Assembly (NCBI GenBank): GCA_001563305.1
Contig: CP013703.1
Location: 1,413,773-1,477,772, forward strand
DNA length: 64,000 nt
Direction of reading: 5' to 3'
DNA from: a methanogenic archaeon mixed culture ISO4-G1
Lineage (GTDB): Archaea; Thermoplasmatota; Thermoplasmata; Methanomassiliicoccales; Methanomethylophilaceae
Below, piece by piece: positions 1 through 64,000 of the stretch. Every line of letters begins with the position of its first letter. Within the stretch, counting starts at the first letter, position 1. The position numbers and the translations under genes are program-made. The notes under the pieces are model-generated. The model worked only from the letters and a program-made list of their open reading frames with translations. It was not told where the DNA came from and searched no databases.

Positions 1-120
1 GAATCGATCTTCGAGGATGCCCAGCGCACCATCCGCGAGAGGGGATACAAGGTCCTCGACTGCGAGCCCTTGGATCCGTTCGAGAAGGCCCATGCAATGA
101 TCGTCATCGGGAGGGAGTGA
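1..120 (+). CDS. flpA: 3' end of a fibrillarin-like rRNA/tRNA 2'-O-methyltransferase gene (partial)
   Basis: The window opens inside a plus-strand frame that runs 39 codons to a TGA at 118-120. The tail contains LEPF-like sequence (CEPLDPFEKAHAMIV), which resembles the C-terminus of archaeal fibrillarin, where a conserved 'EP...R/K-x-HA' strand closes the SAM-dependent methyltransferase fold. Fibrillarin catalyses 2'-O-ribose methylation in C/D-box RNPs together with Nop5 and L7Ae. The match rests only on this short C-terminal segment, so the identity is probable rather than certain. The next gene starts 1 base after the stop, suggesting co-transcription. Confidence 0.55.
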   Translation, partial: ESIFEDAQRTIRERGYKVLDCEPLDPFEKAHAMIVIGRE

Positions 121-121
121 G

Positions 122-460
122 TTGAGGACTGCCTACGCCATAGCCTTCTCCGGTGACAGATTCCTCATGGTCTGGCACAATGGCCGCAACGGGTGGGAGA
201 TGCCCGGCGGGCACGTCGAGGAAGGGGAGACCTCCGAGCAGGCCGCCAAGAGGGAGTTCCTCGAGGAGGCGGGCTACGAGATAGAGGTAGTCGCAGTCCG
301 CGACATCGGTTACTGCGACGTCTGCGCCGCACGCCTCGGCAGGAAGGTCAGGGACGACTGCGAGATGAGATCCGAACTCTTCGACACGCTCCCGGAGCAG
401 CTGTCTTTCGAAAGGGAGGAGTATCTGGACACCGTTCCCTGGGCCAAATCGAAACTGTGA
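122..460 (+). CDS. NUDIX hydrolase
   Basis: 112-residue protein with a full Nudix box: G30-x5-E36-x7-R44-E45-x2-E48-E49-x-G51. The family hydrolyses nucleoside diphosphates linked to another moiety, with the box binding Mg2+; the substrate cannot be read from sequence. The start is a TTG at 122 directly after the upstream stop, preceded by a GGGAGG-type ribosome-binding site inside the upstream gene. The protein is a single compact Nudix domain of slightly short length. It is probably translated with the fibrillarin-like gene and is followed by the rpsO promoter. Confidence 0.85.
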   Translation: MRTAYAIAFSGDRFLMVWHNGRNGWEMPGGHVEEGETSEQAAKREFLEEAGYEIEVVAVRDIGYCDVCAARLGRKVRDDCEMRSELFDTLPEQLSFEREEYLDTVPWAKSKL

Positions 461-479
461 ATCGTCCCGACGACCACTC

Positions 480-537
480 TTTATATACTTCTTCTATAAT
501 CACACGCGTAGCCTCGCCGCCTAGAATGATTCGGAGG
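480..537 (+). promoter_or_regulatory. rpsO promoter and ribosome-binding site
   Basis: TTTATATA at 480-487 is a good archaeal TATA box. A GGAGG ribosome-binding site lies at 533-537, eight bases before the rpsO ATG at 546. The expected transcript start is near 510, giving a short leader. Confidence 0.65.
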
Positions 538-545
538 ATCACACT

Positions 546-1001
546 ATGGCAAGAATGCACACAAGAAGAAAGGGAAAATCCTGTTCGAAGCACCCAATGG
601 TTTCCGAGAATCCCGCATGGGTACCCCTCAACGCCACCGAAATCGAGGACCTCATCGTGAAGCTCGCGAAAGACGGAATCATCTCTGCCCAGATCGGACT
701 CATCCTCAGGGACCAGTATGGAGTTCCTGACGTTAAGCTCGCAACCGGCAAGACGATCACCGAGATCATGGCCGAGAAGGGAGTAGCACCCGCTCTTCCC
801 GAGGACCTTTCCAACCTCATGAGGCGCGCAATCTCACTGAACGTCCACCTCAAAAGCAACAAGGGAGACGTCTCCAACAAGAGGGGTCTGCTCATGATTG
901 AGGCGAAGATCAGGAGACTGGAGAGCTACTACAAGAGGAACGGAGTCCTTCCCGCAGACTGGAAGTATTCTCTCAGCAACGCGGAACTCATGCTCAAGTG
1001 A
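546..1001 (+). CDS. rps15: 30S ribosomal protein S15 (archaeal S15P/S13e)
   Basis: 151-residue protein with the archaeal/eukaryal-type N-terminal extension (MARMHTRRKGKS) followed by the S15 four-helix core that binds the central domain of 16S rRNA. Length and residues match the archaeal S15P family. It has its own TATA box and strong ribosome-binding site. The last bases overlap the GTG start of the next gene (stop 999-1001, start 998), so S15 and the RecJ-like protein are translationally coupled, a neighbourhood often seen in Euryarchaeota. Confidence 0.97.
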   Translation: MARMHTRRKGKSCSKHPMVSENPAWVPLNATEIEDLIVKLAKDGIISAQIGLILRDQYGVPDVKLATGKTITEIMAEKGVAPALPEDLSNLMRRAISLNVHLKSNKGDVSNKRGLLMIEAKIRRLESYYKRNGVLPADWKYSLSNAELMLK

Positions 1002-2353
1002 GTTATATGGAGACCGAGGTCCCCTCAAAACTACTTACAACTCTATCTCATGCCGCGGACATCGTCCGCGGACATGATTTTATCCAAGTCTATTCGCACT
1101 ACGATGCCGACGGCGTATCCGCGGCATCGATCATCGCACAGACCCTTCTCCGCGAGGGCAAGGAGTTCCGCGTCACCCTGTTCACGACGCTGAACGACTA
1201 CAACATGGACATAGTCCGCAGCACCAAGGCCGAATGCATCATCATGACTGACCTGGGTGCATCCTACATCGACCAGTTCGACACCATGAACTGTGACGTC
1301 GTCGTACTGGACCACCACACGATCATCTCGGATGCCAAGCGCATCTGCTATGCGAACCCCCACCTCTACGGCATCGACGGAATGACATCGGGATGCGGCG
1401 CCACGATGGCGCTCCTGTTCGCCGTCACGATGAACCAGAGGAACTGGGACCTCGTACAGGTGGCCTTTGCCGGTATCGCAGGGGACAGACAGCACATCAA
1501 CGGCCTGTCCGGACTCAACGTCTACCTTCTCGAGGAGGGCAAGAAGAGGGGATATATCGAGGAGATGCCGGGATCCCTGATCCCCGCAGGGAACCTCATG
1601 ACCCAGCTGTTCCTCACCACCGACCCCTACATCCGCGGCATAAGCGGGAACGAGGAGGGCGTGGCTAAACTCCTGAACGACGCCGGGATCGACCACGGGA
1701 AATCCTACGACGACCTGACCGACGAGGAGAGGAGGAAACTGTCCTCACTCATAGCTATCAAACTCACGGAGCAGGGCGTGCTGGAGGTCTCGATGAGCGA
1801 GATCGCCAGGACGAGATACCACCTCAAGGGATTCGACATGGATGCGGAGTACCTCTCGTCCGTCCTGAACAGCTGCGGCCGTTCCGGACTCGGAGGGATG
1901 GGGATCTCCGCCGGCATGGGCGACAAGAAGGCCTTCGAGACCGGGGTGAACCTCATGAACGAGGCCAACAGGGACGTCGTCATGAACATGGTAGACCTCG
2001 ACAGGAAGGGCCTGAACCAGAGGAAGCACTTCCAGTGGTTCGACAGCACCGACTCCGGATTCACCGGGATGCTGTGTGGCATCGCCATGCAGTGCATCGG
2101 CGATCCCAGCAAACCGACGATAGGGATGAACCAATCGAAGGATCCCGTGAACCTCTCATCGAGGGGGATGTGGTGCCAGCTCGACAAGGGCATTGACCTT
2201 GCGGCGGCCATGAGAGAGACCTGTGCCGCGGTGGGCGGAGAGGGCGGCGGTCACAAGATTGCCGCCGGCGGATCGATCCCCGGTGACAGGGTAGAAGAAT
2301 TCTTGAACACTCTGGACTCGGTACTGGAGAGGCAGCTCAGCTCCTCCAGGTGA
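998..2353 (+). CDS. DHH/DHHA1 family RecJ-like exonuclease
   Basis: 451 residues with the two-part DHH phosphoesterase layout. Motif I is H34-Y-D36-A-D38, the DHH triad is D105-H-H107, and the C-terminal DHHA1 nucleic-acid-binding motif GGEGGGHK lies near residue 420. These metal ligands (Mn2+/Mg2+) are intact. Archaeal members act as single-strand DNA or RNA exonucleases and some (GAN) bind the GINS complex. The GTG at 998 overlaps the S15 stop; ATG at 1007 is an alternative. The 3' end overlaps the convergent kae1 gene by 17 bases. Confidence 0.88.
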   Translation: MSYMETEVPSKLLTTLSHAADIVRGHDFIQVYSHYDADGVSAASIIAQTLLREGKEFRVTLFTTLNDYNMDIVRSTKAECIIMTDLGASYIDQFDTMNCDVVVLDHHTIISDAKRICYANPHLYGIDGMTSGCGATMALLFAVTMNQRNWDLVQVAFAGIAGDRQHINGLSGLNVYLLEEGKKRGYIEEMPGSLIPAGNLMTQLFLTTDPYIRGISGNEEGVAKLLNDAGIDHGKSYDDLTDEERRKLSSLIAIKLTEQGVLEVSMSEIARTRYHLKGFDMDAEYLSSVLNSCGRSGLGGMGISAGMGDKKAFETGVNLMNEANRDVVMNMVDLDRKGLNQRKHFQWFDSTDSGFTGMLCGIAMQCIGDPSKPTIGMNQSKDPVNLSSRGMWCQLDKGIDLAAAMRETCAAVGGEGGGHKIAAGGSIPGDRVEEFLNTLDSVLERQLSSSR

Positions 2354-3323
2354 CCTCGACCTCGTCGGTCCTGAACCTCTGATTCACGACCGTATCGGCG
2401 ATGTCCATCCTCACGCCCGATTCATACATCTCCGAACCGAGCCATGCGATCATCGCCCCGTTGTCCATGCAGAACCTGCGGTCGGGACAGTACATCTGGG
2501 CACCGCGCTCCTCGGCCATCTCGCGGACCATCTCGCGGAGACGCATGTTCTGTGCGACGCCTCCCCCGAGCAGGACCTCGTCCTTGCCGATGTGCGCCAT
2601 GGCACGCTCGGTCACCTCTGTGAGCATCGCATACGCGGTCTCCTGCACGGAGAGCGCTATGTCCTCCAGTGGGACACCTTTCTTCTGAAGTGCCAGCGCC
2701 GCTGTCATTAGACCAGAGAAGGCGACATCCATGCCCTTCACGGAATAGGGCAGCTCATGGTATTCCTTGCCTTCCTTGGCGAGCTTCTCGAAGATCGGCC
2801 CGGCGTAGAATCCCATGCCGAGATCCCTTCCGAGCTTATCGAGCATGTTGCCGATGCCGATGTCCTGTGTCTCCCCGAAGATCCTATAACGGCCCTCGGC
2901 GAAGGCGATGACCTGTGTGTTCCCTCCCGATGCGTAAAGCAGGGCGGGATCCTCGCATCCGCACAGCGCACGTCCGATCTCCACGTGGGCGACACAATGG
3001 TTCACCCCTACGATCGGTATGCCCATGGTGCAGGCGAACGCCCTTGCCGCAGTGGCCGCGACACGCAGGCACGGGCCCAATCCGGGGCCCATCGAGAACG
3101 ATATCACATCGATGTCCTTAGGCTCAAGTCCCGAGACCTCGAAGGCCTTCTGCATGATGCCGGAGACGACCTCCACGTGATGGTTTGCCGCCTCCCTGGG
3201 ATGGAGTCCCCCGTTCTTGGGTTTGAACATGTCGAGCTCGTTGGCAAGTACGTTGTGGTCGGAATCCACGATCCCCACTCCGAGGGTGTGCGCCGTGCCT
3301 TCGATGCCTAAGGTTATCATCAT
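2337..3323 (-). CDS. kae1: tRNA N6-threonylcarbamoyladenosine protein Kae1 (KEOPS catalytic subunit)
   Basis: 328-residue ASKHA-fold protein that transfers threonylcarbamoyl to A37 of ANN-decoding tRNAs within KEOPS (with Bud32, Cgi121, Pcc1). The metal-binding HxxxH motif is at H109/H113, and nucleotide-binding segments YASGGNTQVI and LLGGGVAQN are present. Many euryarchaea carry a Kae1-Bud32 fusion; here the protein ends after the Kae1 domain, so Bud32 must be encoded elsewhere. The start is the first of two consecutive ATGs; the promoter lies in the 60 bases shared with tRNA-Val. Confidence 0.95.
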   Translation of the reverse strand: MMITLGIEGTAHTLGVGIVDSDHNVLANELDMFKPKNGGLHPREAANHHVEVVSGIMQKAFEVSGLEPKDIDVISFSMGPGLGPCLRVAATAARAFACTMGIPIVGVNHCVAHVEIGRALCGCEDPALLYASGGNTQVIAFAEGRYRIFGETQDIGIGNMLDKLGRDLGMGFYAGPIFEKLAKEGKEYHELPYSVKGMDVAFSGLMTAALALQKKGVPLEDIALSVQETAYAMLTEVTERAMAHIGKDEVLLGGGVAQNMRLREMVREMAEERGAQMYCPDRRFCMDNGAMIAWLGSEMYESGVRMDIADTVVNQRFRTDEVEVTWRS

Positions 3324-3383
3324 TCAGCAATCTGGGAACGACTACAAAACGTTTATCTACTGTAAGGATATCGTCCACACATC

Positions 3384-3459
3384 GGACCCGTGGTCTAGGG
3401 GTTATGACGTCGCATTGACATTGCGGAGGTCGCCGGTTCAAATCCGGCCGGGTCCACCA
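3384..3459 (+). tRNA. tRNA-Val (anticodon GAC), CCA encoded
   Basis: Cloverleaf: acceptor GGACCCG (3384-3390) pairs with CGGGTCC (3449-3455); anticodon stem TCGCA/TGCGG with loop TTGACAT, giving GAC; T arm GCCGG-TTCAAAT-CCGGC. Discriminator A and the CCA end are encoded. A TTTATCTA TATA-like box lies about 30 bases upstream. No intron is seen. Confidence 0.95.
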
Positions 3460-3522
3460 TCTTCTCAATACCGTTAACATATGGTCATCTGTTTTTTACT
3501 CCAGTTACGCAGTTCATCCCTC

Positions 3523-4356
3523 ATGAGGAAAACAGTCATGGCAGGTGCGGTCGTGGCCTTCGTCATTCTGGCCTTTGCCGGCACCTATGCGATAGCCTAC
3601 GAACCCGCATCTGACTACACCCTTTTGGATTCCATGGACAACATACAGCCCGGGCTGACCTGCAAGATGAATGAGAACATGAGCGACTGGTCCCGCAGCT
3701 CTTCAACGGTCGTCAAAGAGGTGGACGGTGATGTCGGTGTGTTCTCCCAGGAGTTCCGCGAGGAGGCCCGGATCTTCCAGGATGTCATGTATATGATTTG
3801 GGAATTCGATCCCGGTTTCTTCGATTTCGACTATACCGATGAGGAGGAAATCCCGGAAAGTGTCTCCGTATCCGTTTCCGGTAACGAATACACCCTCAAC
3901 GGATCCTATAATGACGGAATGTACAACGCCACCTATCGCTCGCTCAGGATCGTCGTGGAGGATGGCGAAGCGGTCGACGTGTCCGGCGCACTGAAGTACG
4001 ACTATGAAAGAAAGAACCTCTCCGAACACTATGATATTGAGTGCAAGACCGAGGGCGGAGTACTGCTAGTCAAGGGAATCGCGGCGGAGAAGGCACAGTA
4101 TACCGAGGAGATCGATTACTTCTGGGATATGGCCTTGAACTACTTTGTCCCTGAGGCCTACTCGGAACTCGATATCACAGAGAGCGACGAGAAGTGCGGA
4201 AATGTGACGGCACACGTTTACACCATGAACGGAGAGATGTACGGACACACGTTCGAGAACCTCAAGTGTTACACATACCAGGGCTACACCCTGAAGATTA
4301 CTGGCGTTTATGACGGCGGCTCGGTCAGGAGTATCGCCTCGGTCTACATGGCCTGA
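3523..4356 (+). CDS. Predicted secreted or membrane-anchored protein of unknown function
   Basis: About 277 residues from the ATG at 3523 (the frame opens at 3481). That start puts a short basic stretch (MRKT) directly before a hydrophobic helix (residues ~5-25), followed by a long soluble acidic region without further membrane segments, so a signal peptide or N-terminal anchor with an extracytoplasmic domain is likely. Several N-x-S/T sites occur. I recognise no domain. It ends at a hairpin shared with the convergent downstream gene. Confidence 0.7.
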   Translation: MRKTVMAGAVVAFVILAFAGTYAIAYEPASDYTLLDSMDNIQPGLTCKMNENMSDWSRSSSTVVKEVDGDVGVFSQEFREEARIFQDVMYMIWEFDPGFFDFDYTDEEEIPESVSVSVSGNEYTLNGSYNDGMYNATYRSLRIVVEDGEAVDVSGALKYDYERKNLSEHYDIECKTEGGVLLVKGIAAEKAQYTEEIDYFWDMALNYFVPEAYSELDITESDEKCGNVTAHVYTMNGEMYGHTFENLKCYTYQGYTLKITGVYDGGSVRSIASVYMA

Positions 4357-4363
4357 AACCTAT

Positions 4364-4399
4364 GGACTGGGCGGACAATCTGCCCGGTCCCTTTTCTTA
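4364..4399. terminator. Hairpin terminator between convergent genes
   Basis: GGACTGGGC (4364-4372) pairs with GCCCGGTCC (4382-4390), one G-T pair, nine-base loop, followed by CTTTTCTTA. It lies between the plus-strand secreted protein and the minus-strand 4408-4770 gene. Confidence 0.5.
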
Positions 4400-4407
4400 C
4401 CGATCCC

Positions 4408-4770
4408 TCAGTGATGCCTCATACCGCAGGTTATGGAATCCGTCCAGACCTCTTCATTACTGGCATCATCGAAATGACATCTGCGGGTGTAGAACCACCC
4501 CTTCCACGAATAGGGGATCTCATACCCTTCGGCATCGACGATGACCGTGTTCCCGGCGGACGATATCCAGATCTCCGGAAGATGGTTCACTAGTTCCGCG
4601 AACCTTCCCACTATGATGTCCTCAAAACCATCTGGCACATCGTCAGAACTGATGATCAGGCGGGCCCGGTTGTAACGGTTCAGCATGGCTGTGACTGCCT
4701 TGATCCCCGCATCCAATTCCGAGAATCCGTTGATCGATTCGGTGGTCCCGTTCCTCTCATCCGTCATCAC
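4408..4770 (-). CDS. Hypothetical protein, small and soluble
   Basis: 120 residues with no membrane segment and no motif that I recognise. Start is GTG at 4770 or the next codon ATG at 4767; a purine-rich GGGGGT stretch precedes it. The C-terminus has a His/Cys-containing end (CGMRHH). A TATA-like CTATAAGG lies near 4799-4808 on the minus strand and a palindrome lies between it and the start, so the gene looks independently regulated. Codon use resembles its neighbours, which supports it being real, but no function can be given. Confidence 0.55.
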   Translation of the reverse strand: MMTDERNGTTESINGFSELDAGIKAVTAMLNRYNRARLIISSDDVPDGFEDIIVGRFAELVNHLPEIWISSAGNTVIVDAEGYEIPYSWKGWFYTRRCHFDDASNEEVWTDSITCGMRHH

Positions 4771-4774
4771 CCCC

Positions 4775-4793
4775 TTAACGCACTGAGCGTTAA
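4775..4793. promoter_or_regulatory. Inverted repeat TTAACGC-N5-GCGTTAA, candidate operator
   Basis: Perfect 7-base arms (4775-4781 and 4787-4793) with a 5-base spacer, placed between the TATA-like box (about 4800-4808) and the start of the minus-strand gene at 4770. The position around the transcript start suits a repressor site. The cognate regulator is unknown. Confidence 0.4.
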
Positions 4794-4849
4794 AGAAACC
4801 TTATAGAGGAAGTCGAATGACGAACGAAACGGACCCATTTTTCGCGCAA

Positions 4850-4948
4850 TTATTATTAAATGAGGTAAAGATGGGGGTTTCCGTTGACTGACTGGCGCTT
4901 CTCTGATCCGCCAAGAGCGGTTAAACTCAGAAACGCTGAGGTAAACAA
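4850..4948 (+). promoter_or_regulatory. Promoter and structured 5' leader of the AGCS symporter
   Basis: An A/T-rich ATTATTATTAAA element near 4850-4861 can serve as the TATA box, giving a leader of about 65 bases. The leader can fold: GCGCTTCTCTGA pairs imperfectly with TCAGAAACGC around an internal CCGC-CAAGA-GCGG hairpin. GAGGT before the ATG at 4949 is the ribosome-binding site, and the outer stem would partly mask it. This is a visual fold only. Confidence 0.3.
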
Positions 4949-6412
4949 ATGAGTGTAGCAGAATTTCTGGATAGCATATTCAGTCCTCTGAACACATACA
5001 TCTGGTACATCGCCTTCGTATGTCTCATCGGACTTGGATTGTTCTTCGCTTACAAAGTAAAGGTGATGCAGATCACCCACATGGGCGAGAACGCAAAGCT
5101 CGCCATTTCCGGAGTCTCGGAAGGAAAGGGCGACAAGAGACTGTCATCGTTCGAGGCTTTCTGTCTCGGAATGGGTGCCCGTATCGGTGTAGGAAACATC
5201 GCCGGAGTGGCAACCGCAATTGTCACCGGAGGACCCGGAGCGGTCTTCTGGATGTGGATCTTCGCACTGATCGGTGCCGGAACAAGCTTCTTCGAGTCCA
5301 CCGCGGCCCAGATTTACAAAGAGAAGAAATCGGACGGAAGTTACTACGGAGGCCCCGCATACTACGCTACCAAGGGTCTCAAGAACAGGAAGCTCGGAAT
5401 CGTCCTGGCATTTCTGATCTTCGTCACATTCGGTATCGGATTCGTCGGAGTTCAGGCCAACAACTCCGCGGATGCGATCGCGACCGCGTTCAACCTCGAT
5501 CCTGTCCTGGTCGGTTCGCTGATCGCATTCCTCGCCGCCATCATCATCTTCAGCGGGACCAAGATTGTCGGGGTGTTCTCGGCAAGGGTCGTTCCCGCCA
5601 TGGCCGTCCTGTGGATCATCCTGGCGCTGGCCGTCATCTGCGTCAACTTCCAGAACGTCGGAAACGCAATCGCGATGATCTTCCAGTACGCATTCTCCGG
5701 ACCTGCGATCATCGGAGGAGGAATCGGAACCGTCATCATGGTCGGTCTCAAGAGAGGAGTGTTCTCCAACGAGGCCGGACTGGGTTCCATCGCCAACATC
5801 GCCGGAACCGCGCACACCACCCACCCTGTCAAGCAGGGACTCATGCAGTCCTTCGGTGTCATCGTGGACACCCTGATCGTCTGTACGTTCACCGCACTGG
5901 CGGTCCTGTCCTTCGGGGACTGGAGCCAGATCCAGGACCTCTGCTACGACGGAACCACCGTCGTCCTCCAGAAGGCCCCCCTGGTCATGTACGTCGCATC
6001 CCAGGCACTCGGCCCGTGGGCATCCACTATCATCGCGCTGTTCCTGTTCGTCTTCGCTTTCACCAGCATGCTCGGATACTACACCATGTCCGAGGCGAAC
6101 ATGAGGTTCATCAAGGACAACAACCTGCTGATCTTCATCGTCCGTCTGGTGATCGTCCTCGTGGCCTTCGCATCCTGTCTGATCAACGTGTCGCTCATGG
6201 ACACGATCTCAGATACCTTCATGGCCGCGATGGGAGCCGTCAACGTGGTCGTCGTCGCACTCCTGTCCAAGCCCGTCATGGAGGCCTACAGGGACTACAG
6301 AGAACAGAAGAAGAACGGTATCAAAGAACCGATCTTCACCAAAGATGTCCTCTCCGATCCCTCGGGAGTCACCGAGTGGGACACTCCTCAGGAAGAGGGA
6401 GTGGAAGAGTAA
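4949..6412 (+). CDS. Alanine/glycine:cation symporter (AGCS family)
   Basis: 487-residue polytopic membrane protein with about 11 hydrophobic segments. The family features are visible: an N-terminal 'F...Y...K' region, the conserved GxGARIGVGNIAGVATAI segment and the SNEAGLGS-type motif (FSNEAGLGSIANIAGTAHT). AGCS proteins import D/L-alanine or glycine with Na+. The C-terminus is a charged cytoplasmic tail. The next genes handle glutamate and proline, so this may be part of an amino-acid nitrogen region. It ends at a stable hairpin. Confidence 0.92.
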   Translation: MSVAEFLDSIFSPLNTYIWYIAFVCLIGLGLFFAYKVKVMQITHMGENAKLAISGVSEGKGDKRLSSFEAFCLGMGARIGVGNIAGVATAIVTGGPGAVFWMWIFALIGAGTSFFESTAAQIYKEKKSDGSYYGGPAYYATKGLKNRKLGIVLAFLIFVTFGIGFVGVQANNSADAIATAFNLDPVLVGSLIAFLAAIIIFSGTKIVGVFSARVVPAMAVLWIILALAVICVNFQNVGNAIAMIFQYAFSGPAIIGGGIGTVIMVGLKRGVFSNEAGLGSIANIAGTAHTTHPVKQGLMQSFGVIVDTLIVCTFTALAVLSFGDWSQIQDLCYDGTTVVLQKAPLVMYVASQALGPWASTIIALFLFVFAFTSMLGYYTMSEANMRFIKDNNLLIFIVRLVIVLVAFASCLINVSLMDTISDTFMAAMGAVNVVVVALLSKPVMEAYRDYREQKKNGIKEPIFTKDVLSDPSGVTEWDTPQEEGVEE

Positions 6413-6425
6413 GCACAACATTTTA

Positions 6426-6443
6426 CGGGGGAGCGATCCCCCG
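6426..6443 (+). terminator. Hairpin terminator after the AGCS gene
   Basis: CGGGGGA (6426-6432) pairs with TCCCCCG (6437-6443) across a GCGA loop, 13 bases after the TAA stop. The tract after it is only weakly T-rich. Confidence 0.45.
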
Positions 6444-6490
6444 ATCCTTCTACAATCCGTTATATCTCTGATACTGCGATAGCCCGGGCC

Positions 6491-7924
6491 ATGGCAGTCT
6501 ACAAGTGCACCATCTGCGGAGAGATCTACGATGACGATGAGGAACCGGTGAGGTTCGAGGACCTTCCGGACGACTGGACGTGTCCCCTCTGCAGATCGCC
6601 CAAGAGCGCATTCGTGAGAGTCGACGGGGAATCCAAACCCGCGGAGGCACCCGAGCAGAAGCCCGCGGCCAAGGAAGCGGAGCCCGTGAAGACCGACGGG
6701 AAACCGGACCTCTCGATCGACGAGAAGCTTGTGAGACATGACAACGATCCGATGGACGAGATCCACACCTTGGCGCTCACCGGGAAGAGCCCCGGGGAGG
6801 CCATGGACACACTCATGCCGCTGCCATCATTCGACGACATCCTCTTCCTCGGAGGACAGCTGGCACATCCACCTCTGGATGACGGTGCGGATGTGGACAT
6901 AAGCGTGACCATCGGGAAGAAGGCGAAGGTCCCGATGAGGATCGAATCACCGATCTACATCTCCCACATGAGCTTCGGTGCGCTCTCCGGAAGGGCCAAG
7001 ATAGCATTGGCCAAGGGATCAGCCATGGCTAAGACCGCCATGTGCAGCGGGGAGGGCGGAGTCCTCTACGACGAGATGAGCAACGCATACCGCTACATCT
7101 TCGAGTACGTCCCCAACAAGTACAGCACCAGAATCATAACCTACGAGGGCTGCGACGCCGTCGAGATCAAGATAGGGCAGGGGACCAAACCAGGCATGGG
7201 CGGGCACCTTCCCGGGGAGAAGGTCACTGACATCATCTCGCTGATGAGGGGGAAGCCCAAGGGACAGGACATCAAGAGCCCGTCCAGGTTCCCGGAGATC
7301 AACTCGCCGGAGGACCTGAAGGCCATGGTCGACATGCTCCGCAAGGAGACCGGGGGCAAACCCATCGGTGTCAAGATCTCCGCGGGCCACATCGAGGAGG
7401 ACCTCGATTACATATCCCAGTCGGGATGCGATTTCATCACAATCGACGGAAGAGGCGGCGCCACGGGCTCATCGCCCAAGTTCCTGAAGGACGCCACCAC
7501 CGTGCCTACGCTCTACGCCCTCTCCAGGGCGCGGAGGTACATGGACGAGAACAAGATGGACCAGGAGCTCGTCATAACGGGAGGGCTCAGGACCAGCAAG
7601 GACTTCATCAAGGCGCTGGCCATGGGTGCGGATGCCATCGCGATAGCATCGGCCGGCCTCATGGCCCTGGGATGCCAGAGATACAGGATCTGCAACACCG
7701 GCAAATGCCCCATGGGGATCGCCACACAGGATCCCGAACTCGAATCCCGTCTGGACCAGGAAGCCGGAGCACTCAGGGTGGCCAACTATCTGAACGCATC
7801 CGCCGAGGAGCTGAGGATATTCCTCCGCGTCTCTGGTCACAAGAGCCTCGGAGAGCTGTCGCTGGACGATCTGTGCACTGTGAACTCCGAGATCTCCCAG
7901 AACACCGGTATCAGGCACGCCTGA
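6491..7924 (+). CDS. gltB: Rubredoxin-fused glutamate synthase (GltB-type FMN domain)
   Basis: 477 residues. Residues 1-45 form a rubredoxin domain with all four iron-binding cysteines (C6-x2-C9 and C31-x2-C34). After an acidic/proline linker comes the FMN-binding glutamate synthase barrel, with the cysteine motif CNTGKCPMGIATQ that holds a 3Fe-4S cluster. The reaction is reductive conversion of 2-oxoglutarate plus ammonia to glutamate. No glutaminase domain is present, as in archaeal short GltB. The fused rubredoxin suggests direct electron entry from a rubredoxin or ferredoxin partner (inference). Its own TATA box lies near 6460. Confidence 0.9.
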   Translation: MAVYKCTICGEIYDDDEEPVRFEDLPDDWTCPLCRSPKSAFVRVDGESKPAEAPEQKPAAKEAEPVKTDGKPDLSIDEKLVRHDNDPMDEIHTLALTGKSPGEAMDTLMPLPSFDDILFLGGQLAHPPLDDGADVDISVTIGKKAKVPMRIESPIYISHMSFGALSGRAKIALAKGSAMAKTAMCSGEGGVLYDEMSNAYRYIFEYVPNKYSTRIITYEGCDAVEIKIGQGTKPGMGGHLPGEKVTDIISLMRGKPKGQDIKSPSRFPEINSPEDLKAMVDMLRKETGGKPIGVKISAGHIEEDLDYISQSGCDFITIDGRGGATGSSPKFLKDATTVPTLYALSRARRYMDENKMDQELVITGGLRTSKDFIKALAMGADAIAIASAGLMALGCQRYRICNTGKCPMGIATQDPELESRLDQEAGALRVANYLNASAEELRIFLRVSGHKSLGELSLDDLCTVNSEISQNTGIRHA

Positions 7925-9043
7925 TCAGAGGACGACGAGATTCTCCGCCAGGATTGCTTCCTTGTGGTCCTTGCGGCCCAAGGCGGCCTCCAGATCGGCG
8001 CTGTGCTTGCCCGCGATGGCGGACATGTCCTTGGAACCGTAGTTGGCGATCCCTTTGGCGATCCTCTGACCGTCGCAGACGATGTCGACGACCTCGCCCT
8101 TGTCGAACGATCCCTCAACGGAACGTATGCCGACCGGCAGAAGGGACTTGTGATCGAGCACGGCCTTCACCGCACCCGTATCGATCGTCAATGTGCCAGA
8201 TGCGTGAGCGGACTTGATCCATCTGCGTTTCTTCGTGATCTCGTTATCAGAGACGAATATCGTTCCGATATCGTCGCCGGTGACCGCCCTGTATACCGCG
8301 TCCTGCTCCTTGCTGGATGCGATTATCATGCTGCAGCCAGCATCCTTGCAGATCTCCGCGGCATCGAGCTTGGTCCTCATACCGCCGGTACCGAGCCCCG
8401 TGCTGCTGTCCCCGGCCATGGCACGGACCGACTGGTCCAAGTTGCGGACCTCGGGCACGAGCTTGGCATCCGGGTTCTTGGTGGGGTCGGAATCGTACAG
8501 CCCCTTCACATCGGAGAGTATCACGAGCAGGTCCGCGTCGGTCCTGCTGGCGACTATCGCGGAGAGGGTGTCGTTATCACCGAACTTGATCTCGGTGATG
8601 CACACCGCATCGTTCTCGTTGAAGATGGGGACGACCCCGTTCTCAAGGAGAGAATTGATGGTGTTGTTGAGATTGATGGCGCTGTCCCTGTCCGAATACG
8701 TGTCGAGGGACATCAGGACCTGCCCTACGAGCATCCCCTGCCTCTGAAAGCTGTCCGACCATCTCTGCATCAGGATACTCTGGCCGACGGATGCCGCGGC
8801 CTGCCTTATCGGGATGTCGTTGGGGTTCGCCTGGACCTTCATGGCCCTGAGTCCCACACCGATCGCACCGGATGTGACTATCAGGACCTCCTTCCCCTCT
8901 TCCCTGAGTGCCTTGACCTGCTCGGCCACAGAATCCATGAAGTCGATGGATATCGTCTTCCTTCCCTGCATCAGGGACGTGGTACCTATCTTGATCACCA
9001 CGCGGTCCACATTTCCCAAGAGCTGTTTCCTGGACATGTTCAC
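7925..9043 (-). CDS. proB: Glutamate 5-kinase
   Basis: 372 residues: amino-acid kinase domain (N-terminal VVIKIGTTSL, TSGAIGVGL, GTGGMRTKLDAA) followed by a C-terminal PUA domain from about residue 280. It phosphorylates glutamate to gamma-glutamyl phosphate, the first step of proline synthesis. Length and two-domain layout are those of bacterial ProB. The start overlaps the end of proA by four bases (ATGA), so proA-proB form a transcriptional unit in that order. No proC is in the window. The 3' end abuts gltB convergently. Confidence 0.95.
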   Translation of the reverse strand: MNMSRKQLLGNVDRVVIKIGTTSLMQGRKTISIDFMDSVAEQVKALREEGKEVLIVTSGAIGVGLRAMKVQANPNDIPIRQAAASVGQSILMQRWSDSFQRQGMLVGQVLMSLDTYSDRDSAINLNNTINSLLENGVVPIFNENDAVCITEIKFGDNDTLSAIVASRTDADLLVILSDVKGLYDSDPTKNPDAKLVPEVRNLDQSVRAMAGDSSTGLGTGGMRTKLDAAEICKDAGCSMIIASSKEQDAVYRAVTGDDIGTIFVSDNEITKKRRWIKSAHASGTLTIDTGAVKAVLDHKSLLPVGIRSVEGSFDKGEVVDIVCDGQRIAKGIANYGSKDMSAIAGKHSADLEAALGRKDHKEAILAENLVVL

Positions 9044-10452
9044 CTCAGGGGATACTCCTTATCCGGATGTGTATGCTTGAACGGTCTGGCACTCTTGCCC
9101 ACGTAGTCCTTGACTACCTGTCCGTCGCCGATGAGGACGTACTTGTAGATCATCAGCCCCTCCATTCCGACGGGGCCTCTTGCATGGATCCTGTTGGTGC
9201 TGATTCCGACCTCCGCGCCCTTCCCGAATCTGAATCCGTCCGCGAAACGGGTCGATGCGTTGACGAACACGTCCGCCGAATCGACCTTTGCGGCGAACTT
9301 GGCGGCGTTGGCCTTGTTGGTGGTGATTATCGCATCAGTGTGGTGGGAACCGTGCCTGTTGATGAACGCGATGGCATCATCCAGATCATCCACCATGCCC
9401 ACTGACACGATGAGGTCGTTGTACTCCTCATCCCAATCAGACTGCCCCTCGGGGACCACATCCGCCACCGCCCGTCTGATGGCGGCCGTGTGATGGGTGT
9501 CGGGGTCGACGACGACGCCGTCGACCTTGAGGGTACCGTCCCATTTGGACTCCTTCGCCGGGATCGCGTCCGGCACGATGGCCCTGATTCTCTTGTCCCC
9601 GCGGACCTCCACGTTCTTGGACCTCAGTGCGGCTATCGCTTTGGATACGAATGCGGGGTTCGTCCCCCTGTCGAATATGATGTTCTCGACCGCGTTGCAT
9701 GCGGCGGGATACTGGATCTTGGAATCCACGATGACCTCCAGTGCCTTGGTCTCGTCGAACTCCTTGTCGACGTATATCGTGCAGATTCCTGACGAATGGC
9801 CCAGCACCGGGATCCTGGTGTTGTCCTGGATGTACCTGACGAAACTGTTGGATCCCCTCGGGATCAGCAGGTCTATGTACTCGTCGAGAGCGAGTATCGC
9901 ACTGACGTCCTCCCTGGACTCCAGCAGCACGAAGGCCCCCTTAGGGGTGCCTGCGGACTCGGCGGCCTCGCTCAGTATCCTGAACAGTGCGCCTATGGTA
10001 TTGGCGGCCTCGCTGCCGCCCTTGAATGCCACACAGTTCCCCGACTTGAGGCAGAGCGACATGACCTGGGGGACCACATCGGGACGGGATTCGAACACCA
10101 CGCCCAGCATGCCTATCGGGCATCTGATCTGATACAATGTGAGATCGTCGTCCAGCTCGGTGACGTCCATCACCTCTCCGACCGGATCGGGCAGTGCCAC
10201 GACGCTCATCACACCTCTGACCATCTCATCGATCTTGGCATTGTCAACGACCAGGCGCTTGTACATGGCCTGCGGCAGATTGCTCTCCTCCGCATTCTTG
10301 AGGTCCATTCTGTTAGCGTCGATTATGGCTCCGCGGTTATCGTCCAGCGCGTTCGCCATAGCGATCAGTGCCCTGTCCTTCTGCATCCTGTTGAGGGTAC
10401 CGAGTTCCACCGTTGCCGCTTTGGCCGCCTTGATCTGCTCGATGATGGTCAT
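9040..10452 (-). CDS. proA: Gamma-glutamyl phosphate reductase
   Basis: 470-residue aldehyde-dehydrogenase-fold protein that reduces gamma-glutamyl phosphate to glutamate semialdehyde with NADPH. The catalytic-cysteine region is recognisable (KIQYPAACNAVENIIFD), and a HARGPVGMEGL segment near the end is typical of ProA. It is slightly longer than the usual ~420 residues, with an extended C-terminal tail. It is the first gene of the proA-proB unit and lies next to tRNA-Ser on the other strand. The bacterial-type ProBA route suggests ancient lateral acquisition (inference). Confidence 0.95.
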   Translation of the reverse strand: MTIIEQIKAAKAATVELGTLNRMQKDRALIAMANALDDNRGAIIDANRMDLKNAEESNLPQAMYKRLVVDNAKIDEMVRGVMSVVALPDPVGEVMDVTELDDDLTLYQIRCPIGMLGVVFESRPDVVPQVMSLCLKSGNCVAFKGGSEAANTIGALFRILSEAAESAGTPKGAFVLLESREDVSAILALDEYIDLLIPRGSNSFVRYIQDNTRIPVLGHSSGICTIYVDKEFDETKALEVIVDSKIQYPAACNAVENIIFDRGTNPAFVSKAIAALRSKNVEVRGDKRIRAIVPDAIPAKESKWDGTLKVDGVVVDPDTHHTAAIRRAVADVVPEGQSDWDEEYNDLIVSVGMVDDLDDAIAFINRHGSHHTDAIITTNKANAAKFAAKVDSADVFVNASTRFADGFRFGKGAEVGISTNRIHARGPVGMEGLMIYKYVLIGDGQVVKDYVGKSARPFKHTHPDKEYPLR

Positions 10453-10508
10453 CCTGCATCGCCAATGGACGAAGATATTTAATAGGGTAATCCTGTCGGG
10501 AGGTCTAA

Positions 10509-10594
10509 GCCGAGATAGCCAAGCCCGGTATGGCGGCGGTCTCGAAAACCGCTGGGCCTAGCCCTCGGGAGTTCGAATCTCTCTCTCGGCGCCA
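10509..10594 (+). tRNA. tRNA-Ser (anticodon CGA), CCA encoded
   Basis: Acceptor GCCGAGA (10509-10515) pairs with TCTCGGC (10584-10590). Anticodon stem GCGGT/ACCGC with loop CTCGAAA gives CGA. A class II variable arm (GGGC-CTA-GCCC) is present. The T arm is GGGAG-TTCGAAT-CTCTC, discriminator G, CCA encoded. Its 3' end is duplicated about 1.1 kb downstream, marking it as the attachment gene of a small island. Confidence 0.95.
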
Positions 10595-10597
10595 TTC
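10571..10597 (+). repeat. Left attachment-like repeat (3' end of tRNA-Ser)
   Basis: The tRNA-Ser 3' end GTTCGAATCTCTCTCTCGG continuing to CGCCATT is matched at 11713-11737 with a two-base deletion in the CT run and one changed base at the left edge. Integrases commonly use tRNA 3' ends as attB, leaving the intact tRNA on one side. Confidence 0.55.
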
Positions 10598-10733
10598 TCA
10601 CCTTATCATTCGGATAAACCTTGATATGAACTATATAATTGGCAGAGTTTGGTCGCTTAGGAGCCACATCCCTCTGCCGTGCCCCCCGATTGGGACGAGC
10701 AAATGATGGATTGCGCCGTTATATCGATTACGT
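10595..10733 (+). other. Short region after tRNA-Ser with an orphan promoter and possible gene remnant
   Basis: A strong TATA-like ACTATATAATT lies at 10630-10640. About 40 bases on, a GTG at 10679 opens a frame starting VPPDWDEQMMDCAV that then runs antisense into fic and shows no recognisable domain. It may be the cut 5' end of an older gene or a non-coding transcript. No better explanation is visible. Confidence 0.25.
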
Positions 10734-11333
10734 TCAGAAAGTTAGCAGATCGGAAATTAGGGATTCCATCTTTCTGTAGTCGCATACCATGGAATCCGAT
10801 GCGGCGTCGATCATCCTTTGAGGATCCAGTCCATCGAAGGAGATTGAATGTCCAGACTCGACAACCAGCTGCTGAATGAACTTGCGCTGGGTGCGCCCAT
10901 TCCCTTCCCTGAAGGGGTGGACAGCGTTGAGTTCACCGAAATAGTAGGCGAGTCTGGAGACGTATTGGCCCCTGTCGGTGATATCTTTGAGAAGATTCTC
11001 CTTATGCAGTTGGGAGAATATGGAGTCCAACTGGGATTGGATGTTAGCACAATAGCAGAACGGGACTCCTTTGGATATCTCCACCGTTCTGAACTCGCCT
11101 GCCCAATCATAGATGTCCTTGAAGATACGGTGGTGAATGGCTCTGAGGTGATTCGTATCGAAGCCTCCTTTGACAGGATCGGCATCCAGCTGAATCATGG
11201 CAATCAAAGTCAGCCGGCCCTCTGCTGAAACAAGCTCATCATAATCTGTGATGCCCAGCAAATTGCGAAGCACGTTAGAATCAGGATAACAATAGATGTC
11301 ATCCTTCACATGGAAATACGGCTCAATAGTCAT
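10734..11333 (-). CDS. fic: Fic family protein adenylyltransferase (toxin of a Fic toxin-antitoxin pair)
   Basis: 199 residues with the complete Fic motif HPFREGNGRTQR at 139-150, including the catalytic H139, the E/GNGR phosphate-binding loop and the terminal R150. Fic enzymes transfer AMP from ATP to target proteins; known toxins of this class hit DNA gyrase or topoisomerase IV. I see no inhibitory S/TxxxE(G/N) helix in the toxin itself, so it depends on the separate small protein encoded just upstream (class I arrangement). The ATG overlaps the antitoxin stop. The region looks less GC-rich than its surroundings. Confidence 0.9.
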   Translation of the reverse strand: MTIEPYFHVKDDIYCYPDSNVLRNLLGITDYDELVSAEGRLTLIAMIQLDADPVKGGFDTNHLRAIHHRIFKDIYDWAGEFRTVEISKGVPFCYCANIQSQLDSIFSQLHKENLLKDITDRGQYVSRLAYYFGELNAVHPFREGNGRTQRKFIQQLVVESGHSISFDGLDPQRMIDAASDSMVCDYRKMESLISDLLTF

Positions 11334-11488
11334 GATCTGTATTCGGAGATGATCTGACTTATAGCATCATCGAAGGACATCTCGCCTTTAAGACATCTGA
11401 GAGCGAGGAGCTTCGTTTCCTCCGGAATGTGGAAACCCTCGGCTTCGACAGAGCCGACGTTGCTGTTGATTATGGCCATCTCATCCAT
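11330..11488 (-). CDS. VbhA-like antitoxin of the Fic module
   Basis: A 52-residue protein starting at ATG 11488 (ATG 11479 is an alternative) and ending in a TGA that overlaps the fic ATG. It contains SVEAEG at residues 13-18, matching the inhibitory S/T-x-x-x-E-G/N motif whose glutamate blocks ATP gamma-phosphate placement in the Fic active site. A short amphipathic part follows (LRCLKGEMSFDDAI), resembling the conserved 'GEIS.DEAI' end of VbhA-family antitoxins. Size, order and overlap all fit the vbhA-vbhT layout. Confidence 0.85.
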   Translation of the reverse strand: MDEMAIINSNVGSVEAEGFHIPEETKLLALRCLKGEMSFDDAISQIISEYRS

Positions 11489-11712
11489 GGATTACCATAT
11501 GCTCTGGACCGAGTTAAAAGTATTGATGGTAGGCCCCTGGAACCGAATGAGGGGCATTTGGCAATACGGTAAGAAGGGTGAAAGAAGGCGTTTCTAGAAG
11601 AAGATCGAACTATGTCTTGCAGCTTTCTTCAAGTGATGGCGTAGAGATGTTGCTAAACAACTTGAGGAAGCCCCGCCTAATGGCGAAGCGCCCACTTTGT
11701 CTGGCTCTATGA
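11489..11712. other. Gap upstream of the Fic module, no gene recognised
   Basis: About 220 bases with no convincing coding region. A plus-strand frame from a GTG near 11578 to a TGA just before the tRNA-like repeat encodes about 44 residues without a recognisable domain. The stretch probably holds the antitoxin promoter and decayed island sequence. Confidence 0.3.
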
Positions 11713-11737
11713 GTTTCGAATCTCTCTCGGCGCCATT
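11713..11737 (+). repeat. Right attachment-like repeat (degenerate copy of tRNA-Ser 3' end)
   Basis: TTTCGAATCTCTC followed by TCGGCGCCATT copies the 3' end of tRNA-Ser(CGA) with two bases missing from the CT repeat. Upstream of it there is no foldable tRNA body, so it is a partial duplication rather than a second tRNA gene. Together with the tRNA it encloses the Fic module. Confidence 0.55.
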
Positions 11738-11953
11738 TCCTCCCTTCTTGTTATCCCCACGGCCTAGGGGACACCATCAAAGCAGACGGCCCGCCACACT
11801 GATAACAGGCATAAGAACCAACCTCTTTGGAACCGAACCTCCTGTACATACATCCGAGCCTTGGTGATGGTCACGATCACCTCGAACGCATGAAAGCACC
11901 CTGATAACAATAAATCTCAGTTCGACCTACTAACGATGCGAAGGGTCGGTGAG
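11738..11953. other. Gap between the island edge and the PhzF-like gene
   Basis: About 215 bases without a gene that I can support. A minus-strand reading contains a CxxC-like fragment (CYQCG) but no intact frame, so it could be gene debris. The promoter for the next gene is probably the AATAAATC element near 11909. Confidence 0.3.
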
Positions 11954-12742
11954 ATGAGACAGTATACCGTCGATGCTTTTACGAGCAAGCCTTTTTCTGG
12001 GAATCCTGCGGCAGTATGTGTGTTGGACAGATGGGTGGCGGATACCTTCATGCTAAATCTTGCGATGGAGAACAATCTCAGCGAGACAGCATTCATCGTC
12101 AAAGAGAAAGGGGGCTATCATCTGAGATGGTTCACGCCCGGAAAAGAGGTCGATCTGTGCGGCCATGCTACCCTGGCTTCGTCCTTCGTACTGCTCAACT
12201 TCTATGAGCAGGATAAGGATTCGATAGAGTTCGACACGCGCAGCGGAAAGCTGACCGTCGTAAGGAGGGATGATCTGTATATGATGGATTTCCCTGTGTG
12301 CGAGCAGCATGAGGTCCAGGTGACGGACGAAATGGTAAAAGCATTTGGCGCCAGACCTGTGAAGGCATTGCTCGGGACGGACCTCATCTGTGTCTTTGAA
12401 TCGGAGAAACAGATCCGTGAGATGCGTCCAGACCAGGATGTATTGGCAAGGCTCCCCGGCCGCGGACAGAGCGCCACCGCGCAAGGAACGGATGTGGACT
12501 GCGTATCCAGGAGCTTCTTCCCGAAACTCCTGGTCCCAGAGGATCCGGTATGCGGCTCCGCCCATTGCCAGATTGCGGACTACTGGTCAAAAGAGCTCGG
12601 GAAGACGGCCATCCATGCATACCAGGCCTCCAAGAGGGGCGGGCATCTGTTCTGCGAATTGCTTGATAACGGAAGGATCAGCATAAGCGGAGAGGCGGTC
12701 CTGGTATCCGTCTCCGATGTTATGGTGAATTCCGCAAACTGA
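11954..12742 (+). CDS. PhzF family isomerase/epimerase-like protein
   Basis: About 262 residues from ATG 11954 (the frame opens at 11936). The N-terminus (VDAFTSKPFSGNPAAVC) and the DPVCGSAHC segment are characteristic of PhzF proteins, which have a two-lobed diaminopimelate-epimerase fold. The N-lobe glutamate (NNLSETAFI) that serves as the base in PhzF is present. Substrate is unknown; phenazine synthesis itself is not implied. It stands alone beside the island. Confidence 0.88.
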   Translation: MRQYTVDAFTSKPFSGNPAAVCVLDRWVADTFMLNLAMENNLSETAFIVKEKGGYHLRWFTPGKEVDLCGHATLASSFVLLNFYEQDKDSIEFDTRSGKLTVVRRDDLYMMDFPVCEQHEVQVTDEMVKAFGARPVKALLGTDLICVFESEKQIREMRPDQDVLARLPGRGQSATAQGTDVDCVSRSFFPKLLVPEDPVCGSAHCQIADYWSKELGKTAIHAYQASKRGGHLFCELLDNGRISISGEAVLVSVSDVMVNSAN

Positions 12743-12819
12743 GGTCCCTGTACGGCCACGAACGCCTTTTCGACATGGAGATCGCGTAAAGGGCCAAGAA
12801 GGAATACGCCTATTGAGGT

Positions 12820-14103
12820 TCAATCATCCACGATCTCGATCTTCTTGTAGAGGAACTCCTCGCTCTCGCCGAGGATCTCCAGACTGCCTTCCCTGTAGTA
12901 GTCGTCCGAATCGCGATTCAGCCCGACGTTCTTCAGTTCGGAGCTGTAGAAGGCGTAGACCGATCCGGAGAAGATACCGACGATTATCAGGGCGAACGCG
13001 GTGGCGTTGGCCAGCTCCTCCCCCCTGAACTCCAGGGTGAACGACCAGAACAGGACCGCCATGATAATGCAGAACAGGGATACCGAGAATATCCCCAGTT
13101 TCCTCCTGTCCACCGGGATGTCCCCGGCGACCTTGCCTGTCTGTCCGTTCATGGCGAACGTGTAACGCTTCTCGTTCCATTTCATGTTGAATAGCCAGAC
13201 AGGATAGAGGACGTAATCCGCATCCGACCTCTCGGCCCTGATGTCGGAACTGCTGAGGTTCACCTCGTCGTATCCTTCGACGGTAGCCTTGAACGCCTTG
13301 TCCACGCTGTTCGCGATGCGCATGCGCATGCGCGGAAGCACATCCTCCTGGGGAACGTCGTACTTGTCCGCGACGTATCCCGATAGGTAGTCCGTCTTGA
13401 AGGAATCCGCCTCGGAGATGTCGAACGGCTCCAGCGAATCCATTAGGTCGTCGGGCATCTTGGAGGATGCGTCGGCGGGGAGATGGTCGTACGATATCCT
13501 GCCCTCCCTCCTGACACGGTAGTACTTCCTCTCCTTGACGTCGCCGTTCTTCCCCAGGAGTATCGTGTGCTCCTTGACGGCCGTGTATGCCATGTCGGCA
13601 TGGATGTCAGCGCTGTACACCCAATACGGGACGTACAGGCCCTTGATCTCGTCGACCATGCTCTCCTCCTTGAACCCCTTGGGGACGAAACGCCTCTTCC
13701 TGTAGTGGCGATCCAAGGCTTCCAGGGCCTTCTCCCTGTCGAACTTGAACGGGATGACCTTGTCCGGTCTCAGGGAGCCTTCCAAGCGTCCTCTGAGGAT
13801 CACCGGGTTACCGCAGAACGGACAGACCGTGGCTGAGGTGGTCCTTTCCGTGTAAAGCCCACTGCCGCATGTACCGCATGAATACTCGTCGAGGGAGTCC
13901 AGATCGCCGTCGTCCCAGTCCTCTCCGCCGTTCCTAGCCAGATCCAGAGAGGAATCCTCGACATCCTTGGATCCCTCATCGACAAGGATAGAGCGCGGAT
14001 CGTACTCCGCTCCGCAGTATTGGCACACGACCTTCTGGGACCCTATATCGAATGACATGGCCGCTCCGCAGTTGGAGCACTGGTGCTCTATGGTCCCTTT
14101 CAT
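12820..14103 (-). CDS. Membrane protein with two N-terminal zinc ribbons
   Basis: About 427 residues from ATG 14103 (MKGTIEHQCSNC; the frame opens at 14139). Two four-cysteine zinc ribbons lie in the N-terminal quarter: CSNC...CQYC and CGTC...CPFC. A long soluble domain follows, then two hydrophobic helices near residues 330-380 and a charged tail. Proteins of this layout are often mislabelled as PriA-like helicases, but no helicase motif is present. The role is unknown; a membrane-bound sensor or scaffold is possible. Confidence 0.7.
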   Translation of the reverse strand: MKGTIEHQCSNCGAAMSFDIGSQKVVCQYCGAEYDPRSILVDEGSKDVEDSSLDLARNGGEDWDDGDLDSLDEYSCGTCGSGLYTERTTSATVCPFCGNPVILRGRLEGSLRPDKVIPFKFDREKALEALDRHYRKRRFVPKGFKEESMVDEIKGLYVPYWVYSADIHADMAYTAVKEHTILLGKNGDVKERKYYRVRREGRISYDHLPADASSKMPDDLMDSLEPFDISEADSFKTDYLSGYVADKYDVPQEDVLPRMRMRIANSVDKAFKATVEGYDEVNLSSSDIRAERSDADYVLYPVWLFNMKWNEKRYTFAMNGQTGKVAGDIPVDRRKLGIFSVSLFCIIMAVLFWSFTLEFRGEELANATAFALIIVGIFSGSVYAFYSSELKNVGLNRDSDDYYREGSLEILGESEEFLYKKIEIVDD

Positions 14104-14274
14104 TCGTACCCTTCCCGAGGAATCCTCATGTGCCAGCATCCGAAATATTCTGATGCTGCATGTGATTGATTGTATTCCACGTTAAAGAGCATTACCCGCT
14201 ACGGGGAGTGAATAATATCCACTGATGATACCAATCCTGATTCCCTTTTTATCGTCGGATAATCATCCCAAATC

Positions 14275-15024
14275 ATGGGAAGACTAAGCGACCTCATCAA
14301 ACTGAACAACCATGCCGTAGCCATCTACCGCGAGAAGACCATCCCTGCGGATGCTTTCGTCCCGCAGAACGGACACTGCACCATACCGTCCCTTCTCATG
14401 CACTGCGTGCGTCTGGGCGGGAAGACGGCAGCAGATTCTGAACATTCTCCCTGCCACGGGTCAAAGAGCGGGTTCGGATTCGGTGGCATGGGCAGCCGTC
14501 AGAGATCCGCCTGGTCCATGTCGGTGATCCCCGAGGAGGAGAGGGACAAGATCGCCCACAGGGGCTCAGGGATGTCCTACTTCAAGGACCCCGAGATCGC
14601 CATGGTCCAGATGGAGCCCATCAAGGATTACGGCGACGGATCCGATGTGATCGTATTCCAGGACCTGGACGACGCGATCAAGGAGAACAGGCCCATCGAG
14701 GTCGTCGTCTTCATAGTCGACCCCGCGCGCCTCACCGCCCTCCAGCAACTCGCCTCTTTCTCCAAGAGGACTCCCGGCCCAGGGGCCATCATGCCGTTCG
14801 GACACGCCTGCCAGCAGGTGTACGCCATTCCCAGGGGAGAGGGTGAATCGGACGACCCTCACGCGATCATAGGGATGACCGACATGTACGCCAGGCGCTT
14901 CGTCGGCAATGACCAGCTGTCCTTCGCGGTTCCTTACAAGCTCTACCAGAGAATGGTGGGTGACATCGATGACTCCTTCTTCAAGAAGGAGAAGTTCATC
15001 GAAAGTTTTGAGAAATGCATCTGA
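14275..15024 (+). CDS. DUF169 family protein
   Basis: 249 residues. The N-terminal cysteine region (LLMHCVRLGGKTAADS...SPCHGS) followed by glycine-rich GFGFGGMGS and the later IMPFGHACQQVYAIP segment resemble the DUF169 family, found widely in methanogens and anaerobes. Conserved cysteines hint at metal or Fe-S binding, but the biochemical role is not known. A TTTTTATC TATA box lies about 30 bases upstream. Its end is convergent with dnaJ over a strong hairpin. Confidence 0.75.
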   Translation: MGRLSDLIKLNNHAVAIYREKTIPADAFVPQNGHCTIPSLLMHCVRLGGKTAADSEHSPCHGSKSGFGFGGMGSRQRSAWSMSVIPEEERDKIAHRGSGMSYFKDPEIAMVQMEPIKDYGDGSDVIVFQDLDDAIKENRPIEVVVFIVDPARLTALQQLASFSKRTPGPGAIMPFGHACQQVYAIPRGEGESDDPHAIIGMTDMYARRFVGNDQLSFAVPYKLYQRMVGDIDDSFFKKEKFIESFEKCI

Positions 15025-15036
15025 AAACGGTTTGGG

Positions 15037-15056
15037 ACCGGGGGTCTCTCCCCGGT
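15037..15056. terminator. Hairpin between DUF169 gene and dnaJ
   Basis: ACCGGGG (15037-15043) pairs with CCCCGGT (15050-15056), six-base loop, lying exactly between the two convergent stops. Confidence 0.5.
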
Positions 15057-16175
15057 TCAGAACAGTTTCTTGCGACCTTTCTTGACGTTCTTTCCGGCAG
15101 TCGAGTCGAGCTTCATCAGGAGCTCCCTCTCCTCGTCGGAGACCTTCTTGGGGATGTTGACGAACACGCGGACCATCATGTCCCCTCTCGATGACGAGTT
15201 CATCCTCGGAAGCCCCTTGCCGGGCACCCTGAGGACGGTCCCCACGGATGTGCCAGCAGGTATGGTTATCGAGACCTTGTCACCATCGATGGCGGTCACG
15301 GTCTCCTCGCCTCCTAGCACCAGTCTGGGGTATGTGGTGACGATCTCCGTCCACAGGTTGGAACCGTCGCGCTCGAAGTTCTTGTCCTCCTTCACGTGGG
15401 TGACGACGAACAGGTCCCCTGGGGCCCCGCCGTTGTAACCCGCGTTGCCTGCGCCGGGCACCCTGATCCTCATGCCCTCCTCGATCCCCTTGGGGACGTT
15501 CAGGTCGATGTGCGAATCGGTGGTTATCCTGCCGTTACCGCGGCAGCGGGGGCACTTCTCCGCGGAGGCCTTACCCTTCCCGTGGCATTCCGGACAGTCG
15601 GATACGGACACCATGTTCCCGAAGGGGGTCCTCCTGACGGACTGGACCTGTCCGGTCCCTCCGCACCTGGAGCATGTGGTGACCTTGCCGTCCTTCCCAC
15701 CGGTACCGTTGCATGCCTCGCACACGACGGAGTGGGGGACATCCAGCTTGACCTTCTTGCCCTCCAGCACGTCCTTCAGCGTGATCTCGATGTCATATCT
15801 GAGGGAATCCCCCTGCTGCGCGGCGTTGCGGGACCTGGACGACCTCATGCCTCCGCCGAACATGCTTCCGAAGATGTCCCCGAAGATGTCGCTGATGTCG
15901 TCGGCATGTGTGAAGTTATCCCAGGTGAACCCGCCTTCTCCGAACTGCTGGTTGACCCCTTCGAAACCGTACTGGTCGTACAGTTTCCTCTTCTCCTCGT
16001 CCGAGAGGACCTCGTAGGCCTCCGAGATCTCCTTGAACTTGGCTTCCGCCACTTCCTTGGGCTCGGTGGAGACGTCCGGGTGATACTTCTTCGCAAGGTT
16101 GCGGTACGCCTTCTTGATCTCCTCTGGGGTCGCGGTCTTCTCGACTCCCAGGACCTCGTAGTAGTCTCTCGGCAT
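15057..16175 (-). CDS. dnaJ: Chaperone protein DnaJ
   Basis: About 372 residues from ATG 16175 ([11 protein letters not shown]); the GTG at 16184 overlapping the dnaK stop is an alternative. Layout is complete type I DnaJ: J domain with the HPD motif, Gly/Phe-rich region, four zinc-finger CxxCxGxG-type repeats ([32 protein letters not shown]) and the C-terminal client-binding domains. It stimulates DnaK ATPase and delivers clients. It is the last gene of grpE-dnaK-dnaJ. Confidence 0.97.
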
Positions 16176-16180
16176 CTGTC

Positions 16181-18046
16181 TCACTCGTCGTCAACAATCT
16201 TGTAGTCGGCGTCGACGTAGTCGCCGTTGTTGGTCTTGCCCTGGTCCTGCTTGGGGGCCTCTCCGGCCGGTCCCTGCTGGGCTCCGCCCTGCTGCTGGGA
16301 TGCCTCCTGGTAGACCCTCTGGCTGATGGGGCCCATGGCCTTCATCAGCGCATCCATCTTGGCCTTGATGTCGTCGATGTTGTCAGCCTTGTTCGCGACC
16401 TCCAGATCGGAGATTGCAGCCTCTACGGTTGCCCTCTCCTGCTGGGTGACCTTCTCTCCGAGCTCGTCGAGGGACTTGCGCACCGTGTACACGGCGGTCT
16501 CCGCCTGGTTGTGGACCTCGACCAGTTCCGCCTTCTTCTTGTCGGCGTCAGCGAACTGCTCTGCCTGCTTGACCAGGTCGTCGATCTCCTCCTTGCTGAG
16601 CTTGTTGGATGATGCGATCGTGATCTTCTGCTCCTTTCCGGTTCCCTTGTCCTTGGCGGTGACGTTGATGATACCGTTCGCGTCGATATCGAAGGTGACC
16701 TCGATCTGGGGCACTCCGCGGGGTGCGGGCGGGATTCCATCCAGGATGAACTTTCCGAGGGAGGTGTTGTCCGCTGCCATCTGCCTCTCTCCCTGCACGA
16801 CGTTGATCTCCACGGATGGCTGGTTGTCCGCCGCGGTGGAGAACACCTGCGACTTCTTGGTCGGGATGGTGGTGTTCCTGTCGATCAGCTTGGTGGCGAT
16901 TCCTCCCAGGGTCTCGATTCCCAGGGAAAGCGGTGTGACATCCAGGAGCAGGACGTCCTTGACCTCTCCGGACAGGACGGCTCCCTGGATTGCGGCTCCC
17001 ATGGAGACACACTCCATCGGGTCGATTCCGCGCTGGATCTTGGGTCCGACGACACTCTCGACGAAGTTCTGGACGATGGGCATCCTGGTGGGTCCTCCGA
17101 CCATGATGATCTTGTCGATCTTATCGTTGGTCAGGTGCGCATCGTTGATTGCCTGCACCATCGACTGCTTGCACCTGCTGACGATGGGCTCCACGAGCTC
17201 CTCGAGCTTGGCACGGGTGATGGTCTGGATCAGGTGCTTGGGACCGGATGCGTCCGATGCGATGAACGGGAGGTTGATCTCCGTCTGCATGGTGGTGGAC
17301 AGTTCGATCTTGGCCTTCTCGCAGGCCTCCCTTACCCTCCAGAAGGCCATGTTGTCCGCTGCCAGGTCGATTCCGGTCTCCTTCTGGAACTCTCCGATGA
17401 CGTATCTGGTGAGTGCCTCATCCATATCGGATCCTCCCAGCTGGGTGTCTCCGGATGTGGACAGCACCTCGAAGACTCCGTCGCTGAAGTCCATAATGGT
17501 GACATCCAGTGTTCCTCCTCCGAGGTCGAAGACCATGATCTTCTGCTCGACATCGGACTTGTCCAGACCGTATGCGAGCGCTGCCGCGGTAGGCTCGTTG
17601 ATGATACGGACGACGTCGAGTCCCGCGATGGCACCGGCGTCCTTGGTCGCCTGCCTCTGGTTGTCGTTGAAGTAGGCAGGTACGGTGATGACCGCCTTGT
17701 CCACCGTCTCTCCGAGGTAGGACTCCGCATCCTTCTTGATCTTCTGGAGGATGAACGCGGAGATCTGCTGGGGCGTGTACTCCTTGCCCAGCGCCGTGAC
17801 CTTCTCGTTTCCTCCCATCTTCCTCTTGACGTTCTTGATGGTTCCGTCAGGGTTGGTGACGGCCTGTCTCCTCGCGGGCTCTCCGACCAGGAGCTGTCCG
17901 TCCTTTGTGAATGCAACGTACGAAGGGAAGGACTTTCCTCCGACGCTCGTCCCCTCTGCACTGGGGATCATTGTCGGCCTTCCTCCCTCCATGATAGAGG
18001 CGGCCGAATTGCTCGTTCCTAGATCAATTCCTATGATTCTTGACAT
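16181..18046 (-). CDS. dnaK: Chaperone protein DnaK (Hsp70)
   Basis: 621 residues. N-terminal ATPase with the phosphate loop GIDLGTSNS, the [15 protein letters not shown] and DLGGGTLDV segments, then the beta-sandwich client domain and an alpha lid, with an acidic C-terminus (KIVDDE). It has the bacterial-type length and a Q/G/A-rich linker before the tail. Only some archaea have Hsp70, generally ascribed to transfer from bacteria. It starts 20 bases after grpE and is followed with overlap by dnaJ. Confidence 0.98.
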
Positions 18047-18066
18047 ACTTGCTCACCTTCCTATTC

Positions 18067-18585
18067 TTAAGCTGTTTTCTTCGTCACTTTGACCTTGGTG
18101 TATCTGATGACCTTTCCGTTGAGGGTGTATCCCTTCTGGAAGACCTCCGCGATCATGTCGTCCTCCTCACCGTCCACGGTGCAGAGCGCCTCATGGTAGT
18201 TCGGGTCGAACTTACCGTCCGCGGGGATCTCCTGGAGACCGTTCGATTCGAGGATCTTCATCAGGTTCGCCCTCACGCCGCGGATCCCGACGACAAGATC
18301 GTCGTCCTCCTTGGCTATTCCGAGTGCGCGGTCAAGGTCGTCCACGACCGTGAGGAGATCGGTGACTATGCCCGCACATGCGAACTTCCTGAAATCCTCG
18401 TTCTCGCGCTGTGTCCTCTTCCTGTAGTTGTCGAAGTCCGCCTGGAGCCTCCTTGCCATGTCGAGATACTTGTCGGCGAGTTCCTGGGCCTCCTTGAGGG
18501 GGTCCTGCTTGGGCTCCTCCTCGACGATCTCGACCTCTTCCTTGGGGGTCTGCTCCTGCTTCTTCTCTTTAGACTTTCCAGTCAT
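18067..18585 (-). CDS. grpE: Nucleotide exchange factor GrpE
   Basis: About 172 residues from ATG 18585, chosen because AGAGGTGACC lies just upstream and the N-terminus becomes MTGKSKEKKQEQ. A long charged coiled coil occupies roughly the first 85 residues and contains the typical DFDNYRKRTQRE stretch; the C-terminal beta domain follows. GrpE releases ADP from DnaK. It leads the operon; a CTTATCC TATA-like element lies about 30 bases upstream. Confidence 0.95.
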   Translation of the reverse strand: MTGKSKEKKQEQTPKEEVEIVEEEPKQDPLKEAQELADKYLDMARRLQADFDNYRKRTQRENEDFRKFACAGIVTDLLTVVDDLDRALGIAKEDDDLVVGIRGVRANLMKILESNGLQEIPADGKFDPNYHEALCTVDGEEDDMIAEVFQKGYTLNGKVIRYTKVKVTKKTA

Positions 18586-18622
18586 AGGGTCACCTCTGAA
18601 ATGCACTCGGATAAGTGTAGAT

Positions 18623-18639
18623 GGGGGGTCGGGCCCCCC
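18623..18639 (-). terminator. GC hairpin between thermosome gene and grpE
   Basis: Six Gs (18623-18628) face six Cs (18634-18639) around a five-base loop, about 15 bases after the thermosome stop. No T tract follows on the minus strand, so it may be an RNA-stabilising or processing hairpin rather than a terminator. Confidence 0.4.
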
Positions 18640-18653
18640 TGTTTTCAACGTGT

Positions 18654-20279
18654 TTACATCATGTCGTCCATGTTGGGCATGTCCTGGGGGCCAGGACCGC
18701 CGTGGGACGAGGCGGCGATGACGTCGTCGATCCTGAGGATCATGACGGCTGCATCGGTTGCAGAGTTAATGGCCTGCTTTCCGATCCTGAAGGGCTCGAT
18801 GACATTCAGCTTCTTCATGTCCTCGATCTTTCCGGTGTAGGGGTTGAATCCTGCGTAGACCTTCTTGCCCTTGTGCTGCTTCCTCATCTCGATGAGGACG
18901 TTGATCGGGTCCTGACCGGCGTTCTCGGCCAGTGTCGAGGGGATCGACTCCATTGCGGATGCGAATGCCTCGATCGCGATCTGCTCCCTTCCTCCGACGG
19001 ATGCTGCGTAGTCACGGAGCTGCATTGCGATCTCCATAGCGGTGGATCCTCCTCCGGTGACCATCTTTCCGTCCTCGATTGCGACCTTGACGACGGACCA
19101 TGCGTCCACGAGGGATCTCTCGACCTCGTCCGCGACGTGGTTGGTTCCTCCCCTTACGAGGACGGTGACCGTCTTGGGGTCCTTGAGTCCGGAGACGAAT
19201 GTCATCTGCTCCTCTCCGACCTTCTTCAGCTCGACACAGTCCGCGTATCCGAGGTCGGACTTGTCCAGGTCGCTGATGTTGTTGATGATGTTGGCACCTG
19301 TGGACTTGGAGAGCCTCTCCATGTCGGACTTCTTGACACGCCTGCATGCGTAGATGCCTGCCTTTGTGAACATGTGCTGTGCGGGGTCGTCGATTCCCTT
19401 CTGGCAGAAGACGACGTTGGCACCGGCTGCGACGACCTTGTCGACCATGGCCTTCAGCATGTTCTCCTCTTCCTTGACGAATGCGGAGAGCTGTGCGGGG
19501 TCGGTGATCTGGATCTTCGCGTCGATCTCAGTCTTCTTGACCTCGAATGCGGAGTCGATGAGTGCGATCTTCGCCTTCTTGACGATCTTCTCCATGTTGA
19601 GCTGGACGGGCTCCTTGTCGATGACGAGTCCCTTGACGATCTGGGTCTCCTCCATGTTGGCGCCTGCCTTCTTGACTGTGGTGATGTTCTTCAGGTCGAT
19701 GTCGTAGCTCTTGCCTTTCTTGACCGCGATGGTCTTGACTGCGTCGACGACGAGATCCGCGAAGTACTCCTTGGACTGGTTGACCTGCTTGGAGATCATT
19801 GCTGTCTCTGCGATCAGCTTGAGTGTCTTCTCATCATCGATGGAGACCTTCATTGCGATCTTGTCCAGGACCTCCTGGGCCTTCTCGTTGGCCATCCTGT
19901 ATCCCTTCGCGATAATCGTGGGATGGACGTTGGCATCGATGAGGTCCGTTGCCTTCTTGAGGAGCTCTCCTGCGAGGACGACGGATGTTGTTGTTCCATC
20001 CCCTACCTCTGCATCCTGTGTCTTGGCGACCTCGACGAGCATCTTGGCTGCGGGGTGCTGGACATCCATCTCCTTGAGGATGGTGACTCCATCGTTCGTG
20101 ATGATTACGTCTCCCATGGAATCGACAAGCATCTTGTCCATTCCCCTGGGTCCCAGGCTGCTCTTGACTGCTCCGGAGATGGCGACGGCTGCAGAGATGT
20201 TGTTCATCTGAGCGTCCTTGCCTTTCTCCCTCTTTGTTCCTTCCCTAAGGATGATTACGGGGGTGTTACCCATTCCCAT
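18654..20279 (-). CDS. thsA: Thermosome subunit (group II chaperonin)
   Basis: 541 residues from ATG 20279 (MGMGNTPVIILREGT; the open frame extends further upstream but past the promoter). Recognisable group II features are the GPRGMDKML and GDGTTTSVV ATP-site segments and a C-terminal GGPGPQDMPNMDDMM tail. It forms a double-ring ATP-dependent folding chamber with a built-in lid. Only one subunit gene is seen here. It sits directly upstream of grpE-dnaK-dnaJ in the same direction, giving a single protein-folding block. Confidence 0.97.
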   Translation of the reverse strand: MGMGNTPVIILREGTKREKGKDAQMNNISAAVAISGAVKSSLGPRGMDKMLVDSMGDVIITNDGVTILKEMDVQHPAAKMLVEVAKTQDAEVGDGTTTSVVLAGELLKKATDLIDANVHPTIIAKGYRMANEKAQEVLDKIAMKVSIDDEKTLKLIAETAMISKQVNQSKEYFADLVVDAVKTIAVKKGKSYDIDLKNITTVKKAGANMEETQIVKGLVIDKEPVQLNMEKIVKKAKIALIDSAFEVKKTEIDAKIQITDPAQLSAFVKEEENMLKAMVDKVVAAGANVVFCQKGIDDPAQHMFTKAGIYACRRVKKSDMERLSKSTGANIINNISDLDKSDLGYADCVELKKVGEEQMTFVSGLKDPKTVTVLVRGGTNHVADEVERSLVDAWSVVKVAIEDGKMVTGGGSTAMEIAMQLRDYAASVGGREQIAIEAFASAMESIPSTLAENAGQDPINVLIEMRKQHKGKKVYAGFNPYTGKIEDMKKLNVIEPFRIGKQAINSATDAAVMILRIDDVIAASSHGGPGPQDMPNMDDMM

Positions 20280-20296
20280 TTTCTTTCCTCCAATAT

Positions 20297-20346
20297 ATTC
20301 CAAATTGGAATTACTGATACGGTTAAAGTTTGTTCTTCTATATAAA
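20297..20346 (-). promoter_or_regulatory. Thermosome promoter with leader palindrome
   Basis: On the minus strand a strong TATA box (TTTATATA, about 20338-20346) is followed, past the expected transcript start, by the palindrome ATTCCAA-T-TTGGAAT (20297-20311) and then a GGAGG ribosome-binding site. The palindrome position suits a heat-shock repressor site or leader RNA control. Confidence 0.5.
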
Positions 20347-20410
20347 TGTAACCTACGGTATCCACTATCGTATCGTAGTATCCGAAAAGGACTGGCCATG
20401 GTGGCCAGCA

Positions 20411-22594
20411 TCAGCGGATGAAGAGCAGCTCGCGGTATTTCGGGAGAGGCCACATCTCGTCATCCACGATCATCTCGAGATCGTCGATCAGGGACCTGAT
20501 CCTGTCCAGATAGGGGAGGACCTTGTCATGGTACGCGTTGGCCTTGGCGTAATCCGTCTTGGAGCGGTTGGCCTTGTCGCAGGTCGCCTCCATCTCGATC
20601 GCGAGTTCACGGACCTCGGAGATGTGCTCCGCTATGTTCTTGATGATGGCGATCTCGCTCCTGGAGAGGGTCTCGTACTCCTTCTTGGGGAAGACCTCCC
20701 TCATCTTGTCGACGTTGTCCAGGAGCCTGGTCTCGTACAGCGTGGCTATGGGCAGGATGTGGTTCGCGGTGAGGTCCGCCAGGATCCTCGCCTCGATCTC
20801 GACCTTCTTGCTGTAGATATCGCAGAATGTCTCCTTCCTCGCCTCCAGCTCCGCCTTGGTCATGACGCCGGTCCTTTTGTACAGCTCCACAGTCCTCTTG
20901 TCGGTGAGGATGTCGTAAGCCTTGGGCGGGGACGTCTCGCAGTCGAGACCGCGCTTCTTGGCCTCTTTCTTCCAGTCGTCGGAGTAACCGTTGCCGTCGA
21001 AGCATATGTTCATCGACGCCCTGTAAGTCTCGCGGGTCTGGTCGAGGATGGCCTGCATGGCAGGCGTACCGGCCTTCACCCTGGCATCGACCTGCTTCTT
21101 GAACTCCACCAGCTGGTCCGCCACGATGGCGTTGAGCGTCGCGATGGCGTTGGAGCAGTTCGCGGAGGAACCCACCGCCCTGAGCTCAAACCTGTTACCG
21201 GTGAACGCGAAGGGCGACGTCCTGTTCCTGTCCGTGTTATCCAGCAGGATCTCGGGGATCTGCGGAATGTTGAGGCTGTATGATTTCTTGCCCTTGAGCT
21301 TGACCATGTCCTTGGAGTTCAGGAGGTCGTCGAAGGCCTGCATGAGCTGCGCTCCCAGGAACGTGGAGATGATCGCCGGGGGCGCCTCGTTCGCACCCAG
21401 CCTGTGGGCGTTCGTGGCGGTCAGCACTGACGCCTTGATCAGCGCGTTGTTGTCGTAGACCGCCTTGAGCACGTTGGCAACGAACATGAGGAACATGAGG
21501 TTCTCCGTGTCGGTCTTCCCGGGTGTGAACAAACCTATACCGGACACCGTCCCGATGGACCAGTTGCAGTGCTTCCCTGATCCGTTGACGCCTGCGAAGG
21601 GCTTCTCGTGGAACAGCACCTTGAATCCGTGCTTCTCGGAGACCTTCTTCATGATCGCCATGGTCAGGAGGTTGTGGTCGTTGGCCAGGTTGGATGCCTC
21701 GTATACGGGTGCGACCTCGAACTGGTTGGGTGCGACCTCGTTGTGCCTCGCCTTGAGCGGGATGCCGAGCTTGTAGCACTCGATCTCCAGGTCCCTCATG
21801 AATGCAAGGACCCTCTCCGGGATCGAGCCCAGATAGTGGTCCTCAAGCTGCTGGTTCCTGGCCGCGTTGTGGCCGATGAGCGTCCTGTCGACCATGACCA
21901 GATCGGGACGCAGGGAGAACAGCGACGAGTCCACCAGGAAGTACTCCTGCTCCCATCCGAGATAGGAGACGACCCTGTCGTTCTTGATGCCGAAATACTC
22001 CAACAGGGCCTCGGCGGCCTTGCCTATGGCAATCTCGGACCTGAGGAGGGGCGCCTTGTAGTCGAGCGCCTCCCCGTTGTATGAGATGAATATGGTAGGG
22101 ATGCAGAGCGTATCGTGGATGATGAACGCGGGTGACGACGGATCCCATGCCGTGTAACCCCTGGCCTCGAAGGTGTTCCTCAGGCCCCCGTTGGGGAACG
22201 AGGATGCATCGGACTCCTGCTGGCACAGCAGTTTCCCGTCGAACTCCTCGATGGCCTCCCCTTTTCCGAACGGCTCGATGAAGGACACGTGCTTCTCGGC
22301 CGTTCCGCCTGTAAGGGGCTGGAACCAGTGGGTGTAGTGGGTCGCGCCTTTGGCCATCGCCCACTTCTTCATGCCTGCGGCGACATCCTCGGCGGTCTTC
22401 CTGTCCAGCGTGACACCCTGTTCGCTCGACTCGTAGATCTTGCGCCTGGTGTCCTCGGAGAGGTACTCCCTCATCGCCTTCCTGTTGAAGACGTTGCATC
22501 CGTAATAATCCGAAGTCAGCGACTCCGGGACATCGACGTCGACGGGCATCTTCCTGAAGGCCTCGTCGACGGCTCTGAACCTGCTGCTAGGCAT
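20411..22594 (-). CDS. glnN: Glutamine synthetase type III
   Basis: 727 residues, the length of GSIII and far longer than the ~450-residue GSI usual in archaea. The GS active-site segments are visible (GWEQEYFLVD, KARHNEVAPNQFEVAPVYE, GVNGSGKHCNWSIGT), as is the GSIII-specific N-terminal region (RKAMREYLSEDTRR). It makes glutamine from glutamate, ammonia and ATP. GSIII is typical of Bacteroidetes, cyanobacteria and some protists, so lateral acquisition by a gut or rumen archaeon is likely. A TTATAAC TATA-like box lies about 30 bases upstream. Confidence 0.95.
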   Translation of the reverse strand: MPSSRFRAVDEAFRKMPVDVDVPESLTSDYYGCNVFNRKAMREYLSEDTRRKIYESSEQGVTLDRKTAEDVAAGMKKWAMAKGATHYTHWFQPLTGGTAEKHVSFIEPFGKGEAIEEFDGKLLCQQESDASSFPNGGLRNTFEARGYTAWDPSSPAFIIHDTLCIPTIFISYNGEALDYKAPLLRSEIAIGKAAEALLEYFGIKNDRVVSYLGWEQEYFLVDSSLFSLRPDLVMVDRTLIGHNAARNQQLEDHYLGSIPERVLAFMRDLEIECYKLGIPLKARHNEVAPNQFEVAPVYEASNLANDHNLLTMAIMKKVSEKHGFKVLFHEKPFAGVNGSGKHCNWSIGTVSGIGLFTPGKTDTENLMFLMFVANVLKAVYDNNALIKASVLTATNAHRLGANEAPPAIISTFLGAQLMQAFDDLLNSKDMVKLKGKKSYSLNIPQIPEILLDNTDRNRTSPFAFTGNRFELRAVGSSANCSNAIATLNAIVADQLVEFKKQVDARVKAGTPAMQAILDQTRETYRASMNICFDGNGYSDDWKKEAKKRGLDCETSPPKAYDILTDKRTVELYKRTGVMTKAELEARKETFCDIYSKKVEIEARILADLTANHILPIATLYETRLLDNVDKMREVFPKKEYETLSRSEIAIIKNIAEHISEVRELAIEMEATCDKANRSKTDYAKANAYHDKVLPYLDRIRSLIDDLEMIVDDEMWPLPKYRELLFIR

Positions 22595-22700
22595 GTCTCT
22601 TGCATCTTTTTTTTGTTAGTTATAATCTTTCATGGATATTGACCGTTCAGCAGCGCTCAGGATACCTGTGCGCGCCCGGAACTGGATTATAGAGTTCACA

Positions 22701-22735
22701 GTTGATGCGTCAACTATATCTATCTTAACGGATAG
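22701..22735 (+). promoter_or_regulatory. Promoter of the ABC exporter with two inverted repeats
   Basis: GTTGA-TGCG-TCAAC (22701-22714) abuts the TATA-like AACTATATCT, and CTATC-N6-GATAG (22720-22735) follows it. Flanking the TATA box this way would suit repression. No regulator gene is adjacent. Confidence 0.35.
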
Positions 22736-22754
22736 TCCTTTTTTTGCGAGCGCT

Positions 22755-24506
22755 ATGACCGGTATATTCTCCATCGTGAAGTTTTTCAGGCGGGGAGAAT
22801 GGGCTCTGACGATCGCCGTTTTCTTCCTGACGGTCACACAGGTCTGGCTCGACCTTGAGATCCCCAGTTATATGGCGGCCATCACCGACGTCATCACCGC
22901 GCACGGTACGACCGATGAGGTCATAGCGAAATCGTTCGCGATGGTCGCATGCGCATTGGCCAGCCTGGTGGTGGGACTGGCGATCAGCATCATCGTGGGA
23001 TGGATCTCGTCCTCGGTGGCCAAGACCATCCGCGAGAAGCAGTTCAACCACGTCCAGAAGTTCTCGTTCAACGAGATCGACAGCATCTCTTCATACAGTC
23101 TGATCACCCGCTCCACCAACGACGTGAAGCAGATCCAGAACTTCATCGGGACCACCCTAGAGTCGCTCATGAGGGCGCCGATCCTGTGCACATGGGCCAT
23201 CCTGAGGATCAGCGCAGGCAACATATCCTGGACCGCAGCCACGCTGGTCTCCGTCACCGCGATGGTCATGCTGGTGGTCATAATCCTGAAGCTCTCGGCA
23301 CCCCTCTTCAAGAAGGTCCAGAAGCTCAACGACGGACTGAACCACATCACGATGGAGAAGCTCACGGGACAGAAGATCATCAGGGCATTCAACGCCCAGG
23401 AGACTGAGGGCAAGAGGTTCGACGATGCCAGCTATGCGCTGTCCAACAACCACATCAAGGCCAACCACGTCATGGCGGCCAACGTCCCCTTCAACGGGCT
23501 GATAAGGAACGTCCTGGCCATGGTCATCTACTGGCTGGGGGCATTCATCCTTGCCGGCACATCCGATGTGGACGATCGTCTCACCCTGTTCGCGGACATG
23601 ATCGTGTTCTCCACATACGCCATAATGATCCTCAACGGGTTCAGGAGCATGGTCCAGATCTTCAACGTATTCCCCAGGGCGAAGGTCTCCCTGGAACGCA
23701 TCGACGAGGTCCTGAGGACCGAGCCGACCGTCGTAGGGGGAAGCGTCAGGGACGGGGACGGCAGCGGATCCATATCGTTCAGGGACGTGAGCTTCAGATA
23801 CATGAACTCCCAGTCGGACATCCTCAGCGGCATATCGTTCGACGTGAGGCCGGGGGAGACCGTCGCCATCATCGGTGCAACCGGATGCGGGAAGACCACG
23901 CTGGCGAACCTGATCCCCAGGTTCTACGACTGCATAGAGGGGACCATCGAGGTCGACGGGGTCAACGTGAAGGAATACGATCTGGACAGCCTCAGGGAGA
24001 AGATAGGTTTCGTCTCGCAGAGGGCCACCATACTGTCCGGGACCGTGAGGGACAACGTCAACTACGGGAAGCATTCGGACGAACGCACCGACGATGACGT
24101 CTGGAGAGCCCTCGACATCGCATGCATCAAGGACTTCATAGCGAAGGAGGGCGGACTGGACATCAACCTCTCCGAGGAGGGGAGGAACATCTCGGGAGGC
24201 CAGAAGCAGAGGATCTCCATCGCCAGGGCGGTATGCAAGAAACCGAGGATCTACGTCTTCGACGACTGCTTCTCCGCTATAGACTTCCGTACGGACCTGG
24301 AGGTCCGCAGGAGGCTGAGGAAGGAGACCCGGGACTGCACGGTGCTGCTGGTCACCCAGCGTGTCGGTACGGCACGCAGCGCCAACAAGATAATAGTCAT
24401 GGACGAGGGCAGGGTCGTGGGCATGGGGGCCCACGATGAGCTGCTGGAGTCCTGTCCGCTGTACAGGGAGATCGCCGAATCCCAGAGGACGGGTGATGAG
24501 ATATGA
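22755..24506 (+). CDS. ABC exporter half-transporter, subunit 1 (degenerate ATP site)
   Basis: About 583 residues from ATG 22755 (MTGIFSIVKFF; upstream frame runs through the promoter). Six membrane helices are followed by a nucleotide-binding domain with Walker A GATGCGKTT and signature ISGGQKQR. The Walker B end reads VFDD, so the catalytic glutamate is an aspartate. This is the known pattern of the non-hydrolysing site in heterodimeric exporters such as BmrCD and TM287/288. The stop overlaps the start of subunit 2 by four bases. Substrate unknown; drugs, lipids or peptides are options. Confidence 0.92.
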   Translation: MTGIFSIVKFFRRGEWALTIAVFFLTVTQVWLDLEIPSYMAAITDVITAHGTTDEVIAKSFAMVACALASLVVGLAISIIVGWISSSVAKTIREKQFNHVQKFSFNEIDSISSYSLITRSTNDVKQIQNFIGTTLESLMRAPILCTWAILRISAGNISWTAATLVSVTAMVMLVVIILKLSAPLFKKVQKLNDGLNHITMEKLTGQKIIRAFNAQETEGKRFDDASYALSNNHIKANHVMAANVPFNGLIRNVLAMVIYWLGAFILAGTSDVDDRLTLFADMIVFSTYAIMILNGFRSMVQIFNVFPRAKVSLERIDEVLRTEPTVVGGSVRDGDGSGSISFRDVSFRYMNSQSDILSGISFDVRPGETVAIIGATGCGKTTLANLIPRFYDCIEGTIEVDGVNVKEYDLDSLREKIGFVSQRATILSGTVRDNVNYGKHSDERTDDDVWRALDIACIKDFIAKEGGLDINLSEEGRNISGGQKQRISIARAVCKKPRIYVFDDCFSAIDFRTDLEVRRRLRKETRDCTVLLVTQRVGTARSANKIIVMDEGRVVGMGAHDELLESCPLYREIAESQRTGDEI

Positions 24507-26311
24507 GCGGACGCATCCCCACACTCGGCGGCAACTACTTCGTCAAGGGTATGCGCAGGGACAAGCCCCAATCCATGAGTAAGAGCTGGAAGCTCATCTA
24601 CCAGTACACCAAGGGCCACAGGTTCCTGTTCTTCCTCTCCATATTCATGATCGGCGTCGAGTCGCTGTTCACAGCGATGGCGCCATCATACATCAGCGAC
24701 ATGACCAACATCATGACCGACGGTCTATACACCGGGAACATAGACCTGGAGGCCGTATCCTATCTCGGACTCATATGTCTGGCACTGTATCTGTGCGGTA
24801 CGCTGGCGATGTTCCTCAGGAACTACTGGATGGCGGACATCTCCCAGTACGTGGCCAGGGACATGAGGGAGGCCATGGACAGGAAGATGGACCGCCTGCC
24901 CATGAGGTTCTTCGACAGCTGCAGGAAGGGGGACGTGATGAGCAGGTTCACCAACGACTCCGACACCGTCGGGTTCGCCCTCAACAGGAGCCTGTCGGTG
25001 TTCATCCACGGGGTCTTCCTGCTGATCATATGCACGATACTGATGCTCCTGACCGACCTGGTCCTGGCAGGCGTGGCGATAATAACCGCCACCGTCGGCA
25101 TGCTGATCTCCCTGCTGGTCATCAACCGTACCCAGAAGTACTACCGCGAACAGCAGAGGAACATCGGGAACATGTACGGCCTGGTCTCGGAACTCTACAC
25201 GACACACGACGTCGTGCTGGCCTATTCAGCGACGGAGATCAACAAGAAGAGGTTCGACGACATCAACGAGTCCCTGAGGATCAGCGGTTTCCGCTCCGAG
25301 ATCACCATGGGGCTCCTCCCGGCACTGATGGGCTGCGTGGGCAACCTGGGATACGTGGCCGTGTGTATCGTGGGATCCGTAATGGTCATCAACGGGGACA
25401 TCCGCATGGGTACCGTCGTGGCGTTCATCCTGTACGTGAAGATGTTCATGGGCCCGCTGGACATGATATCGTCGTCCATGGGCAACATCCAGGCGGCAGG
25501 CGCCGGTGCGGAGAGGATCGACGAGTTCCTGAAGATGGAGGAGATGCCCGCGGATTCGAACGGCAAGCACCATGAACCCGTTGAGGGAAGGGTCGAGTTC
25601 AGGGACGTGCACTTCGGTTATTCCGAGGATTCGGAGACGATCAAGGGATTCTCGGCCAAGATCGAACCTGGCCAGAAGGTCGCCATAGTCGGTGCCACGG
25701 GTGCCGGCAAGACCACGACGGTGAACCTCCTGATGAGGTTCTACGACGTCTGGAGCGGGGACATCCTCATCGACGGGAAGTCCATCAAGGACATGAGCAG
25801 GGAGAGCCTCAGGAGCATGTTCTGCATGGTCCTTCAGGACACCTGGCTCTTCGAGGGCACCATCAGGAGCAACATCGCATACTGTACCGATGCCAGCGAG
25901 GAGGAGGTCATGGAGGCCTGCCGCCAGGTGGGCCTGGACAGGTTCATCGAATCGCTCCCGGACGGTCTCGACACGGTCATCGCCACCAAAAACTCCCTCT
26001 CGGAGGGACAGAAGCAGCAGATATGCATCGCCAGGGCACTGGTGGACAAATCCCCGATGCTGATCCTCGACGAGGCGACCAGCAACGTGGACACCCGTAC
26101 CGAGACCGTGATCCAGAACGCCATCGACTCGATGATGGAGGGAAGGACGAGCTTCGTCATCGCCCACAGGCTGTCCACCGTCCGCAACGCGGATCTCATC
26201 CTGGTGATGAAGGACGGCTCGATCGTCGAGAAGGGGACCCACGACGAACTGCTCTCGAGGAACGGGGTCTACATGGACCTGTACCATTCCCAGTTCGAGA
26301 TGGAAGACTGA
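24503..26311 (+). CDS. ABC exporter half-transporter, subunit 2
   Basis: 602 residues: six membrane helices with a cytoplasmic N-terminal extension, then an ATPase domain with Walker A GATGAGKTT, canonical Walker B and D-loop LDEATSNVDT, but a non-canonical signature LSEGQ instead of LSGGQ. A poor signature here complements the degenerate Walker B in subunit 1, as expected for a heterodimer with one active ATP site. The ATGA overlap gives coupled translation. Confidence 0.93.
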   Translation: MSGRIPTLGGNYFVKGMRRDKPQSMSKSWKLIYQYTKGHRFLFFLSIFMIGVESLFTAMAPSYISDMTNIMTDGLYTGNIDLEAVSYLGLICLALYLCGTLAMFLRNYWMADISQYVARDMREAMDRKMDRLPMRFFDSCRKGDVMSRFTNDSDTVGFALNRSLSVFIHGVFLLIICTILMLLTDLVLAGVAIITATVGMLISLLVINRTQKYYREQQRNIGNMYGLVSELYTTHDVVLAYSATEINKKRFDDINESLRISGFRSEITMGLLPALMGCVGNLGYVAVCIVGSVMVINGDIRMGTVVAFILYVKMFMGPLDMISSSMGNIQAAGAGAERIDEFLKMEEMPADSNGKHHEPVEGRVEFRDVHFGYSEDSETIKGFSAKIEPGQKVAIVGATGAGKTTTVNLLMRFYDVWSGDILIDGKSIKDMSRESLRSMFCMVLQDTWLFEGTIRSNIAYCTDASEEEVMEACRQVGLDRFIESLPDGLDTVIATKNSLSEGQKQQICIARALVDKSPMLILDEATSNVDTRTETVIQNAIDSMMEGRTSFVIAHRLSTVRNADLILVMKDGSIVEKGTHDELLSRNGVYMDLYHSQFEMED

Positions 26312-26356
26312 GTCTATCAAGTTAATAGCAAATACTTGCAGCAGGTTGACCGCAAT

Positions 26357-26845
26357 ATGAAATACCTCGAGAATGCCAAGAAGAGATTCGACGCGCCGCA
26401 GATCATCAGGGCTGCCGGCTCGTTCGTCGGCATAGCCTTCCTGGGCATCCTCTGGGCGTTCTACGACCTGCCCCTTCTGGTGGCATCCTTGGGATCCACC
26501 GCCGTGACCCTCTTCGCACTTCCGAAGGCACCTGCGGCGAGACCGAGGAGCGCGATACTGGGACAGTTCGTCTCAGCGGTCTGCGGATGGGTCATACAGT
26601 ACCTGCTGGGATCCACCTGGTACGCCTGCGCGGCGGCGGTGGCATTGTCCCTTATCGTCATGGTCCTCCTGGACTGTGTGCATCCTCCCGGAGGCGCCAC
26701 GGCGCTCACGGCGGTCCTGACCCCTCAGCCCTGGACGTTCATCATCGCACCCGTCACCGTCGGGGTCGTGTTCCTGGTCATCGTGGCCGCGATCGCCAAC
26801 AAGGCCTGCGAGAAGTACGAGGGTGCTCCGGAAACCGCGAGCTGA
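26357..26845 (+). CDS. HPP family membrane protein
   Basis: About 162 residues from ATG 26357. Four hydrophobic segments carry the family-defining motif HPPGGATAL near residue 110 and an early SLGSTAV segment. HPP-domain proteins in cyanobacteria and plants have been linked to nitrite transport into plastids; for archaea the role is not established. It lies 45 bases after the ABC exporter and may be co-transcribed. Confidence 0.85.
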   Translation: MKYLENAKKRFDAPQIIRAAGSFVGIAFLGILWAFYDLPLLVASLGSTAVTLFALPKAPAARPRSAILGQFVSAVCGWVIQYLLGSTWYACAAAVALSLIVMVLLDCVHPPGGATALTAVLTPQPWTFIIAPVTVGVVFLVIVAAIANKACEKYEGAPETAS

Positions 26846-26883
26846 ACGATATCATTATCACGGACCACCGACTAGACCTGTCC

Positions 26884-27246
26884 ATGGCAGAGGGATCCGG
26901 CACCACCAATTGGAATCTCATCACGGGCATATTCTTCGCGATCGCGGTAATCGCCGGCGTAGCGGTCGGGATGCTCTACGGATTCCTCTACGGCTTCTGC
27001 ACGTTCATCATCATCACCGGGCTGTTCCTCGGGGTCTCGTTCTACATCCGTGACGAATCCAGGAGCACCGGGGGCCCTTCGACCTCCGACGGTGCGATTA
27101 TGGGCTCCATAATCCTTTGTGGACTGGGAGCGTGCGGTGCAATCCATTCCGCACTAGACAATGTCACCATCACCGCCGTATGCATCATAGCGGTGATGGT
27201 ACTGGCGGCCGCAGTCGTGATGGTCCGCAACCGCAGATACCTCTGA
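26884..27246 (+). CDS. Small membrane protein of unknown function
   Basis: 120 residues starting at ATG 26884, with four predicted membrane helices and a short charged loop near the middle. No domain is recognised. It follows the HPP gene by 38 bases in the same direction. Confidence 0.65.
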   Translation: MAEGSGTTNWNLITGIFFAIAVIAGVAVGMLYGFLYGFCTFIIITGLFLGVSFYIRDESRSTGGPSTSDGAIMGSIILCGLGACGAIHSALDNVTITAVCIIAVMVLAAAVVMVRNRRYL

Positions 27247-27292
27247 GTTCTCTCGAATAGGATTTAAACCATCGACGGCCATTCGAGTCCTC

Positions 27293-27816
27293 ATGAAACA
27301 GCTATCCGACTTCGTCACAACCATCCCCGATTTCCCCAAACCCGGGATCATGTTCAGAGACATCACCACCATCGTCGAGAGTCCCGAGGGATTCAAGATG
27401 GCCATTGACCAGATGGTCGATAGGCTGAAGGACCTGGACTTCGATGTCATCGTCGGATCCGAGTCCCGCGGTTTCGTTTTCGGAGCCCCGTCGCGTACGC
27501 CATGGGCAAGAGCTTCGTCCTCGCCCGCAAGAAAGGAAAACTCCCCAGAGCGGTCATCTCTCAGGAATACGACCTCGAGTACGGCACCGCCACCATCGAG
27601 ATGCATGCCGACTCCATCAAGCCCGGTCAGAAGGTAGTCGTCATCGATGACCTCATCGCCACCGGAGGCACCACCGAGGCCGTCGTGAAGCTCATCGAGA
27701 AGGAGAAGGGAGAGGTCGTCTGCATAGGGTTCGTCATGGAGCTCTGCGGACTGAAGGGAATGGAGAAGTTCAAGAAATACAACACGTTCTCCCTGATCCA
27801 GTATCCCGGGAACTGA
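27293..27816 (+). pseudogene. apt: Adenine phosphoribosyltransferase gene with a one-base frameshift
   Basis: Two overlapping frames together give one Apt. The first (27293 on) encodes the N-terminal half through [28 protein letters not shown]. The second continues with [19 protein letters not shown] and the PRPP-binding [14 protein letters not shown] to a TGA at 27816. The break is at the run of four Cs at 27486-27489: one extra C restores [11 protein letters not shown]. All family residues are otherwise present, so this is either a very recent mutation or a sequence error. Apt salvages adenine to AMP. Confidence 0.88.
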
Positions 27817-27818
27817 TC

Positions 27819-28373
27819 TCAGAGGGACCTCGGGGATCTCAGATAGAGGGTGTTGTAGTAGTTCACGGCATCCTTCGGATCGCATTCGTTCTCCATCCAC
27901 CACCGGACGGTATCGGCGAATCCGCAGACCAGGTGGTTGAGGTAGTAGCTCCTGGGGACGTTCGCGGGAACGCGGTCGGTCTCCCTCTCGAACACCTGTG
28001 CCAGATGTTCCCTGAAGTATCCCATGAAGACCTCGCCGCTCTCCGACGAGATGACCACGCTGATGAATCCCCTGTTCTCCTGAAGATGGTAGAGGATATG
28101 CTCCAGCTCGGCGAGGATGTTGTTCCCTTCCTTGGAGAAGTCATGGGTCCTCTCACCGGTCAGATGCTCTGAGAATACGTGCTCGAAGATCTCGTTGCAG
28201 AGGACGTTCAGCAGATCCTCCTTGGTCTCGAAGTGGGCGTAGAACGTGCTCCTTCCGATGTCTGCCGCATCTATAATGTCCTGGACGGTTATCGACGAGT
28301 ACGGCTTCTCCTTCAGAAGCTCGGTAAAAGCGGCATAGACTGCCTTCCTCGTCTTAAGCTGACGTCTGTCCAT
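27819..28373 (-). CDS. TetR/AcrR family transcriptional regulator
   Basis: 184 residues. The N-terminal helix-turn-helix is typical (ITVQDIIDAADIGRSTFYAHFETKEDLL, residues about 29-55), and the C-terminal ligand domain is helical and unrelated at sequence level. It is divergent from the metal P-type ATPase with two inverted repeats between them, so it most likely represses that gene and itself. Its ligand is unknown. Its stop lies just after the apt stop, convergent. Confidence 0.9.
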   Translation of the reverse strand: MDRRQLKTRKAVYAAFTELLKEKPYSSITVQDIIDAADIGRSTFYAHFETKEDLLNVLCNEIFEHVFSEHLTGERTHDFSKEGNNILAELEHILYHLQENRGFISVVISSESGEVFMGYFREHLAQVFERETDRVPANVPRSYYLNHLVCGFADTVRWWMENECDPKDAVNYYNTLYLRSPRSL

Positions 28374-28405
28374 CGCTTTTCGTTATGTTAGGCTGTTTTT
28401 TAAAC

Positions 28406-28437
28406 ATTTGTTCATAATCGGATGAATATGGACAAAT
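28406..28437. promoter_or_regulatory. Inverted repeat O1 in the tetR-ATPase intergenic region
   Basis: ATTTGTTCAT (28406-28415) faces ATGGACAAAT (28428-28437) with one mismatch and a 12-base spacer. It shares the ACAttTGTTC core with the second repeat 7 bases downstream. Confidence 0.5.
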
Positions 28438-28443
28438 CATACG

Positions 28444-28466
28444 TTACTGAACATTTTGTTCGGTAA
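28444..28466. promoter_or_regulatory. Inverted repeat O2 in the tetR-ATPase intergenic region
   Basis: TTACTGAACA (28444-28453) faces TGTTCGGTAA (28457-28466), nine of ten pairs, three-base spacer. This dense palindrome is the usual shape of a TetR operator and lies about 30 bases before the ATPase start. Confidence 0.6.
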
Positions 28467-28497
28467 ATCTAAATACGTACCATCCTTAAAGATATGC

Positions 28498-30399
28498 ATG
28501 AGCGAGAACCAGGTGACCAGGCTCAACAATCTGCTGGCAGGATGGCCGATGACGATAGTCGGAGGACTGTTCCTCGCCGCTTCGTTCGTCCTGCCCTACA
28601 TGGGCATACACGAAGGGGCGTATCTGGCATGGCCCTGTGTCATCATCTGCGGGTTCCCGCTGCTGTACCTTTCCGTCTGGCGCATCATCTACAACAAGGG
28701 GATCAGCAAGATCTCCTCAGCTCTGCTGATCACCATAGCGATGATCGCCGCCCTGTTCATAGGGGACCTCTTCGCAGCAGGAGAGGTCGGGTTCATCATG
28801 GAGGTCGGTGCCCTTCTCGAGGACATGACCACCGAACGTGCCAGGAAGGGTCTCCGGAACCTCATATCGATGGTACCGGTGACCGCCAGGCGCATCAGGG
28901 ACGGGAAGGAGGAGGAAGTCCCCATAGGGGAGGTCGGTATCGGTGACATCCTCAGGATCGTCCCCGGCGAGACCGTCCCTGTGGACGGCATCGTCGTTGA
29001 CGGAGAGACCTCCGTCGACCAGTCCGCCATGACCGGCGAGAGCCTTCCGGTCGACAAGACCGTGGGCGATCAGGTCTACAGCGGTACGATAAACCGTTTC
29101 GGATCGGTCGACATCAGGGCCACGAAGATCGGCGAGGACAGTTCGCTCCAGAAGCTGGTCAGGATGGTCGAGGATGCCGACAACAACCAGGCACCTACGC
29201 AGCGCATCGCGGACAGATGGGCCAGCTGGCTAGTTCCAATTGCATCTCTAATAGCCATCGCGGCCTATTTCGTCACCGATGACATAGTTCGTGCCGTCAC
29301 CGTGCTCGTGGTGTTCTGCCCGTGCGCCCTTGTCCTTGCTACCCCCACAGCGATCATCGCCGCCATCGGACAGGCCACCAAGCACGGCGTAATAATCAAG
29401 TCGGGAGAGGCCCTCGAGAAGATGGGAAGCGTCGACACCGTCGCGTTCGACAAGACCGGGACGCTGACCTACGGTACCCTCGCGGTGAGCGATGTGGTGC
29501 CCTTCAACGGCAAAGAGCCAGAAGAACTTCTTTCGCTGGCGGCGTCTGCGGAATCCAAGAGCGAGCACCCTCTCGGGAAGGCCATCGTGGCGCATGCCAG
29601 GAACAAGGGGCTGATGATCCTGGAGCCCGTATCCTTCAGCATGACCGCCGGAAGGGGGATAAGCACCAGTCTGAACGACAAATCGTACCTGCTCGGCAAC
29701 GAGAGGTTCCTGACCGAATCCGGGGTGACCGTCAGCGAGGATGTCAGGTCCCATCTGATCAGGTTCGCATCCGAAGGGAAGGCGACGATCCTGGTCTCTG
29801 AGAACGGTTCTGTAATCGGTGCGATCGCGATGTCCGATGTGCTCCGTCCCGAATCCCCGGAGATGGTGGCCGAACTGACCGGGATGGATGTCAAAACGGT
29901 CCTGCTGACCGGGGACAAGAAGGAGACCGCGGACTACTTCGCGGAGATGATAGGCATCTCGGAGGTCAAAGCGGAGCTCCTGCCTGAGGATAAGGTCTCC
30001 AGCATCCAATCCCTGAAGGAGAAGGGCAAGGTCTGCATGATCGGCGACGGGGTCAACGACGCCCCTGCGCTGAAGACCGCCGACGTGGGTGTCGCCATGG
30101 GCGCCATGGGATCGGACATCGCCGTTGACGCAGCAGACGTTGCCCTGATGACCGACGACATCTCCAGGATCCCGTATCTCAAATGGCTCTCCAACTCCAC
30201 CGTGACCACCATCAGGGTCGCCATAACGATCTCAATGTGCATCAACGCCCTGGCCATCATCGCATCCGTCATGGGCTGGCTAAACCCCACGACCGGGGCC
30301 ATCGTCCACAACGCAGGTTCATGCTTCGTGGTGCTGCTGGCGGCCCTGCTATACGACAGAAAGTATTCCCCGGAGAAGGCTGGCAGGACGCATCAGTGA
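28498..30399 (+). CDS. Heavy-metal translocating P1B-type ATPase
   Basis: About 633 residues from ATG 28498 (MSENQVTRLNN). It has the P-type hallmarks: TGES actuator loop, the CPC metal-binding motif in FCPCALVLATP, phosphorylation motif DKTGTLT, the SEHPLGKAI histidine-proline loop and GDGVNDAPAL. No N-terminal HMA domain is present. CPC ATPases export Cu+ or Zn2+/Cd2+; the last helix (HNAGSCFVVL) does not settle which. A divergent TetR protein probably controls it. Confidence 0.93.
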   Translation: MSENQVTRLNNLLAGWPMTIVGGLFLAASFVLPYMGIHEGAYLAWPCVIICGFPLLYLSVWRIIYNKGISKISSALLITIAMIAALFIGDLFAAGEVGFIMEVGALLEDMTTERARKGLRNLISMVPVTARRIRDGKEEEVPIGEVGIGDILRIVPGETVPVDGIVVDGETSVDQSAMTGESLPVDKTVGDQVYSGTINRFGSVDIRATKIGEDSSLQKLVRMVEDADNNQAPTQRIADRWASWLVPIASLIAIAAYFVTDDIVRAVTVLVVFCPCALVLATPTAIIAAIGQATKHGVIIKSGEALEKMGSVDTVAFDKTGTLTYGTLAVSDVVPFNGKEPEELLSLAASAESKSEHPLGKAIVAHARNKGLMILEPVSFSMTAGRGISTSLNDKSYLLGNERFLTESGVTVSEDVRSHLIRFASEGKATILVSENGSVIGAIAMSDVLRPESPEMVAELTGMDVKTVLLTGDKKETADYFAEMIGISEVKAELLPEDKVSSIQSLKEKGKVCMIGDGVNDAPALKTADVGVAMGAMGSDIAVDAADVALMTDDISRIPYLKWLSNSTVTTIRVAITISMCINALAIIASVMGWLNPTTGAIVHNAGSCFVVLLAALLYDRKYSPEKAGRTHQ

Positions 30400-30414
30400 A
30401 GAAATGATGAGAAG

Positions 30415-30488
30415 TGGCCCTACTGGGATTCGAACCCAGGTCAACGGAGTCGAGGTCCGGCAGGATATCCAGGCTACCCCATAAGGCC
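30415..30488 (-). tRNA. tRNA-Arg (anticodon TCG), no CCA encoded
   Basis: Minus strand: acceptor GGCCTTA pairs with TAGGGCC (one G-T), T arm CTGGG-TTCGAAT-CCCAG, anticodon stem closes on loop CCTCGAC, giving TCG. Position 33 is C rather than the near-universal T. The body closely resembles tRNA-Arg(GCG) at 53190-53266, including the D-loop A20. Discriminator A, followed directly by genomic CTTC. Confidence 0.85.
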
Positions 30489-30585
30489 GGATGAGATTAG
30501 GATTGCACCGATAAATACCTTTTATAGGGGAAAACGACGGGGTTCAGTAACAACCGCTTTATCCAACCTAGTAGATGCTCTGGAC

Positions 30586-31632
30586 ATGTCGAAGGTGATC
30601 ATGAATCACGGCGCCGGCGGAGAGCTCATGCAGGAGTTCCTCGGCAAGCACATTACCAGCCATTTCCCCAAGATGGAAGCGGAGGTCCCTCTGGACTCCA
30701 TGGACGACTCAGCGGTCGTGGGGGATGTCGTGTTCACCATCGACGGACACACGGTCAAACCGTTATTCTTCCCCGGCGGGGACATCGGAAAGATCTCCGT
30801 GGCCGGTACGGTCAACGACATCTCGGTGATGGGTGCCACACCCATCGGGCTCGCATGCTCGGTAATCATCGAGGAGGGACTGGATATCGATATCGTTGAC
30901 AAGGTCATGGAGAGCATGGGCAACACCGCGGCAGGCTGCGGGGTGCCCATCGTCACCGGCGACACCAAGGTCGTCGAGGCGGGTGCAGTCGACCAGATGG
31001 TCATGTCCACATCGGCCGTGGGAAAGAGATCGCCGTATCTGGACTCCGATCTCGCCAAGGCGGCGGAATACAGGAAGGTCGACAACAGGTGGTGCACGGA
31101 CTCCAACGTCAGGCCCGGGGATGCGATCATCGTATCGGGTTACATGGGGGACCACGGAGTGGCGCTCCTTTCCTTCCGTGAGGGATACGGATTCGATGCG
31201 GACGTCCAGAGCGACGTCGCCCCTCTCAACAAGATGATAGCCGAGGGTCTGAAGACCGGAGGGATCGTGGCGATGAAGGACCCGACCCGCGGAGGTCTGG
31301 CCAACACCCTCAACGAGTGGTGCTCCAAATCCCACATCGGTATGGAGATCAACTATGCGGACATCCCCCTCAGGGATGCCGTTGTCAACGGATGCGACCT
31401 TCTCGGAATAGATCCCCTGAGCATCGGTAACGAGGGAAAAGCTGTCATCGGTGTCGTCCCCGAGATGGCCGAGGAGGTCCTCAAGACCCTCAGGAGGACA
31501 CCCGAGGGAAAGAACGCCGCGATCATCGGATACGCCACCGACGGCCCCGAGAGGGTGGTCCTGAAGACCGAAATCGGCGGAAAGAGGATACTGGAGCCTC
31601 CGGCGGGAGACCCCGTTCCGAGGATCTGCTGA
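30586..31632 (+). CDS. hypE: Hydrogenase maturation protein HypE
   Basis: 348 residues of the PurM/AIR-synthase fold, ending in the diagnostic C-terminal PRIC, whose cysteine receives carbamoyl from HypF and is dehydrated with ATP to thiocyanate, the source of the CN ligands of [NiFe] hydrogenase. Other segments fit (GGEL near the start, SVAGTVNDISVMGA, DPTRGGLANTLNE). No other hyp gene is nearby. CTTTATCC near 30558 may be its TATA box. Confidence 0.96.
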   Translation: MSKVIMNHGAGGELMQEFLGKHITSHFPKMEAEVPLDSMDDSAVVGDVVFTIDGHTVKPLFFPGGDIGKISVAGTVNDISVMGATPIGLACSVIIEEGLDIDIVDKVMESMGNTAAGCGVPIVTGDTKVVEAGAVDQMVMSTSAVGKRSPYLDSDLAKAAEYRKVDNRWCTDSNVRPGDAIIVSGYMGDHGVALLSFREGYGFDADVQSDVAPLNKMIAEGLKTGGIVAMKDPTRGGLANTLNEWCSKSHIGMEINYADIPLRDAVVNGCDLLGIDPLSIGNEGKAVIGVVPEMAEEVLKTLRRTPEGKNAAIIGYATDGPERVVLKTEIGGKRILEPPAGDPVPRIC

Positions 31633-31686
31633 TCGTTTCCGGATGTCTATAAGGTCATTAGAATGTACTCTTAATATCGTTATTGC

Positions 31687-31716
31687 ACATTAAAGTACAT
31701 TAATGAACATAATGAT
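31687..31716 (+). promoter_or_regulatory. Three tandem 10-base repeats upstream of trpB2
   Basis: ACATTAAAGT, ACATTAATGA and ACATAATGAT follow each other at exactly 10-base spacing (31687, 31697, 31707), ending at the TATA region. One-turn spacing on the same DNA face suits cooperative binding of an activator or repressor. Confidence 0.5.
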
Positions 31717-31740
31717 TATATAGTGTGTAATTTTGACACT
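31714..31740 (+). promoter_or_regulatory. trpB2 TATA box and AGTGT-N9-ACACT operator
   Basis: ATTATATA precedes an inverted repeat AGTGT (31722-31726) / ACACT (31736-31740) with a nine-base spacer; the ATG is at 31746. The same repeat at the same distance from a TATA box occurs before tyrA at 33142-33160. Confidence 0.6.
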
Positions 31741-31745
31741 GAATC

Positions 31746-33077
31746 ATGGCAATACCGAAAGATGCAAGAATCAATCTGTCGCCAGAGGACATACCCAAGA
31801 GATGGTACAATCTCGCGTCGGATCTACCTGACCTTAAGCCGCCACTAAACCCCGGAACCGGGGAGCCCGCGAAACCCTCGGACTTCGAGCCCATCTTCTG
31901 TAAGGAGATCATCAAGCAGGAGGGCAGCACCGAGAGGTTCATCGACATCCCCGAGGAGGTCCGCGACAACCTGATCTACCTGAACAGGCCCGCACCCCTC
32001 CAGAGGGCGTACAGGCTCGAGAAGGCCCTGAAGACCCCCGCGAAAATCTACTTCAAGAGGGAGGACATGAGCCCCCTGGGAAGCCACAAGGGAAACACCG
32101 CACTGGCACAGGCCTACTACAACGCTGAGGCCGGAATCCACACCCTGACCACCGAGACCGGTGCCGGACAGTGGGGGACCGCCCTCGCCATGGTCTCCAA
32201 CCTCTACGACCTCGACACCACCGTGTTCATGGTCAAGGGCAGCTACATGGCGAAGCCCCTGAGGAAGACCATCATCAACACTTACGGAGCGAAGATCTAC
32301 GCCTCCCCCAGCGAGTACACCGAGTTCGGAAAGAAAGTGCTCAAGGAACACCCCGAGACATCCGGATCACTGGGAATCGCGATTTCCGAGGCCTGCGAAC
32401 TCGCGGCCAAGGACCCTGGAACAAACTACTCCCTCGGAAGCGTGCTGAACCACGTCATGCTCCACCAGACCGTCATCGGTCAGGAGACCATGCAGCAGAT
32501 GGAGATGGCCGAGATCACACCCGACTACGTCGTCGCATGTACCGGCGGAGGATCCAACTTCGGAGGAATGGTCTTCCCCATGCTCGGAAAGAAGATCAGA
32601 AAGGAAGGATTCCAGGACACCCAGTTCGTCGCGGTGGAGCCCAAGGCCGCACCCAGTCTCACCGAGGGTGAGTTCAAGTACGACTTCGGTGACACCGGAG
32701 GATTCACACCCCTGCTCATGATGTACACCCTGGGCAGCGAGTTCATCCCCAACGCCATCCACGCAGGCGGTCTGAGATACCACGGAATGTCCCCGCTCGT
32801 CTCTGCGGCATACAACTCCGGAATGATCAGTGCCAGATCCTACGATCAGACCGCGACCTTCGAGGCCGGGCTCCTGTTCGCAAGGACCGAGGGAATCATC
32901 CCCGCACCCGAGTCGTGCCACGCACTGAAGGGAGCCATCGACCTCGCGCTCGATGCGAAGGCGAAGAACGAGGAGAAGACCATCGTGTTCTGTCTCTCCG
33001 GACACGGTCTGCTCGACCTGTACGGATACGAGCAGTACATGGACGGAACCCTTCCCTCCTCGGACATCCACCAGTGA
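31746..33077 (+). CDS. trpB2: Tryptophan synthase beta chain, type 2 (TrpB2)
   Basis: 443 residues, the longer TrpB2 form. The PLP lysine lies in SPLGSHKGNTA, the glycine-rich phosphate loop is CTGGGSNFGG, and the TrpB2-type N-terminal extension (ARINLSPEDIPKRWYNLASDLP) is present. TrpB2 condenses indole with serine to tryptophan, often without a tight TrpA partner, so it may salvage indole; trpA is not adjacent. It has its own regulated promoter and a terminator, separating it from the chorismate operon. Confidence 0.96.
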   Translation: MAIPKDARINLSPEDIPKRWYNLASDLPDLKPPLNPGTGEPAKPSDFEPIFCKEIIKQEGSTERFIDIPEEVRDNLIYLNRPAPLQRAYRLEKALKTPAKIYFKREDMSPLGSHKGNTALAQAYYNAEAGIHTLTTETGAGQWGTALAMVSNLYDLDTTVFMVKGSYMAKPLRKTIINTYGAKIYASPSEYTEFGKKVLKEHPETSGSLGIAISEACELAAKDPGTNYSLGSVLNHVMLHQTVIGQETMQQMEMAEITPDYVVACTGGGSNFGGMVFPMLGKKIRKEGFQDTQFVAVEPKAAPSLTEGEFKYDFGDTGGFTPLLMMYTLGSEFIPNAIHAGGLRYHGMSPLVSAAYNSGMISARSYDQTATFEAGLLFARTEGIIPAPESCHALKGAIDLALDAKAKNEEKTIVFCLSGHGLLDLYGYEQYMDGTLPSSDIHQ

Positions 33078-33085
33078 AAACCTCT

Positions 33086-33117
33086 GCCCCCAGAAGGGGG
33101 CTCTTCTCCACTTTTTC
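33086..33117 (+). terminator. Terminator after trpB2
   Basis: GCCCCC (33086-33091) pairs with GGGGGC (33096-33101) around AGAA, followed by a pyrimidine-rich tract ending in CTTTTTCC. Confidence 0.65.
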
Positions 33118-33132
33118 CGATTCGAGTACCAA

Positions 33133-33160
33133 GTTTATTATAGTGTGCCGTGTTAACACT
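33133..33160 (+). promoter_or_regulatory. Aromatic operon promoter with AGTGT-N9-ACACT operator
   Basis: TTTATTATA leads into AGTGT (33142-33146) / ACACT (33156-33160), nine-base spacer, as at trpB2. Inside it GTGTTAACAC is itself a perfect palindrome, and CCGTG...CACGG brackets that. The tyrA ATG follows at 33170. Confidence 0.6.
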
Positions 33161-33169
33161 TAGCACGGT

Positions 33170-34321
33170 ATGAGAAAACCATCAAATGAAGAACACCATA
33201 TCAGCTGTGATCCTATGGACCTAGAGACCCTGAGAAACGAGATCAAGAAGAGAGACGAGGAGATCGTGAGGCTCATCTCCGAACGCACCGAGCTTGCGAA
33301 GCAGGTCGGCGAGTACAAGGTGGAGAACTCGCTCCCCATCAGGAATCCCGAGGTCGAGGAGAAGGTAATAGCCAGATATGTCGATATGGGCGGTAAGTAC
33401 GGTCTCAGCGAAGAGATCATGAAGGAAGTCTCGGCATCACTGATCAAAGAGGCCGTCGACGTGGAATCGAACATCCCCAAGAGGATGGAGCCCAAGAGAT
33501 GCGCGGTCATCGGAGGGGCCGGGAAGATGGGTGCCTGGATGGCAGACCTGCTCAGGAGATCCGGACATTCCGTCGTCATCATCGATCCTGCGGTGGACAA
33601 CGGCCACACGATCAAGGATACCGCGGACTGCGAGATCGTGGTCATCTCCGTGCCGATGCACATGACGCTGGACGTCTACAAGGAACTGGACAAGTACTGC
33701 TACCAGGAGGCCACCATATTCGACCTCACGTCCCTGAAGACGCCGCTCATAGACTTCCTGACGTCGATCTCTCAGAGGAGGAAGGTCTGTTCGGTGCACC
33801 CGATGTTCGGACCGTCCGCCAAATCCCTGTACGGGAGGAACCTGATCATCTGCCATTGCGGATGCGGGAAATCGGTGAGGGAGACCAAAGAGATCTTCGA
33901 CGACAGGGGTCTGAACATCAGGGTCATGGACATCAAGGACCACGACAAGTACATGTCTTACGTCCTTGGGCTCACGCACGCCGTCAACATCGCCCTGTTC
34001 AGCGTCCTGGAGAGGAGCGGATACCCGTTCGAAGATCTGAAGACGGTAGCATCCACCACGTTCAACAAGGGATTGGACACAAACATATCAGTCGCATCGG
34101 AGGATCCGATGCTGTACTACGAAATCCAGCATCTCAACGCCCACAGGGACGAGATGTGGGATCTCTTCAGCCAGACGGTCGAAGACCTCAAGAAGAACTC
34201 GCTCAGCGACGACCCAGAAGGGTTCATTACTATGATGAACGCAGGCAAAAGGTACTTTGAGCGTAGGGAAAATACAATTAATAATCAAGAATTCAAAACC
34301 ACCTGCGAGGCATCGAGATGA
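33170..34321 (+). CDS. tyrA: Chorismate mutase / prephenate dehydrogenase fusion
   Basis: 383 residues. Residues about 17-95 form an AroQ-type chorismate mutase (LRNEIKKRDEEIVRLISERTELAKQ). From about 108 an NAD(P)-binding fold begins with VIGGAGKMGAWMA and continues as prephenate dehydrogenase with the conserved SVHPMFGPS segment. It turns chorismate through prephenate into 4-hydroxyphenylpyruvate for tyrosine. A short unstructured leader (residues 1-15) precedes it. First gene of the operon; its stop overlaps the start of aroA'. Confidence 0.94.
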   Translation: MRKPSNEEHHISCDPMDLETLRNEIKKRDEEIVRLISERTELAKQVGEYKVENSLPIRNPEVEEKVIARYVDMGGKYGLSEEIMKEVSASLIKEAVDVESNIPKRMEPKRCAVIGGAGKMGAWMADLLRRSGHSVVIIDPAVDNGHTIKDTADCEIVVISVPMHMTLDVYKELDKYCYQEATIFDLTSLKTPLIDFLTSISQRRKVCSVHPMFGPSAKSLYGRNLIICHCGCGKSVRETKEIFDDRGLNIRVMDIKDHDKYMSYVLGLTHAVNIALFSVLERSGYPFEDLKTVASTTFNKGLDTNISVASEDPMLYYEIQHLNAHRDEMWDLFSQTVEDLKKNSLSDDPEGFITMMNAGKRYFERRENTINNQEFKTTCEASR

Positions 34322-35109
34322 TGTATGGAAAAAGCATTCGTATGGAAAGGATCACGGACAGGAAAACCGGCAATGCCGTGATCGTGCCGATGGACCACGG
34401 AATCTCCGTCGGTCCTGTGAACGGACTCATAGACATGAGGAAGACCGTCGACGACGTGTCGAACGGAGGGGCGACCGCCGTCCTCATGCACAAGGGATTG
34501 ATCAGATACTCCTACCGTCAGTCGGGAAGGGACGTCGGTCTCATCATGCACCTGTCCGCCTCAACGGACCTGGGCCCCAACAGGAACAGCAAGGTCCAGA
34601 TCACGACGATCGAAGAGGCGATCAAATACGGTGCAGACGCGGTTTCCATACACATCAACTTCGGATCGCCTGACGAGCCCAAGATGCTCGAGCAGGCGGG
34701 AAAGATCTCAGAGCAGTGCAACGACTGGGGGATGCCCCTCATAGTCATGGCGTACCCCCGCGGTCCGGAGATCAAGAACTCATACGATCCAGATGCCATA
34801 GCGCACTGTGCCAGAGCATCCGCCGAGATTGGTGCCGACATCGTCAAGGTCAGCTACACCGGGGACATCGACTCCTTCAAGGAGGTCTGCAGGGGCGCAC
34901 TCGCACCCGTCGTCATCGCCGGCGGACCGAAGATGGAATCCGATATGGATATACTCAACATGGTCCATGACTCCATGGAGGCCGGGGGACACGGAGTGTC
35001 CATCGGAAGGAACGTCTTCCAGAGCAAGAACGTCATGGGAATGACGAAAGCAATCTCCAGCATCGTCCTTGACGGATTCTCCGTGGACGAGGCGAAGAAA
35101 TTCCTCTGA
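34318..35109 (+). CDS. aroA': 2-amino-3,7-dideoxy-D-threo-hept-6-ulosonate (ADH) synthase
   Basis: 263-residue class I aldolase of the archaeal FBA/ADH-synthase type (MJ0400-like). N-terminal VIVPMDHGISVGPV and the Schiff-base lysine region ADIVKVSYTGD are present, with a phosphate site VVIAGGPK near residue 200. In archaea without DAHP synthase it condenses 6-deoxy-5-ketofructose-1-phosphate with aspartate semialdehyde. Its position before DHQ synthase II supports this over glycolytic aldolase. Translation is coupled to tyrA by overlap. Confidence 0.93.
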   Translation: MMYGKSIRMERITDRKTGNAVIVPMDHGISVGPVNGLIDMRKTVDDVSNGGATAVLMHKGLIRYSYRQSGRDVGLIMHLSASTDLGPNRNSKVQITTIEEAIKYGADAVSIHINFGSPDEPKMLEQAGKISEQCNDWGMPLIVMAYPRGPEIKNSYDPDAIAHCARASAEIGADIVKVSYTGDIDSFKEVCRGALAPVVIAGGPKMESDMDILNMVHDSMEAGGHGVSIGRNVFQSKNVMGMTKAISSIVLDGFSVDEAKKFL

Positions 35110-35117
35110 GTGATCGA

Positions 35118-36131
35118 ATGAAGACACTGGTGATTAGGGCTGACAGGTCGGACGACCGCGATGTCAGGAAGGACTACGTCACGAACGGACTGGAATCGGG
35201 GATCACCACATTCATCCTCAGGAAGGGCGACGAGTCCTTCGAGCAGCTGGGGAAGATGGAGGCCATATACATCGACGGCGGGAGGATCGTGGGTGATTCC
35301 TACGAGCTCGTCGACATCGACACCCCCGAGGCCCAGAAGCACGCCATGTCGCTGGCCGGGAAGAGGAAAGGGGTCATCGTCGTCACATCGGACTGGACCG
35401 TCATCCCGCTGGAGAACATGATCGCCAAGTTCGGAGGCACCGGCACCAGCGTCTTCGCGTGCGCCAGGAACATCGACGAGGCGAAACTGTTCATCACCAC
35501 CATGGAGAAGGGAGTGGACGGGATAGTCATCGACGTGGACGATCCTCTGGCAGTGCACAAGTTCAGGGACGAGATCCCAGACACCGCAGCGGAGAACCTC
35601 TCGGAGGTCACCGTCGTATCCGTGGAAGCGGTCGAGATGGGCGACAGGGTCTGCATCGACACCAGCAGCATGATGGTCCCCGGAGAGGGAATGCTCATCG
35701 GATCCTACTCCAGCTGCCTGTTCCTCATCCAATCCGAGAGCGAGGACAACGGCTACGTGGCCAGCAGACCGTTCAGGGTCAACGCCGGCGCAGTCCATTC
35801 GTACATGGAGGTCCCCGGAGGAGGCACCAGATACCTCTCCGAGATCTCGGCCGGGGACAGCGTGCTGGTCTGCGACCGCGACGGGAACACCAGGGTCGCA
35901 TCCGTCGGCAGGTGCAAGGTCGAGAAGAGACCTCTCCTGATGGTCACCGCCACCGACGGCAACAGGGAGTTCACCGTAATGCTCCAGAACGCCGAGACCA
36001 TCAAGATGGTCAAGAAGGACGGGGCCAAATCCGTCACTGCCATCGTTCCCGGCGACAAGGTCCTGGCCAAACTGGAATCCGGAGGAAGGCACTTCGGCAT
36101 GGCCATAGACGAAACGATTTCGGAGAAGTGA
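35118..36131 (+). CDS. aroB': 3-dehydroquinate synthase type II
   Basis: 337 residues of the archaeal MJ1249-type family, unrelated to bacterial AroB. Conserved segments GEGMLIGSYSSCLFLI and RPFRVNAGAVHSY are intact. It oxidatively deaminates and cyclises ADH to 3-dehydroquinate with NAD+. Starts eight bases after aroA' and its TGA is followed immediately by the ATG of the next gene. Confidence 0.95.
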   Translation: MKTLVIRADRSDDRDVRKDYVTNGLESGITTFILRKGDESFEQLGKMEAIYIDGGRIVGDSYELVDIDTPEAQKHAMSLAGKRKGVIVVTSDWTVIPLENMIAKFGGTGTSVFACARNIDEAKLFITTMEKGVDGIVIDVDDPLAVHKFRDEIPDTAAENLSEVTVVSVEAVEMGDRVCIDTSSMMVPGEGMLIGSYSSCLFLIQSESEDNGYVASRPFRVNAGAVHSYMEVPGGGTRYLSEISAGDSVLVCDRDGNTRVASVGRCKVEKRPLLMVTATDGNREFTVMLQNAETIKMVKKDGAKSVTAIVPGDKVLAKLESGGRHFGMAIDETISEK

Positions 36132-37412
36132 ATGAAGGTCTGCACGACATATGGTTCCCCCGTACCCCTGAGGAAGGGCGCGGAGATGCACGAGATTCGC
36201 CTCGATGTTTACGACGGCATACCGAAGGATGCCGAAGGTGAGCTCCTGCTGACCCTCTGCGGAAAGGACATCACAGAAGTGCCAGACTCGTTCAGCGGGC
36301 TGGTCGATGTCGGTGAGAGGGACATACGGACCTCACACAGGAAGATCAAGTCCTATCACGATTTCGAGAGGACGCCCGACGCGGATTCCATAGTTGGGAT
36401 GCTGAGCGAAGGGGATCAGGAGATCTCCAAAGGGGCCTTCATAGCATCATCTTTCACTGACCTGCACAGCATCATGGAGGCATCCCAGAGGCTGGATAGG
36501 AAGCACGTCCTTCTGGGGATGGGTGCCATCGGCGAGGTCACACGCATCAGGCAGAACCTCCTGGGCAACGAGTTCACGTTCGGATACCACGGCGAATCCA
36601 CCGCCCCCGGGCAGCTAAGCGCGGAGGAGATGGAGGCCCTCGGGGACGACTGCAGGATCGTCGGGCTCGTCGGATATCCGTTGGGACATTCCATGTCCCC
36701 TGCGATGCAGAACGCCGCGATACAATCAAAGGGGATCAACGGGAAGTACTTCCTTTTCGAATCACCGAATCTCGACCATGTCGAGGACGTCATCAGGGAG
36801 TATGACATCAGGGGGATGAACGTCACCATCCCGTACAAGAGGGACATCATGTCCCATCTGGACAGGATCTCCGACACCGCCGAGAAGGTAGGAGCGGTCA
36901 ACACGATCGTGAATCTGGGAGGCTCACTCAACGGCAGCAACACCGATGTCACGGGGATAGAGTACGCGCTGCGCGGGATGGACCTCAAGTCGTCGAAGGC
37001 CCTGATCATGGGCTCCGGAGGAGCGGCCAGAGCGGCCGCCTACGCGCTCACCGAATCCGGATGCGACACGTACATCTGCGGACGCAACGAGGAGACCGTG
37101 AAGCAGCTCTGCGACGATTTCGGAATCCAGAAGAACAACGGGTCACTGGACGGAATAGATTTACTGATCAACTGCACCCCCATCGGACTGGTGGAGGGCG
37201 AATACCCTGCGGACCTCACGGGACTCCGCGACGGGATGGCCGTGTTCGACATGGTCTACGGCAGGGAGACGCCTCTGATCAAGGAGGCGAAGGCCAGAGG
37301 ATGCGGCCTGATCGACGGCAAGGACATGCTCGTCGGACAGGGGGCCAAATCCTTCGAGATCTGGTTCGGATACACCCCTGACACGGATGTCATGAGGAGC
37401 GCGTTGGAATGA
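36132..37412 (+). CDS. aroDE: 3-dehydroquinate dehydratase (type I) / shikimate dehydrogenase fusion
   Basis: 426 residues catalysing two successive steps. The dehydratase part is about 170 residues, shorter than the usual 220-250, yet keeps E21-x-R23-x-D25, the general base H76 (SYHDF), the Schiff-base K100, R138 and Q161. The missing length falls between residues about 45 and 60, where part of the barrel is compressed. Shikimate dehydrogenase starts near 175 with GYPLGHSMSP, catalytic K236 in NVTIPYK and the GSGGAARAA dinucleotide loop. It overlaps aroK by four bases. Confidence 0.95.
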   Translation: MKVCTTYGSPVPLRKGAEMHEIRLDVYDGIPKDAEGELLLTLCGKDITEVPDSFSGLVDVGERDIRTSHRKIKSYHDFERTPDADSIVGMLSEGDQEISKGAFIASSFTDLHSIMEASQRLDRKHVLLGMGAIGEVTRIRQNLLGNEFTFGYHGESTAPGQLSAEEMEALGDDCRIVGLVGYPLGHSMSPAMQNAAIQSKGINGKYFLFESPNLDHVEDVIREYDIRGMNVTIPYKRDIMSHLDRISDTAEKVGAVNTIVNLGGSLNGSNTDVTGIEYALRGMDLKSSKALIMGSGGAARAAAYALTESGCDTYICGRNEETVKQLCDDFGIQKNNGSLDGIDLLINCTPIGLVEGEYPADLTGLRDGMAVFDMVYGRETPLIKEAKARGCGLIDGKDMLVGQGAKSFEIWFGYTPDTDVMRSALE

Positions 37413-38224
37413 GTGGGCACGGTACGTCCTACGGTGCCGTCTCGGTCATGAACGCGATACCCTGCGGGATAGGTTCCACCATAGGCATCGGCCTCCGCAC
37501 GGATGCGGAATTCACACCATCGGATTCGGTCAGAATAGAGTTAGTGGACAGACCGAACCTGAACCCCAGGCTTGCGGAGGTCTGCGCCAGGAGGGCATTG
37601 GAATGGATCGGGGAGGAGACGGAAGGGTTCGAGCTCACCGTCCGCACGGACATCCCTCCGTCGCGGGGGCTGAAGAGCTCCAGTTCCGTATGCAATGCAG
37701 TGATCTCCGCGGTCCTCGACAGCTACGGTGTGGAGAAGGGCCCGCTGGAGGTCGTAAGACTGGGCGTGGAATGCGCCAAATACTGCAAGGTCACCATAAC
37801 CGGGGCGTTCGACGACGCCTGCGGATGCCACCTCGGAGGCCTGGTCGTCACCGATAACAGGACCAACGAGCTGATCCTCAGGAAAGAGATCCCCAGATGC
37901 GACGTGGTCGTCTGCCTCCCGGACCGCTCCATAACGAAGGACAAGGTCCCGGTGGAGAAGTACAGACAGCTCTCTGACAGATTCGAGAAGATGGCCCCGA
38001 GGATAGAGCACGACTATCTGGACGTCATGATCAGGAACGGGGAGGCCGTCGATACCATGATAGGACAGCCCAACCCCCTGTCGAAGAAGGCCCTCAAACT
38101 CGGGGCATTGGCCGCCGGTACGTCTGGCACGGGACCCGCCACGGCCATACTGGCCGGGAGGGGCGAAGGGAAGGAGATCGCCGAGCAGCTCGGCTGCAGA
38201 TACATCCTCACGGAGACCAGATGA
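37409..38224 (+). CDS. aroK: Shikimate kinase, archaeal GHMP type
   Basis: 271 residues of the GHMP kinase fold. The ATP loop is PPSRGLKSSSS and the third motif is AGTSGTGPA near the C-terminus. It phosphorylates shikimate at O3; bacterial P-loop shikimate kinase is not related. ATGA overlaps on both sides place it firmly in the operon. Confidence 0.95.
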   Translation: MSGHGTSYGAVSVMNAIPCGIGSTIGIGLRTDAEFTPSDSVRIELVDRPNLNPRLAEVCARRALEWIGEETEGFELTVRTDIPPSRGLKSSSSVCNAVISAVLDSYGVEKGPLEVVRLGVECAKYCKVTITGAFDDACGCHLGGLVVTDNRTNELILRKEIPRCDVVVCLPDRSITKDKVPVEKYRQLSDRFEKMAPRIEHDYLDVMIRNGEAVDTMIGQPNPLSKKALKLGALAAGTSGTGPATAILAGRGEGKEIAEQLGCRYILTETR

Positions 38225-39474
38225 ACATGGACATCCAATTCCTCGGCGGAAGCACGAACGGCACCGTGGATGTGCCCCCGTCTAAGAGCTACACGCACAG
38301 AGCGATCATCATGGCGGCCCTGTCAAACGGCAAGTGCCAGATATCCAATCCATTGGATTCGTTCGACACCCGTGCCACCGCGGATGCGGTAAGGGCGATG
38401 GGTGCCAGGGTCGAGAATACACCAGACGGACTGATCGTCATCTCAGGCAAGCTTCACGCCCCCGGATCCATAGATGTGATGAACTCCGGGACCACCATGA
38501 GGCTCATGGCAGGTATCTCGGCATTGTTCGATTCGGAGACCGTCATCGACGGGGACGATTCCATACGCAAGAGGCCCATGAGGCCTCTGCTGGAAGCGCT
38601 GGAAGGATGCGGCGTGAGATGCGATTCCAACGGGGGCAAGGCACCCGTGCGCATTAGGGGGCCGATCACTGCCGACCGCATCGAGATCGACGGGGGGATG
38701 AGCTCCCAGTTCGTATCGTCGATGCTTATGACCGCACCCCTCATCGGGAGGCCGGTCGACATCATGCTGAAAGGAGAGCTCGTCTCCAAGCCCTATATCG
38801 AGATCACGCTCTCGATGATGAGGCACTTCGGTATCGAGGTCCGGAAGATGGCTGACGGATTCCATGTGGAACCGCAGCAATACCAGGCAAAGGACTTCAC
38901 GGTACCGTCCGACTTCTCGTCCGCTGCATTCCCTCTAGTCGCTGGCGGACTGTCCGGAAGCGTAACGGTGAACGGATTGGACCTGAATGACCCTCAGGGG
39001 GACAAGAAGATCGTCGATATCCTCAGGGACGCGGGCTGCAGCGTGAAGGTGTCCGACGGGGGCATAACATGCACACGTACTGGCAGACCGAAGGCCTGCG
39101 ACATCGACATGTCGGATGTGCCAGACCTCTTCCCGATAGTGGCGGTCCTCATGAGCACGGCCGACGGCAAGAGCCGGCTCTACGGCGCGCCTCAGCTGAG
39201 ATTCAAGGAGAGCGACAGGATCGCATCCGTGGAGAAGATGCTCTCGTCCCTGGGAGCGGATATCAGGGGCACCGACGACGGCTGCATCATAAACGGCGTG
39301 GAAAGGCTGAAGGGCGGAAGGATCGAGCACGGCGGGGATCACAGGCTGTTCATGTCCGCCGCAATCGCATCGTTGATATCGGAAGGACCCGTTACCATGG
39401 AAAACGACGGATGTTGGAACGTGTCGTATCCAGGATTCGTCGAGAGGATGGGTTCCATCGGACTGAGGTGCTGA
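38221..39474 (+). CDS. aroA: 3-phosphoshikimate 1-carboxyvinyltransferase (EPSP synthase)
   Basis: 417 residues with the two-domain inside-out barrel. N-terminal PPSKSYTHRA binds shikimate-3-phosphate and PEP; NSGTTMRLM and the LRFKESDRI segment are the other family marks. It transfers enolpyruvate to shikimate 3-phosphate. The NSGTTMR form is like naturally sensitive-type enzymes with an extra threonine instead of NAGTA. Start ATGA overlaps aroK. Confidence 0.96.
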   Translation: MNMDIQFLGGSTNGTVDVPPSKSYTHRAIIMAALSNGKCQISNPLDSFDTRATADAVRAMGARVENTPDGLIVISGKLHAPGSIDVMNSGTTMRLMAGISALFDSETVIDGDDSIRKRPMRPLLEALEGCGVRCDSNGGKAPVRIRGPITADRIEIDGGMSSQFVSSMLMTAPLIGRPVDIMLKGELVSKPYIEITLSMMRHFGIEVRKMADGFHVEPQQYQAKDFTVPSDFSSAAFPLVAGGLSGSVTVNGLDLNDPQGDKKIVDILRDAGCSVKVSDGGITCTRTGRPKACDIDMSDVPDLFPIVAVLMSTADGKSRLYGAPQLRFKESDRIASVEKMLSSLGADIRGTDDGCIINGVERLKGGRIEHGGDHRLFMSAAIASLISEGPVTMENDGCWNVSYPGFVERMGSIGLRC

Positions 39475-39475
39475 G

Positions 39476-40546
39476 ATGTACTCTGTAGGGAACAAACTGA
39501 GGATCAGCCTCTTCGGCAAGAGTCACAACGACTGCATAGGGTGCATCATAGAAGGCCTTCCCATTGGGATGGAGATCGACTTCGACGGCATCCAGGAGCA
39601 GATGGACCTCAGGAAGCCGTCCGCAGGCATCGGGACCCCCAGGAAGGAGCCTGACGCGGTGATCTTCGAGGAAGGTGTGACGGACGGCAAGGTGGCATCG
39701 CGCTACGTCCTGCTGAAGATAATGAACACCAACAGGAACTCCTCGTCCTATTCAGGATTCAACATAACGCCCAGGCCCGGACACGCGGACCTGCCGGCGC
39801 TCATGAAGTACAAGGACTTCGACGTCAGCGGCGGAGCCCAGTTCTCGGGGAGGATGACCGCACCGCTGGTCGCGGCAGGGGCCATCGCCAGGCAGTATCT
39901 GGAATCGGAAGGCATCCGTATCGCCGCGTACACCAAACAGATAGGTTACGTGAGAGACGATACCGTCCGCACCTTCGACAGCATCCTGGCATCCAGACAG
40001 TTCAGGACCCGCGCCGCGGACGACACATTCGACCGCCTCATGGGCGACGTCATCACCGAAGCGGCAGAGGACGGCGACAGCGTCGGAGGGGTCGTGAGCT
40101 GCATGGCCACCGGCCTCCCTATCGGATTCGGAGGCATCTGGTTCGATGCGCTCGACGTCTCCCTCGCGAGGATGATGTTCTCGATCCCCGCGGTGAAGGG
40201 TGTGGAATTCGGCGACGGATTCCGCCTTGCGGCCATGAGGGGTTCCCAGAGCAACGACCAGTACTGTATGAAGGACGACGGGATCTCCGCATCCTCCAAC
40301 CACATGGGCGGGATATGCGGAGGGATGAGCAACGGGATGCCGCTGACGTTCGATGTGGCGTTCAAGCCCACGCCGTCGATATCCAAGAAGCAGGGCACCG
40401 TGAACCTGGAGAGGATGTGCGACGACACCATCGAGATCAAGGGAAGGCACGACCCATGCATCGTCCCACGTGCGGTAGCTGTGGTAGAGGCGATGGCCGC
40501 ACTCACGATAATGGACCAGGAACTGTCATTCCAGCCTGACCAGTGA
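39476..40546 (+). CDS. aroC: Chorismate synthase
   Basis: 356 residues. The FMN/EPSP-binding segments GKSHNDCIGC, RPGHADL and SGRMTAPL are present, although the usual first motif GESHG reads GKSHN. It eliminates phosphate from EPSP to give chorismate and needs reduced FMN. Last gene of the operon; the 3' 21 bases overlap the convergent pheA. Confidence 0.95.
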   Translation: MYSVGNKLRISLFGKSHNDCIGCIIEGLPIGMEIDFDGIQEQMDLRKPSAGIGTPRKEPDAVIFEEGVTDGKVASRYVLLKIMNTNRNSSSYSGFNITPRPGHADLPALMKYKDFDVSGGAQFSGRMTAPLVAAGAIARQYLESEGIRIAAYTKQIGYVRDDTVRTFDSILASRQFRTRAADDTFDRLMGDVITEAAEDGDSVGGVVSCMATGLPIGFGGIWFDALDVSLARMMFSIPAVKGVEFGDGFRLAAMRGSQSNDQYCMKDDGISASSNHMGGICGGMSNGMPLTFDVAFKPTPSISKKQGTVNLERMCDDTIEIKGRHDPCIVPRAVAVVEAMAALTIMDQELSFQPDQ

Positions 40547-41092
40547 GAACCTCGTCATGTTCTCCTTGTTGTCCTCGACGTTCTCGTTGTCAAGATACAG
40601 GCCGTAATGCTCCCCGGCGTCCCTCCTGCATACGGCGGCGGAGCCTTCGGGCAATTCACCATTAGCGAGCATCTCGGCCGCATATGCGGTATCCTCGCAC
40701 TCCTCCATCTCCGCTCCGGGATACAATCTCCTGAGATTCCCCTCGGACTGCTTCAGCGCCTGGATGTGGGAGACGAGCCTGGTGACTCTGTCCTCCGGCC
40801 TCCTCTTGAAGACGCAGTGATGGATCGGAGACCACATGGTGTCCAGCTCCTTCAGGCCCTTGACGCCTTCCATCGCATCGCGGGATTCGATGACGATCCC
40901 GGCGAACTTGTTCTCGACTGCCATTACACCGTACTCGATCCTTCCGTCCAGAAGGGCGTCGATGACGTTCCTGGAGTTCATCAGCGGGACCAATTCGACA
41001 TCCTCGAAGCCGAACTTCTTGGAAAACACAACCGCCATCTCCTCACTGTTGGAGAAAGGTATTCCCATGTATCCCAATACTGTCCTGCTCAT
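40526..41092 (-). CDS. pheA: Prephenate dehydratase without ACT domain
   Basis: 188 residues matching only the catalytic periplasmic-binding-like fold. Recognisable: GYMGIPFSNSEE, GVMAVENKFAG (equivalent of the usual GVVPIENS), HIQALKQSE and the catalytic T180-R181-F182 near the end. The protein stops right after, so the ~80-residue ACT domain that gives phenylalanine feedback is absent. It converts prephenate to phenylpyruvate. It faces aroC and has its own TTATAATAAAG promoter. Confidence 0.85.
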   Translation of the reverse strand: MSRTVLGYMGIPFSNSEEMAVVFSKKFGFEDVELVPLMNSRNVIDALLDGRIEYGVMAVENKFAGIVIESRDAMEGVKGLKELDTMWSPIHHCVFKRRPEDRVTRLVSHIQALKQSEGNLRRLYPGAEMEECEDTAYAAEMLANGELPEGSAAVCRRDAGEHYGLYLDNENVEDNKENMTRFSLVRLE

Positions 41093-41203
41093 ATCAGATG
41101 CCTCCTGTTTTTACTTGCCGGATCTCTAACGCCGACAGGATGTGATTGTCTGGTCTTTATTATAAAGATGTAAATGAACAACCATTTTGGTAGGTGCTGC
41201 GAA

Positions 41204-41854
41204 TCACAGATTCCCGAGCACCCATTCGAACGATCTGGCACATCTCTTCGTGACGTCCTTGAAATGGTTGCCCGCGTTCCATTCGAGGAGTACTTTGTCA
41301 CTTCCGATTTGCTCTGAGAGTAGATCGTACTGCAGCCTGATCCTGTCCGCAACGGTGGCCATGACCTGATTCCTGGTCTTGGCCTCCCTGTCACCGAGAC
41401 TGAGGTACACCAGGCCCGTCCTGATAGAATTGTTCGCGATGAAGGAATCCCACTCCGGGAACCAGACCGACGGCGATGCCGCGGCACATCCGCAGAACGA
41501 ATCCGTCCGATAACAAGCCCACAGCGAGAACAGTGCCGAGAGGGAATAGCCTCCGATCACGTACCTTTCGCAGCCCAGCTCCGGGATCAGCACGTCGGTG
41601 ATGAAGTCCAGCATGTCCCCGGCACCGTCCCCGAAGGGCTCGTTCCCGAATACCGGCGGGGCCTTCCATGGGGACATCTCATGGTTCCAATCGTCGATCC
41701 TCACGGCAGCGACGGTGACCTCCGGAATCGAGCCGATGAGTTCCGGCAGGAACTTCTCGTCGAAGTCAGCGAAGAACGTGATGACGCAGAGATCCTTTCT
41801 CCCTTCGCGGATGCAGATCTCCCTTTCTCCGATGACCTTGCTGACAGTGGCCAT
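41204..41854 (-). CDS. Alpha/beta-hydrolase fold esterase-like protein
   Basis: 216 residues. Nucleophile elbow GGYSLSAL, an aspartate in SLGDREAKT and a histidine in AGNHFKDV are in the right order and spacing for a Ser-Asp-His triad. No signal peptide is seen. It resembles the putative esterase family that includes siderophore esterases; its place next to an iron-type importer is suggestive but not proof. Start ATG 41854. Confidence 0.7.
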   Translation of the reverse strand: MATVSKVIGEREICIREGRKDLCVITFFADFDEKFLPELIGSIPEVTVAAVRIDDWNHEMSPWKAPPVFGNEPFGDGAGDMLDFITDVLIPELGCERYVIGGYSLSALFSLWACYRTDSFCGCAAASPSVWFPEWDSFIANNSIRTGLVYLSLGDREAKTRNQVMATVADRIRLQYDLLSEQIGSDKVLLEWNAGNHFKDVTKRCARSFEWVLGNL

Positions 41855-41897
41855 GCTCCGTAATCCGCGGGACGATTCTTAATCCCTGCTGGTGAAA

Positions 41898-42680
41898 TCA
41901 CCAGTTGAGTGCACTGTTCAGGAAGACGTACGGACGGCCGTCCTTCATGACGACCTCCGAATCCACGTCGTAGACGTCCCTGATCATCTGCTCTGTGATC
42001 GTGTCCTCAGGCCTTCCCACGTCGTAGATGACGCCGGGCTTGGCCATGACGATGATCTGATCCGCATATCTCGCGGCGATATTCAGATCGTGGCTGATCA
42101 TGATGATGGTGCTCCCGGATTCCTGGGAGAGCTCGTGCATGAAATCCGATACGAAGATCTGGTGCTTGATATCCAGATTGGCCGTGGGTTCGTCCAGGAT
42201 CATGATCTCCGAGTTCCTGACGATACCGCGGCAGAGTGCGACCTTCTGGATCTGACCGGCGGAAAGCTCGTTGCAGTTCCTGAGTGCCAGATCCTTGATG
42301 CGCAGGACACTGAGTGCCGTATAGACCTTGGCGATGTCCTCGTCGGATCTGTGCCAGCGGTCCTTCTTCTCCATGGCTATGAGAACGGAATCCACGACGG
42401 ACATCGGGAAAGCTATGGATGTCGTCGCCGGGACGAAGCTCATGATCTCGGACAGCTGCTTCGCATTGAGTTCCTTGATGTCCGTCCCGTTGACCACTAT
42501 GGATCCGGCCGTTGGCTTCAGCAGTCCGTTCAAGCACCTGACCAACGTCGATTTACCGACCCCGTTCGGACCGACGATGCACAGCAATCCGTTCCCGTCG
42601 AAATGGAGATCGATGTCGTGGAGTACCTTGGCATCCGAGGAGTAATCGAAATCCAGATGGTTGATGTCTATCTTGGTCAT
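41898..42680 (-). CDS. ABC importer ATP-binding protein, FecE type
   Basis: About 260 residues from ATG 42680 (MTKIDINHLDFDY; the longer frame runs inside the permease gene). Walker A GPNGVGKST, signature LSAGQIQK, Walker B ILDEPTANLD and the switch histidine HD are intact. It drives a siderophore/haem/B12-class importer with the two genes upstream. It begins two bases after the permease stop. Confidence 0.93.
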   Translation of the reverse strand: MTKIDINHLDFDYSSDAKVLHDIDLHFDGNGLLCIVGPNGVGKSTLVRCLNGLLKPTAGSIVVNGTDIKELNAKQLSEIMSFVPATTSIAFPMSVVDSVLIAMEKKDRWHRSDEDIAKVYTALSVLRIKDLALRNCNELSAGQIQKVALCRGIVRNSEIMILDEPTANLDIKHQIFVSDFMHELSQESGSTIIMISHDLNIAARYADQIIVMAKPGVIYDVGRPEDTITEQMIRDVYDVDSEVVMKDGRPYVFLNSALNW

Positions 42681-42682
42681 CC

Positions 42683-43801
42683 TCACCACCCCGTCCTGCG
42701 CTGCTTGATGATCAGATACAGGAACATCGGACCTCCGATGAACGCGGTGATGATTCCGACCTGCAACGTGGTGGGCGCCAATATCACCCTTCCGAGAACG
42801 TCGCAGACTATCAGGAACGCCGCTCCGAACGCCGCCGATGCCGGCAGCAGGAGACGGTTGTCGGAACCGATGAACATCCTGACGATATGCGGACATACGA
42901 GTCCTATGAATCCGATGAGTCCAGTGAAACAGACAACCGCGGCGGTCACAAGGGACGTGACCAGCAGGCTGGCTATGCGGAACTTCTCGACGTTGATCCC
43001 CAGCGTCTTCGCCTGCTCGTCACCCATGGTCATCGCGTTAAGCTTCTCGGCCATGAGATACAGGATTATCGTTCCGGGGATGACGACGATCGCCATGACG
43101 ACGACCTCCTCCCATTTCAATCCGGTGAGGTCTCCGACGCTCCATTCGAAGACCGCAGCCAATGCCGCGTTCTCCGCCCATATCTTCATGAGCGACGTGA
43201 CCGCGTTGAACAGGTACATGACGGCGATACCGGCCATGATAATCGTGGTGACGGAAGCGCTCTTCAGCTTCGAGACCGAGATGATGACGAACATCGGTAT
43301 GAGCGAGAAGATGAACGCGTTAATGACCAGGGAATACTGTCCAGCGACGACGGTGAAACCGGCACAGATGGCCAGCGTGGCACCCAGAGATGCTCCGCTG
43401 GAGATTCCCGTGGTGTAGGTATCGGCGAGAGGGTTCTTCAGGATACCCTGCATCATGACTCCTCCGATGGAGAGGGCCATACCCGCGAGTATACCCCCGA
43501 CGACCCTGGGTGCGCGGTGGATGCAGACGACGTAGTCCTCGATGGCCATATCCTCCGGTACATTGCCGGTTATGTGGTCCCAGACCAGCTGATACGTCTG
43601 CAGGAACGAGATGTCGTATTCCCCGATGGACAGCGCATAGCCTGCGGTGATGAAGGCGATAACTATGCATACCACTATGAACACGTACTTCAGGTGGTTA
43701 AAGTGGTGGTACTCCTGCACGTCCTCCTTCACGACCTCGCTTTCACTGTGCAGCCATTCGTTCACGGCGGCCTTCGTTATACTGGACTGATCTCCGCTCA
43801 T
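42683..43801 (-). CDS. ABC importer permease, FecCD family
   Basis: 372 residues with about ten membrane helices after an unusually long hydrophilic N-terminus (~40 residues). RAPRVVGGILAGMALSIGG is the family's conserved first cytoplasmic segment and GLIGFIGLVCPHIVR the coupling-helix region. It forms the homodimeric channel of iron-siderophore-type importers. Operon order: binding protein, permease, ATPase. Confidence 0.93.
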   Translation of the reverse strand: MSGDQSSITKAAVNEWLHSESEVVKEDVQEYHHFNHLKYVFIVVCIVIAFITAGYALSIGEYDISFLQTYQLVWDHITGNVPEDMAIEDYVVCIHRAPRVVGGILAGMALSIGGVMMQGILKNPLADTYTTGISSGASLGATLAICAGFTVVAGQYSLVINAFIFSLIPMFVIISVSKLKSASVTTIIMAGIAVMYLFNAVTSLMKIWAENAALAAVFEWSVGDLTGLKWEEVVVMAIVVIPGTIILYLMAEKLNAMTMGDEQAKTLGINVEKFRIASLLVTSLVTAAVVCFTGLIGFIGLVCPHIVRMFIGSDNRLLLPASAAFGAAFLIVCDVLGRVILAPTTLQVGIITAFIGGPMFLYLIIKQRRTGW

Positions 43802-43863
43802 CCTGTCTTCTCCGGGGGAAGGAAATAGTTTGGAAACGGTTTCGTAAGATTGTTCTGATCGTC

Positions 43864-45147
43864 TCAGAGGGCGAACCAGGCACCATCGTTCTTGACGTCC
43901 ACATCAACGGATGTGAAGTCACTGAAGTACTTCTGGAGGTACTCCCATCCCTTGTCCTCGCTGAACTTCTCGGGATAGAGCATGTGGGCGACCATCGGGA
44001 GGTATGCATAGCTTCCGAAGGTGATGGTGAAGTACACCGCATGGTAGAGGTTGCCGTCGGCCTTGATGGAGATAGGACTGAACGCCTCCTCCTGTGCCGC
44101 GATCTGGCTGTTGAAGTCCTCTTTGGTCAGCGTGAGTCCGGTTCCATAGTTCTCGTAGAGGATGAGCATCGCATCGAACGACTTCTTGTAGTTCTTGTAT
44201 GTCCACTCGTTGTCGACGGAGTAGTGTCCGTTCTTGGTGTTGGGCTCGGTGTTGAACACATCGGCCAGACACTCCATCAGGTAGGGGGAGCTGCAGGGCT
44301 TGACCTCATAACCGGTCTTCGCGTCGGAACTGCTCGCGTAATAGTGGGCAAGTGCCAACTTGGTTTTCGTGACACCCTTCATACCGTTCTCGATGTAATC
44401 GTTGATACCGTTGACGAAGGATGCGTACTTCTGGGCCTCAGTGGTCTTGTTGACGAGCAGTCCCATGATCTCGACGAATCTGATCAGGTTACCGTAGCTG
44501 TAGATGTCGATGTACAGGGTTGTGATCTTGGGGTCGGCCTCCATGGCCGCCTCGCAGACCTTGGTGTCCCATGTGTCTGCAAGGATGAAGTCGCACTTCT
44601 CCTCGAGGATCCTCTCGGTCGTAGGGGCCTTTCCGCCCACGTACGAGGCGACTCCTGCGGGCAGATCGTAGATTCCCGCACGTGACTCCGTGAGGGATGT
44701 GGATGCGAGCTTGAGGTTCTTGGTCATTCCGAGAATGTCGAGAAGCTCGACGAAGAAGTACCTGTTAATGCAGATCTTATCCGCGGTGACGGGGAACGAC
44801 TGCTTCTGGGGTTTGTCCTCCCAGTTCATGTAGAATATGTCGCACTTCTCCCTCTTGATGATCTTCTGGACCAGCTCTACGTCCGATTTGTCGAACTTAC
44901 CGTCCTGGTTTGCATCGAGGAAGTCGTATTCAGCTCTGCTGATGGTATCGTCGGCCAACAGCTTGTTCATGAGGTCGACGTCTTTCTGATCGATTGCATC
45001 ATCGTTGTTCGCGTTACCGAACACGGGGAGGTTCCCTGTCGCCTTCACGTTGTTGGCACCACCGCCGCCGAGGAGCATCAATGCACCTCCGGCACCGGCG
45101 ACGACCATGATTGCGACGAGAGCGATTGCTATAATCTTCTTGTCCAA
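43864..45147 (-). CDS. ABC importer substrate-binding protein with an inserted dockerin module
   Basis: About 427 residues from TTG 45147 (DKKIIAIALVAIMVV follows), chosen because AAGGTG sits five bases upstream and the TATA box lies at 45181-45187; the ATG at 45213 would be upstream of that box. Layout: signal/anchor helix (~3-28), glycine-rich linker, two dockerin-type F-hand repeats (residues 45-56 and 78-89, each with D/N-x-N-x-D-x3-D-x2-D calcium loops), then a TroA/FecB-like binding domain. Dockerins bind cohesins; none is in the window. Confidence 0.88.
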   Translation of the reverse strand: MDKKIIAIALVAIMVVAGAGGALMLLGGGGANNVKATGNLPVFGNANNDDAIDQKDVDLMNKLLADDTISRAEYDFLDANQDGKFDKSDVELVQKIIKREKCDIFYMNWEDKPQKQSFPVTADKICINRYFFVELLDILGMTKNLKLASTSLTESRAGIYDLPAGVASYVGGKAPTTERILEEKCDFILADTWDTKVCEAAMEADPKITTLYIDIYSYGNLIRFVEIMGLLVNKTTEAQKYASFVNGINDYIENGMKGVTKTKLALAHYYASSSDAKTGYEVKPCSSPYLMECLADVFNTEPNTKNGHYSVDNEWTYKNYKKSFDAMLILYENYGTGLTLTKEDFNSQIAAQEEAFSPISIKADGNLYHAVYFTITFGSYAYLPMVAHMLYPEKFSEDKGWEYLQKYFSDFTSVDVDVKNDGAWFAL

Positions 45148-45162
45148 ATGAACACCTTGCCG

Positions 45163-45187
45163 ATTGGATGTATCATCCAATATATAA
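45163..45187 (-). promoter_or_regulatory. Importer promoter with perfect palindrome
   Basis: TATATAA at 45181-45187 is followed on the minus strand by ATTGGATG-ATA-CATCCAAT (45163-45181), eight-base perfect arms. It covers the expected transcript start, as a metal-responsive repressor site would. Confidence 0.6.
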
Positions 45188-45270
45188 CGATGCACGTAAT
45201 CTGCATTCGACAATCGTCCAACTCTATCGGTCTATTTTAGTTGACCATAACCCTGGATATGGCAAAATAC

Positions 45271-45314
45271 GGTCGGGTCTATAATGGGACCATGCTCATG
45301 AAGGAATCCCGACC
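45271..45314. other. Inverted repeat in the gap before the DUF1015 gene
   Basis: GGTCGGG (45271-45277) and CCCGACC (45308-45314) are perfect arms around a 30-base loop that itself contains GGTC...GGACC-like pairing. The 45188-45373 gap holds no gene that I can support. Confidence 0.25.
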
Positions 45315-45373
45315 CTGGCCTACCACCCTCAATGAACAAATATGAGCAGTGCATCCTCTCATAAGGTGCAAAG

Positions 45374-46558
45374 ATGGTAACATTCCTTCCATTCGCCGGA
45401 TACAGACCGAACCTCAGCAACGGAGAGCACGAGGAGGACCGCATTTCCCCTCCTTACGACGTCATCAGCGATGACTACCTCAAGGAGCTCCAGTCCCATC
45501 CCCACAACGTCACGAACCTGACCCTCAAGCAGGACGCAGACAAGAGATACCACTCCGCCAGGGCTACCCTGGACCAGTGGATCGCCGACGGGGTGCTGAA
45601 GCAGGACGACGATTCGTTCTACATCTACGAGCAGAGGTTCGACGACAAGGGTACACCGCGCACCCGCACCGGGATCGTCGGTATCCTCAGGACGGAGAAG
45701 TACGAGGAAGGCAACATCATCCCCCACGAGGAGACGTTCTCCAAGGTCAAGGCGGACCGTCTCAACCTCCTCAGGGACATGGAGGCGCATCTGGAATCCA
45801 TCTTCGGCATCTTCGAGGGCCTGACACCGGAGCTCAACAAGAAGATCTCCGGCAACGCCAGGCTCATCTACATGTACAAGGACCAGGCCGGCGTGGAGCA
45901 CAAGTACTACAGGCTCGCCGACAGGGACATCTGCAAGGAGATCACCGAGCAGCTGAAGAACCAGAAGATGCTCATCGCGGACGGCCACCACAGGTACGAG
46001 ACCGCCCTCAACTACTCGCTGGAGAACCCCGGCAACGAGAAGAAGGCATTCGTGCTCGCGACACTGGTCGCGGCTAACGACGAGGGACTCGTCATCTGGC
46101 CCACCCACAGGCTGGTGGACACCGAGAACATCTCGGAGAAGAACGCCGTCAAGGGCATCTCCTCCGCTCTCAGGACCGTCGAGGTCTCCAGGGAGGAGAT
46201 GGAATCACAGCTCAAGGACCACATGATGGGACTGATGTTCAGGTCAGGCAAGTGCATGCTGGCCGATTACGATTCCGATGAACCCATGTGGAAGCTGGAC
46301 ACCTACGTCGCACAGGAGAAGATCCTCAAGGGAGTGTACAAATCCGACGAGGGCAAGGCGACGATATCCTACGATGCGGAGTACGACTCCGTGAAGGCCC
46401 AGATGGATGCCAACAAGCACGATCTGGCCATCATCCTCAACGATCCCAAGCTCCAGACAATCTGGAACCTCTCGATGATCGGTAAGAGGATGCCCAAGAA
46501 GACCACGTTCTTCTTCCCGAAGATCTGGTCCGGTTTCGTCTTCTATCTGATGAGATGA
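45374..46558 (+). CDS. DUF1015 family protein
   Basis: 394 residues, full length for DUF1015. N-terminal LPFAGYRPN...ISPPYDVIS and the central IADGHHRYETAL motif define the family. It is widespread in bacteria and archaea, often near serine metabolism genes, and includes the archaeal serine kinase SbnI-like group; the exact role here is not shown. Single gene ending in a small hairpin. Confidence 0.88.
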   Translation: MVTFLPFAGYRPNLSNGEHEEDRISPPYDVISDDYLKELQSHPHNVTNLTLKQDADKRYHSARATLDQWIADGVLKQDDDSFYIYEQRFDDKGTPRTRTGIVGILRTEKYEEGNIIPHEETFSKVKADRLNLLRDMEAHLESIFGIFEGLTPELNKKISGNARLIYMYKDQAGVEHKYYRLADRDICKEITEQLKNQKMLIADGHHRYETALNYSLENPGNEKKAFVLATLVAANDEGLVIWPTHRLVDTENISEKNAVKGISSALRTVEVSREEMESQLKDHMMGLMFRSGKCMLADYDSDEPMWKLDTYVAQEKILKGVYKSDEGKATISYDAEYDSVKAQMDANKHDLAIILNDPKLQTIWNLSMIGKRMPKKTTFFFPKIWSGFVFYLMR

Positions 46559-46559
46559 G

Positions 46560-46574
46560 CGGGGCATCGCCCCG
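46560..46574 (+). terminator. Hairpin after the DUF1015 gene
   Basis: CGGGGC and GCCCCG form a six-base stem with an ATC loop immediately after the TGA. Confidence 0.4.
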
Positions 46575-46593
46575 TCCTCTCTGAGGAAAACTA

Positions 46594-47421
46594 TCAGGCC
46601 CCGACCTTCGACACCAATGTGTCGTAGGCCTGCTGGGTCATTTCATCGTCCGCTTGGTTGAACGCGTAGTATCTTCCGTCATACAGGAAGAATACCGCAG
46701 GCTTGACCTTGGTGTAGGACATCAGCGTGTACTTCCCGAAGACTTCGTTCTCGAAGGTCCCGCTGCATATGTACGGCGTCCCGTAACCCATCATGCGTCT
46801 TCCCTTGTCAAAGTCCGGATCCAATTCCAGTTCTTCGATCTTGTCGTAAGCGAATGTCTTGGTCGCGACGAACGGCGCACCGAGGGAGATGCCGTCATCC
46901 CCGAATTCCACCGTGACACTGTCCGTGGTGAAATCCATCTGATCCAACAGGGCGGATGGGACGAGACATGCGGCGACGGTGACTATGAACAACCCGACCT
47001 TCGCACCGGTGGACTTCGGGACGAACTCGCGGGCCACGCCCTTCTCCATCGTCACGATCGGGTATATGCACACGATTATGCCTGCGACCAGCACGATGAT
47101 CCCCATAAGGATGTTATGGAAGAGCACGCCGATCGAGATGCAGCAGATCACCATGCTGATGATCACGTACTTCCCCACGTAGGCTGCCGCTCTCGGTCTC
47201 TCCTGCTCCGTGTATGCGGACCAGTCGACCCCGTTGATGCTCTGGTAACCCTTGCCCTCCGCGTACATGTACAGACCGATGATGCCGACCGGGAAGAAGC
47301 ACACGGACAGCGTCAGAGCGAAATTGTCCAGGATACCTCCTCCTATCGTGAACACGTAGATGAGGACGGCTGCGACGATGGCGAGCGTCGGTAGCGCATA
47401 GTTGCGGACCCAGGGCTGCAT
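46594..47421 (-). CDS. Membrane protein of unknown function with PH-like C-terminal part
   Basis: 275 residues: about five hydrophobic helices (near 10-55, 85-130 and 140-160) followed by a soluble ~110-residue region of beta character that resembles membrane-associated PH-like domains. No enzyme motif. The start ATG at 47421 lies just after the 3' side of tRNA-Thr on the same strand. Confidence 0.6.
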   Translation of the reverse strand: MQPWVRNYALPTLAIVAAVLIYVFTIGGGILDNFALTLSVCFFPVGIIGLYMYAEGKGYQSINGVDWSAYTEQERPRAAAYVGKYVIISMVICCISIGVLFHNILMGIIVLVAGIIVCIYPIVTMEKGVAREFVPKSTGAKVGLFIVTVAACLVPSALLDQMDFTTDSVTVEFGDDGISLGAPFVATKTFAYDKIEELELDPDFDKGRRMMGYGTPYICSGTFENEVFGKYTLMSYTKVKPAVFFLYDGRYYAFNQADDEMTQQAYDTLVSKVGA

Positions 47422-47453
47422 GATACGGTATGTTCCAGAGAAGATAAAAAGAG

Positions 47454-47525
47454 AGCCGTTGGAGGGAATCGGACCCTCGACCTACGCCTTACCAAGGCGT
47501 CGCTATACCCCTTAGCCACAACGGC
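47454..47525 (-). tRNA. tRNA-Thr (anticodon GGT), no CCA encoded
   Basis: Minus strand: acceptor GCCGTTG/CAACGGC, D arm GCTAAGGGGTATAGC, anticodon stem ACGCC/GGCGT with loop TTGGTAA giving GGT, T arm GAGGG-TCCGATT-CCCTC, discriminator T. It is followed by CTCTTTTTATC, a terminator-like T run. Confidence 0.95.
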
Positions 47526-47554
47526 ATGTGTATTGGCGGCTATGCCGAACTACA

Positions 47555-49480
47555 TTAAAAAGATGATGGATGTGGGCTCGCCGGTCGCTTCCTGTATCTC
47601 AGCGCACGTGACGAGTTCAGCACCGCCGCGATCATCACACCGACATCTGCGATTATGGCCAGCCACATGTCCACGTAGCCTATTGCGGAAAGCGCGAGGA
47701 AACCGAACTTGACCAGGAGCGTGCCGACGATGTTCTGGCGGACGATTCCCATGCACTTGCGGGATGCACCGATGGCGGTGGCGATCTTCATCATGTCGTC
47801 GTCCATGATCACGACGTCGGACGCCTCTATCGCGGCATCCGAACCTATGGAACCCATGGTGATGCCGATGTCCGCCCTCACCAGGGAAGGCGCGTCGTTG
47901 ATGCCGTCCCCGACGAACGCCACGGAACCATTCCTTCCGTCGGCCAATATGGACTCCAATTCCTGAAGCTTATCCCCCGGGAGGAGCTGGCCGTGGACCT
48001 CGTCTATCCCCAGTTCAGTCGCGACCTTCTTCGCCGTGACATCGGAGTCCCCGGTCAGCATGACTGTCTTGCGGATGCCCGCCTTCCTCAGTTCCCTGAT
48101 CGCCTGGGCGGATTCGGGCTTGACGGTATCTGATATCGTTATGTAACCGGCATACTCCCCGTCGATGGCCACATGAACCGTGGTCCCTATCGCGGAGACC
48201 TCCTCGCAGGCTATTCCCAGCTGCTCCATCAGCCTGGTGTTCCCCACGGCGACCTCCGTGCCGTTGACCTTCGCGGAAACGCCCTTCCCGGGCATGTCCA
48301 CGATGTCCGTCACCCTGGAGCGGTCGATGTCCTGCCCGTGGGCACGGATCAGGCTTGCGGCTATCGGATGGGGTGAAGAGGACTCCGCCGCGGCCGCCAT
48401 TTCCAACAGCCTTTCACGGGACACCTTATCGCTGATGACATCGGTGACCTCGAACACCCCTTTGGTCAAAGTACCAGTCTTGTCGAATACGACGGTGTCG
48501 ACGTTAGCCAATGCCTCCAGGTAGTTGGATCCCTTGATGAGGATCCCCTCTTTGCTCGCACCGCCCAAACCAGCGAAGAATCCCAATGGGATGCTTATCA
48601 CCAGGGCACACGGACAACTGATCACCAAGAAGGTCAGCGCGCGGTAGATCCACTGCTGATATTCCGGTTCCAGGCCCATGCTGATCTGGATGACTGCCGG
48701 GACCACTGCCAGCAGGAGCGCGCAGCACACGACGAACGGAGTGTAGACCTTGGAGAACCTGGTGATGAACGCCTCGGACCTCGACTTCCTGCTGCTGGCG
48801 TTCTCCACCATGTCCAGGATCTTGGATACGGTGGATTCCCCGAACTCCTTGGTCGTCTGTATCCTCAGGACGCCTGAGAGGTTTATGCATCCGCTCAGGA
48901 CCTCGTCTCCGACGGTGACGTCGCGGGGGATGCTCTCCCCGGTGAGCGCGGAGGTGTTCAGCGATGACGACCCGCCTGTAACGAAACCGTCTATCGGGAT
49001 CCTCTCTCCCGGCCTCACCACTATCTCCGAACCGATGGCGACCTCGTCCGGGTCCACCTCCACCAGTTCCCCGTCCTGCTCCACGAAGGCGCTGTCGGGG
49101 CGGATCTCCATGAGCTTCGAGATGCTCGTCCTGCTCTTGTCGACGGCGATCTGCTGGAACAGTTCCCCGATCTGGTAGAATATCATGACCGCGACGGCCT
49201 CGTCGAAGTCCCCTGTGTAGGTGAGCCCCAGCAGGAGCGCGCCCAGGGTGGCCACGGCCATCAGGAAGTTCTCATCGAACGCCTGCCCGTGACCGATGCC
49301 CTTGGCGGCCTTGATCAGTATATCATATCCGATTATCAGATACGGGATGAGATAGAGGAGGAAGAGGTACTCCTTCTCCAGCTGGAAAAGTCCCAGGAAG
49401 GAGCCCGCCATCAGGATGGCGGTGATGACCGATGCCAGTACTATCCTGGCAAACATCTTCTTCTGCTTCTTCCTCAACAT
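47555..49480 (-). CDS. cadA: Zn2+/Cd2+-exporting P1B-type ATPase
   Basis: 641 residues, no HMA domain of its own. Contains TGES, the SCPCALVISIP metal site, DKTGTLTKG, SPHPIAASL and GDGINDAPSL. The last helices carry the lysine (VKFGFL) and DVG (IIADVGV) that mark the P1B-2 Zn/Cd subgroup. It starts 20 bases after a separate HMA protein and is divergent from an ArsR regulator. Confidence 0.94.
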   Translation of the reverse strand: MLRKKQKKMFARIVLASVITAILMAGSFLGLFQLEKEYLFLLYLIPYLIIGYDILIKAAKGIGHGQAFDENFLMAVATLGALLLGLTYTGDFDEAVAVMIFYQIGELFQQIAVDKSRTSISKLMEIRPDSAFVEQDGELVEVDPDEVAIGSEIVVRPGERIPIDGFVTGGSSSLNTSALTGESIPRDVTVGDEVLSGCINLSGVLRIQTTKEFGESTVSKILDMVENASSRKSRSEAFITRFSKVYTPFVVCCALLLAVVPAVIQISMGLEPEYQQWIYRALTFLVISCPCALVISIPLGFFAGLGGASKEGILIKGSNYLEALANVDTVVFDKTGTLTKGVFEVTDVISDKVSRERLLEMAAAAESSSPHPIAASLIRAHGQDIDRSRVTDIVDMPGKGVSAKVNGTEVAVGNTRLMEQLGIACEEVSAIGTTVHVAIDGEYAGYITISDTVKPESAQAIRELRKAGIRKTVMLTGDSDVTAKKVATELGIDEVHGQLLPGDKLQELESILADGRNGSVAFVGDGINDAPSLVRADIGITMGSIGSDAAIEASDVVIMDDDMMKIATAIGASRKCMGIVRQNIVGTLLVKFGFLALSAIGYVDMWLAIIADVGVMIAAVLNSSRALRYRKRPASPHPSSF

Positions 49481-49500
49481 CTCGATGCCTTATTGAATTG

Positions 49501-49719
49501 TCAGAACTCGATCTCGCAGTCGCTCTCGACCTTCTTGCAGTTCTTGAGGACTTCCTTCATGACGGCAGCGGGGTCCGCGCCCTCCTGGAACTCGACCTCC
49601 ATCTTCTGCATCACGAAGTTCACTGTCGCATTGGCCACACCGGGGGTCTTCTTCGCAGCCTCCTCCATCTTCATGGCACAGTTCGCGCAGTCCACCTCGA
49701 TCTTGTATTTCTTCTTCAT
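49501..49719 (-). CDS. Small heavy-metal-associated (HMA) domain protein
   Basis: 72 residues forming one ferredoxin-like HMA domain with the metal site DCANCAMKME (C-x2-C). The following ATPase lacks its own HMA domain, so this protein probably acts as a detached metal-delivery or regulatory domain. Operon leader; the operator at 49746-49776 lies directly upstream. Confidence 0.88.
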   Translation of the reverse strand: MKKKYKIEVDCANCAMKMEEAAKKTPGVANATVNFVMQKMEVEFQEGADPAAVMKEVLKNCKKVESDCEIEF

Positions 49720-49745
49720 CGGATTCCCTCAATTAAACGATTAAG

Positions 49746-49776
49746 TATCTGTTTAATTGATATGATTAAACAGATA
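49746..49776. promoter_or_regulatory. Perfect 12-base inverted repeat, ArsR-type operator
   Basis: TATCTGTTTAAT (49746-49757) faces ATTAAACAGATA (49765-49776) with a seven-base spacer, midway between the HMA-ATPase operon and the divergent arsR gene. A further half-site-like ATTAAAC lies just to the left. It overlaps A/T-rich promoter elements for both directions. Confidence 0.7.
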
Positions 49777-49822
49777 TTTAAATGAACTCCGCGATTGGCA
49801 TACTGATTATCGGAGGAGGACC

Positions 49823-50191
49823 ATGGCCAAGACCGTCTTACCGCATGACCACGGGGACATCAGCAGCATAGAATCGTTCCGCGAGCTGCTCTCAAAGACC
49901 GACGGATTCGATCAGGTCTCGAAGGTGCTGGCACAGATGGTTGACGGCACCAGGATGCGCATATTCTGGCTCCTGTGCCATTACGAGGGGTGCGTGACCA
50001 ACATCTCCTCCATAATGAACATGTCCAGCCCGGCGGTCTCCCATCATCTCCGCTCCCTGAAGGAGAGCGGCCTCATCGAAGGGAGACGCGAGGGAAAGGA
50101 AGTGTACTACAAGGCGGTTCAATCCCCCGAGACGGAGTACCTCCATCACATGATCGAGGACCTGATGGAGATCTCCTGCCCCAAGGAATGA
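49823..50191 (+). CDS. ArsR/SmtB family metal-responsive repressor
   Basis: 122 residues with a winged helix-turn-helix (MSSPAVSHHLRSLKESGLIEGRREGKEVYY). Potential metal ligands include C in HYEGCVTN (near the alpha3 position), the N-terminal HDHGD and the C-terminal CPKE. It most likely senses Zn/Cd and represses the divergent export operon through the 12-base palindrome. GGAGGA before the ATG is its ribosome-binding site. Confidence 0.92.
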   Translation: MAKTVLPHDHGDISSIESFRELLSKTDGFDQVSKVLAQMVDGTRMRIFWLLCHYEGCVTNISSIMNMSSPAVSHHLRSLKESGLIEGRREGKEVYYKAVQSPETEYLHHMIEDLMEISCPKE

Positions 50192-50740
50192 TCACAGATT
50201 CTTTCCGAACTCGAATGCCTTCTTGAGAAGCGGCTCGTACTTAGGGTCCTGGTCGATCTTGTTCAGGTCCACACCGTCCCCGCTGAAGGTCCCCGCCATC
50301 TTGCACTCGTGGAAGCAGTCCACCCAGCCCTGCAGGCCGATCTCGGTGGTCTTATATCCGTAGGATCCAGGCACCATCGAAGTGACCATGAGGTAGACCT
50401 TACGGAACCTGTATTCGTGGGAATAGATCGGTTCCATACGGTCCAAGAGGGTCTTCAGCTGTCCGCTGAGGCCCCAATAGTAGATGGGTGTGGCGAACAC
50501 CAGGATGTCCGCGTTCCTGACCTTCTCGATGATCCCCGCCACATCGTCCTTGATGATGCACTTCTCGGTCTTCATGCAGGTCAGGCAGCCCTTGCAGAAC
50601 TGGATGTCCTTGTCCTTGAGCGTGAGGAACTCGGTCTCGAAACCTGCATCCTTCGCTCCTTTCTCCGCCTCTTTTGCGAGGATCTCGGAATTGCTTCTTG
50701 CTCTCAGACTCGATGATATGAACAGGACCTTTTCGGACAT
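50192..50740 (-). CDS. Flavodoxin-like NAD(P)H-dependent FMN reductase family protein
   Basis: 182 residues from ATG 50740 (MSEKVLFISSSLRARSNSEIL). The N-terminal phosphate loop and the ATPIYYWGLSGQLKTLLDR segment are typical of iron-sulfur flavoprotein/FMN-reductase relatives, and C-x2-C-x2-C-type cysteines (FCKGCLTCMKTEKC) lie in the position seen in archaeal Isf-like flavoproteins that hold a 4Fe-4S cluster. Convergent with arsR. Confidence 0.85.
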   Translation of the reverse strand: MSEKVLFISSSLRARSNSEILAKEAEKGAKDAGFETEFLTLKDKDIQFCKGCLTCMKTEKCIIKDDVAGIIEKVRNADILVFATPIYYWGLSGQLKTLLDRMEPIYSHEYRFRKVYLMVTSMVPGSYGYKTTEIGLQGWVDCFHECKMAGTFSGDGVDLNKIDQDPKYEPLLKKAFEFGKNL

Positions 50741-50831
50741 GTGAATTGAACTCCGTTCTGTGGATTTATATGTTGCAGGATTCGGATGGGTCAGCGGACA
50801 ATTTATCAAATTGATATCCCTAGCCCGTGGC

Positions 50832-52772
50832 ATGAAGAAAGAGATGAGCTCCTTCGATGTCCGTTCCATCGCAACAGAGCTTTCGGCCCTCGAGGGCGCC
50901 CATATGGACAAGATCTTCCAGTGGGGCGCGGGAAACGTGCTGTTCCGCATCAACGTGCAGGGCGAAGGCAAGAAGGACCTCTTCTTCAAGGACAAGAAGT
51001 GGCTGTACTCACCGGCCAGGAAACCGGAGACGCCTGTACAGCCGACCTCTTTCGCCACCTATCTGAGGAAGTACATCGACAACGCCCGCATAGGCAAGGT
51101 CAGGCAGGTAGGCTTCGACAGGGTCATCGAGATGGAGCTCCTCAAGGCGGATTCGGAATACAAGCTGATATTCGAGATATTCGGAGGAGGGAACGTGCTC
51201 CTGGTCAAGGACGGGATCATCGACACCTGTCTGATCCAGAAGACCATGAGGGACCGTAAGGTCCGTCCCAAGGAACCCTACCTCTGGCCCCAGCCCAGGT
51301 TCAATCCTGTGGAATCCTCGGAGGAGGACTTCGTCAAGGCCTTCAGGGAATCGGATGCCGACTGCGTCAGAACGCTGGCGACCGCGGTGAACCTCGGAGG
51401 GCAGTATGCCGAGGAGGTCTGCAAGCGCGCGGGAGTAGACAAGACGCTCCCGTCGGCGGAGATGGACGATGAGATGCTCTCGAAGCTCTACGCAGAGATC
51501 AAGGACATAGTCAACCACGTCATCGACGTCCCGGAGACCACGGCGTACCTGAAGGACGGGAAGATCGAGGACTTCGCACCCATCGTGATGTGCTCGCACG
51601 ATGATCTGGAATCCAGATCGTACGGCAGCATGTCCGCGGTGATAGACGACTTCGTGCAGCAGATGGCCGACGAGGAGGAAGAGGCCTACGTGGACCCCGA
51701 GGTGGAGAAGCTCAACAGGAGGATCCTGAAGCAGCAGGAGACCGTGGACGAGTACAGAGCCAGATGCGAGGAGTTGAAGAGAAAGGCGGAGGCCCTGTAC
51801 ACCGATTACCAGAAGGTCAGCCAGCTCCTCGAGGTGCTGAACGAGCAGAGCAAGAGGCTCACATGGGACAAGCTGAAGGAGGGCGCGATGAAGATCCCCT
51901 ACGTCAAGGACATCGACCCCTCGAAGAACCTGGTCACCGCTGTCATCGCAGAGGAGACCATCACCCTGGATTACACCAAGGGGATCGACGCCAACGCATC
52001 GGACATCTACCAGGACAGCAAGGAGATCGGCGAGAAGGGCAAGCATGCCGAGGAGGCGCTGAACGAGAGCCGCGCCGAGCTTACCAAGAAGGAGAAGGGA
52101 CTGGAGAAGCAGAGGGCGGCCATGGCAGGCAGGGCCCAGCCCACCAAGCAGTTCTGGTTCGAGAGGTTCAAATGGTTCATCACATCCGGAGGCAGACTGG
52201 TCATCGCCGGAAGGGATGCCCACACCAACGACGGCGTGGTGAAGAAGCATCTGAAGGAGAAGGACCTGTACGCGCATACGGACATCCACGGCGCGCCGTC
52301 CACTATCATCAAGGAGGGCGCATCCGCATCCCAGGAGGAGCTCAGGGAGGCATGCCAGTTCGCTACCGCCCAGTCTAAGGGATGGGTCGCATCCATATCC
52401 GAGGGCAGCGCATACTGGGTGTACCCGGATCAGGTCAGTAAGACCCCGAACCCCGGAGAGTTCGTCCCCAGGGGGGCGTTCATCATCCGCGGCAAGAGGA
52501 ACTACGAGTACCACCTCCCCATGGAACTGTACGTCGGGGAGATCGAGTACCAGGGCGCCAGGAAGGTCATGTGCGGACCCGGGTCGTGCTTCGAGGGATG
52601 CGAGAGGTACATCGTCATCCGTCCCGGGAAGAACAAGAACGGGCGTTTATCAGGAGATATCGCGAAGAAGTTCAACGTCCCCGAGGAGGAGATCTCTAGG
52701 ATCCTCCCGCCTGGGGAGATAGAAATAGTCAGAGAGGTATGGCCAAAGGAGGATGAGGAAGATGCAGAGTGA
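50832..52772 (+). CDS. rqcH: Archaeal RqcH/Rqc2 (NFACT family) ribosome-rescue factor
   Basis: About 646 residues from ATG 50832 (MKKEMSSFDVRSIATEL). Order of domains: NFACT-N, helix-hairpin-helix-like middle, a long coiled coil (about residues 290-350), then the NFACT-R/DUF814 domain (GRDAHTNDGVVKKHLKEKD) and an acidic tail. The family binds stalled large ribosomal subunits and recruits tRNA-Ala for C-terminal tailing. A palindrome CAATTT-ATC-AAATTG lies in its promoter. Confidence 0.93.
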   Translation: MKKEMSSFDVRSIATELSALEGAHMDKIFQWGAGNVLFRINVQGEGKKDLFFKDKKWLYSPARKPETPVQPTSFATYLRKYIDNARIGKVRQVGFDRVIEMELLKADSEYKLIFEIFGGGNVLLVKDGIIDTCLIQKTMRDRKVRPKEPYLWPQPRFNPVESSEEDFVKAFRESDADCVRTLATAVNLGGQYAEEVCKRAGVDKTLPSAEMDDEMLSKLYAEIKDIVNHVIDVPETTAYLKDGKIEDFAPIVMCSHDDLESRSYGSMSAVIDDFVQQMADEEEEAYVDPEVEKLNRRILKQQETVDEYRARCEELKRKAEALYTDYQKVSQLLEVLNEQSKRLTWDKLKEGAMKIPYVKDIDPSKNLVTAVIAEETITLDYTKGIDANASDIYQDSKEIGEKGKHAEEALNESRAELTKKEKGLEKQRAAMAGRAQPTKQFWFERFKWFITSGGRLVIAGRDAHTNDGVVKKHLKEKDLYAHTDIHGAPSTIIKEGASASQEELREACQFATAQSKGWVASISEGSAYWVYPDQVSKTPNPGEFVPRGAFIIRGKRNYEYHLPMELYVGEIEYQGARKVMCGPGSCFEGCERYIVIRPGKNKNGRLSGDIAKKFNVPEEEISRILPPGEIEIVREVWPKEDEEDAE

Positions 52773-53157
52773 GAACCTCGGTCAGCTGAAGTACAGATAC
52801 AACATCGTGTCCATCATAACCGCAATGGGCGGAATCATCGCCCTGATCGGCCTGATCACAGCAGCCACAGAGTTCCCCGGACACATAGGCCTCCTGGACT
52901 ACGCGGTCTTCATACTGGCACTGTTGTCGATCCTCGTCAACATCAAGCCGAACACCAACAAGACCACCGCACTCATGATCGTCATAATTGGACTTCTGAT
53001 GATCATCAACAGCACGTTCATCTATCTCAACATCGGCAATGCGGCGTCCGCGGAATCGTTCACGGATGTAGGTTACGGTGTATGGATGATGATCACGGGA
53101 AGCATCATCTACACGATCTTCGCACTGTCGGACTACAGCTACAAGAGAAAGGGCTGA
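52762..53157 (+). CDS. Small membrane protein of unknown function
   Basis: 131 residues from ATG 52762, preferred over ATG 52753 because GGAGG at 48-52 of that line leaves a normal nine-base spacing. Four hydrophobic helices, short loops and a basic C-terminus (YKRKG). It overlaps the end of rqcH, so it is probably co-translated. No family recognised. Confidence 0.7.
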   Translation: MQSENLGQLKYRYNIVSIITAMGGIIALIGLITAATEFPGHIGLLDYAVFILALLSILVNIKPNTNKTTALMIVIIGLLMIINSTFIYLNIGNAASAESFTDVGYGVWMMITGSIIYTIFALSDYSYKRKG

Positions 53158-53189
53158 AACTCCATAGTGCTGGCTGGACAAATTGGGTA

Positions 53190-53266
53190 TGGTGCCCGCG
53201 CCGGGATTCGAACCCGGGTCAAAAGATCCGCAATCTCACAGGATATCCAAGCTACCCCACGCGGGC
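53190..53266 (-). tRNA. tRNA-Arg (anticodon GCG), CCA encoded
   Basis: Minus strand: acceptor GCCCGCG/CGCGGGC, anticodon loop TTGCGGA giving GCG, T arm CCGGG-TTCGAAT-CCCGG, discriminator A, CCA encoded. The D arm matches tRNA-Arg(TCG). The outermost anticodon-stem pair is T-T in this reading. Confidence 0.92.
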
Positions 53267-53302
53267 AAAATCTGCGGTACCTTGAGTAAGGTTAAGAGGT
53301 TT

Positions 53303-53494
53303 TCATGCCTCTGGGTGAGACAGGTAGCGGGTGATGTATCCTGCGATCCTGTTCCTCATTGTCACCGATGAGACATCTGTCAGAGTAGCGACCATCTCCT
53401 TGTTGCCCTCGAAGTCCTTGGTGAAGGCCTGGGGGTACTTGTTGAGGAGCTCGATCGAGACTCTCTTGATGTATGTGGGTCTGATTCTTCCCAT
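53303..53494 (-). CDS. rps17e: 30S ribosomal protein S17e
   Basis: 63 residues from ATG 53494 (MGRIRPTYIKRVSIELL), a complete archaeal S17e with the conserved ending RNRIAGYITRYL. It has no bacterial counterpart. Single gene between tRNA-Arg and thyX, both on the same strand. Confidence 0.96.
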   Translation of the reverse strand: MGRIRPTYIKRVSIELLNKYPQAFTKDFEGNKEMVATLTDVSSVTMRNRIAGYITRYLSHPEA

Positions 53495-53570
53495 ATAGGT
53501 CACCGAACTGAACCCGATTAAGCCGATACCTTATTTAAAAGTATTCGCGGGGATTCAAGGGAGGAGCCTC

Positions 53571-54233
53571 TCAGAGGAGATCCTTCCTGGGATGCCCGCA
53601 GGTCTTCTTGCCCTCGGGGCACGGGCCCCTGACGCACGGCGGACCGGCGTTCTTGAAGATGACGGGTGAGACCTCCTTGCATATGGCAAGCATCTGGTCG
53701 GCCATCTCCCTGATCTCCCACTGGGCACGGTTGCAGCACCTCAGGGAGAAGAAGTGCAGCAGTTCGCGAGCGTTCATGGTGACGGTGATGTTCGTGGTGC
53801 ATCCGTTCGGGAGCAGATACCTTGCGTCCTCCGCCGGGATCCCCATCTCCTCGAGCTTCTTGTAGGCATCCCAGATGTCGTCCATGACGGAATCGTAGAG
53901 CTTCTCCGCATCCGCGTTGCCCTCGATGGTATGGGGCGTGACGTAAGTGGCGGAGTCCATGGAAACGTACCTCTGGCTCTGTTGTGAGAACGATGCGACC
54001 CTGTGCCTCACCAGCTGATGGGTCAGCGCACGGGAGACCCCCTCCACGGAGAATGTGAAGACAGCATGCTCGATGACGGAGTGGTGCCCCATCCCGACGA
54101 TCCTGCCGAGGACCTTCTCGGAATCGATGTCCTCCACGATCTCCATCGACGATTTCTCCGAATAGCATGAGTTCCCCGCCGCGGCGCATATCCTGTCCGC
54201 GTCCGGTGTGCAAGCCAGTAGTTTAACCTTCAA
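53571..54233 (-). CDS. thyX: Flavin-dependent thymidylate synthase
   Basis: 220 residues with the ThyX motif RHRVASFSQQSQRY and the C-terminal CNRAQWEIR region. It methylates dUMP using methylene-tetrahydrofolate or -pterin with FAD and NADPH. The tail has a cysteine-rich extension (CVRGPCPEGKKTCGHP). Its start overlaps the end of the upstream TraB-like gene by 11 bases. Confidence 0.96.
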   Translation of the reverse strand: MKVKLLACTPDADRICAAAGNSCYSEKSSMEIVEDIDSEKVLGRIVGMGHHSVIEHAVFTFSVEGVSRALTHQLVRHRVASFSQQSQRYVSMDSATYVTPHTIEGNADAEKLYDSVMDDIWDAYKKLEEMGIPAEDARYLLPNGCTTNITVTMNARELLHFFSLRCCNRAQWEIREMADQMLAICKEVSPVIFKNAGPPCVRGPCPEGKKTCGHPRKDLL

Positions 54234-54942
54234 GTGTCTCCCTCCCGTCCCAGATCATCTGGCGAATCCTGTTCATCTTCTCGCGGTCCATGATGTCGCT
54301 CAGGCGGATCTTCCTGATGTGCTCATCCTTCAGGAGCGCACAGATCCCTTCGACGTGTGCATCCCCGACCACTACTACCATGTTATGGTATGTATCCGTT
54401 AAAGCGTTTATCTGGTCGGCCATGTAGACGTTCCTCTCGTCGATCAGCTTCCTGACCAGCGTGGGGTACCTGCGCCTCATGTCCTCTATGTAATCCTGCT
54501 CGTTGGCGGCGAACTTGCGATGGGTCTCCTCGACCTTCTTCGCCCCGCCGAAGGAATCCTTCAGACTGGACAGCCTGTAACGGAACCTCTCCCCTCTGGA
54601 CATCTCCTCCCACATCTCGTTCATGACGCGCATGGCGTCGGTGTCGATGGGGACGATGGCGGCGTTGAGCAGCTTCCCGGTGTTCACCGCCGCGAGGAAC
54701 TCGCTCCCCAGCTGGCTCCCGTTCTGCTGAGACATCTTCTGCTGGTACTTTGCGGTGTTGTTGTAGATCGTGGAGGTCCTCTGCTCCCCCTGGGGCTTCA
54801 CGCCGTTGTAGTCGTCCATCATCGCCTGGTAGCGGGCCTTGTCCAACTCTATCAGGACGGCATCCGGCCAGGTGTTCTTGACGATGAACGACACGGGCTC
54901 CGCGAGATTGAAAACATGCCCGGTGCCCACGATCGTGATCAT
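54223..54942 (-). CDS. TraB-like (TraB/GumN family) protein
   Basis: About 239 residues from ATG 54942 (MITIVGTGHVFNLAEPV). The paired GTGHV and VVGDAHVEGI motifs with conserved histidine and glutamate are those of TraB/PrgY/GumN proteins, which are thought to be metal-dependent peptidases related to Tiki. The middle is helical and charged, and no membrane segment is seen, unlike many archaeal TraB proteins. Overlaps thyX. Confidence 0.82.
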   Translation of the reverse strand: MITIVGTGHVFNLAEPVSFIVKNTWPDAVLIELDKARYQAMMDDYNGVKPQGEQRTSTIYNNTAKYQQKMSQQNGSQLGSEFLAAVNTGKLLNAAIVPIDTDAMRVMNEMWEEMSRGERFRYRLSSLKDSFGGAKKVEETHRKFAANEQDYIEDMRRRYPTLVRKLIDERNVYMADQINALTDTYHNMVVVVGDAHVEGICALLKDEHIRKIRLSDIMDREKMNRIRQMIWDGRETLEG

Positions 54943-55051
54943 GCTCCAGTAGAGGGCGAGTTGCGATATAATACGATGCCCTGGGTCGCCGTTCCCTATT
55001 GCCGGGGACGTCAATTCTTATCTATCCTTGGCGCATACATCCAATACAAAG

Positions 55052-55315
55052 ATGAATCCGAAGAAGCAGTTCAGACTGATCACCTACGTCACGGTTGCGA
55101 TCGTGGCCGCCATCCTGTTGGTAGCTGCGGTGCTCATTTATTACTACAACTCGGGTCAGATCGATTATAACATGTTAATCATGTCCTGCGCCGTGCTCTC
55201 ACCCGCGATGTTCCTGGTCGTCATCATCTACGCCGTCATGGCCATGAAGACCGACGACACGGCCGCCAAGTACGAGGAGTACGTTAGAAGACTCAAGGAA
55301 GAGAAGAAGCAGTGA
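55052..55315 (+). CDS. Small two-helix membrane protein
   Basis: 87 residues from ATG 55052 (MNPKKQFRL). Two membrane helices (near 10-33 and 42-66) and a charged C-terminal helix that could form a coiled coil. No function recognised. Confidence 0.65.
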   Translation: MNPKKQFRLITYVTVAIVAAILLVAAVLIYYYNSGQIDYNMLIMSCAVLSPAMFLVVIIYAVMAMKTDDTAAKYEEYVRRLKEEKKQ

Positions 55316-55365
55316 CCGCATTCGGTTATATGCTTCCTTTACATCCTGTCCTGTGAGGAGAACCT

Positions 55366-56019
55366 ATGGGGAGATACGATCTGGTCTGCTTCGACATGGA
55401 CGGCGTCCTGACAAAGCTCAGGAGCTCATGGTGCTGGGTGCACCAATGCTTCGAGGTCGACAACGAGCCCGCCTACCAGGCGTACTGCAACGGGGAGATC
55501 GACGAGAGCGAGTTCATGAGGAGGGACATCGGACTCTGGACCGCCAAGAACCCCAAGGTCACCATCGACGAGATTGCCAAGCTCTTCCAGAACATGCCTC
55601 TGATCGACGGCATCCAGGAGACCATCGCATGCCTCAGGGACAACGGCATCAGATCGGTGATCGTCAGCGGCGGAATCGACAAGGCCGCTCAGCTCATCAA
55701 GAACGAGTTCGGATTCGACGACTTCGCGGCGGACGAGATCTGCTCCAACCCGGACGGGACGCTCACCGGAGAGGGGAAACTGATAGTCGACCTCAAGGAC
55801 AAGGGCATAAACGTGCGTCACTTCATCGAGAAGTACAACACTGTGCCAGAGCGCACGGTATCGATAGGGAATTCCTTCACCGACATACCTATGTTCAAGA
55901 ATTCGGGCATGTCGATAGCGTTCAACCCCACCGACCCCTACACGAGCGATGCGGCGACCTATACAGTGGTCTCGGACAACATCGCGGATGTCCTGGATTA
56001 CATCCTAGACGACGAATGA
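55366..56019 (+). CDS. HAD-IB family phosphatase, SerB-like
   Basis: 217 residues. Motif I DMDGVLT, motif II VIVSGGI and motif III/IV GNSFTDIPMF are intact. The helical cap after motif I is that of phosphoserine phosphatase. It may complete serine synthesis from phosphoserine, though other small phosphomonoesters cannot be excluded. The stop abuts the convergent zinc-finger gene. Confidence 0.85.
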   Translation: MGRYDLVCFDMDGVLTKLRSSWCWVHQCFEVDNEPAYQAYCNGEIDESEFMRRDIGLWTAKNPKVTIDEIAKLFQNMPLIDGIQETIACLRDNGIRSVIVSGGIDKAAQLIKNEFGFDDFAADEICSNPDGTLTGEGKLIVDLKDKGINVRHFIEKYNTVPERTVSIGNSFTDIPMFKNSGMSIAFNPTDPYTSDAATYTVVSDNIADVLDYILDDE

Positions 56020-56679
56020 TCATTCGTCATCTTCGTCGAAATCGAAGTCCTCGAAATCCTCTTCTTCATCATCTTCGAACTCGAGGACGTCGTACCTCTT
56101 CTTCCTGTACTTGCCGTAGATCCTGGTGATGTCCCTGGCCTCCGCGGCACCCTTCTTGACCAGGCTGTGCTTGGTCTTGATGGCGTGGATTAGACAATCG
56201 AAGTCCTCGAACGAGAGCTGGGTGCCCACGACGAACTCGTCGTCCGGCAGCGCCTCGACCCTCAGGGAGTATGTCCTGGAATCATCGTTGACGGAGACCT
56301 TGATGCTGAGGACGTCGAACTGCTTGACCCAGAGCTTCCTCACATTGGTGGCCAGCGTCTTCTTCACCAGCTTCCCGTTGATGGTATCGATGTGGGTGAC
56401 CTGCACCCTCCTGCCGTCGTCGAGGAAGAACTCGTCCTCCTCCTGGATGATGTCGTTGCTCTCGATGGTCGTACGGACGGTCTCCGAGACATCTCCGTCA
56501 CTGAAAACCACAGGGACCTCGATGAGCTCCGGGATCTTGATGGTCTCCGAAGTGACACGCCCGCATCCCAGGCACTTGAAGGTGCCCTCGATGGAGGCCT
56601 TCCCCATCCTGCCCTTGAGTATCTGATGCTCGGTCTCCTCCCCGCACTCGGGGCAGTCGTAGTACAGCGTTTCTGGCAT
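56020..56679 (-). CDS. HVO_0476-type zinc-finger protein
   Basis: About 219 residues from ATG 56679 (MPETLYYDCPECGEE). One N-terminal zinc ribbon (CPEC...CLGC), a beta-rich middle with a central LWVKQFDVLSIKVSV segment, and a strongly acidic C-terminus (mostly D and E over the last ~20 residues). Proteins of this type are conserved in Euryarchaeota; function unknown, nucleic-acid or chaperone binding possible. Five codons of leader precede this start. Confidence 0.75.
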   Translation of the reverse strand: MPETLYYDCPECGEETEHQILKGRMGKASIEGTFKCLGCGRVTSETIKIPELIEVPVVFSDGDVSETVRTTIESNDIIQEEDEFFLDDGRRVQVTHIDTINGKLVKKTLATNVRKLWVKQFDVLSIKVSVNDDSRTYSLRVEALPDDEFVVGTQLSFEDFDCLIHAIKTKHSLVKKGAAEARDITRIYGKYRKKRYDVLEFEDDEEEDFEDFDFDEDDE

Positions 56680-56698
56680 CTCTCTCTTGAGCATGGTA

Positions 56699-57274
56699 TC
56701 ACTCCGTCATGAACGGGAAACCGTGTCCCGGTATGATGACATCGGCGTAATCCCTTATCTTCTTTATACTTTGCAATGCGAGACCCTCGTCCGTGTTGAT
56801 CCTGGGGGCTATGTTCCTGAAGAAGTTGTCCTCCAGGGGGATCGCGTCCCCTGCGACCACGTACTTACGGTCCGCGTCCACGAACACGGACATCTCCTCA
56901 GGGCAGTGCCCCGGAGTATGCACCAATCTAACGCCCTCGCACAGCTTGAACTCCTCGCCCCTGACGACCTTAGCGTCGGGAAGATCCAGATCCGATCCCT
57001 CGTGGATGTACACCTTGGCACCCTTGTACATGTCCAGGTTCTCCAGGTGGTCCCCGTGGGAATGGGTCAGCACCACGATGTCCACCTCCTTGGGGAAGAC
57101 ACCGATCTGCTTGAAGGACGTCTTGACGGACGGCCTCAGGTATCTCGTGCTGGGGTCTACCACGATGTTGTGGCCCGGCGCCCTGATGAGCACGCTGGTG
57201 GAATCGGCCTTGAGGATGTTGCCCTCCTCGTCGCGTTCGAGGTCGCCGACCGCAAGGATGTCCAATTGGATCAT
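56699..57274 (-). CDS. Metallo-beta-lactamase fold hydrolase
   Basis: About 191 residues from ATG 57274 (MIQLDILAVGDLE). Metal ligands THSHGDH, TPGHCPEE, GDA and PGHG are all present, so a two-metal hydrolase is expected. Close to the family of small archaeal Zn hydrolases; substrate unknown. The gene runs away from the HMA-csoR pair, sharing the palindrome-bearing gap. Confidence 0.88.
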   Translation of the reverse strand: MIQLDILAVGDLERDEEGNILKADSTSVLIRAPGHNIVVDPSTRYLRPSVKTSFKQIGVFPKEVDIVVLTHSHGDHLENLDMYKGAKVYIHEGSDLDLPDAKVVRGEEFKLCEGVRLVHTPGHCPEEMSVFVDADRKYVVAGDAIPLEDNFFRNIAPRINTDEGLALQSIKKIRDYADVIIPGHGFPFMTE

Positions 57275-57602
57275 GGACCAGACATTCAGATGCAGGGATA
57301 AATCGATTGCCGAATAGTTGGCTCTGGAGGGACTGGTGGATTGCCTTGGCTCTATCGGTTCCATTCCGTCCATTCGAGACATATCCATCCGTATCCTGAA
57401 TGAGCACGTTCTGGCCCTCTTTCAAGAAAGAGGTGTGATTCCCAAAGACAGTATTTAAAGAAAAGTCAAACTATAATATTTTGACTTTTCTTGACTTTTT
57501 GAAACCGTTCGCTTTTTCCCATGAGAATACCGCTGTGAAGGATGCTTGATCACCCAAGCCTTCAAACCAAGACTAAAAATGCCTCGGCGCGATCCCCTCT
57601 GT
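57275..57602. other. 328-base gap between the MBL hydrolase and HMA genes
   Basis: Contains the large palindrome at 57458-57501 and promoter elements; no gene is supported in it. Minus-strand reading frames in the area overlap HMA-csoR and look like shadows. Confidence 0.6.
57458..57501 (+). promoter_or_regulatory. 13-base perfect palindrome enclosing the TATA box, plus third half-site
   Basis: AAGAAAAGTCAAA (57458-57470) faces TTTGACTTTTCTT (57480-57492) around CTATAATAT, which looks like the TATA box itself. TTGACTTTTTG (57491-57501) repeats the half-site in tandem. A protein bound here would block the TATA-binding protein directly. The likely ligand is the CsoR-family regulator encoded 350 bases downstream, though CsoR sites elsewhere are usually GC-rich. 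Confidence 0.65.
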
Positions 57603-57824
57603 ATGAGGATGCTCTTCTTCGTATCGGGACTCACGTGCCAGGAATGCGCCGACAAGCTGGAGGCGCACATCCAGAAGCAACCCGGCGTCATCGGAGCGGC
57701 GCTGATGGTCACCGGAAGGTTCGTCATCGAATGCGAGGAGGACAAGGCGGAGGCCATCGCGGAGGAGGTCATGAGATCCGCCCCGAAGGCACAGGGCGAC
57801 GTCAGAGTGAAGCGCATCCAATGA
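57603..57824 (+). CDS. HMA-domain metal-binding protein
   Basis: About 73 residues from ATG 57603 (MRMLFFVSGLTCQECADKLE); 57579 is an alternative start. One ferredoxin-like HMA domain with the C-x2-C site. It may shuttle Cu+ or another soft metal. It precedes a CsoR-type repressor by 31 bases, like the copZ-csoR pairs of bacteria, but no P-type ATPase is beside it. Confidence 0.82.
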   Translation: MRMLFFVSGLTCQECADKLEAHIQKQPGVIGAALMVTGRFVIECEEDKAEAIAEEVMRSAPKAQGDVRVKRIQ

Positions 57825-57855
57825 TTCTTTTAACCTACTCGCCATACCGAAACGC

Positions 57856-58128
57856 ATGAAGGAATGCATGGATTCCGAGAACCTCCACAGACGCCTCAGG
57901 AAGATCGCGGGCCAGGTCGCGGCCGTAGACCGCATGATCGACGAGGACGTCCCGTGCGAGGACATCATCATCCAGATCAACGCCATCAAGAGTGCGATCC
58001 GCAGCGTGGGCCAGATCGTCCTGGAAGGGCACATCAACCACTGTGTCAAGGAAGGGATCCAGCATGGGGACGCCGACAAGACGATAGCGGAATTCTCGGA
58101 AGTCATCAGGCAGTTCTCGAAACTATGA
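57856..58128 (+). CDS. csoR: CsoR/FrmR family metal-sensing repressor
   Basis: 90-residue all-helical protein. The Cu(I) ligand pattern is present as C34, H59 and C63, the same spacing as C36-H61-C65 of the known copper sensor CsoR. It would release DNA on copper binding. Paired with the HMA protein and, by inference, with the 13-base palindrome upstream. Confidence 0.9.
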   Translation: MKECMDSENLHRRLRKIAGQVAAVDRMIDEDVPCEDIIIQINAIKSAIRSVGQIVLEGHINHCVKEGIQHGDADKTIAEFSEVIRQFSKL

Positions 58129-58137
58129 AGGCGAATC

Positions 58138-58704
58138 ATGGAATACGATCCGTCTATCAGCATTCTAAGCGATCCAGAGGTCTACCCGCCTTCGGAGGAC
58201 AGTATATTCTTCATAGAATCCCTGAAAGTGTCCGAAGGGGAGAGAGTCCTGGAGATCGGATGCGGTTCCGGAGTGGTATCGATACACTGTGCCAGGAACG
58301 GCTGTGAGGTGACTTCCGGGGACATCAACCCGAGAGCCGTGAAACTCACCAGGAGGAATGCCGAGCTCAACGGTGTGCGCATCGATGTAATGGAGACGGA
58401 CGTCTACTCGAACATCGACGGACAATTCGATACGATCCTGTTCAACCTCCCGTATCTCCCTGTTGACGAGGAAGGACTCCTTGCCAAGTCATGGTCGGGA
58501 GGGCCCGACGGGCTCGGACCGCTGCCCGAACTCCTAGAGGGTGCACCGGAGCACCTGAACCCGAACGGGAGGGTCGTTGTGGTCGTATCATCGCTTATGG
58601 ACACCCCCGCGCTTTGGGACCTCATCGGGGATCGCCGTTACGAGGTCATAGGAGAGCTCAAGCTGTTCTTCGAGAAGCTGAGCGTCCTGGAGATACATTG
58701 GTAA
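58138..58704 (+). CDS. HemK2/PrmC-like class I methyltransferase
   Basis: 188 residues: SAM-binding LEIGCGSGVVSI, DINPRAV and the catalytic NLPY motif of glutamine N5-methyltransferases. The short single-domain form is that of archaeal/eukaryal HemK2 (Mtq2), which methylates release factor aRF1 with Trm112. It begins nine bases after csoR. Confidence 0.88.
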   Translation: MEYDPSISILSDPEVYPPSEDSIFFIESLKVSEGERVLEIGCGSGVVSIHCARNGCEVTSGDINPRAVKLTRRNAELNGVRIDVMETDVYSNIDGQFDTILFNLPYLPVDEEGLLAKSWSGGPDGLGPLPELLEGAPEHLNPNGRVVVVVSSLMDTPALWDLIGDRRYEVIGELKLFFEKLSVLEIHW

Positions 58705-58739
58705 AGGAATCTAAACTAAAATTGCACGGTAGTGGGATC

Positions 58740-59654
58740 ATGATGTCGAACAAGGTCGCCGGTTTCCTCGCCGCATTGACCGCGGGGATCGTCTGGGGGT
58801 TGCTGGGACCCGTGGTGCGCGACCTCAACGACGCCGGCATCGACTCCAGCCAGATAACCTGCATACGCTTCACCGTCGTCGGGCTGATCGTATTGGCGTA
58901 TCTCCTGGTCAAGAACCGTAAGGAGCTAATGGTGGACGGGAGGACCATGATCATCCTCCTGGCCACGGGTATAATCGGGACGGTGTTCAGCTCAGTCTGC
59001 TACCTTGGTGCGATGGACTATATCTCCCTGGGCCTGGCCTGCGTGCTGGAATTCATCAACCCCTTCCTGGTGGTCCTGATATGCGTACCCCTCCTGCACG
59101 AGCCCCTGACGACCACCAAGGGCGCATCATGCATAATCGCGTTCGTCGGGTGCATCATGTGCATGGAACTGATCACGAAACCCGGATTCTTCGATATGTG
59201 GGGGATCACCCTGGGACTGCTGTCCGGACTGTTCTTCGCCGTCCACACGATAGGGATCAAGGTCGTGGCCAACCGCGGGTATTCCTCTCTCAACGTCCTG
59301 TTCTACACATCCATAATCTGCGGTCTGGCACTCATGCCCTTCTGCAACATCGGCGGGGCGATTGACGTGTTCGCGGCCGACGGGGACGCCCTGATCAGGA
59401 TACTGTTCCTGAGCACGGCGCTGACCTTCATCCCCTCCCTGCTTTTCATCTACTCCGTCGAGAAGATAGATGCCGGGATCGCGGCGATCATCACCTTCGT
59501 AGAACCCATGGCCGCCGCCATCGTGGGATACGTGTTCTACGGTGAGACCATGGGGATCGAATCGCTGATCGGAGTGACCCTGATCCTCATCGCTCTGGTC
59601 CTCGTCAACAGGAAAGGGAAGGTAATCATAGGCGGGAACGATCCCACCGAGTGA
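58740..59654 (+). CDS. EamA family (DMT) transporter 1
   Basis: 304 residues from ATG 58740 (or the next codon ATG 58743). Ten membrane helices in two EamA repeats; first repeat ends with the GLACVLEFINPFLVV segment, second carries VEPMAAAIVGYV. EamA proteins export amino acids or metabolites. It is the most divergent of the three tandem copies. A TATA-like TAAACTAAAA lies in the end of the methyltransferase gene. Confidence 0.88.
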   Translation: MMSNKVAGFLAALTAGIVWGLLGPVVRDLNDAGIDSSQITCIRFTVVGLIVLAYLLVKNRKELMVDGRTMIILLATGIIGTVFSSVCYLGAMDYISLGLACVLEFINPFLVVLICVPLLHEPLTTTKGASCIIAFVGCIMCMELITKPGFFDMWGITLGLLSGLFFAVHTIGIKVVANRGYSSLNVLFYTSIICGLALMPFCNIGGAIDVFAADGDALIRILFLSTALTFIPSLLFIYSVEKIDAGIAAIITFVEPMAAAIVGYVFYGETMGIESLIGVTLILIALVLVNRKGKVIIGGNDPTE

Positions 59655-59689
59655 CCTTACTCTAAGGTATTAATTGCGAAATAGTTTAA

Positions 59690-59711
59690 TTATTCAAACT
59701 ACGTTGAATAA
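59690..59711. promoter_or_regulatory. Perfect 8-base inverted repeat before EamA transporter 2
   Basis: TTATTCAA (59690-59697) faces TTGAATAA (59704-59711), six-base spacer, just downstream of a TAGTTTAAT TATA-like element. Candidate operator. Confidence 0.5.
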
Positions 59712-59727
59712 CGTAGGAAAGGATGCA

Positions 59728-60651
59728 ATGGCCGATTTAACGAAACAGGTTGGAACGGCGGCCGGTATAGCCTCAGGCGTACTCTGGGGATTCCTCGGCG
59801 TTTTCTCCAGGGAACTTACGGCCTACGGTATGAGCTCCATGCAGATAACCTGCATGCGCTTCCTGTTCCTGGCCCTGGGCGTCCTTCCGTACATCCTTCT
59901 GTTCGAGAGGGACCAGCTCCGCATCAGCAGGAAATCCCTGGGGATACTGATCTTCATGGGCGCCTTCGGCCTGGCCTTCAGTTCCGCGGCGTACATGGAG
60001 TCCGTCAACCACGCATCCCTGGCGGTCGCTTCGATCACATCCAACCTGCACCCGTTCTTCGTCCTGATGTTCTCGATCCCGCTCCTCCACGAGAAGCTCA
60101 CCAAGATCAAGGTCATCTCCCTGCTGATAGCATTCACGGGCTGCGTCATATGCACCGGGATCTTCAGCACCCCCGAGACCATAGACTACTACGGCGTGAT
60201 GATGGGTGTCTCCGTCGGAGCCATCTACTGCTTCTACACCATAGGGTCGAAAGTGGTGTCATCCCGCGACGTGTCGATAATGGGCGCCATGTTCTACACC
60301 GCGCTCTTCAGCTCGCTGGCACTTATCCCGCTGTGCGACTTCCCTGATGCCATCACCACCGTCGTCACGAACGTCCCGGTGCTGGAGATCATGCTTGTAT
60401 TCTCGCTCGGGATGTCACTCGGCCAGATCATCCTCTACATCTACGCTGTGGGAAAGATCGGCGCAGGGAAGGTCTCCATCCTGATCTATTCGGAGACCAT
60501 AGCCGCCGCGATCATCGGCCTCGCACTGTACGGTGAACCAATCACCTTGGACGTCGTCGCCGGAATGGCCCTGGCGGTGGTCGGACTGGTGATCCTGTAC
60601 ATGGACAAGCAGAACGACGGCATCAAGAGGGATGCACCGGTGGAGCGGTGA
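59728..60651 (+). CDS. EamA family (DMT) transporter 2
   Basis: 307 residues from ATG 59728 (MADLTKQVGTAAG). Ten membrane helices. It shares with copy 3 the phrases WGFLGVFSRE, GSKVVSSR, KIGAGKVSIL, YSET and a C-terminal MDKQND, so the two are recent duplicates. Confidence 0.9.
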   Translation: MADLTKQVGTAAGIASGVLWGFLGVFSRELTAYGMSSMQITCMRFLFLALGVLPYILLFERDQLRISRKSLGILIFMGAFGLAFSSAAYMESVNHASLAVASITSNLHPFFVLMFSIPLLHEKLTKIKVISLLIAFTGCVICTGIFSTPETIDYYGVMMGVSVGAIYCFYTIGSKVVSSRDVSIMGAMFYTALFSSLALIPLCDFPDAITTVVTNVPVLEIMLVFSLGMSLGQIILYIYAVGKIGAGKVSILIYSETIAAAIIGLALYGEPITLDVVAGMALAVVGLVILYMDKQNDGIKRDAPVER

Positions 60652-60678
60652 ATACACTTATTATCGATTATTCGGGAA

Positions 60679-61605
60679 ATGGGAACCATGGGAAGCAGTA
60701 TCGGTGCCATAGCGGCGGTCCTCTCCGGAGTAGTCTGGGGATTCCTCGGTGTGTTCTCGCGCGAGTTCGCCGCCATCGGGCTGGATTCCGTACAGGTCAC
60801 CTGCCTGCGCTTCCTCTTCCTGACACTGGCCGTGTTCCCCTACATGTTCCTCTTCAGGAGGGACGAGCTGCGCATAGACCGCAAGAGCCTGGTCATCCTG
60901 ATACTGATGGGGACGCTGGGATTCGGACTAAGCTCCATATTCTATGTGGCATCGGCGAACCTGGTGTCGCTGGGACTGATATCCGTCCTGGCCAACAGCG
61001 CACCGTTCTTCGTGATACTGTTCTCGGTGCCGCTCCTCGGAGAGGACATAACCAGATACAAGATCGTGGCCGTCATCGTCGCGTTCTTCGGATGCGTCCT
61101 GTGCACCGGGGTGCTGACGGACCCCGGGGACATGAACGTGCTGGGCGTGCTGATGGGATTGGGGTCCGGATTCGTGTACAGCTTCTACACCATGGGCTCC
61201 AAGGTCGTGTCCTCGAGAGGGGTGTCGGTCATGGGGATCCTGTTCTACGTGTCCCTGTTCGCTTTCATATTCACCCTGCCCATGTGCGATCCGATAGATG
61301 CCATCAACGTGATGGCGACCGACGGCTACGCCCTGGTCCTGATGCTGCTATTCGCCTTGGGAATGACGATGACCCAGATGTTCCTTTACAGCTTCTCGAT
61401 AGCGAGGATCGGAGCGGGGAAGGTATCGATCCTGGTGTATTCCGAGACCATATGCGCCACGATGATCGGGCTGCTCTGGTACGGGGAGATGCTGACCTTC
61501 GAGATCGTGGCCGGCATAGTCCTGACCATGGTCGGTCTCGTGATAATCTATCTGGATAAGCAGAATGATGCCGTGGCCGGTCCCGAAGGACCGGACAGCG
61601 GCTGA
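60679..61605 (+). CDS. EamA family (DMT) transporter 3
   Basis: 308 residues from ATG 60679, ten membrane helices, closely similar to copy 2 (WGFLGVFSRE, GSKVVSSRG, RIGAGKVSIL, LDKQND). It follows 27 bases after copy 2 with its own TTATTATCG promoter-like element. Its stop meets gatE convergently. Confidence 0.9.
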   Translation: MGTMGSSIGAIAAVLSGVVWGFLGVFSREFAAIGLDSVQVTCLRFLFLTLAVFPYMFLFRRDELRIDRKSLVILILMGTLGFGLSSIFYVASANLVSLGLISVLANSAPFFVILFSVPLLGEDITRYKIVAVIVAFFGCVLCTGVLTDPGDMNVLGVLMGLGSGFVYSFYTMGSKVVSSRGVSVMGILFYVSLFAFIFTLPMCDPIDAINVMATDGYALVLMLLFALGMTMTQMFLYSFSIARIGAGKVSILVYSETICATMIGLLWYGEMLTFEIVAGIVLTMVGLVIIYLDKQNDAVAGPEGPDSG

Positions 61606-63477
61606 TCAACCTAGAAGTTTCTTGATGGCTTCGGTGAGGAGCTCGTTGGCCTGCTTACCGTCGATCTTCCCTCTGAGGGCGCCCATGACAGGACCCATGA
61701 GTCCTCCGATGGCGGCCATTCCCTTCTCCCTGACGAAATCCGCACGCTCGTTGACGATGCCCTCAATGATCTTCCTGGCCTCGTCGGAGTCCACGGCCTC
61801 TAGACCGAGCTTCTTGATGGCCTGCTCCGCACCGGTGCCGTTGGCCATCTCCCTCAGGAGCTTGGGCAGGGCCTCCTTGGCGAAGCGGTTCTGCTTCAGC
61901 ATGGAGAACGCCTCCATCAGAGCATCATCGGTCAGCGCGGTGGTGTCGATGCCGTCGTGCTGCATCTCGCTGTAGATGTTCAGGAACACCGTGGCGGCTA
62001 CAGGCGCGAGATCTGGGTATTTGGTGGCGATCCTCTCGAAGGATTCGTCGTAAGACTCCCTGACCAGCTGCCTGGCCTGCTGGACGTTCACTCCGTAGTC
62101 CTTCTGGAGACGCTCCTGGATCTGCTCCGGGAACTCAGGCATGCTGGCCCTTATGCGGCCCATCCTGTCATCCGTGATCGTTATCGGCGGGACATCCGTC
62201 TCGGGATACATCCTGGCGGCTCCTGGCAGGGGCCTGGAGTACTTCGTCGTTCCGTCCGGGAGCGGGTCCCTGGTCTCCTCGGGGACGCCTACCAGGCCCT
62301 GGTTGGCCCTGGCGACCGCGACCTCGAGTGCCTCGGTGGCCCTCTTCTCCTTCGCGGCGCAGATGACGAACGCATCGAACTCGCCGGTCATTCCGAGGAA
62401 GTTCCTCAGGTCGTCGACGTACTTCTGCTCGATACCGTAGTTGGGCAGCTCGTCGGAATGGAATATCCCCTTCACGCCTTTGGTCCTGGCGTAGCCTGCC
62501 ATCTCGGACCCGAGCCTGAGCGTCTTGTTGTCGCCGTTCATGACCCCGGCGAAGCCCGGGAGCCTGACCGCGATGACCTTGCCCTTGTCGTCCAATGCGC
62601 CCTTGATGACCTTGGATTCGCATGTCCTGAATATGTCGGTGACGTCGACAGGTTCGAACGCCACGGGCTTGGTGCCCCTCTGTGCCAGTATGTCCCTGAC
62701 ACGGATGAGCATCTTCTGCCTGGCGACCTCGTTCCTGACGTAGTCCGGGATCAGCTTGAGGTCCCCGACACCCTTGAGCTCGATACGGGCCCCTCCGGGG
62801 ATGGAGATGTTCAGGTCCTGACGGATGGTACCGAGACCTCTCTTGACCCTCCTTGTTGCCCTGAGGAGCGTTCCCAGCCTGAAGGCCACCTCCATGACCT
62901 CCTCCGGCGTCCTCATGTCGGGCCCGGTCGCCACCTCGATGAGGGGTATCCCCAGACGGTCGGTCCTCCAGAGGACCTCGCTGGTGTTCGCCTCGACCTT
63001 ACGGCTGGCGTCCTCCTCCAGACATACGGAGAGGATTGAGATCTTCCTGTCCCCCACATCCACGGAACCATCGGTGGCGATCAGTGCCGTCCTCTGGAAT
63101 CCGGATGTGTCCGAACCGTCGACGACGATCTTCCTCATGTAGTGGATCTCGTCTATGATGTTGGCCCCGAGCATCTCGGAGAATGTGAGCGCGATGTCCA
63201 TCGCATCCGGGTTGCACTCGTGGGGAGGCTCCTCGTCCAGCTCCACCAGGCATGACGATCCCTGGCAGCACTGGTACCTGTATCCCAGGTGCTTCTGGAA
63301 CTGCATGAGGGCGGCCCTGTCGATCTCACCCATCTCGGATGTGGTGGGCCTCTGCCTCCTGTAGATCGCTCCGGTTCCCTCCTCGTGGAGGACGCTGTCG
63401 CATGAGCAGAAGAGCTTCTTCGTATCGAGCTGCTGATGGATCTCGATACCGCACATCATCTCGTAATCCTCAGACAT
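61606..63477 (-). CDS. gatE: Glutamyl-tRNA(Gln) amidotransferase subunit E
   Basis: 623 residues. N-terminal GIEIHQQLDTKKLFC cradle with a metal-binding cysteine set, an AspRS-like insert in the middle (HSDELPNYGI) and the C-terminal YqeY-like tail. With GatD it converts Glu-tRNA(Gln) to Gln-tRNA(Gln); the pair is an archaeal hallmark. Start overlaps the end of gatD by eight bases. Confidence 0.97.
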   Translation of the reverse strand: MSEDYEMMCGIEIHQQLDTKKLFCSCDSVLHEEGTGAIYRRQRPTTSEMGEIDRAALMQFQKHLGYRYQCCQGSSCLVELDEEPPHECNPDAMDIALTFSEMLGANIIDEIHYMRKIVVDGSDTSGFQRTALIATDGSVDVGDRKISILSVCLEEDASRKVEANTSEVLWRTDRLGIPLIEVATGPDMRTPEEVMEVAFRLGTLLRATRRVKRGLGTIRQDLNISIPGGARIELKGVGDLKLIPDYVRNEVARQKMLIRVRDILAQRGTKPVAFEPVDVTDIFRTCESKVIKGALDDKGKVIAVRLPGFAGVMNGDNKTLRLGSEMAGYARTKGVKGIFHSDELPNYGIEQKYVDDLRNFLGMTGEFDAFVICAAKEKRATEALEVAVARANQGLVGVPEETRDPLPDGTTKYSRPLPGAARMYPETDVPPITITDDRMGRIRASMPEFPEQIQERLQKDYGVNVQQARQLVRESYDESFERIATKYPDLAPVAATVFLNIYSEMQHDGIDTTALTDDALMEAFSMLKQNRFAKEALPKLLREMANGTGAEQAIKKLGLEAVDSDEARKIIEGIVNERADFVREKGMAAIGGLMGPVMGALRGKIDGKQANELLTEAIKKLLG

Positions 63478-64000
63478 CGATGGTCCTCCTGTCAGACATC
63501 TCGCCCGCGAGAGGCGTCTTCATGACCTCCTTGGCCTCCTCGGCCGAGGATGTGTTCGCAAGCGCCCACATCAGCTTGACGTAGGCGGTCTCCGGGAGCA
63601 TGTCCCAGACCGTGATGACACCGGCGGACAGCATGTCCCTTCCGGTGTTGTATACATTGAGATTGGTCCTTCCGTTGAGGCACTGCGAGGTCATCACAAT
63701 GACCGTTCCGTTGTCGCAGGCCTTCTTCAGGAGAGGCACCATGTTGGAGTTGACATGTCCGAGACCGGATCCGGCGATGACCACTCCCTTGGAGTTCATC
63801 AGGATGGGCTCGAAGAGTGCGGGGTCCATGCCGGGATAGTACTGGAGCAGGACACACCTCTTCTCCATGTCGGTCCTGGCCTCGGCCTTTCTTTCGCTGA
63901 CGTCGTGCCCCTCTATGTCCATGGTGAGCTTGCCGTCCTTGTCCAGATGGGCGACCGGCAGCACGTTGATGGAGTGGAACGCATCACGCCTGGATGTGTG
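63470..64000 (-). CDS. gatD: Glutamyl-tRNA(Gln) amidotransferase subunit D (C-terminal part)
   Basis: Runs off the window: only the last ~176 residues are visible, beginning HTSRRDAFHSIN. This is the C-terminal part of the L-asparaginase-like domain (VVIAGSGLGHVN). GatD supplies ammonia from glutamine. Catalytic threonines lie outside the window. Confidence 0.94.
   Translation of the reverse strand, partial: HTSRRDAFHSINVLPVAHLDKDGKLTMDIEGHDVSERKAEARTDMEKRCVLLQYYPGMDPALFEPILMNSKGVVIAGSGLGHVNSNMVPLLKKACDNGTVIVMTSQCLNGRTNLNVYNTGRDMLSAGVITVWDMLPETAYVKLMWALANTSSAEEAKEVMKTPLAGEMSDRRTIDV

Follow-up and report, generated by a model that had tools for sequence, protein, structure and literature searches.

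What left a second copy of the end of tRNA-Ser(CGA) downstream of the gene, with a fic toxin gene enclosed between the two copies? The question arises in a stretch of 64,000 nucleotides (hereafter the window) of a genome assembled as a single contig of 1.59 Mb, whose methyl-coenzyme M reductase (PF02249, E 9.5e-62) marks it as that of a methanogenic archaeon. The tRNA gene (10509-10594, + strand; ARAGORN, Rfam RF00005) lies to the right of proA (9040-10452) and is intact. The earlier note had placed a copy of its end about 1.1 kb downstream, and this was borne out: 3 edits separate the copy AGTTTCGAATCTCTCTCGGCGCCA at 11712-11735 from the tRNA's final 25 nt, and an exact 17-bp core, TCTCTCTCGGCGCCATT, is shared by the left att copy (10580-10596, +) and the right one (11721-11737, +), a displaced copy of the tRNA 3′ end, with a spacing of 1,141 bp. 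The insert is therefore flanked by a direct repeat of the tRNA 3′ end. No match to the tRNA end within 3 edits was found on either strand of 20 simulated 64-kb sequences, and when up to 3 mismatches are allowed, the window contains two occurrences of a 20-mer taken from the copy, against 0.01 expected.

Two genes of a putative toxin-antitoxin module, both on the − strand, lie within the insert. The upstream ORF (11330-11488, 52 aa), which overlaps fic, matches the antitoxin motif (S/T)xxxE(G/N) as SVEAEG; it is called VbhA-like here by motif (SxxxEG) and position only, and it had no Pfam match and no convincing PDB match. fic itself (10734-11333, PF02661) encodes a 199-aa protein with an intact HPFREGNGRTQR motif, which matches the class I motif HxFx(D/E)GNGRxxR; its nearest solved relative is VbhT (PDB 3zcb, E 4.7e-38), and a scan of named genomes gave one bacterial relative, at 45%. 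To the left of fic, a TATA-like TATATAAT at 10632-10639 is a candidate promoter, and a short unstranded piece (10663-10709) recurs beside a HEPN gene in a relative, G011 (2790-2831; local alignment, blastn E 8e-6 over 39 bp). Earlier, the space between the repeats had been described as holding only fic, its antitoxin and debris. The two genes stand, and the supposed debris before the tRNA-end copy proved to be a conserved right arm (11614-11720, +), about 105 bp just inside the copy (model R1, 108.4 bits), preceded by an extension of the right end (11563-11613, +) common to G011, with 90% identity over 176 bp in all. Beyond the copy, the 11738-11935 segment, formerly noted as CxxC debris, had no match in the 7 relatives compared, and for the phzF that follows, G043 has a 76% match that lies downstream of a right end. 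The window left arm is down to about a dozen bases, which could be chance, so the left junction was judged from the tRNA alone. As the earlier note had stated, no integrase is left: there is no integrase ORF between the two att copies, and no homologue of the G001 integrase described below was found in the window genome at E<=1e-80, the best weaker match having 33% identity. The island is accordingly classed with the remnants or derivatives of integrative elements and not with their autonomous members.

The same note had proposed that the locus may be the scar of a larger element, and such elements do exist in relatives. In G001, an element of 32,023 bp between cores is located at tRNA-Ser(CGA), with a tyrosine recombinase gene (PF00589, E 8.6e-16) about 144 bp from the tRNA. 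The possibility of a suicidal SSV-type element, in which the att site is within the integrase gene and integration splits that gene, was rejected, because the integrase ORF of 425 aa is uninterrupted and stands clear of the tRNA by that distance. Its cargo includes CobN/Mg-chelatase proteins and a nitrogenase-like protein (L047 and L062; G001:C84:21.5-53.6 kb); further ORFs of this island resemble, by eye, an iron-type ABC transporter. G003 carries an element of 36,018 bp at tRNA-Ser(GCT), with a recombinase 74% identical to that of G001, also beside the tRNA, and a cargo of an Eco57I-type methylase, a ResIII helicase and PKD-domain proteins. Of 10 proteins of this element scanned, 9 had no PHROG family and 1 fell in a DNA helicase family, while no viral relative of the G001 integrase was found in an IMG/VR scan. 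A left end of about 220 bp is common to G001, G002, G011 and G003. Recombinases matching that of G001 at E<=1e-80 were found in 3 of the 102 genomes of the archaeal family, the window genome not being among them. A different tyrosine recombinase gene of the window genome (315 aa, L142:3996-5148; G000:C1:352995-354147) is located about 130 bp downstream of tRNA-Glu(CTC), and a nearby ORF (L142:7430-8080) resembles, by eye, one in the 36-kb element of G003.

The right arm defines a family of such elements. A sequence-only model built from nine copies matched 10 of the 102 family genomes, with 11 full copies and one fragment, and gave no extra matches when widened to 147 genomes of the order (10/147), where the stricter filters of both searches may have missed weak copies. 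For nine of the 11 full copies, the DNA read showed a link to a tRNA-Ser gene; the remaining two, in G002 and G043, were near contig ends and had no tRNA in that DNA. Some of the assemblies of relatives are fragmented. The att core tracks its target. Elements at tRNA-Ser(CGA) carry TCTCTCTCGGCGCCATT or shorter or longer versions of it (10-18 bp), the G003 element at tRNA-Ser(GCT) has the 20-bp core ATCACGTCCTCCACGCCATT, and the G050 element at tRNA-Ser(GGA) has the 20-bp core ATCTCCCTCTCGGCGCCATT. We consider this change of core with the tRNA target to be the key result and the strongest sign of true site-specific integration.

We then asked what occupies the corresponding site in relatives, as the earlier note had proposed. 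The tRNA-Ser(CGA) locus was opened in 22 of 31 genomes of the genus (all except G005, G009, G012, G022, G041, G043, G044, G045 and G046). The genes between tRNA-Ser(CGA) and dnaJ-dnaK differ by genome, from 0.66 kb in G017 to more than 15 kb in G003 and G018, which makes the locus a hotspot of insertion. At 7 of the 22 loci an element end was seen, be it the left, the right or both, namely in G000 (the window genome), G001, G002, G011, G018, G024 and G042. The comparison yielded the bigger element of G001 and a matched pair of sites, and no empty allele of the window's own island among the 22 loci. G042 and G018 share 99.3-99.4% identity over 34 kb, and G042 has an extra 2,262 bp, lacking an integrase, exactly between tRNA-Ser(CGA) and an 18-bp repeat. 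These are a filled and an empty site, which could have arisen by insertion in G042 or by clean loss in G018. In G018, most of the 17 kb from tRNA-Ser(CGA) to the older right end is taken up by a single open frame of 4,904 aa (L038:4265-18979), which probably encodes a surface protein.

Small islands without an integrase ORF were found in five genomes: 585 bp in G062, 1,141 bp in the window, 1,477 bp in G011, 2,262 bp in G042 and 3,790 bp in G050. The G011 island plainly reads as a deletion product, since its left end is a 76% match to G001 and a 33-residue integrase fragment with a stop is kept there. With the window island it shares, besides the right end, 39-47 bp of the left piece. Its cargo, a HEPN/MNT toxin-antitoxin pair (HepT-like PF01934 and nucleotidyltransferase PF01909) absent from the window, occupies the position of fic and its antitoxin. 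With flanks in common and cargo different, the two islands show an exchange of modules. The G062 right end runs straight into the left end of another element, in tandem. The insert of G042 carries an acyltransferase (PF01757), and a decayed right-arm fragment near its left end (L102:14526-14591; G042:C1:794026-794091) suggests a composite of two elements.

Taken together, these observations make it very probable that the 1,141-bp island belongs, as a deletion derivative lacking the integrase, to a family of integrative elements with exchangeable cargo that target the 3′ end of tRNA-Ser genes in this archaeal family. The scar proposed at the outset is thus supported by the elements of G001 (32.0 kb) and G003 (36.0 kb), both with an integrase beside the tRNA, and by G011, which combines an integrase fragment with the same right end as the window. 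A tyrosine recombinase would have joined the att site of the element with the tRNA 3′ end, whereby the tRNA was rebuilt at the left and the old 3′ end was pushed to the right. Afterwards, the element would have lost its left arm and integrase and kept the right arm and core. Fic and its antitoxin were probably held because losing the antitoxin while the toxin persists would be costly, and cargo was probably swapped between the ends by recombination of elements stacked in tandem at one tRNA. Elements at serine tRNA genes grade from 36 kb, with an integrase, down to a 0.6-kb stub, and a filled site is matched by an empty one; for this reason steps of decay and cargo exchange may be read directly.

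Since an integrase is present in only 2 of the 9 tRNA-linked elements, it is not proven that the small form arose by decay, and it may be a form of its own. According to this alternative, to which we give tentative and clearly lesser credence, the small islands are functional non-autonomous cassettes of cargo plus right att arm, moved in trans by the integrases of resident full elements, somewhat in the manner of tRNA-anchored gene cassettes or MITE-like islands. The precise integrase-less unit that separates the near-identical G042 and G018 would be expected of such cassettes, as would the five sizes of unit listed above, none of which has an integrase ORF, and the shared flanks of G000 and G011 around different two-gene toxin-antitoxin cargo. 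However, the integrase fragment of G011 indicates that at least one small island is a deletion product, the difference between G042 and G018 could have come about in G018 by clean deletion between 18-bp repeats, and no close cognate integrase now exists in the window genome or in G042, both of which are single contigs. A broader and similarly doubtful version would have the clade maintain a stock of miniature islands that lack an integrase and consist of one conserved right att arm and either a toxin-antitoxin pair or a single cargo gene, which insert at tRNA-Ser in trans through the integrases of passing full elements and have their cargo swapped between the same ends. Should the small forms still be mobile, archaea would have very small islands mobilised in trans.

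G008 raises a different possibility. The earlier note had named fic at this locus without a flanking repeat as an observation that would speak against an island, and G008 literally presents it, with an antitoxin and a fic stump at tRNA-Ser(CGA) and no repeat or element ends. Its module matches the window at 86% over the fic start, the antitoxin and about 75 bp beyond, and in the window these 75 bp beside the antitoxin run on into the right end. One could thus suppose that fic and its antitoxin are old residents of the locus in this clade, with a separate element inserted around or beside them. We consider this improbable, because in the window the two att copies enclose fic and the module was found at only 2 of the 22 genus loci; our own reading of G008 is that its right end was lost later. 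Hardly worth retaining is the idea that the tRNA-end copy is a chance or gene-conversion duplicate unrelated to integration, with fic arriving separately, since, for all that the repeat is partly low-complexity CT and the fic-module remnants of G008 have no repeat, only 0.01 matches were expected, the adjoining arm of about 105 bp is conserved across elements and ends integrase-bearing islands, and the core varies with the tRNA isoacceptor; the G003 and G050 cores already contradict such an origin.

Five fic modules were compared: those of the window, G008, a second copy near 227 kb in the window genome (G000:C1:226914-227502; L109:6914-7502), G001 contig 31 and G046. The antitoxin is kept 5′ of fic in the four other modules, and its frame is open in all five, with a one-base loss near its end in G008. 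The toxin is intact in the window only. In the other four it is broken, being truncated in G008, frame-broken in G046, interrupted by a TAG in G001 contig 31, and in frame-broken pieces with the altered motif HPLRESNGR in the second copy of the window genome, whose open antitoxin has 60% identity; some of these breaks may be assembly errors. This loss of the toxin first fits, indirectly, what would be predicted for an addictive toxin-antitoxin pair, and it lends the suggestion that the scar was kept for its addictive module a measure of indirect support. A toxin-antitoxin pair can, on this showing, survive longer than the element by which it may have been carried.

Elements of this kind are already known, and no description of this particular family was found in the titles and abstract beginnings of the open-access papers surveyed. 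Classical (non-suicidal) archaeal tyrosine recombinases include the integrases of pNOB8 and PYG1 (PMC8371274). Elements that use recombinases of this class at tRNA genes resemble the window's family in having the tRNA 3′ end as att site, a direct repeat and, in full relatives, an integrase beside the tRNA, as well as in tandem stacking and module exchange. The family differs from them in its conserved right arm of about 105 bp and its use of three serine tRNA genes, and in the lack of an integrase from the window copy and from several relatives. The toxin gene resembles VbhT/VbhA, a class I Fic toxin-antitoxin (PDB 3zcb, 3shg), in its HPFREGNGRTQR motif and the small predicted SxxxEG antitoxin just upstream, but is a stand-alone protein of 199 aa and is found in an archaeon. 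Integron gene cassettes consist of cargo with a recombination site at the right end and accumulate beside a fixed site. The window's family likewise combines cargo with a right-end recombination site and gathers at a fixed site, but has no arrays of single genes, and the folding of its right arm is weak in most copies.

As to the nature of the right arm, two candidates were tried and rejected. A coding end was sought by three-frame translation of nine copies, where one frame was open in several and had stops in G000, G011, G002 and G003; and in a search for known RNAs, the tRNA alone reached the Rfam gathering score. Folding of the bottom strand into an attC-like single-stranded site was weak, with z from +0.4 to -2.0 in 8 of 9 right ends and -4.5 in one, and one pair of 31 covaried in the alignment. 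Within 11614-11737, an imperfect inverted copy of the core was seen, with ATGGCG..AGAG facing CTCTC..CGCCAT, and a similar ATGGCG.GGAGG lies in the left ends, some 22 bp away from the tRNA; both are possibly binding sites of the recombinase.

Follow-up and report, generated by a model that had tools for sequence, protein, structure and literature searches.

A predicted dockerin fold built into FecCD-type solute-binding proteins of a rumen methanogen with no detectable cohesin

The DNA analysed here (the window; 64,000 nt in length) comes from the methanogenic archaeon ISO4-G1 (GCA_001563305.1, CP013703.1, 1,413,773-1,477,772), a sheep-rumen member of the Methanomassiliicoccales with a genome of 1,593,503 bp (PMC4824259). 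The genome is a single contig of that length, and the window corresponds to G000:C1:1413773-1477772. Among named genomes, the nearest relatives that we found belong to Candidatus Methanomethylophilaceae and come from animal guts. On the minus strand, the window carries a gene for an ABC solute-binding protein (SBP) together with the permease and ATPase genes of the same importer, and the features are laid out as follows.

43864..45147, minus strand: dockerin-bearing class III ABC SBP gene (427 aa, TTG start, TGA stop)
45067..45138, minus strand: N-terminal hydrophobic helix, probable membrane anchor (residues 4-27; hydropathy; without a lipobox cysteine)
45025..45066, minus strand: flexible tether from membrane helix to dockerin (residues 28-41; pLDDT <50 up to residue 37)
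44851..45024, minus strand: dockerin module (residues ~42-99; profile and predicted fold)
44980..45015, minus strand: F-hand calcium loop 1, NANNDDAIDQKD (residues 45-56; sequence)
44881..44916, minus strand: F-hand calcium loop 2, DANQDGKFDKSD (residues 78-89; sequence)
43867..44847, minus strand: class III solute-binding domain (residues 101-427; structure match and profile)
42683..43801, minus strand: FecCD-type permease of the same importer (PF01032, E 1e-85)
41898..42671, minus strand: ABC ATPase of the same importer (PF00005, E 2.3e-28)

The SBP gene stops at TGA, and thus its reading is not shortened by TAG, which encodes pyrrolysine in some ISO4-G1 genes. Its product begins with a hydrophobic segment (about residues 1-28), a pattern that recurs in the paralogues; after it come a stretch rich in Gly and Asn, the pair of F-hand loops and finally the binding domain. 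The module does, as a preliminary description of this DNA had it, separate the membrane anchor from the binding domain, with the helix, residues ~42-99 and the SBP following one another in that order.

The same description took the protein for an iron-type ABC binding protein, and this assignment is well founded. The best VIA match of the SBP part is YiuA (9if3_A; Z 26.4, rmsd 2.8 over 310 residues, model range 105-427), and a family profile searched against the PDB retrieves iron-type SBPs (4mo9, E 5.8e-24). The PF01497 score of 17.8 bits (hmmscan) lies under the cut-off of 27.5 bits, which is an annotation threshold and not a defining trait, and marks a divergent member; two paralogues, L006 (36.4) and L009 (52.2), exceed that cut-off. 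Predicted fold and profile together place residues 101-427 in the class III SBP family (PF01497). Additionally, the operon trait of class III SBPs, a FecCD permease plus an ATPase, is present at the locus, and the gene order SBP-permease-ATPase is conserved in six related loci. Just downstream of the importer genes lies an ORF (41204-41854, minus strand) with a GYSLSA nucleophile-elbow-like motif. It has no Pfam match and no homologue in the related loci compared, including six neighbouring orthologous cassettes; a PDB search gave seven weak matches (E 0.07-0.6), all to esterases, six of which are named siderophore/enterobactin esterases. As a hint to the substrate of the importer, this ORF could be a lead only.

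What, then, is the module between anchor and receptor? In the translation, loop 1 reads N45-A-N47-N-D49-D-A-I-D53-Q-K-D56 and loop 2 reads D78-A-N80-Q-D82-G-K-F-D86-K-S-D89; both hold the full F-hand ligand set (positions 1, 3, 5, 9 and 12), and they lie 33 residues apart. N3, D5 and D9 of loop 1 are conserved in 96 homologous modules, N1 and D12 of the same loop being partly fixed by the selection pattern used to pick the modules. Across all nine of the genome's own paralogues, G44, N45, A46 and D56 in the loop 1 region and D78, N80, D82 and D89 in loop 2 are invariant. The module scores just under the Pfam Dockerin_1 (PF00404) cut-off of 22.9 bits by hmmscan (20.7 bits, E 4.9e-4) and above it in the genome scan (25.5 bits), and the paralogues above that cut-off number two of nine by hmmscan and five of nine in the genome scan. 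A profile of 38 homologous modules matches solved dockerins far more strongly (5lxv_B, 1.2e-7; 1daq, 1.3e-6; 1ohz_B, 1.4e-5). VIA on the full-length model lists SBPs only and is thus silent on the dockerin part, for which reason a separate model of the module was made. This model was predicted at pLDDT 92.8; dockerins account for 33 of its 35 Foldseek rows, the other two being noise, and its best VIA match is 2ccl_B (Z 10.0, rmsd 1.6 over 59 residues). A chance EF-hand-like motif was considered and ruled out by the family profile and the predicted fold, and also because all nine dockerin matches in the 1.59 Mb genome share the same place in the same type of protein. The initial reading of the two calcium-loop repeats as a dockerin is therefore upheld, and a two-loop dockerin fold in the SBP gene at 43864-45147 (minus strand) is confirmed at the level of structure prediction.

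The preliminary description also called the fusion unusual, and here it did not hold. The genome contains nine dockerin modules, all directly before a class III-type SBP and none elsewhere, each protein having the TM-dockerin-SBP layout and a length of about 415-477 aa; a repeat scan with a lineage dockerin profile (E <= 10) returned the same nine, with one module split over two rows. Six SBP-like proteins of the same genome are without a dockerin, so the module is not needed for such importers in general. In a tree built from the SBP parts of these 15 proteins, in which long branches call for caution, the nine with a dockerin stand apart from the six without (support 93/96; 0 of 500 shuffles as low), which looks like a single old fusion followed by expansion. 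Beyond this genome, PF00404 matches occur in 94 of the 147 genomes of the order. The search for related loci returned none with a single protein query, and relatives were retrieved with a closer alignment as the query. When the SBP alone served as query across the order, a survey free of the bias of selecting by dockerin, the dockerin was joined or upstream at 28 of 30 loci. At 27 of these loci the module is directly upstream in an intact open frame, and at one (L129) the module is upstream with an in-frame TGA between it and the SBP. The remaining two loci lie at contig ends, L090 starting inside the module and retaining its second loop and L131 being cut before the module. The survey of relatives that had been suggested thus finds the module present in the orthologues. 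An isolated or recent fusion is ruled out by the nine paralogues and by the order-wide occurrence, including that with the SBP-only query. A fusion spread through the phylum was ruled out as well: the eleven matches to the lineage dockerin profile examined outside the order (L214-L224, from other Thermoplasmatota families) are single C-terminal dockerins on long surface proteins with no SBP attached. Judged from these sequences, the fusion is universal in the homologues and, within the lineage, is the rule and not an oddity.

Several observations at individual loci may be recorded here. L129 (1177-2532, plus strand), in genome G032, occupies the same place as L091 and L147 and reflects either a disrupted gene or an error in the sequence. 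Directly upstream of one dockerin-SBP paralogue lies a gene for a nitrogenase component 1-like protein (L004:1811-3064, minus strand; PF00148, E 5.3e-43). Elsewhere in the genome (L022:1-2025, plus strand; G000:C1 from about 1210045), an open frame that starts before the locus encodes a NifH-like reductase (PF00142, E 2.7e-64) joined with a domain resembling nitrogenase component 1 (PF00148, E 5.9e-57).

To which part of the protein does the module belong? Over 98 units, the dockerin ends 0-9 residues before the SBP begins, with no gap at all in 72 of them. The tether between membrane helix and dockerin, compared over 85 homologues, is 13-36 residues in 77 and 176-283 in eight; in the one long-tether protein scanned with Pfam, the extra length consists of Big_2 Ig-like repeats. 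Relatives also encode single proteins of ~860-1420 aa in which the dockerin-SBP unit occurs two or three times, no unit lacking a module. The fixed gap to the SBP, the variable tether and the tandem repetition of the whole unit indicate that the module goes with the receptor and not with the anchor. The full-length model has pLDDT 92-98 across module and junction (pTM 0.85), a confidence that suggests a fixed placement of the module. Such tandem receptors were seen at L063 (1127-5098, minus strand), L064 (1286-4507, minus strand), L065, L069, L070, L071, L165 and L170, and the L064 protein carries Big_2 Ig-like repeats after its membrane helix, ahead of the first dockerin-SBP unit.

The usual plug-in partner of a dockerin is a cohesin, and the receptor had been imagined as docked to a surface complex or to partner cells. 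Such a partner was sought in the single-contig genome with PF00963, which gave no cohesin match, and with a profile built from 15 cohesins of the same order, which gave none at E <= 1; this absence rests on profiles, which a partner of unrecognised fold could escape. Of the 147 genomes of the order, 19 have a cohesin match at E <= 0.01 (12 above the Pfam cut-off), against the 94 with dockerins, and dozens of relatives keep the module fused to its SBP while showing no cohesin.

Where cohesin modules do occur in relatives of the same family, examples being G083, G091, G042, G090 and G084, several proteins combine a cohesin with a canonical dockerin (for example, L072, L073, L075 and L082). In L076 and L077 the cohesins sit on proteins with Big_2-resembling repeats, and L077 ends in a C-terminal hydrophobic helix. 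From these sequences, part of this gut methanogen family seems to have a separate cohesin-dockerin system.

The conservation pattern within the module bears further on docking. The conserved positions are the calcium ligands and the hydrophobic core, and the exposed helix positions vary. Loop positions 10, 11, 17 and 18 are the recognition residues, which are conserved among the dockerins of one cohesin system. Over the 96 SBP modules, no conserved recognition residues were found at these positions: the entropies are 3.16, 3.14, 2.34 and 3.11 bits in loop 1 and 2.83, 2.53, 2.32 and 2.91 bits in loop 2, in a homologue set that was partly chosen by its dockerin and is thus biased toward conservation. 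The nine paralogues of this genome differ from one another at the same positions. Ser at position 13 is found in none of the 96 SBP-module loops 1, as opposed to seven of 11 first loops and eight of 11 second loops in the canonical dockerins of the order, a comparison set of only 11 modules. From loop position 12 onward, the canonical modules tend toward D-S-L-L-L-K/R-K-Y-L-A and the SBP dockerins toward D-V-x-x-I-x-x-I-I.

These data allow us to weigh the possibility that the module is a true plug. Its target would be cohesins of bacteria living alongside in the rumen, or a cohesin that has diverged beyond the reach of the profiles, and binding would tie the receptor, or the cell itself, to a partner. 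Fold and calcium loops match those of working dockerins, cellulosome-bearing bacteria are neighbours in the rumen, some same-family relatives have cohesins with canonical dockerins, and ANME archaea pair dockerin-bearing SBPs with scaffoldin-like cohesin proteins (PMC9012536). However, neither profile finds a cohesin in the genome and most fusion-bearing relatives also have none, loop positions 10, 11 and 18 are among the most variable, the canonical Ser is never present at position 13 of loop 1, and the module is internal, held between tether and SBP. We consider a plug of this kind improbable. The dockerin and its fusion to a membrane-anchored SBP stand as first described, and the docking role is not supported, with no cohesin found, variable recognition positions and a fusion that persists in relatives showing no cohesin.

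Could the module instead be a relic of ancestral cohesin docking, lingering without a task after the cohesin was lost in most lineages? The patchy cohesins and widespread modules of the order would fit such a history, but a useless module should decay, and here calcium ligands and core persist among paralogues with SBP identities down to ~20%, and the whole unit has been duplicated in tandem with the module never lost. We find this history very hard to believe.

A third alternative is that the module contacts a partner of its own cell that is not a cohesin, such as the FecCD permease or further receptors, and thereby promotes receptor clusters or the handover from SBP to transporter. It draws on the far better conservation of the module (~42% identity in unit pairs whose SBPs share ~19%, figures again biased toward conservation by the choice of homologues), on the retention of a module by every unit of the tandem receptors, and on the conserved gene order of SBP, permease and ATPase at related loci. 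Yet the module has no conserved exposed patch, with ten variable positions (54, 55, 58, 61, 62, 87, 88, 91, 94 and 95) at 2.3-3.3 bits, and SBPs lacking the module exist in the same genome. On balance, such a contact seems unlikely to us.

We hypothesize, and think it reasonably probable, that the module is an obligate, calcium-stapled structural neck of a lineage-specific SBP family and not a plug for cohesins. The protein would be the substrate receptor of a FecCD-type ABC importer (the iron-siderophore/cobalamin class), held outside the cell by its uncleaved N-terminal helix and short flexible tether. After export, the dockerin would fold around two Ca2+ ions, locking a compact module between tether and receptor, and the resulting rigid, protease-resistant neck would present the binding domain to the permease. 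The receptor would then capture an iron-type ligand and hand it to the FecCD permease; in tandem receptors, the neck would space one binding domain from the next. Here we infer Ca2+ binding, the rigidity of the neck and its effect on transport. M. alvi, the described type species of the family, has a single membrane with no cell wall or S-layer (PMC10673518); by analogy with this trait, which is that of M. alvi and not of ISO4-G1, a membrane-tethered receptor may be a natural design.

To annotation pipelines and readers, a dockerin commonly signals a cellulosome-like assembly. Dockerins that occur throughout a lineage with no recognisable cohesin, and that are fixed on receptors, imply that the presence of a dockerin is not in itself evidence of docking. 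The genome paper of ISO4-G1 predicts 15 ABC transporters for Fe3+ or siderophore uptake (PMC4824259). These receptors are expanded in rumen methanogens, and their build bears on nutrient capture by a methane producer of the animal gut. The tandem receptors offer natural material for testing the role of the module. A more ambitious conjecture, which we regard as doubtful, is that in the Methanomassiliicoccales the dockerin, once a plug, has become a lasting component of a receptor family that needs no cohesin, has been copied together with the SBP to give receptors with two or three heads, and makes a Ca2+-dependent contact with something other than a cohesin, such as the permease.

How do these proteins compare with known systems? 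The type I cellulosome dockerins (C. thermocellum 1ohz/2ccl, C. acetobutylicum CaDoc0917) have the same fold, paired F-hand calcium loops and a similar sequence, but they usually sit on secreted enzymes and are bound to cohesins, whereas the ISO4-G1 module is internal, lies in an SBP and has no cohesin in its genome. From the canonical dockerins of its own order it differs in having no Ser/basic pattern. The dockerins of L214-L224 are of the same module type and from the same phylum, but are placed C-terminally, away from any SBP. The receptor half has the fold of the class III SBPs (YiuA, FepB, FhuD, BtuF; PF01497) and likewise adjoins a FecCD permease and an ATPase. In a sequence search of the PDB, the best stretches cover either the SBP or the dockerin and none covers both, and the dockerin passages of the Methanomassiliicoccales literature examined do not describe the fusion. 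A close likeness is found in ANME archaea, also anaerobic, in which dockerins occur on the binding components of ABC importers, with SBPs of the NikA/OppA and TroA types, alongside scaffoldin-like cohesin proteins (Chadwick et al. 2022, PMC9012536). The ANME genomes thus encode cohesins and scaffoldin-like proteins and ISO4-G1 has no cohesin that we could find; the ISO4-G1 SBP is of the FecCD class (PF01497), unlike those of ANME; and its module is fixed directly N-terminal of the SBP, module position in ANME being outside this comparison. Dockerin-bearing SBPs as such were therefore already known from ANME archaea, and what is new here is a FecCD-class, lineage-wide and apparently cohesin-free version of them that also comes in tandem forms.
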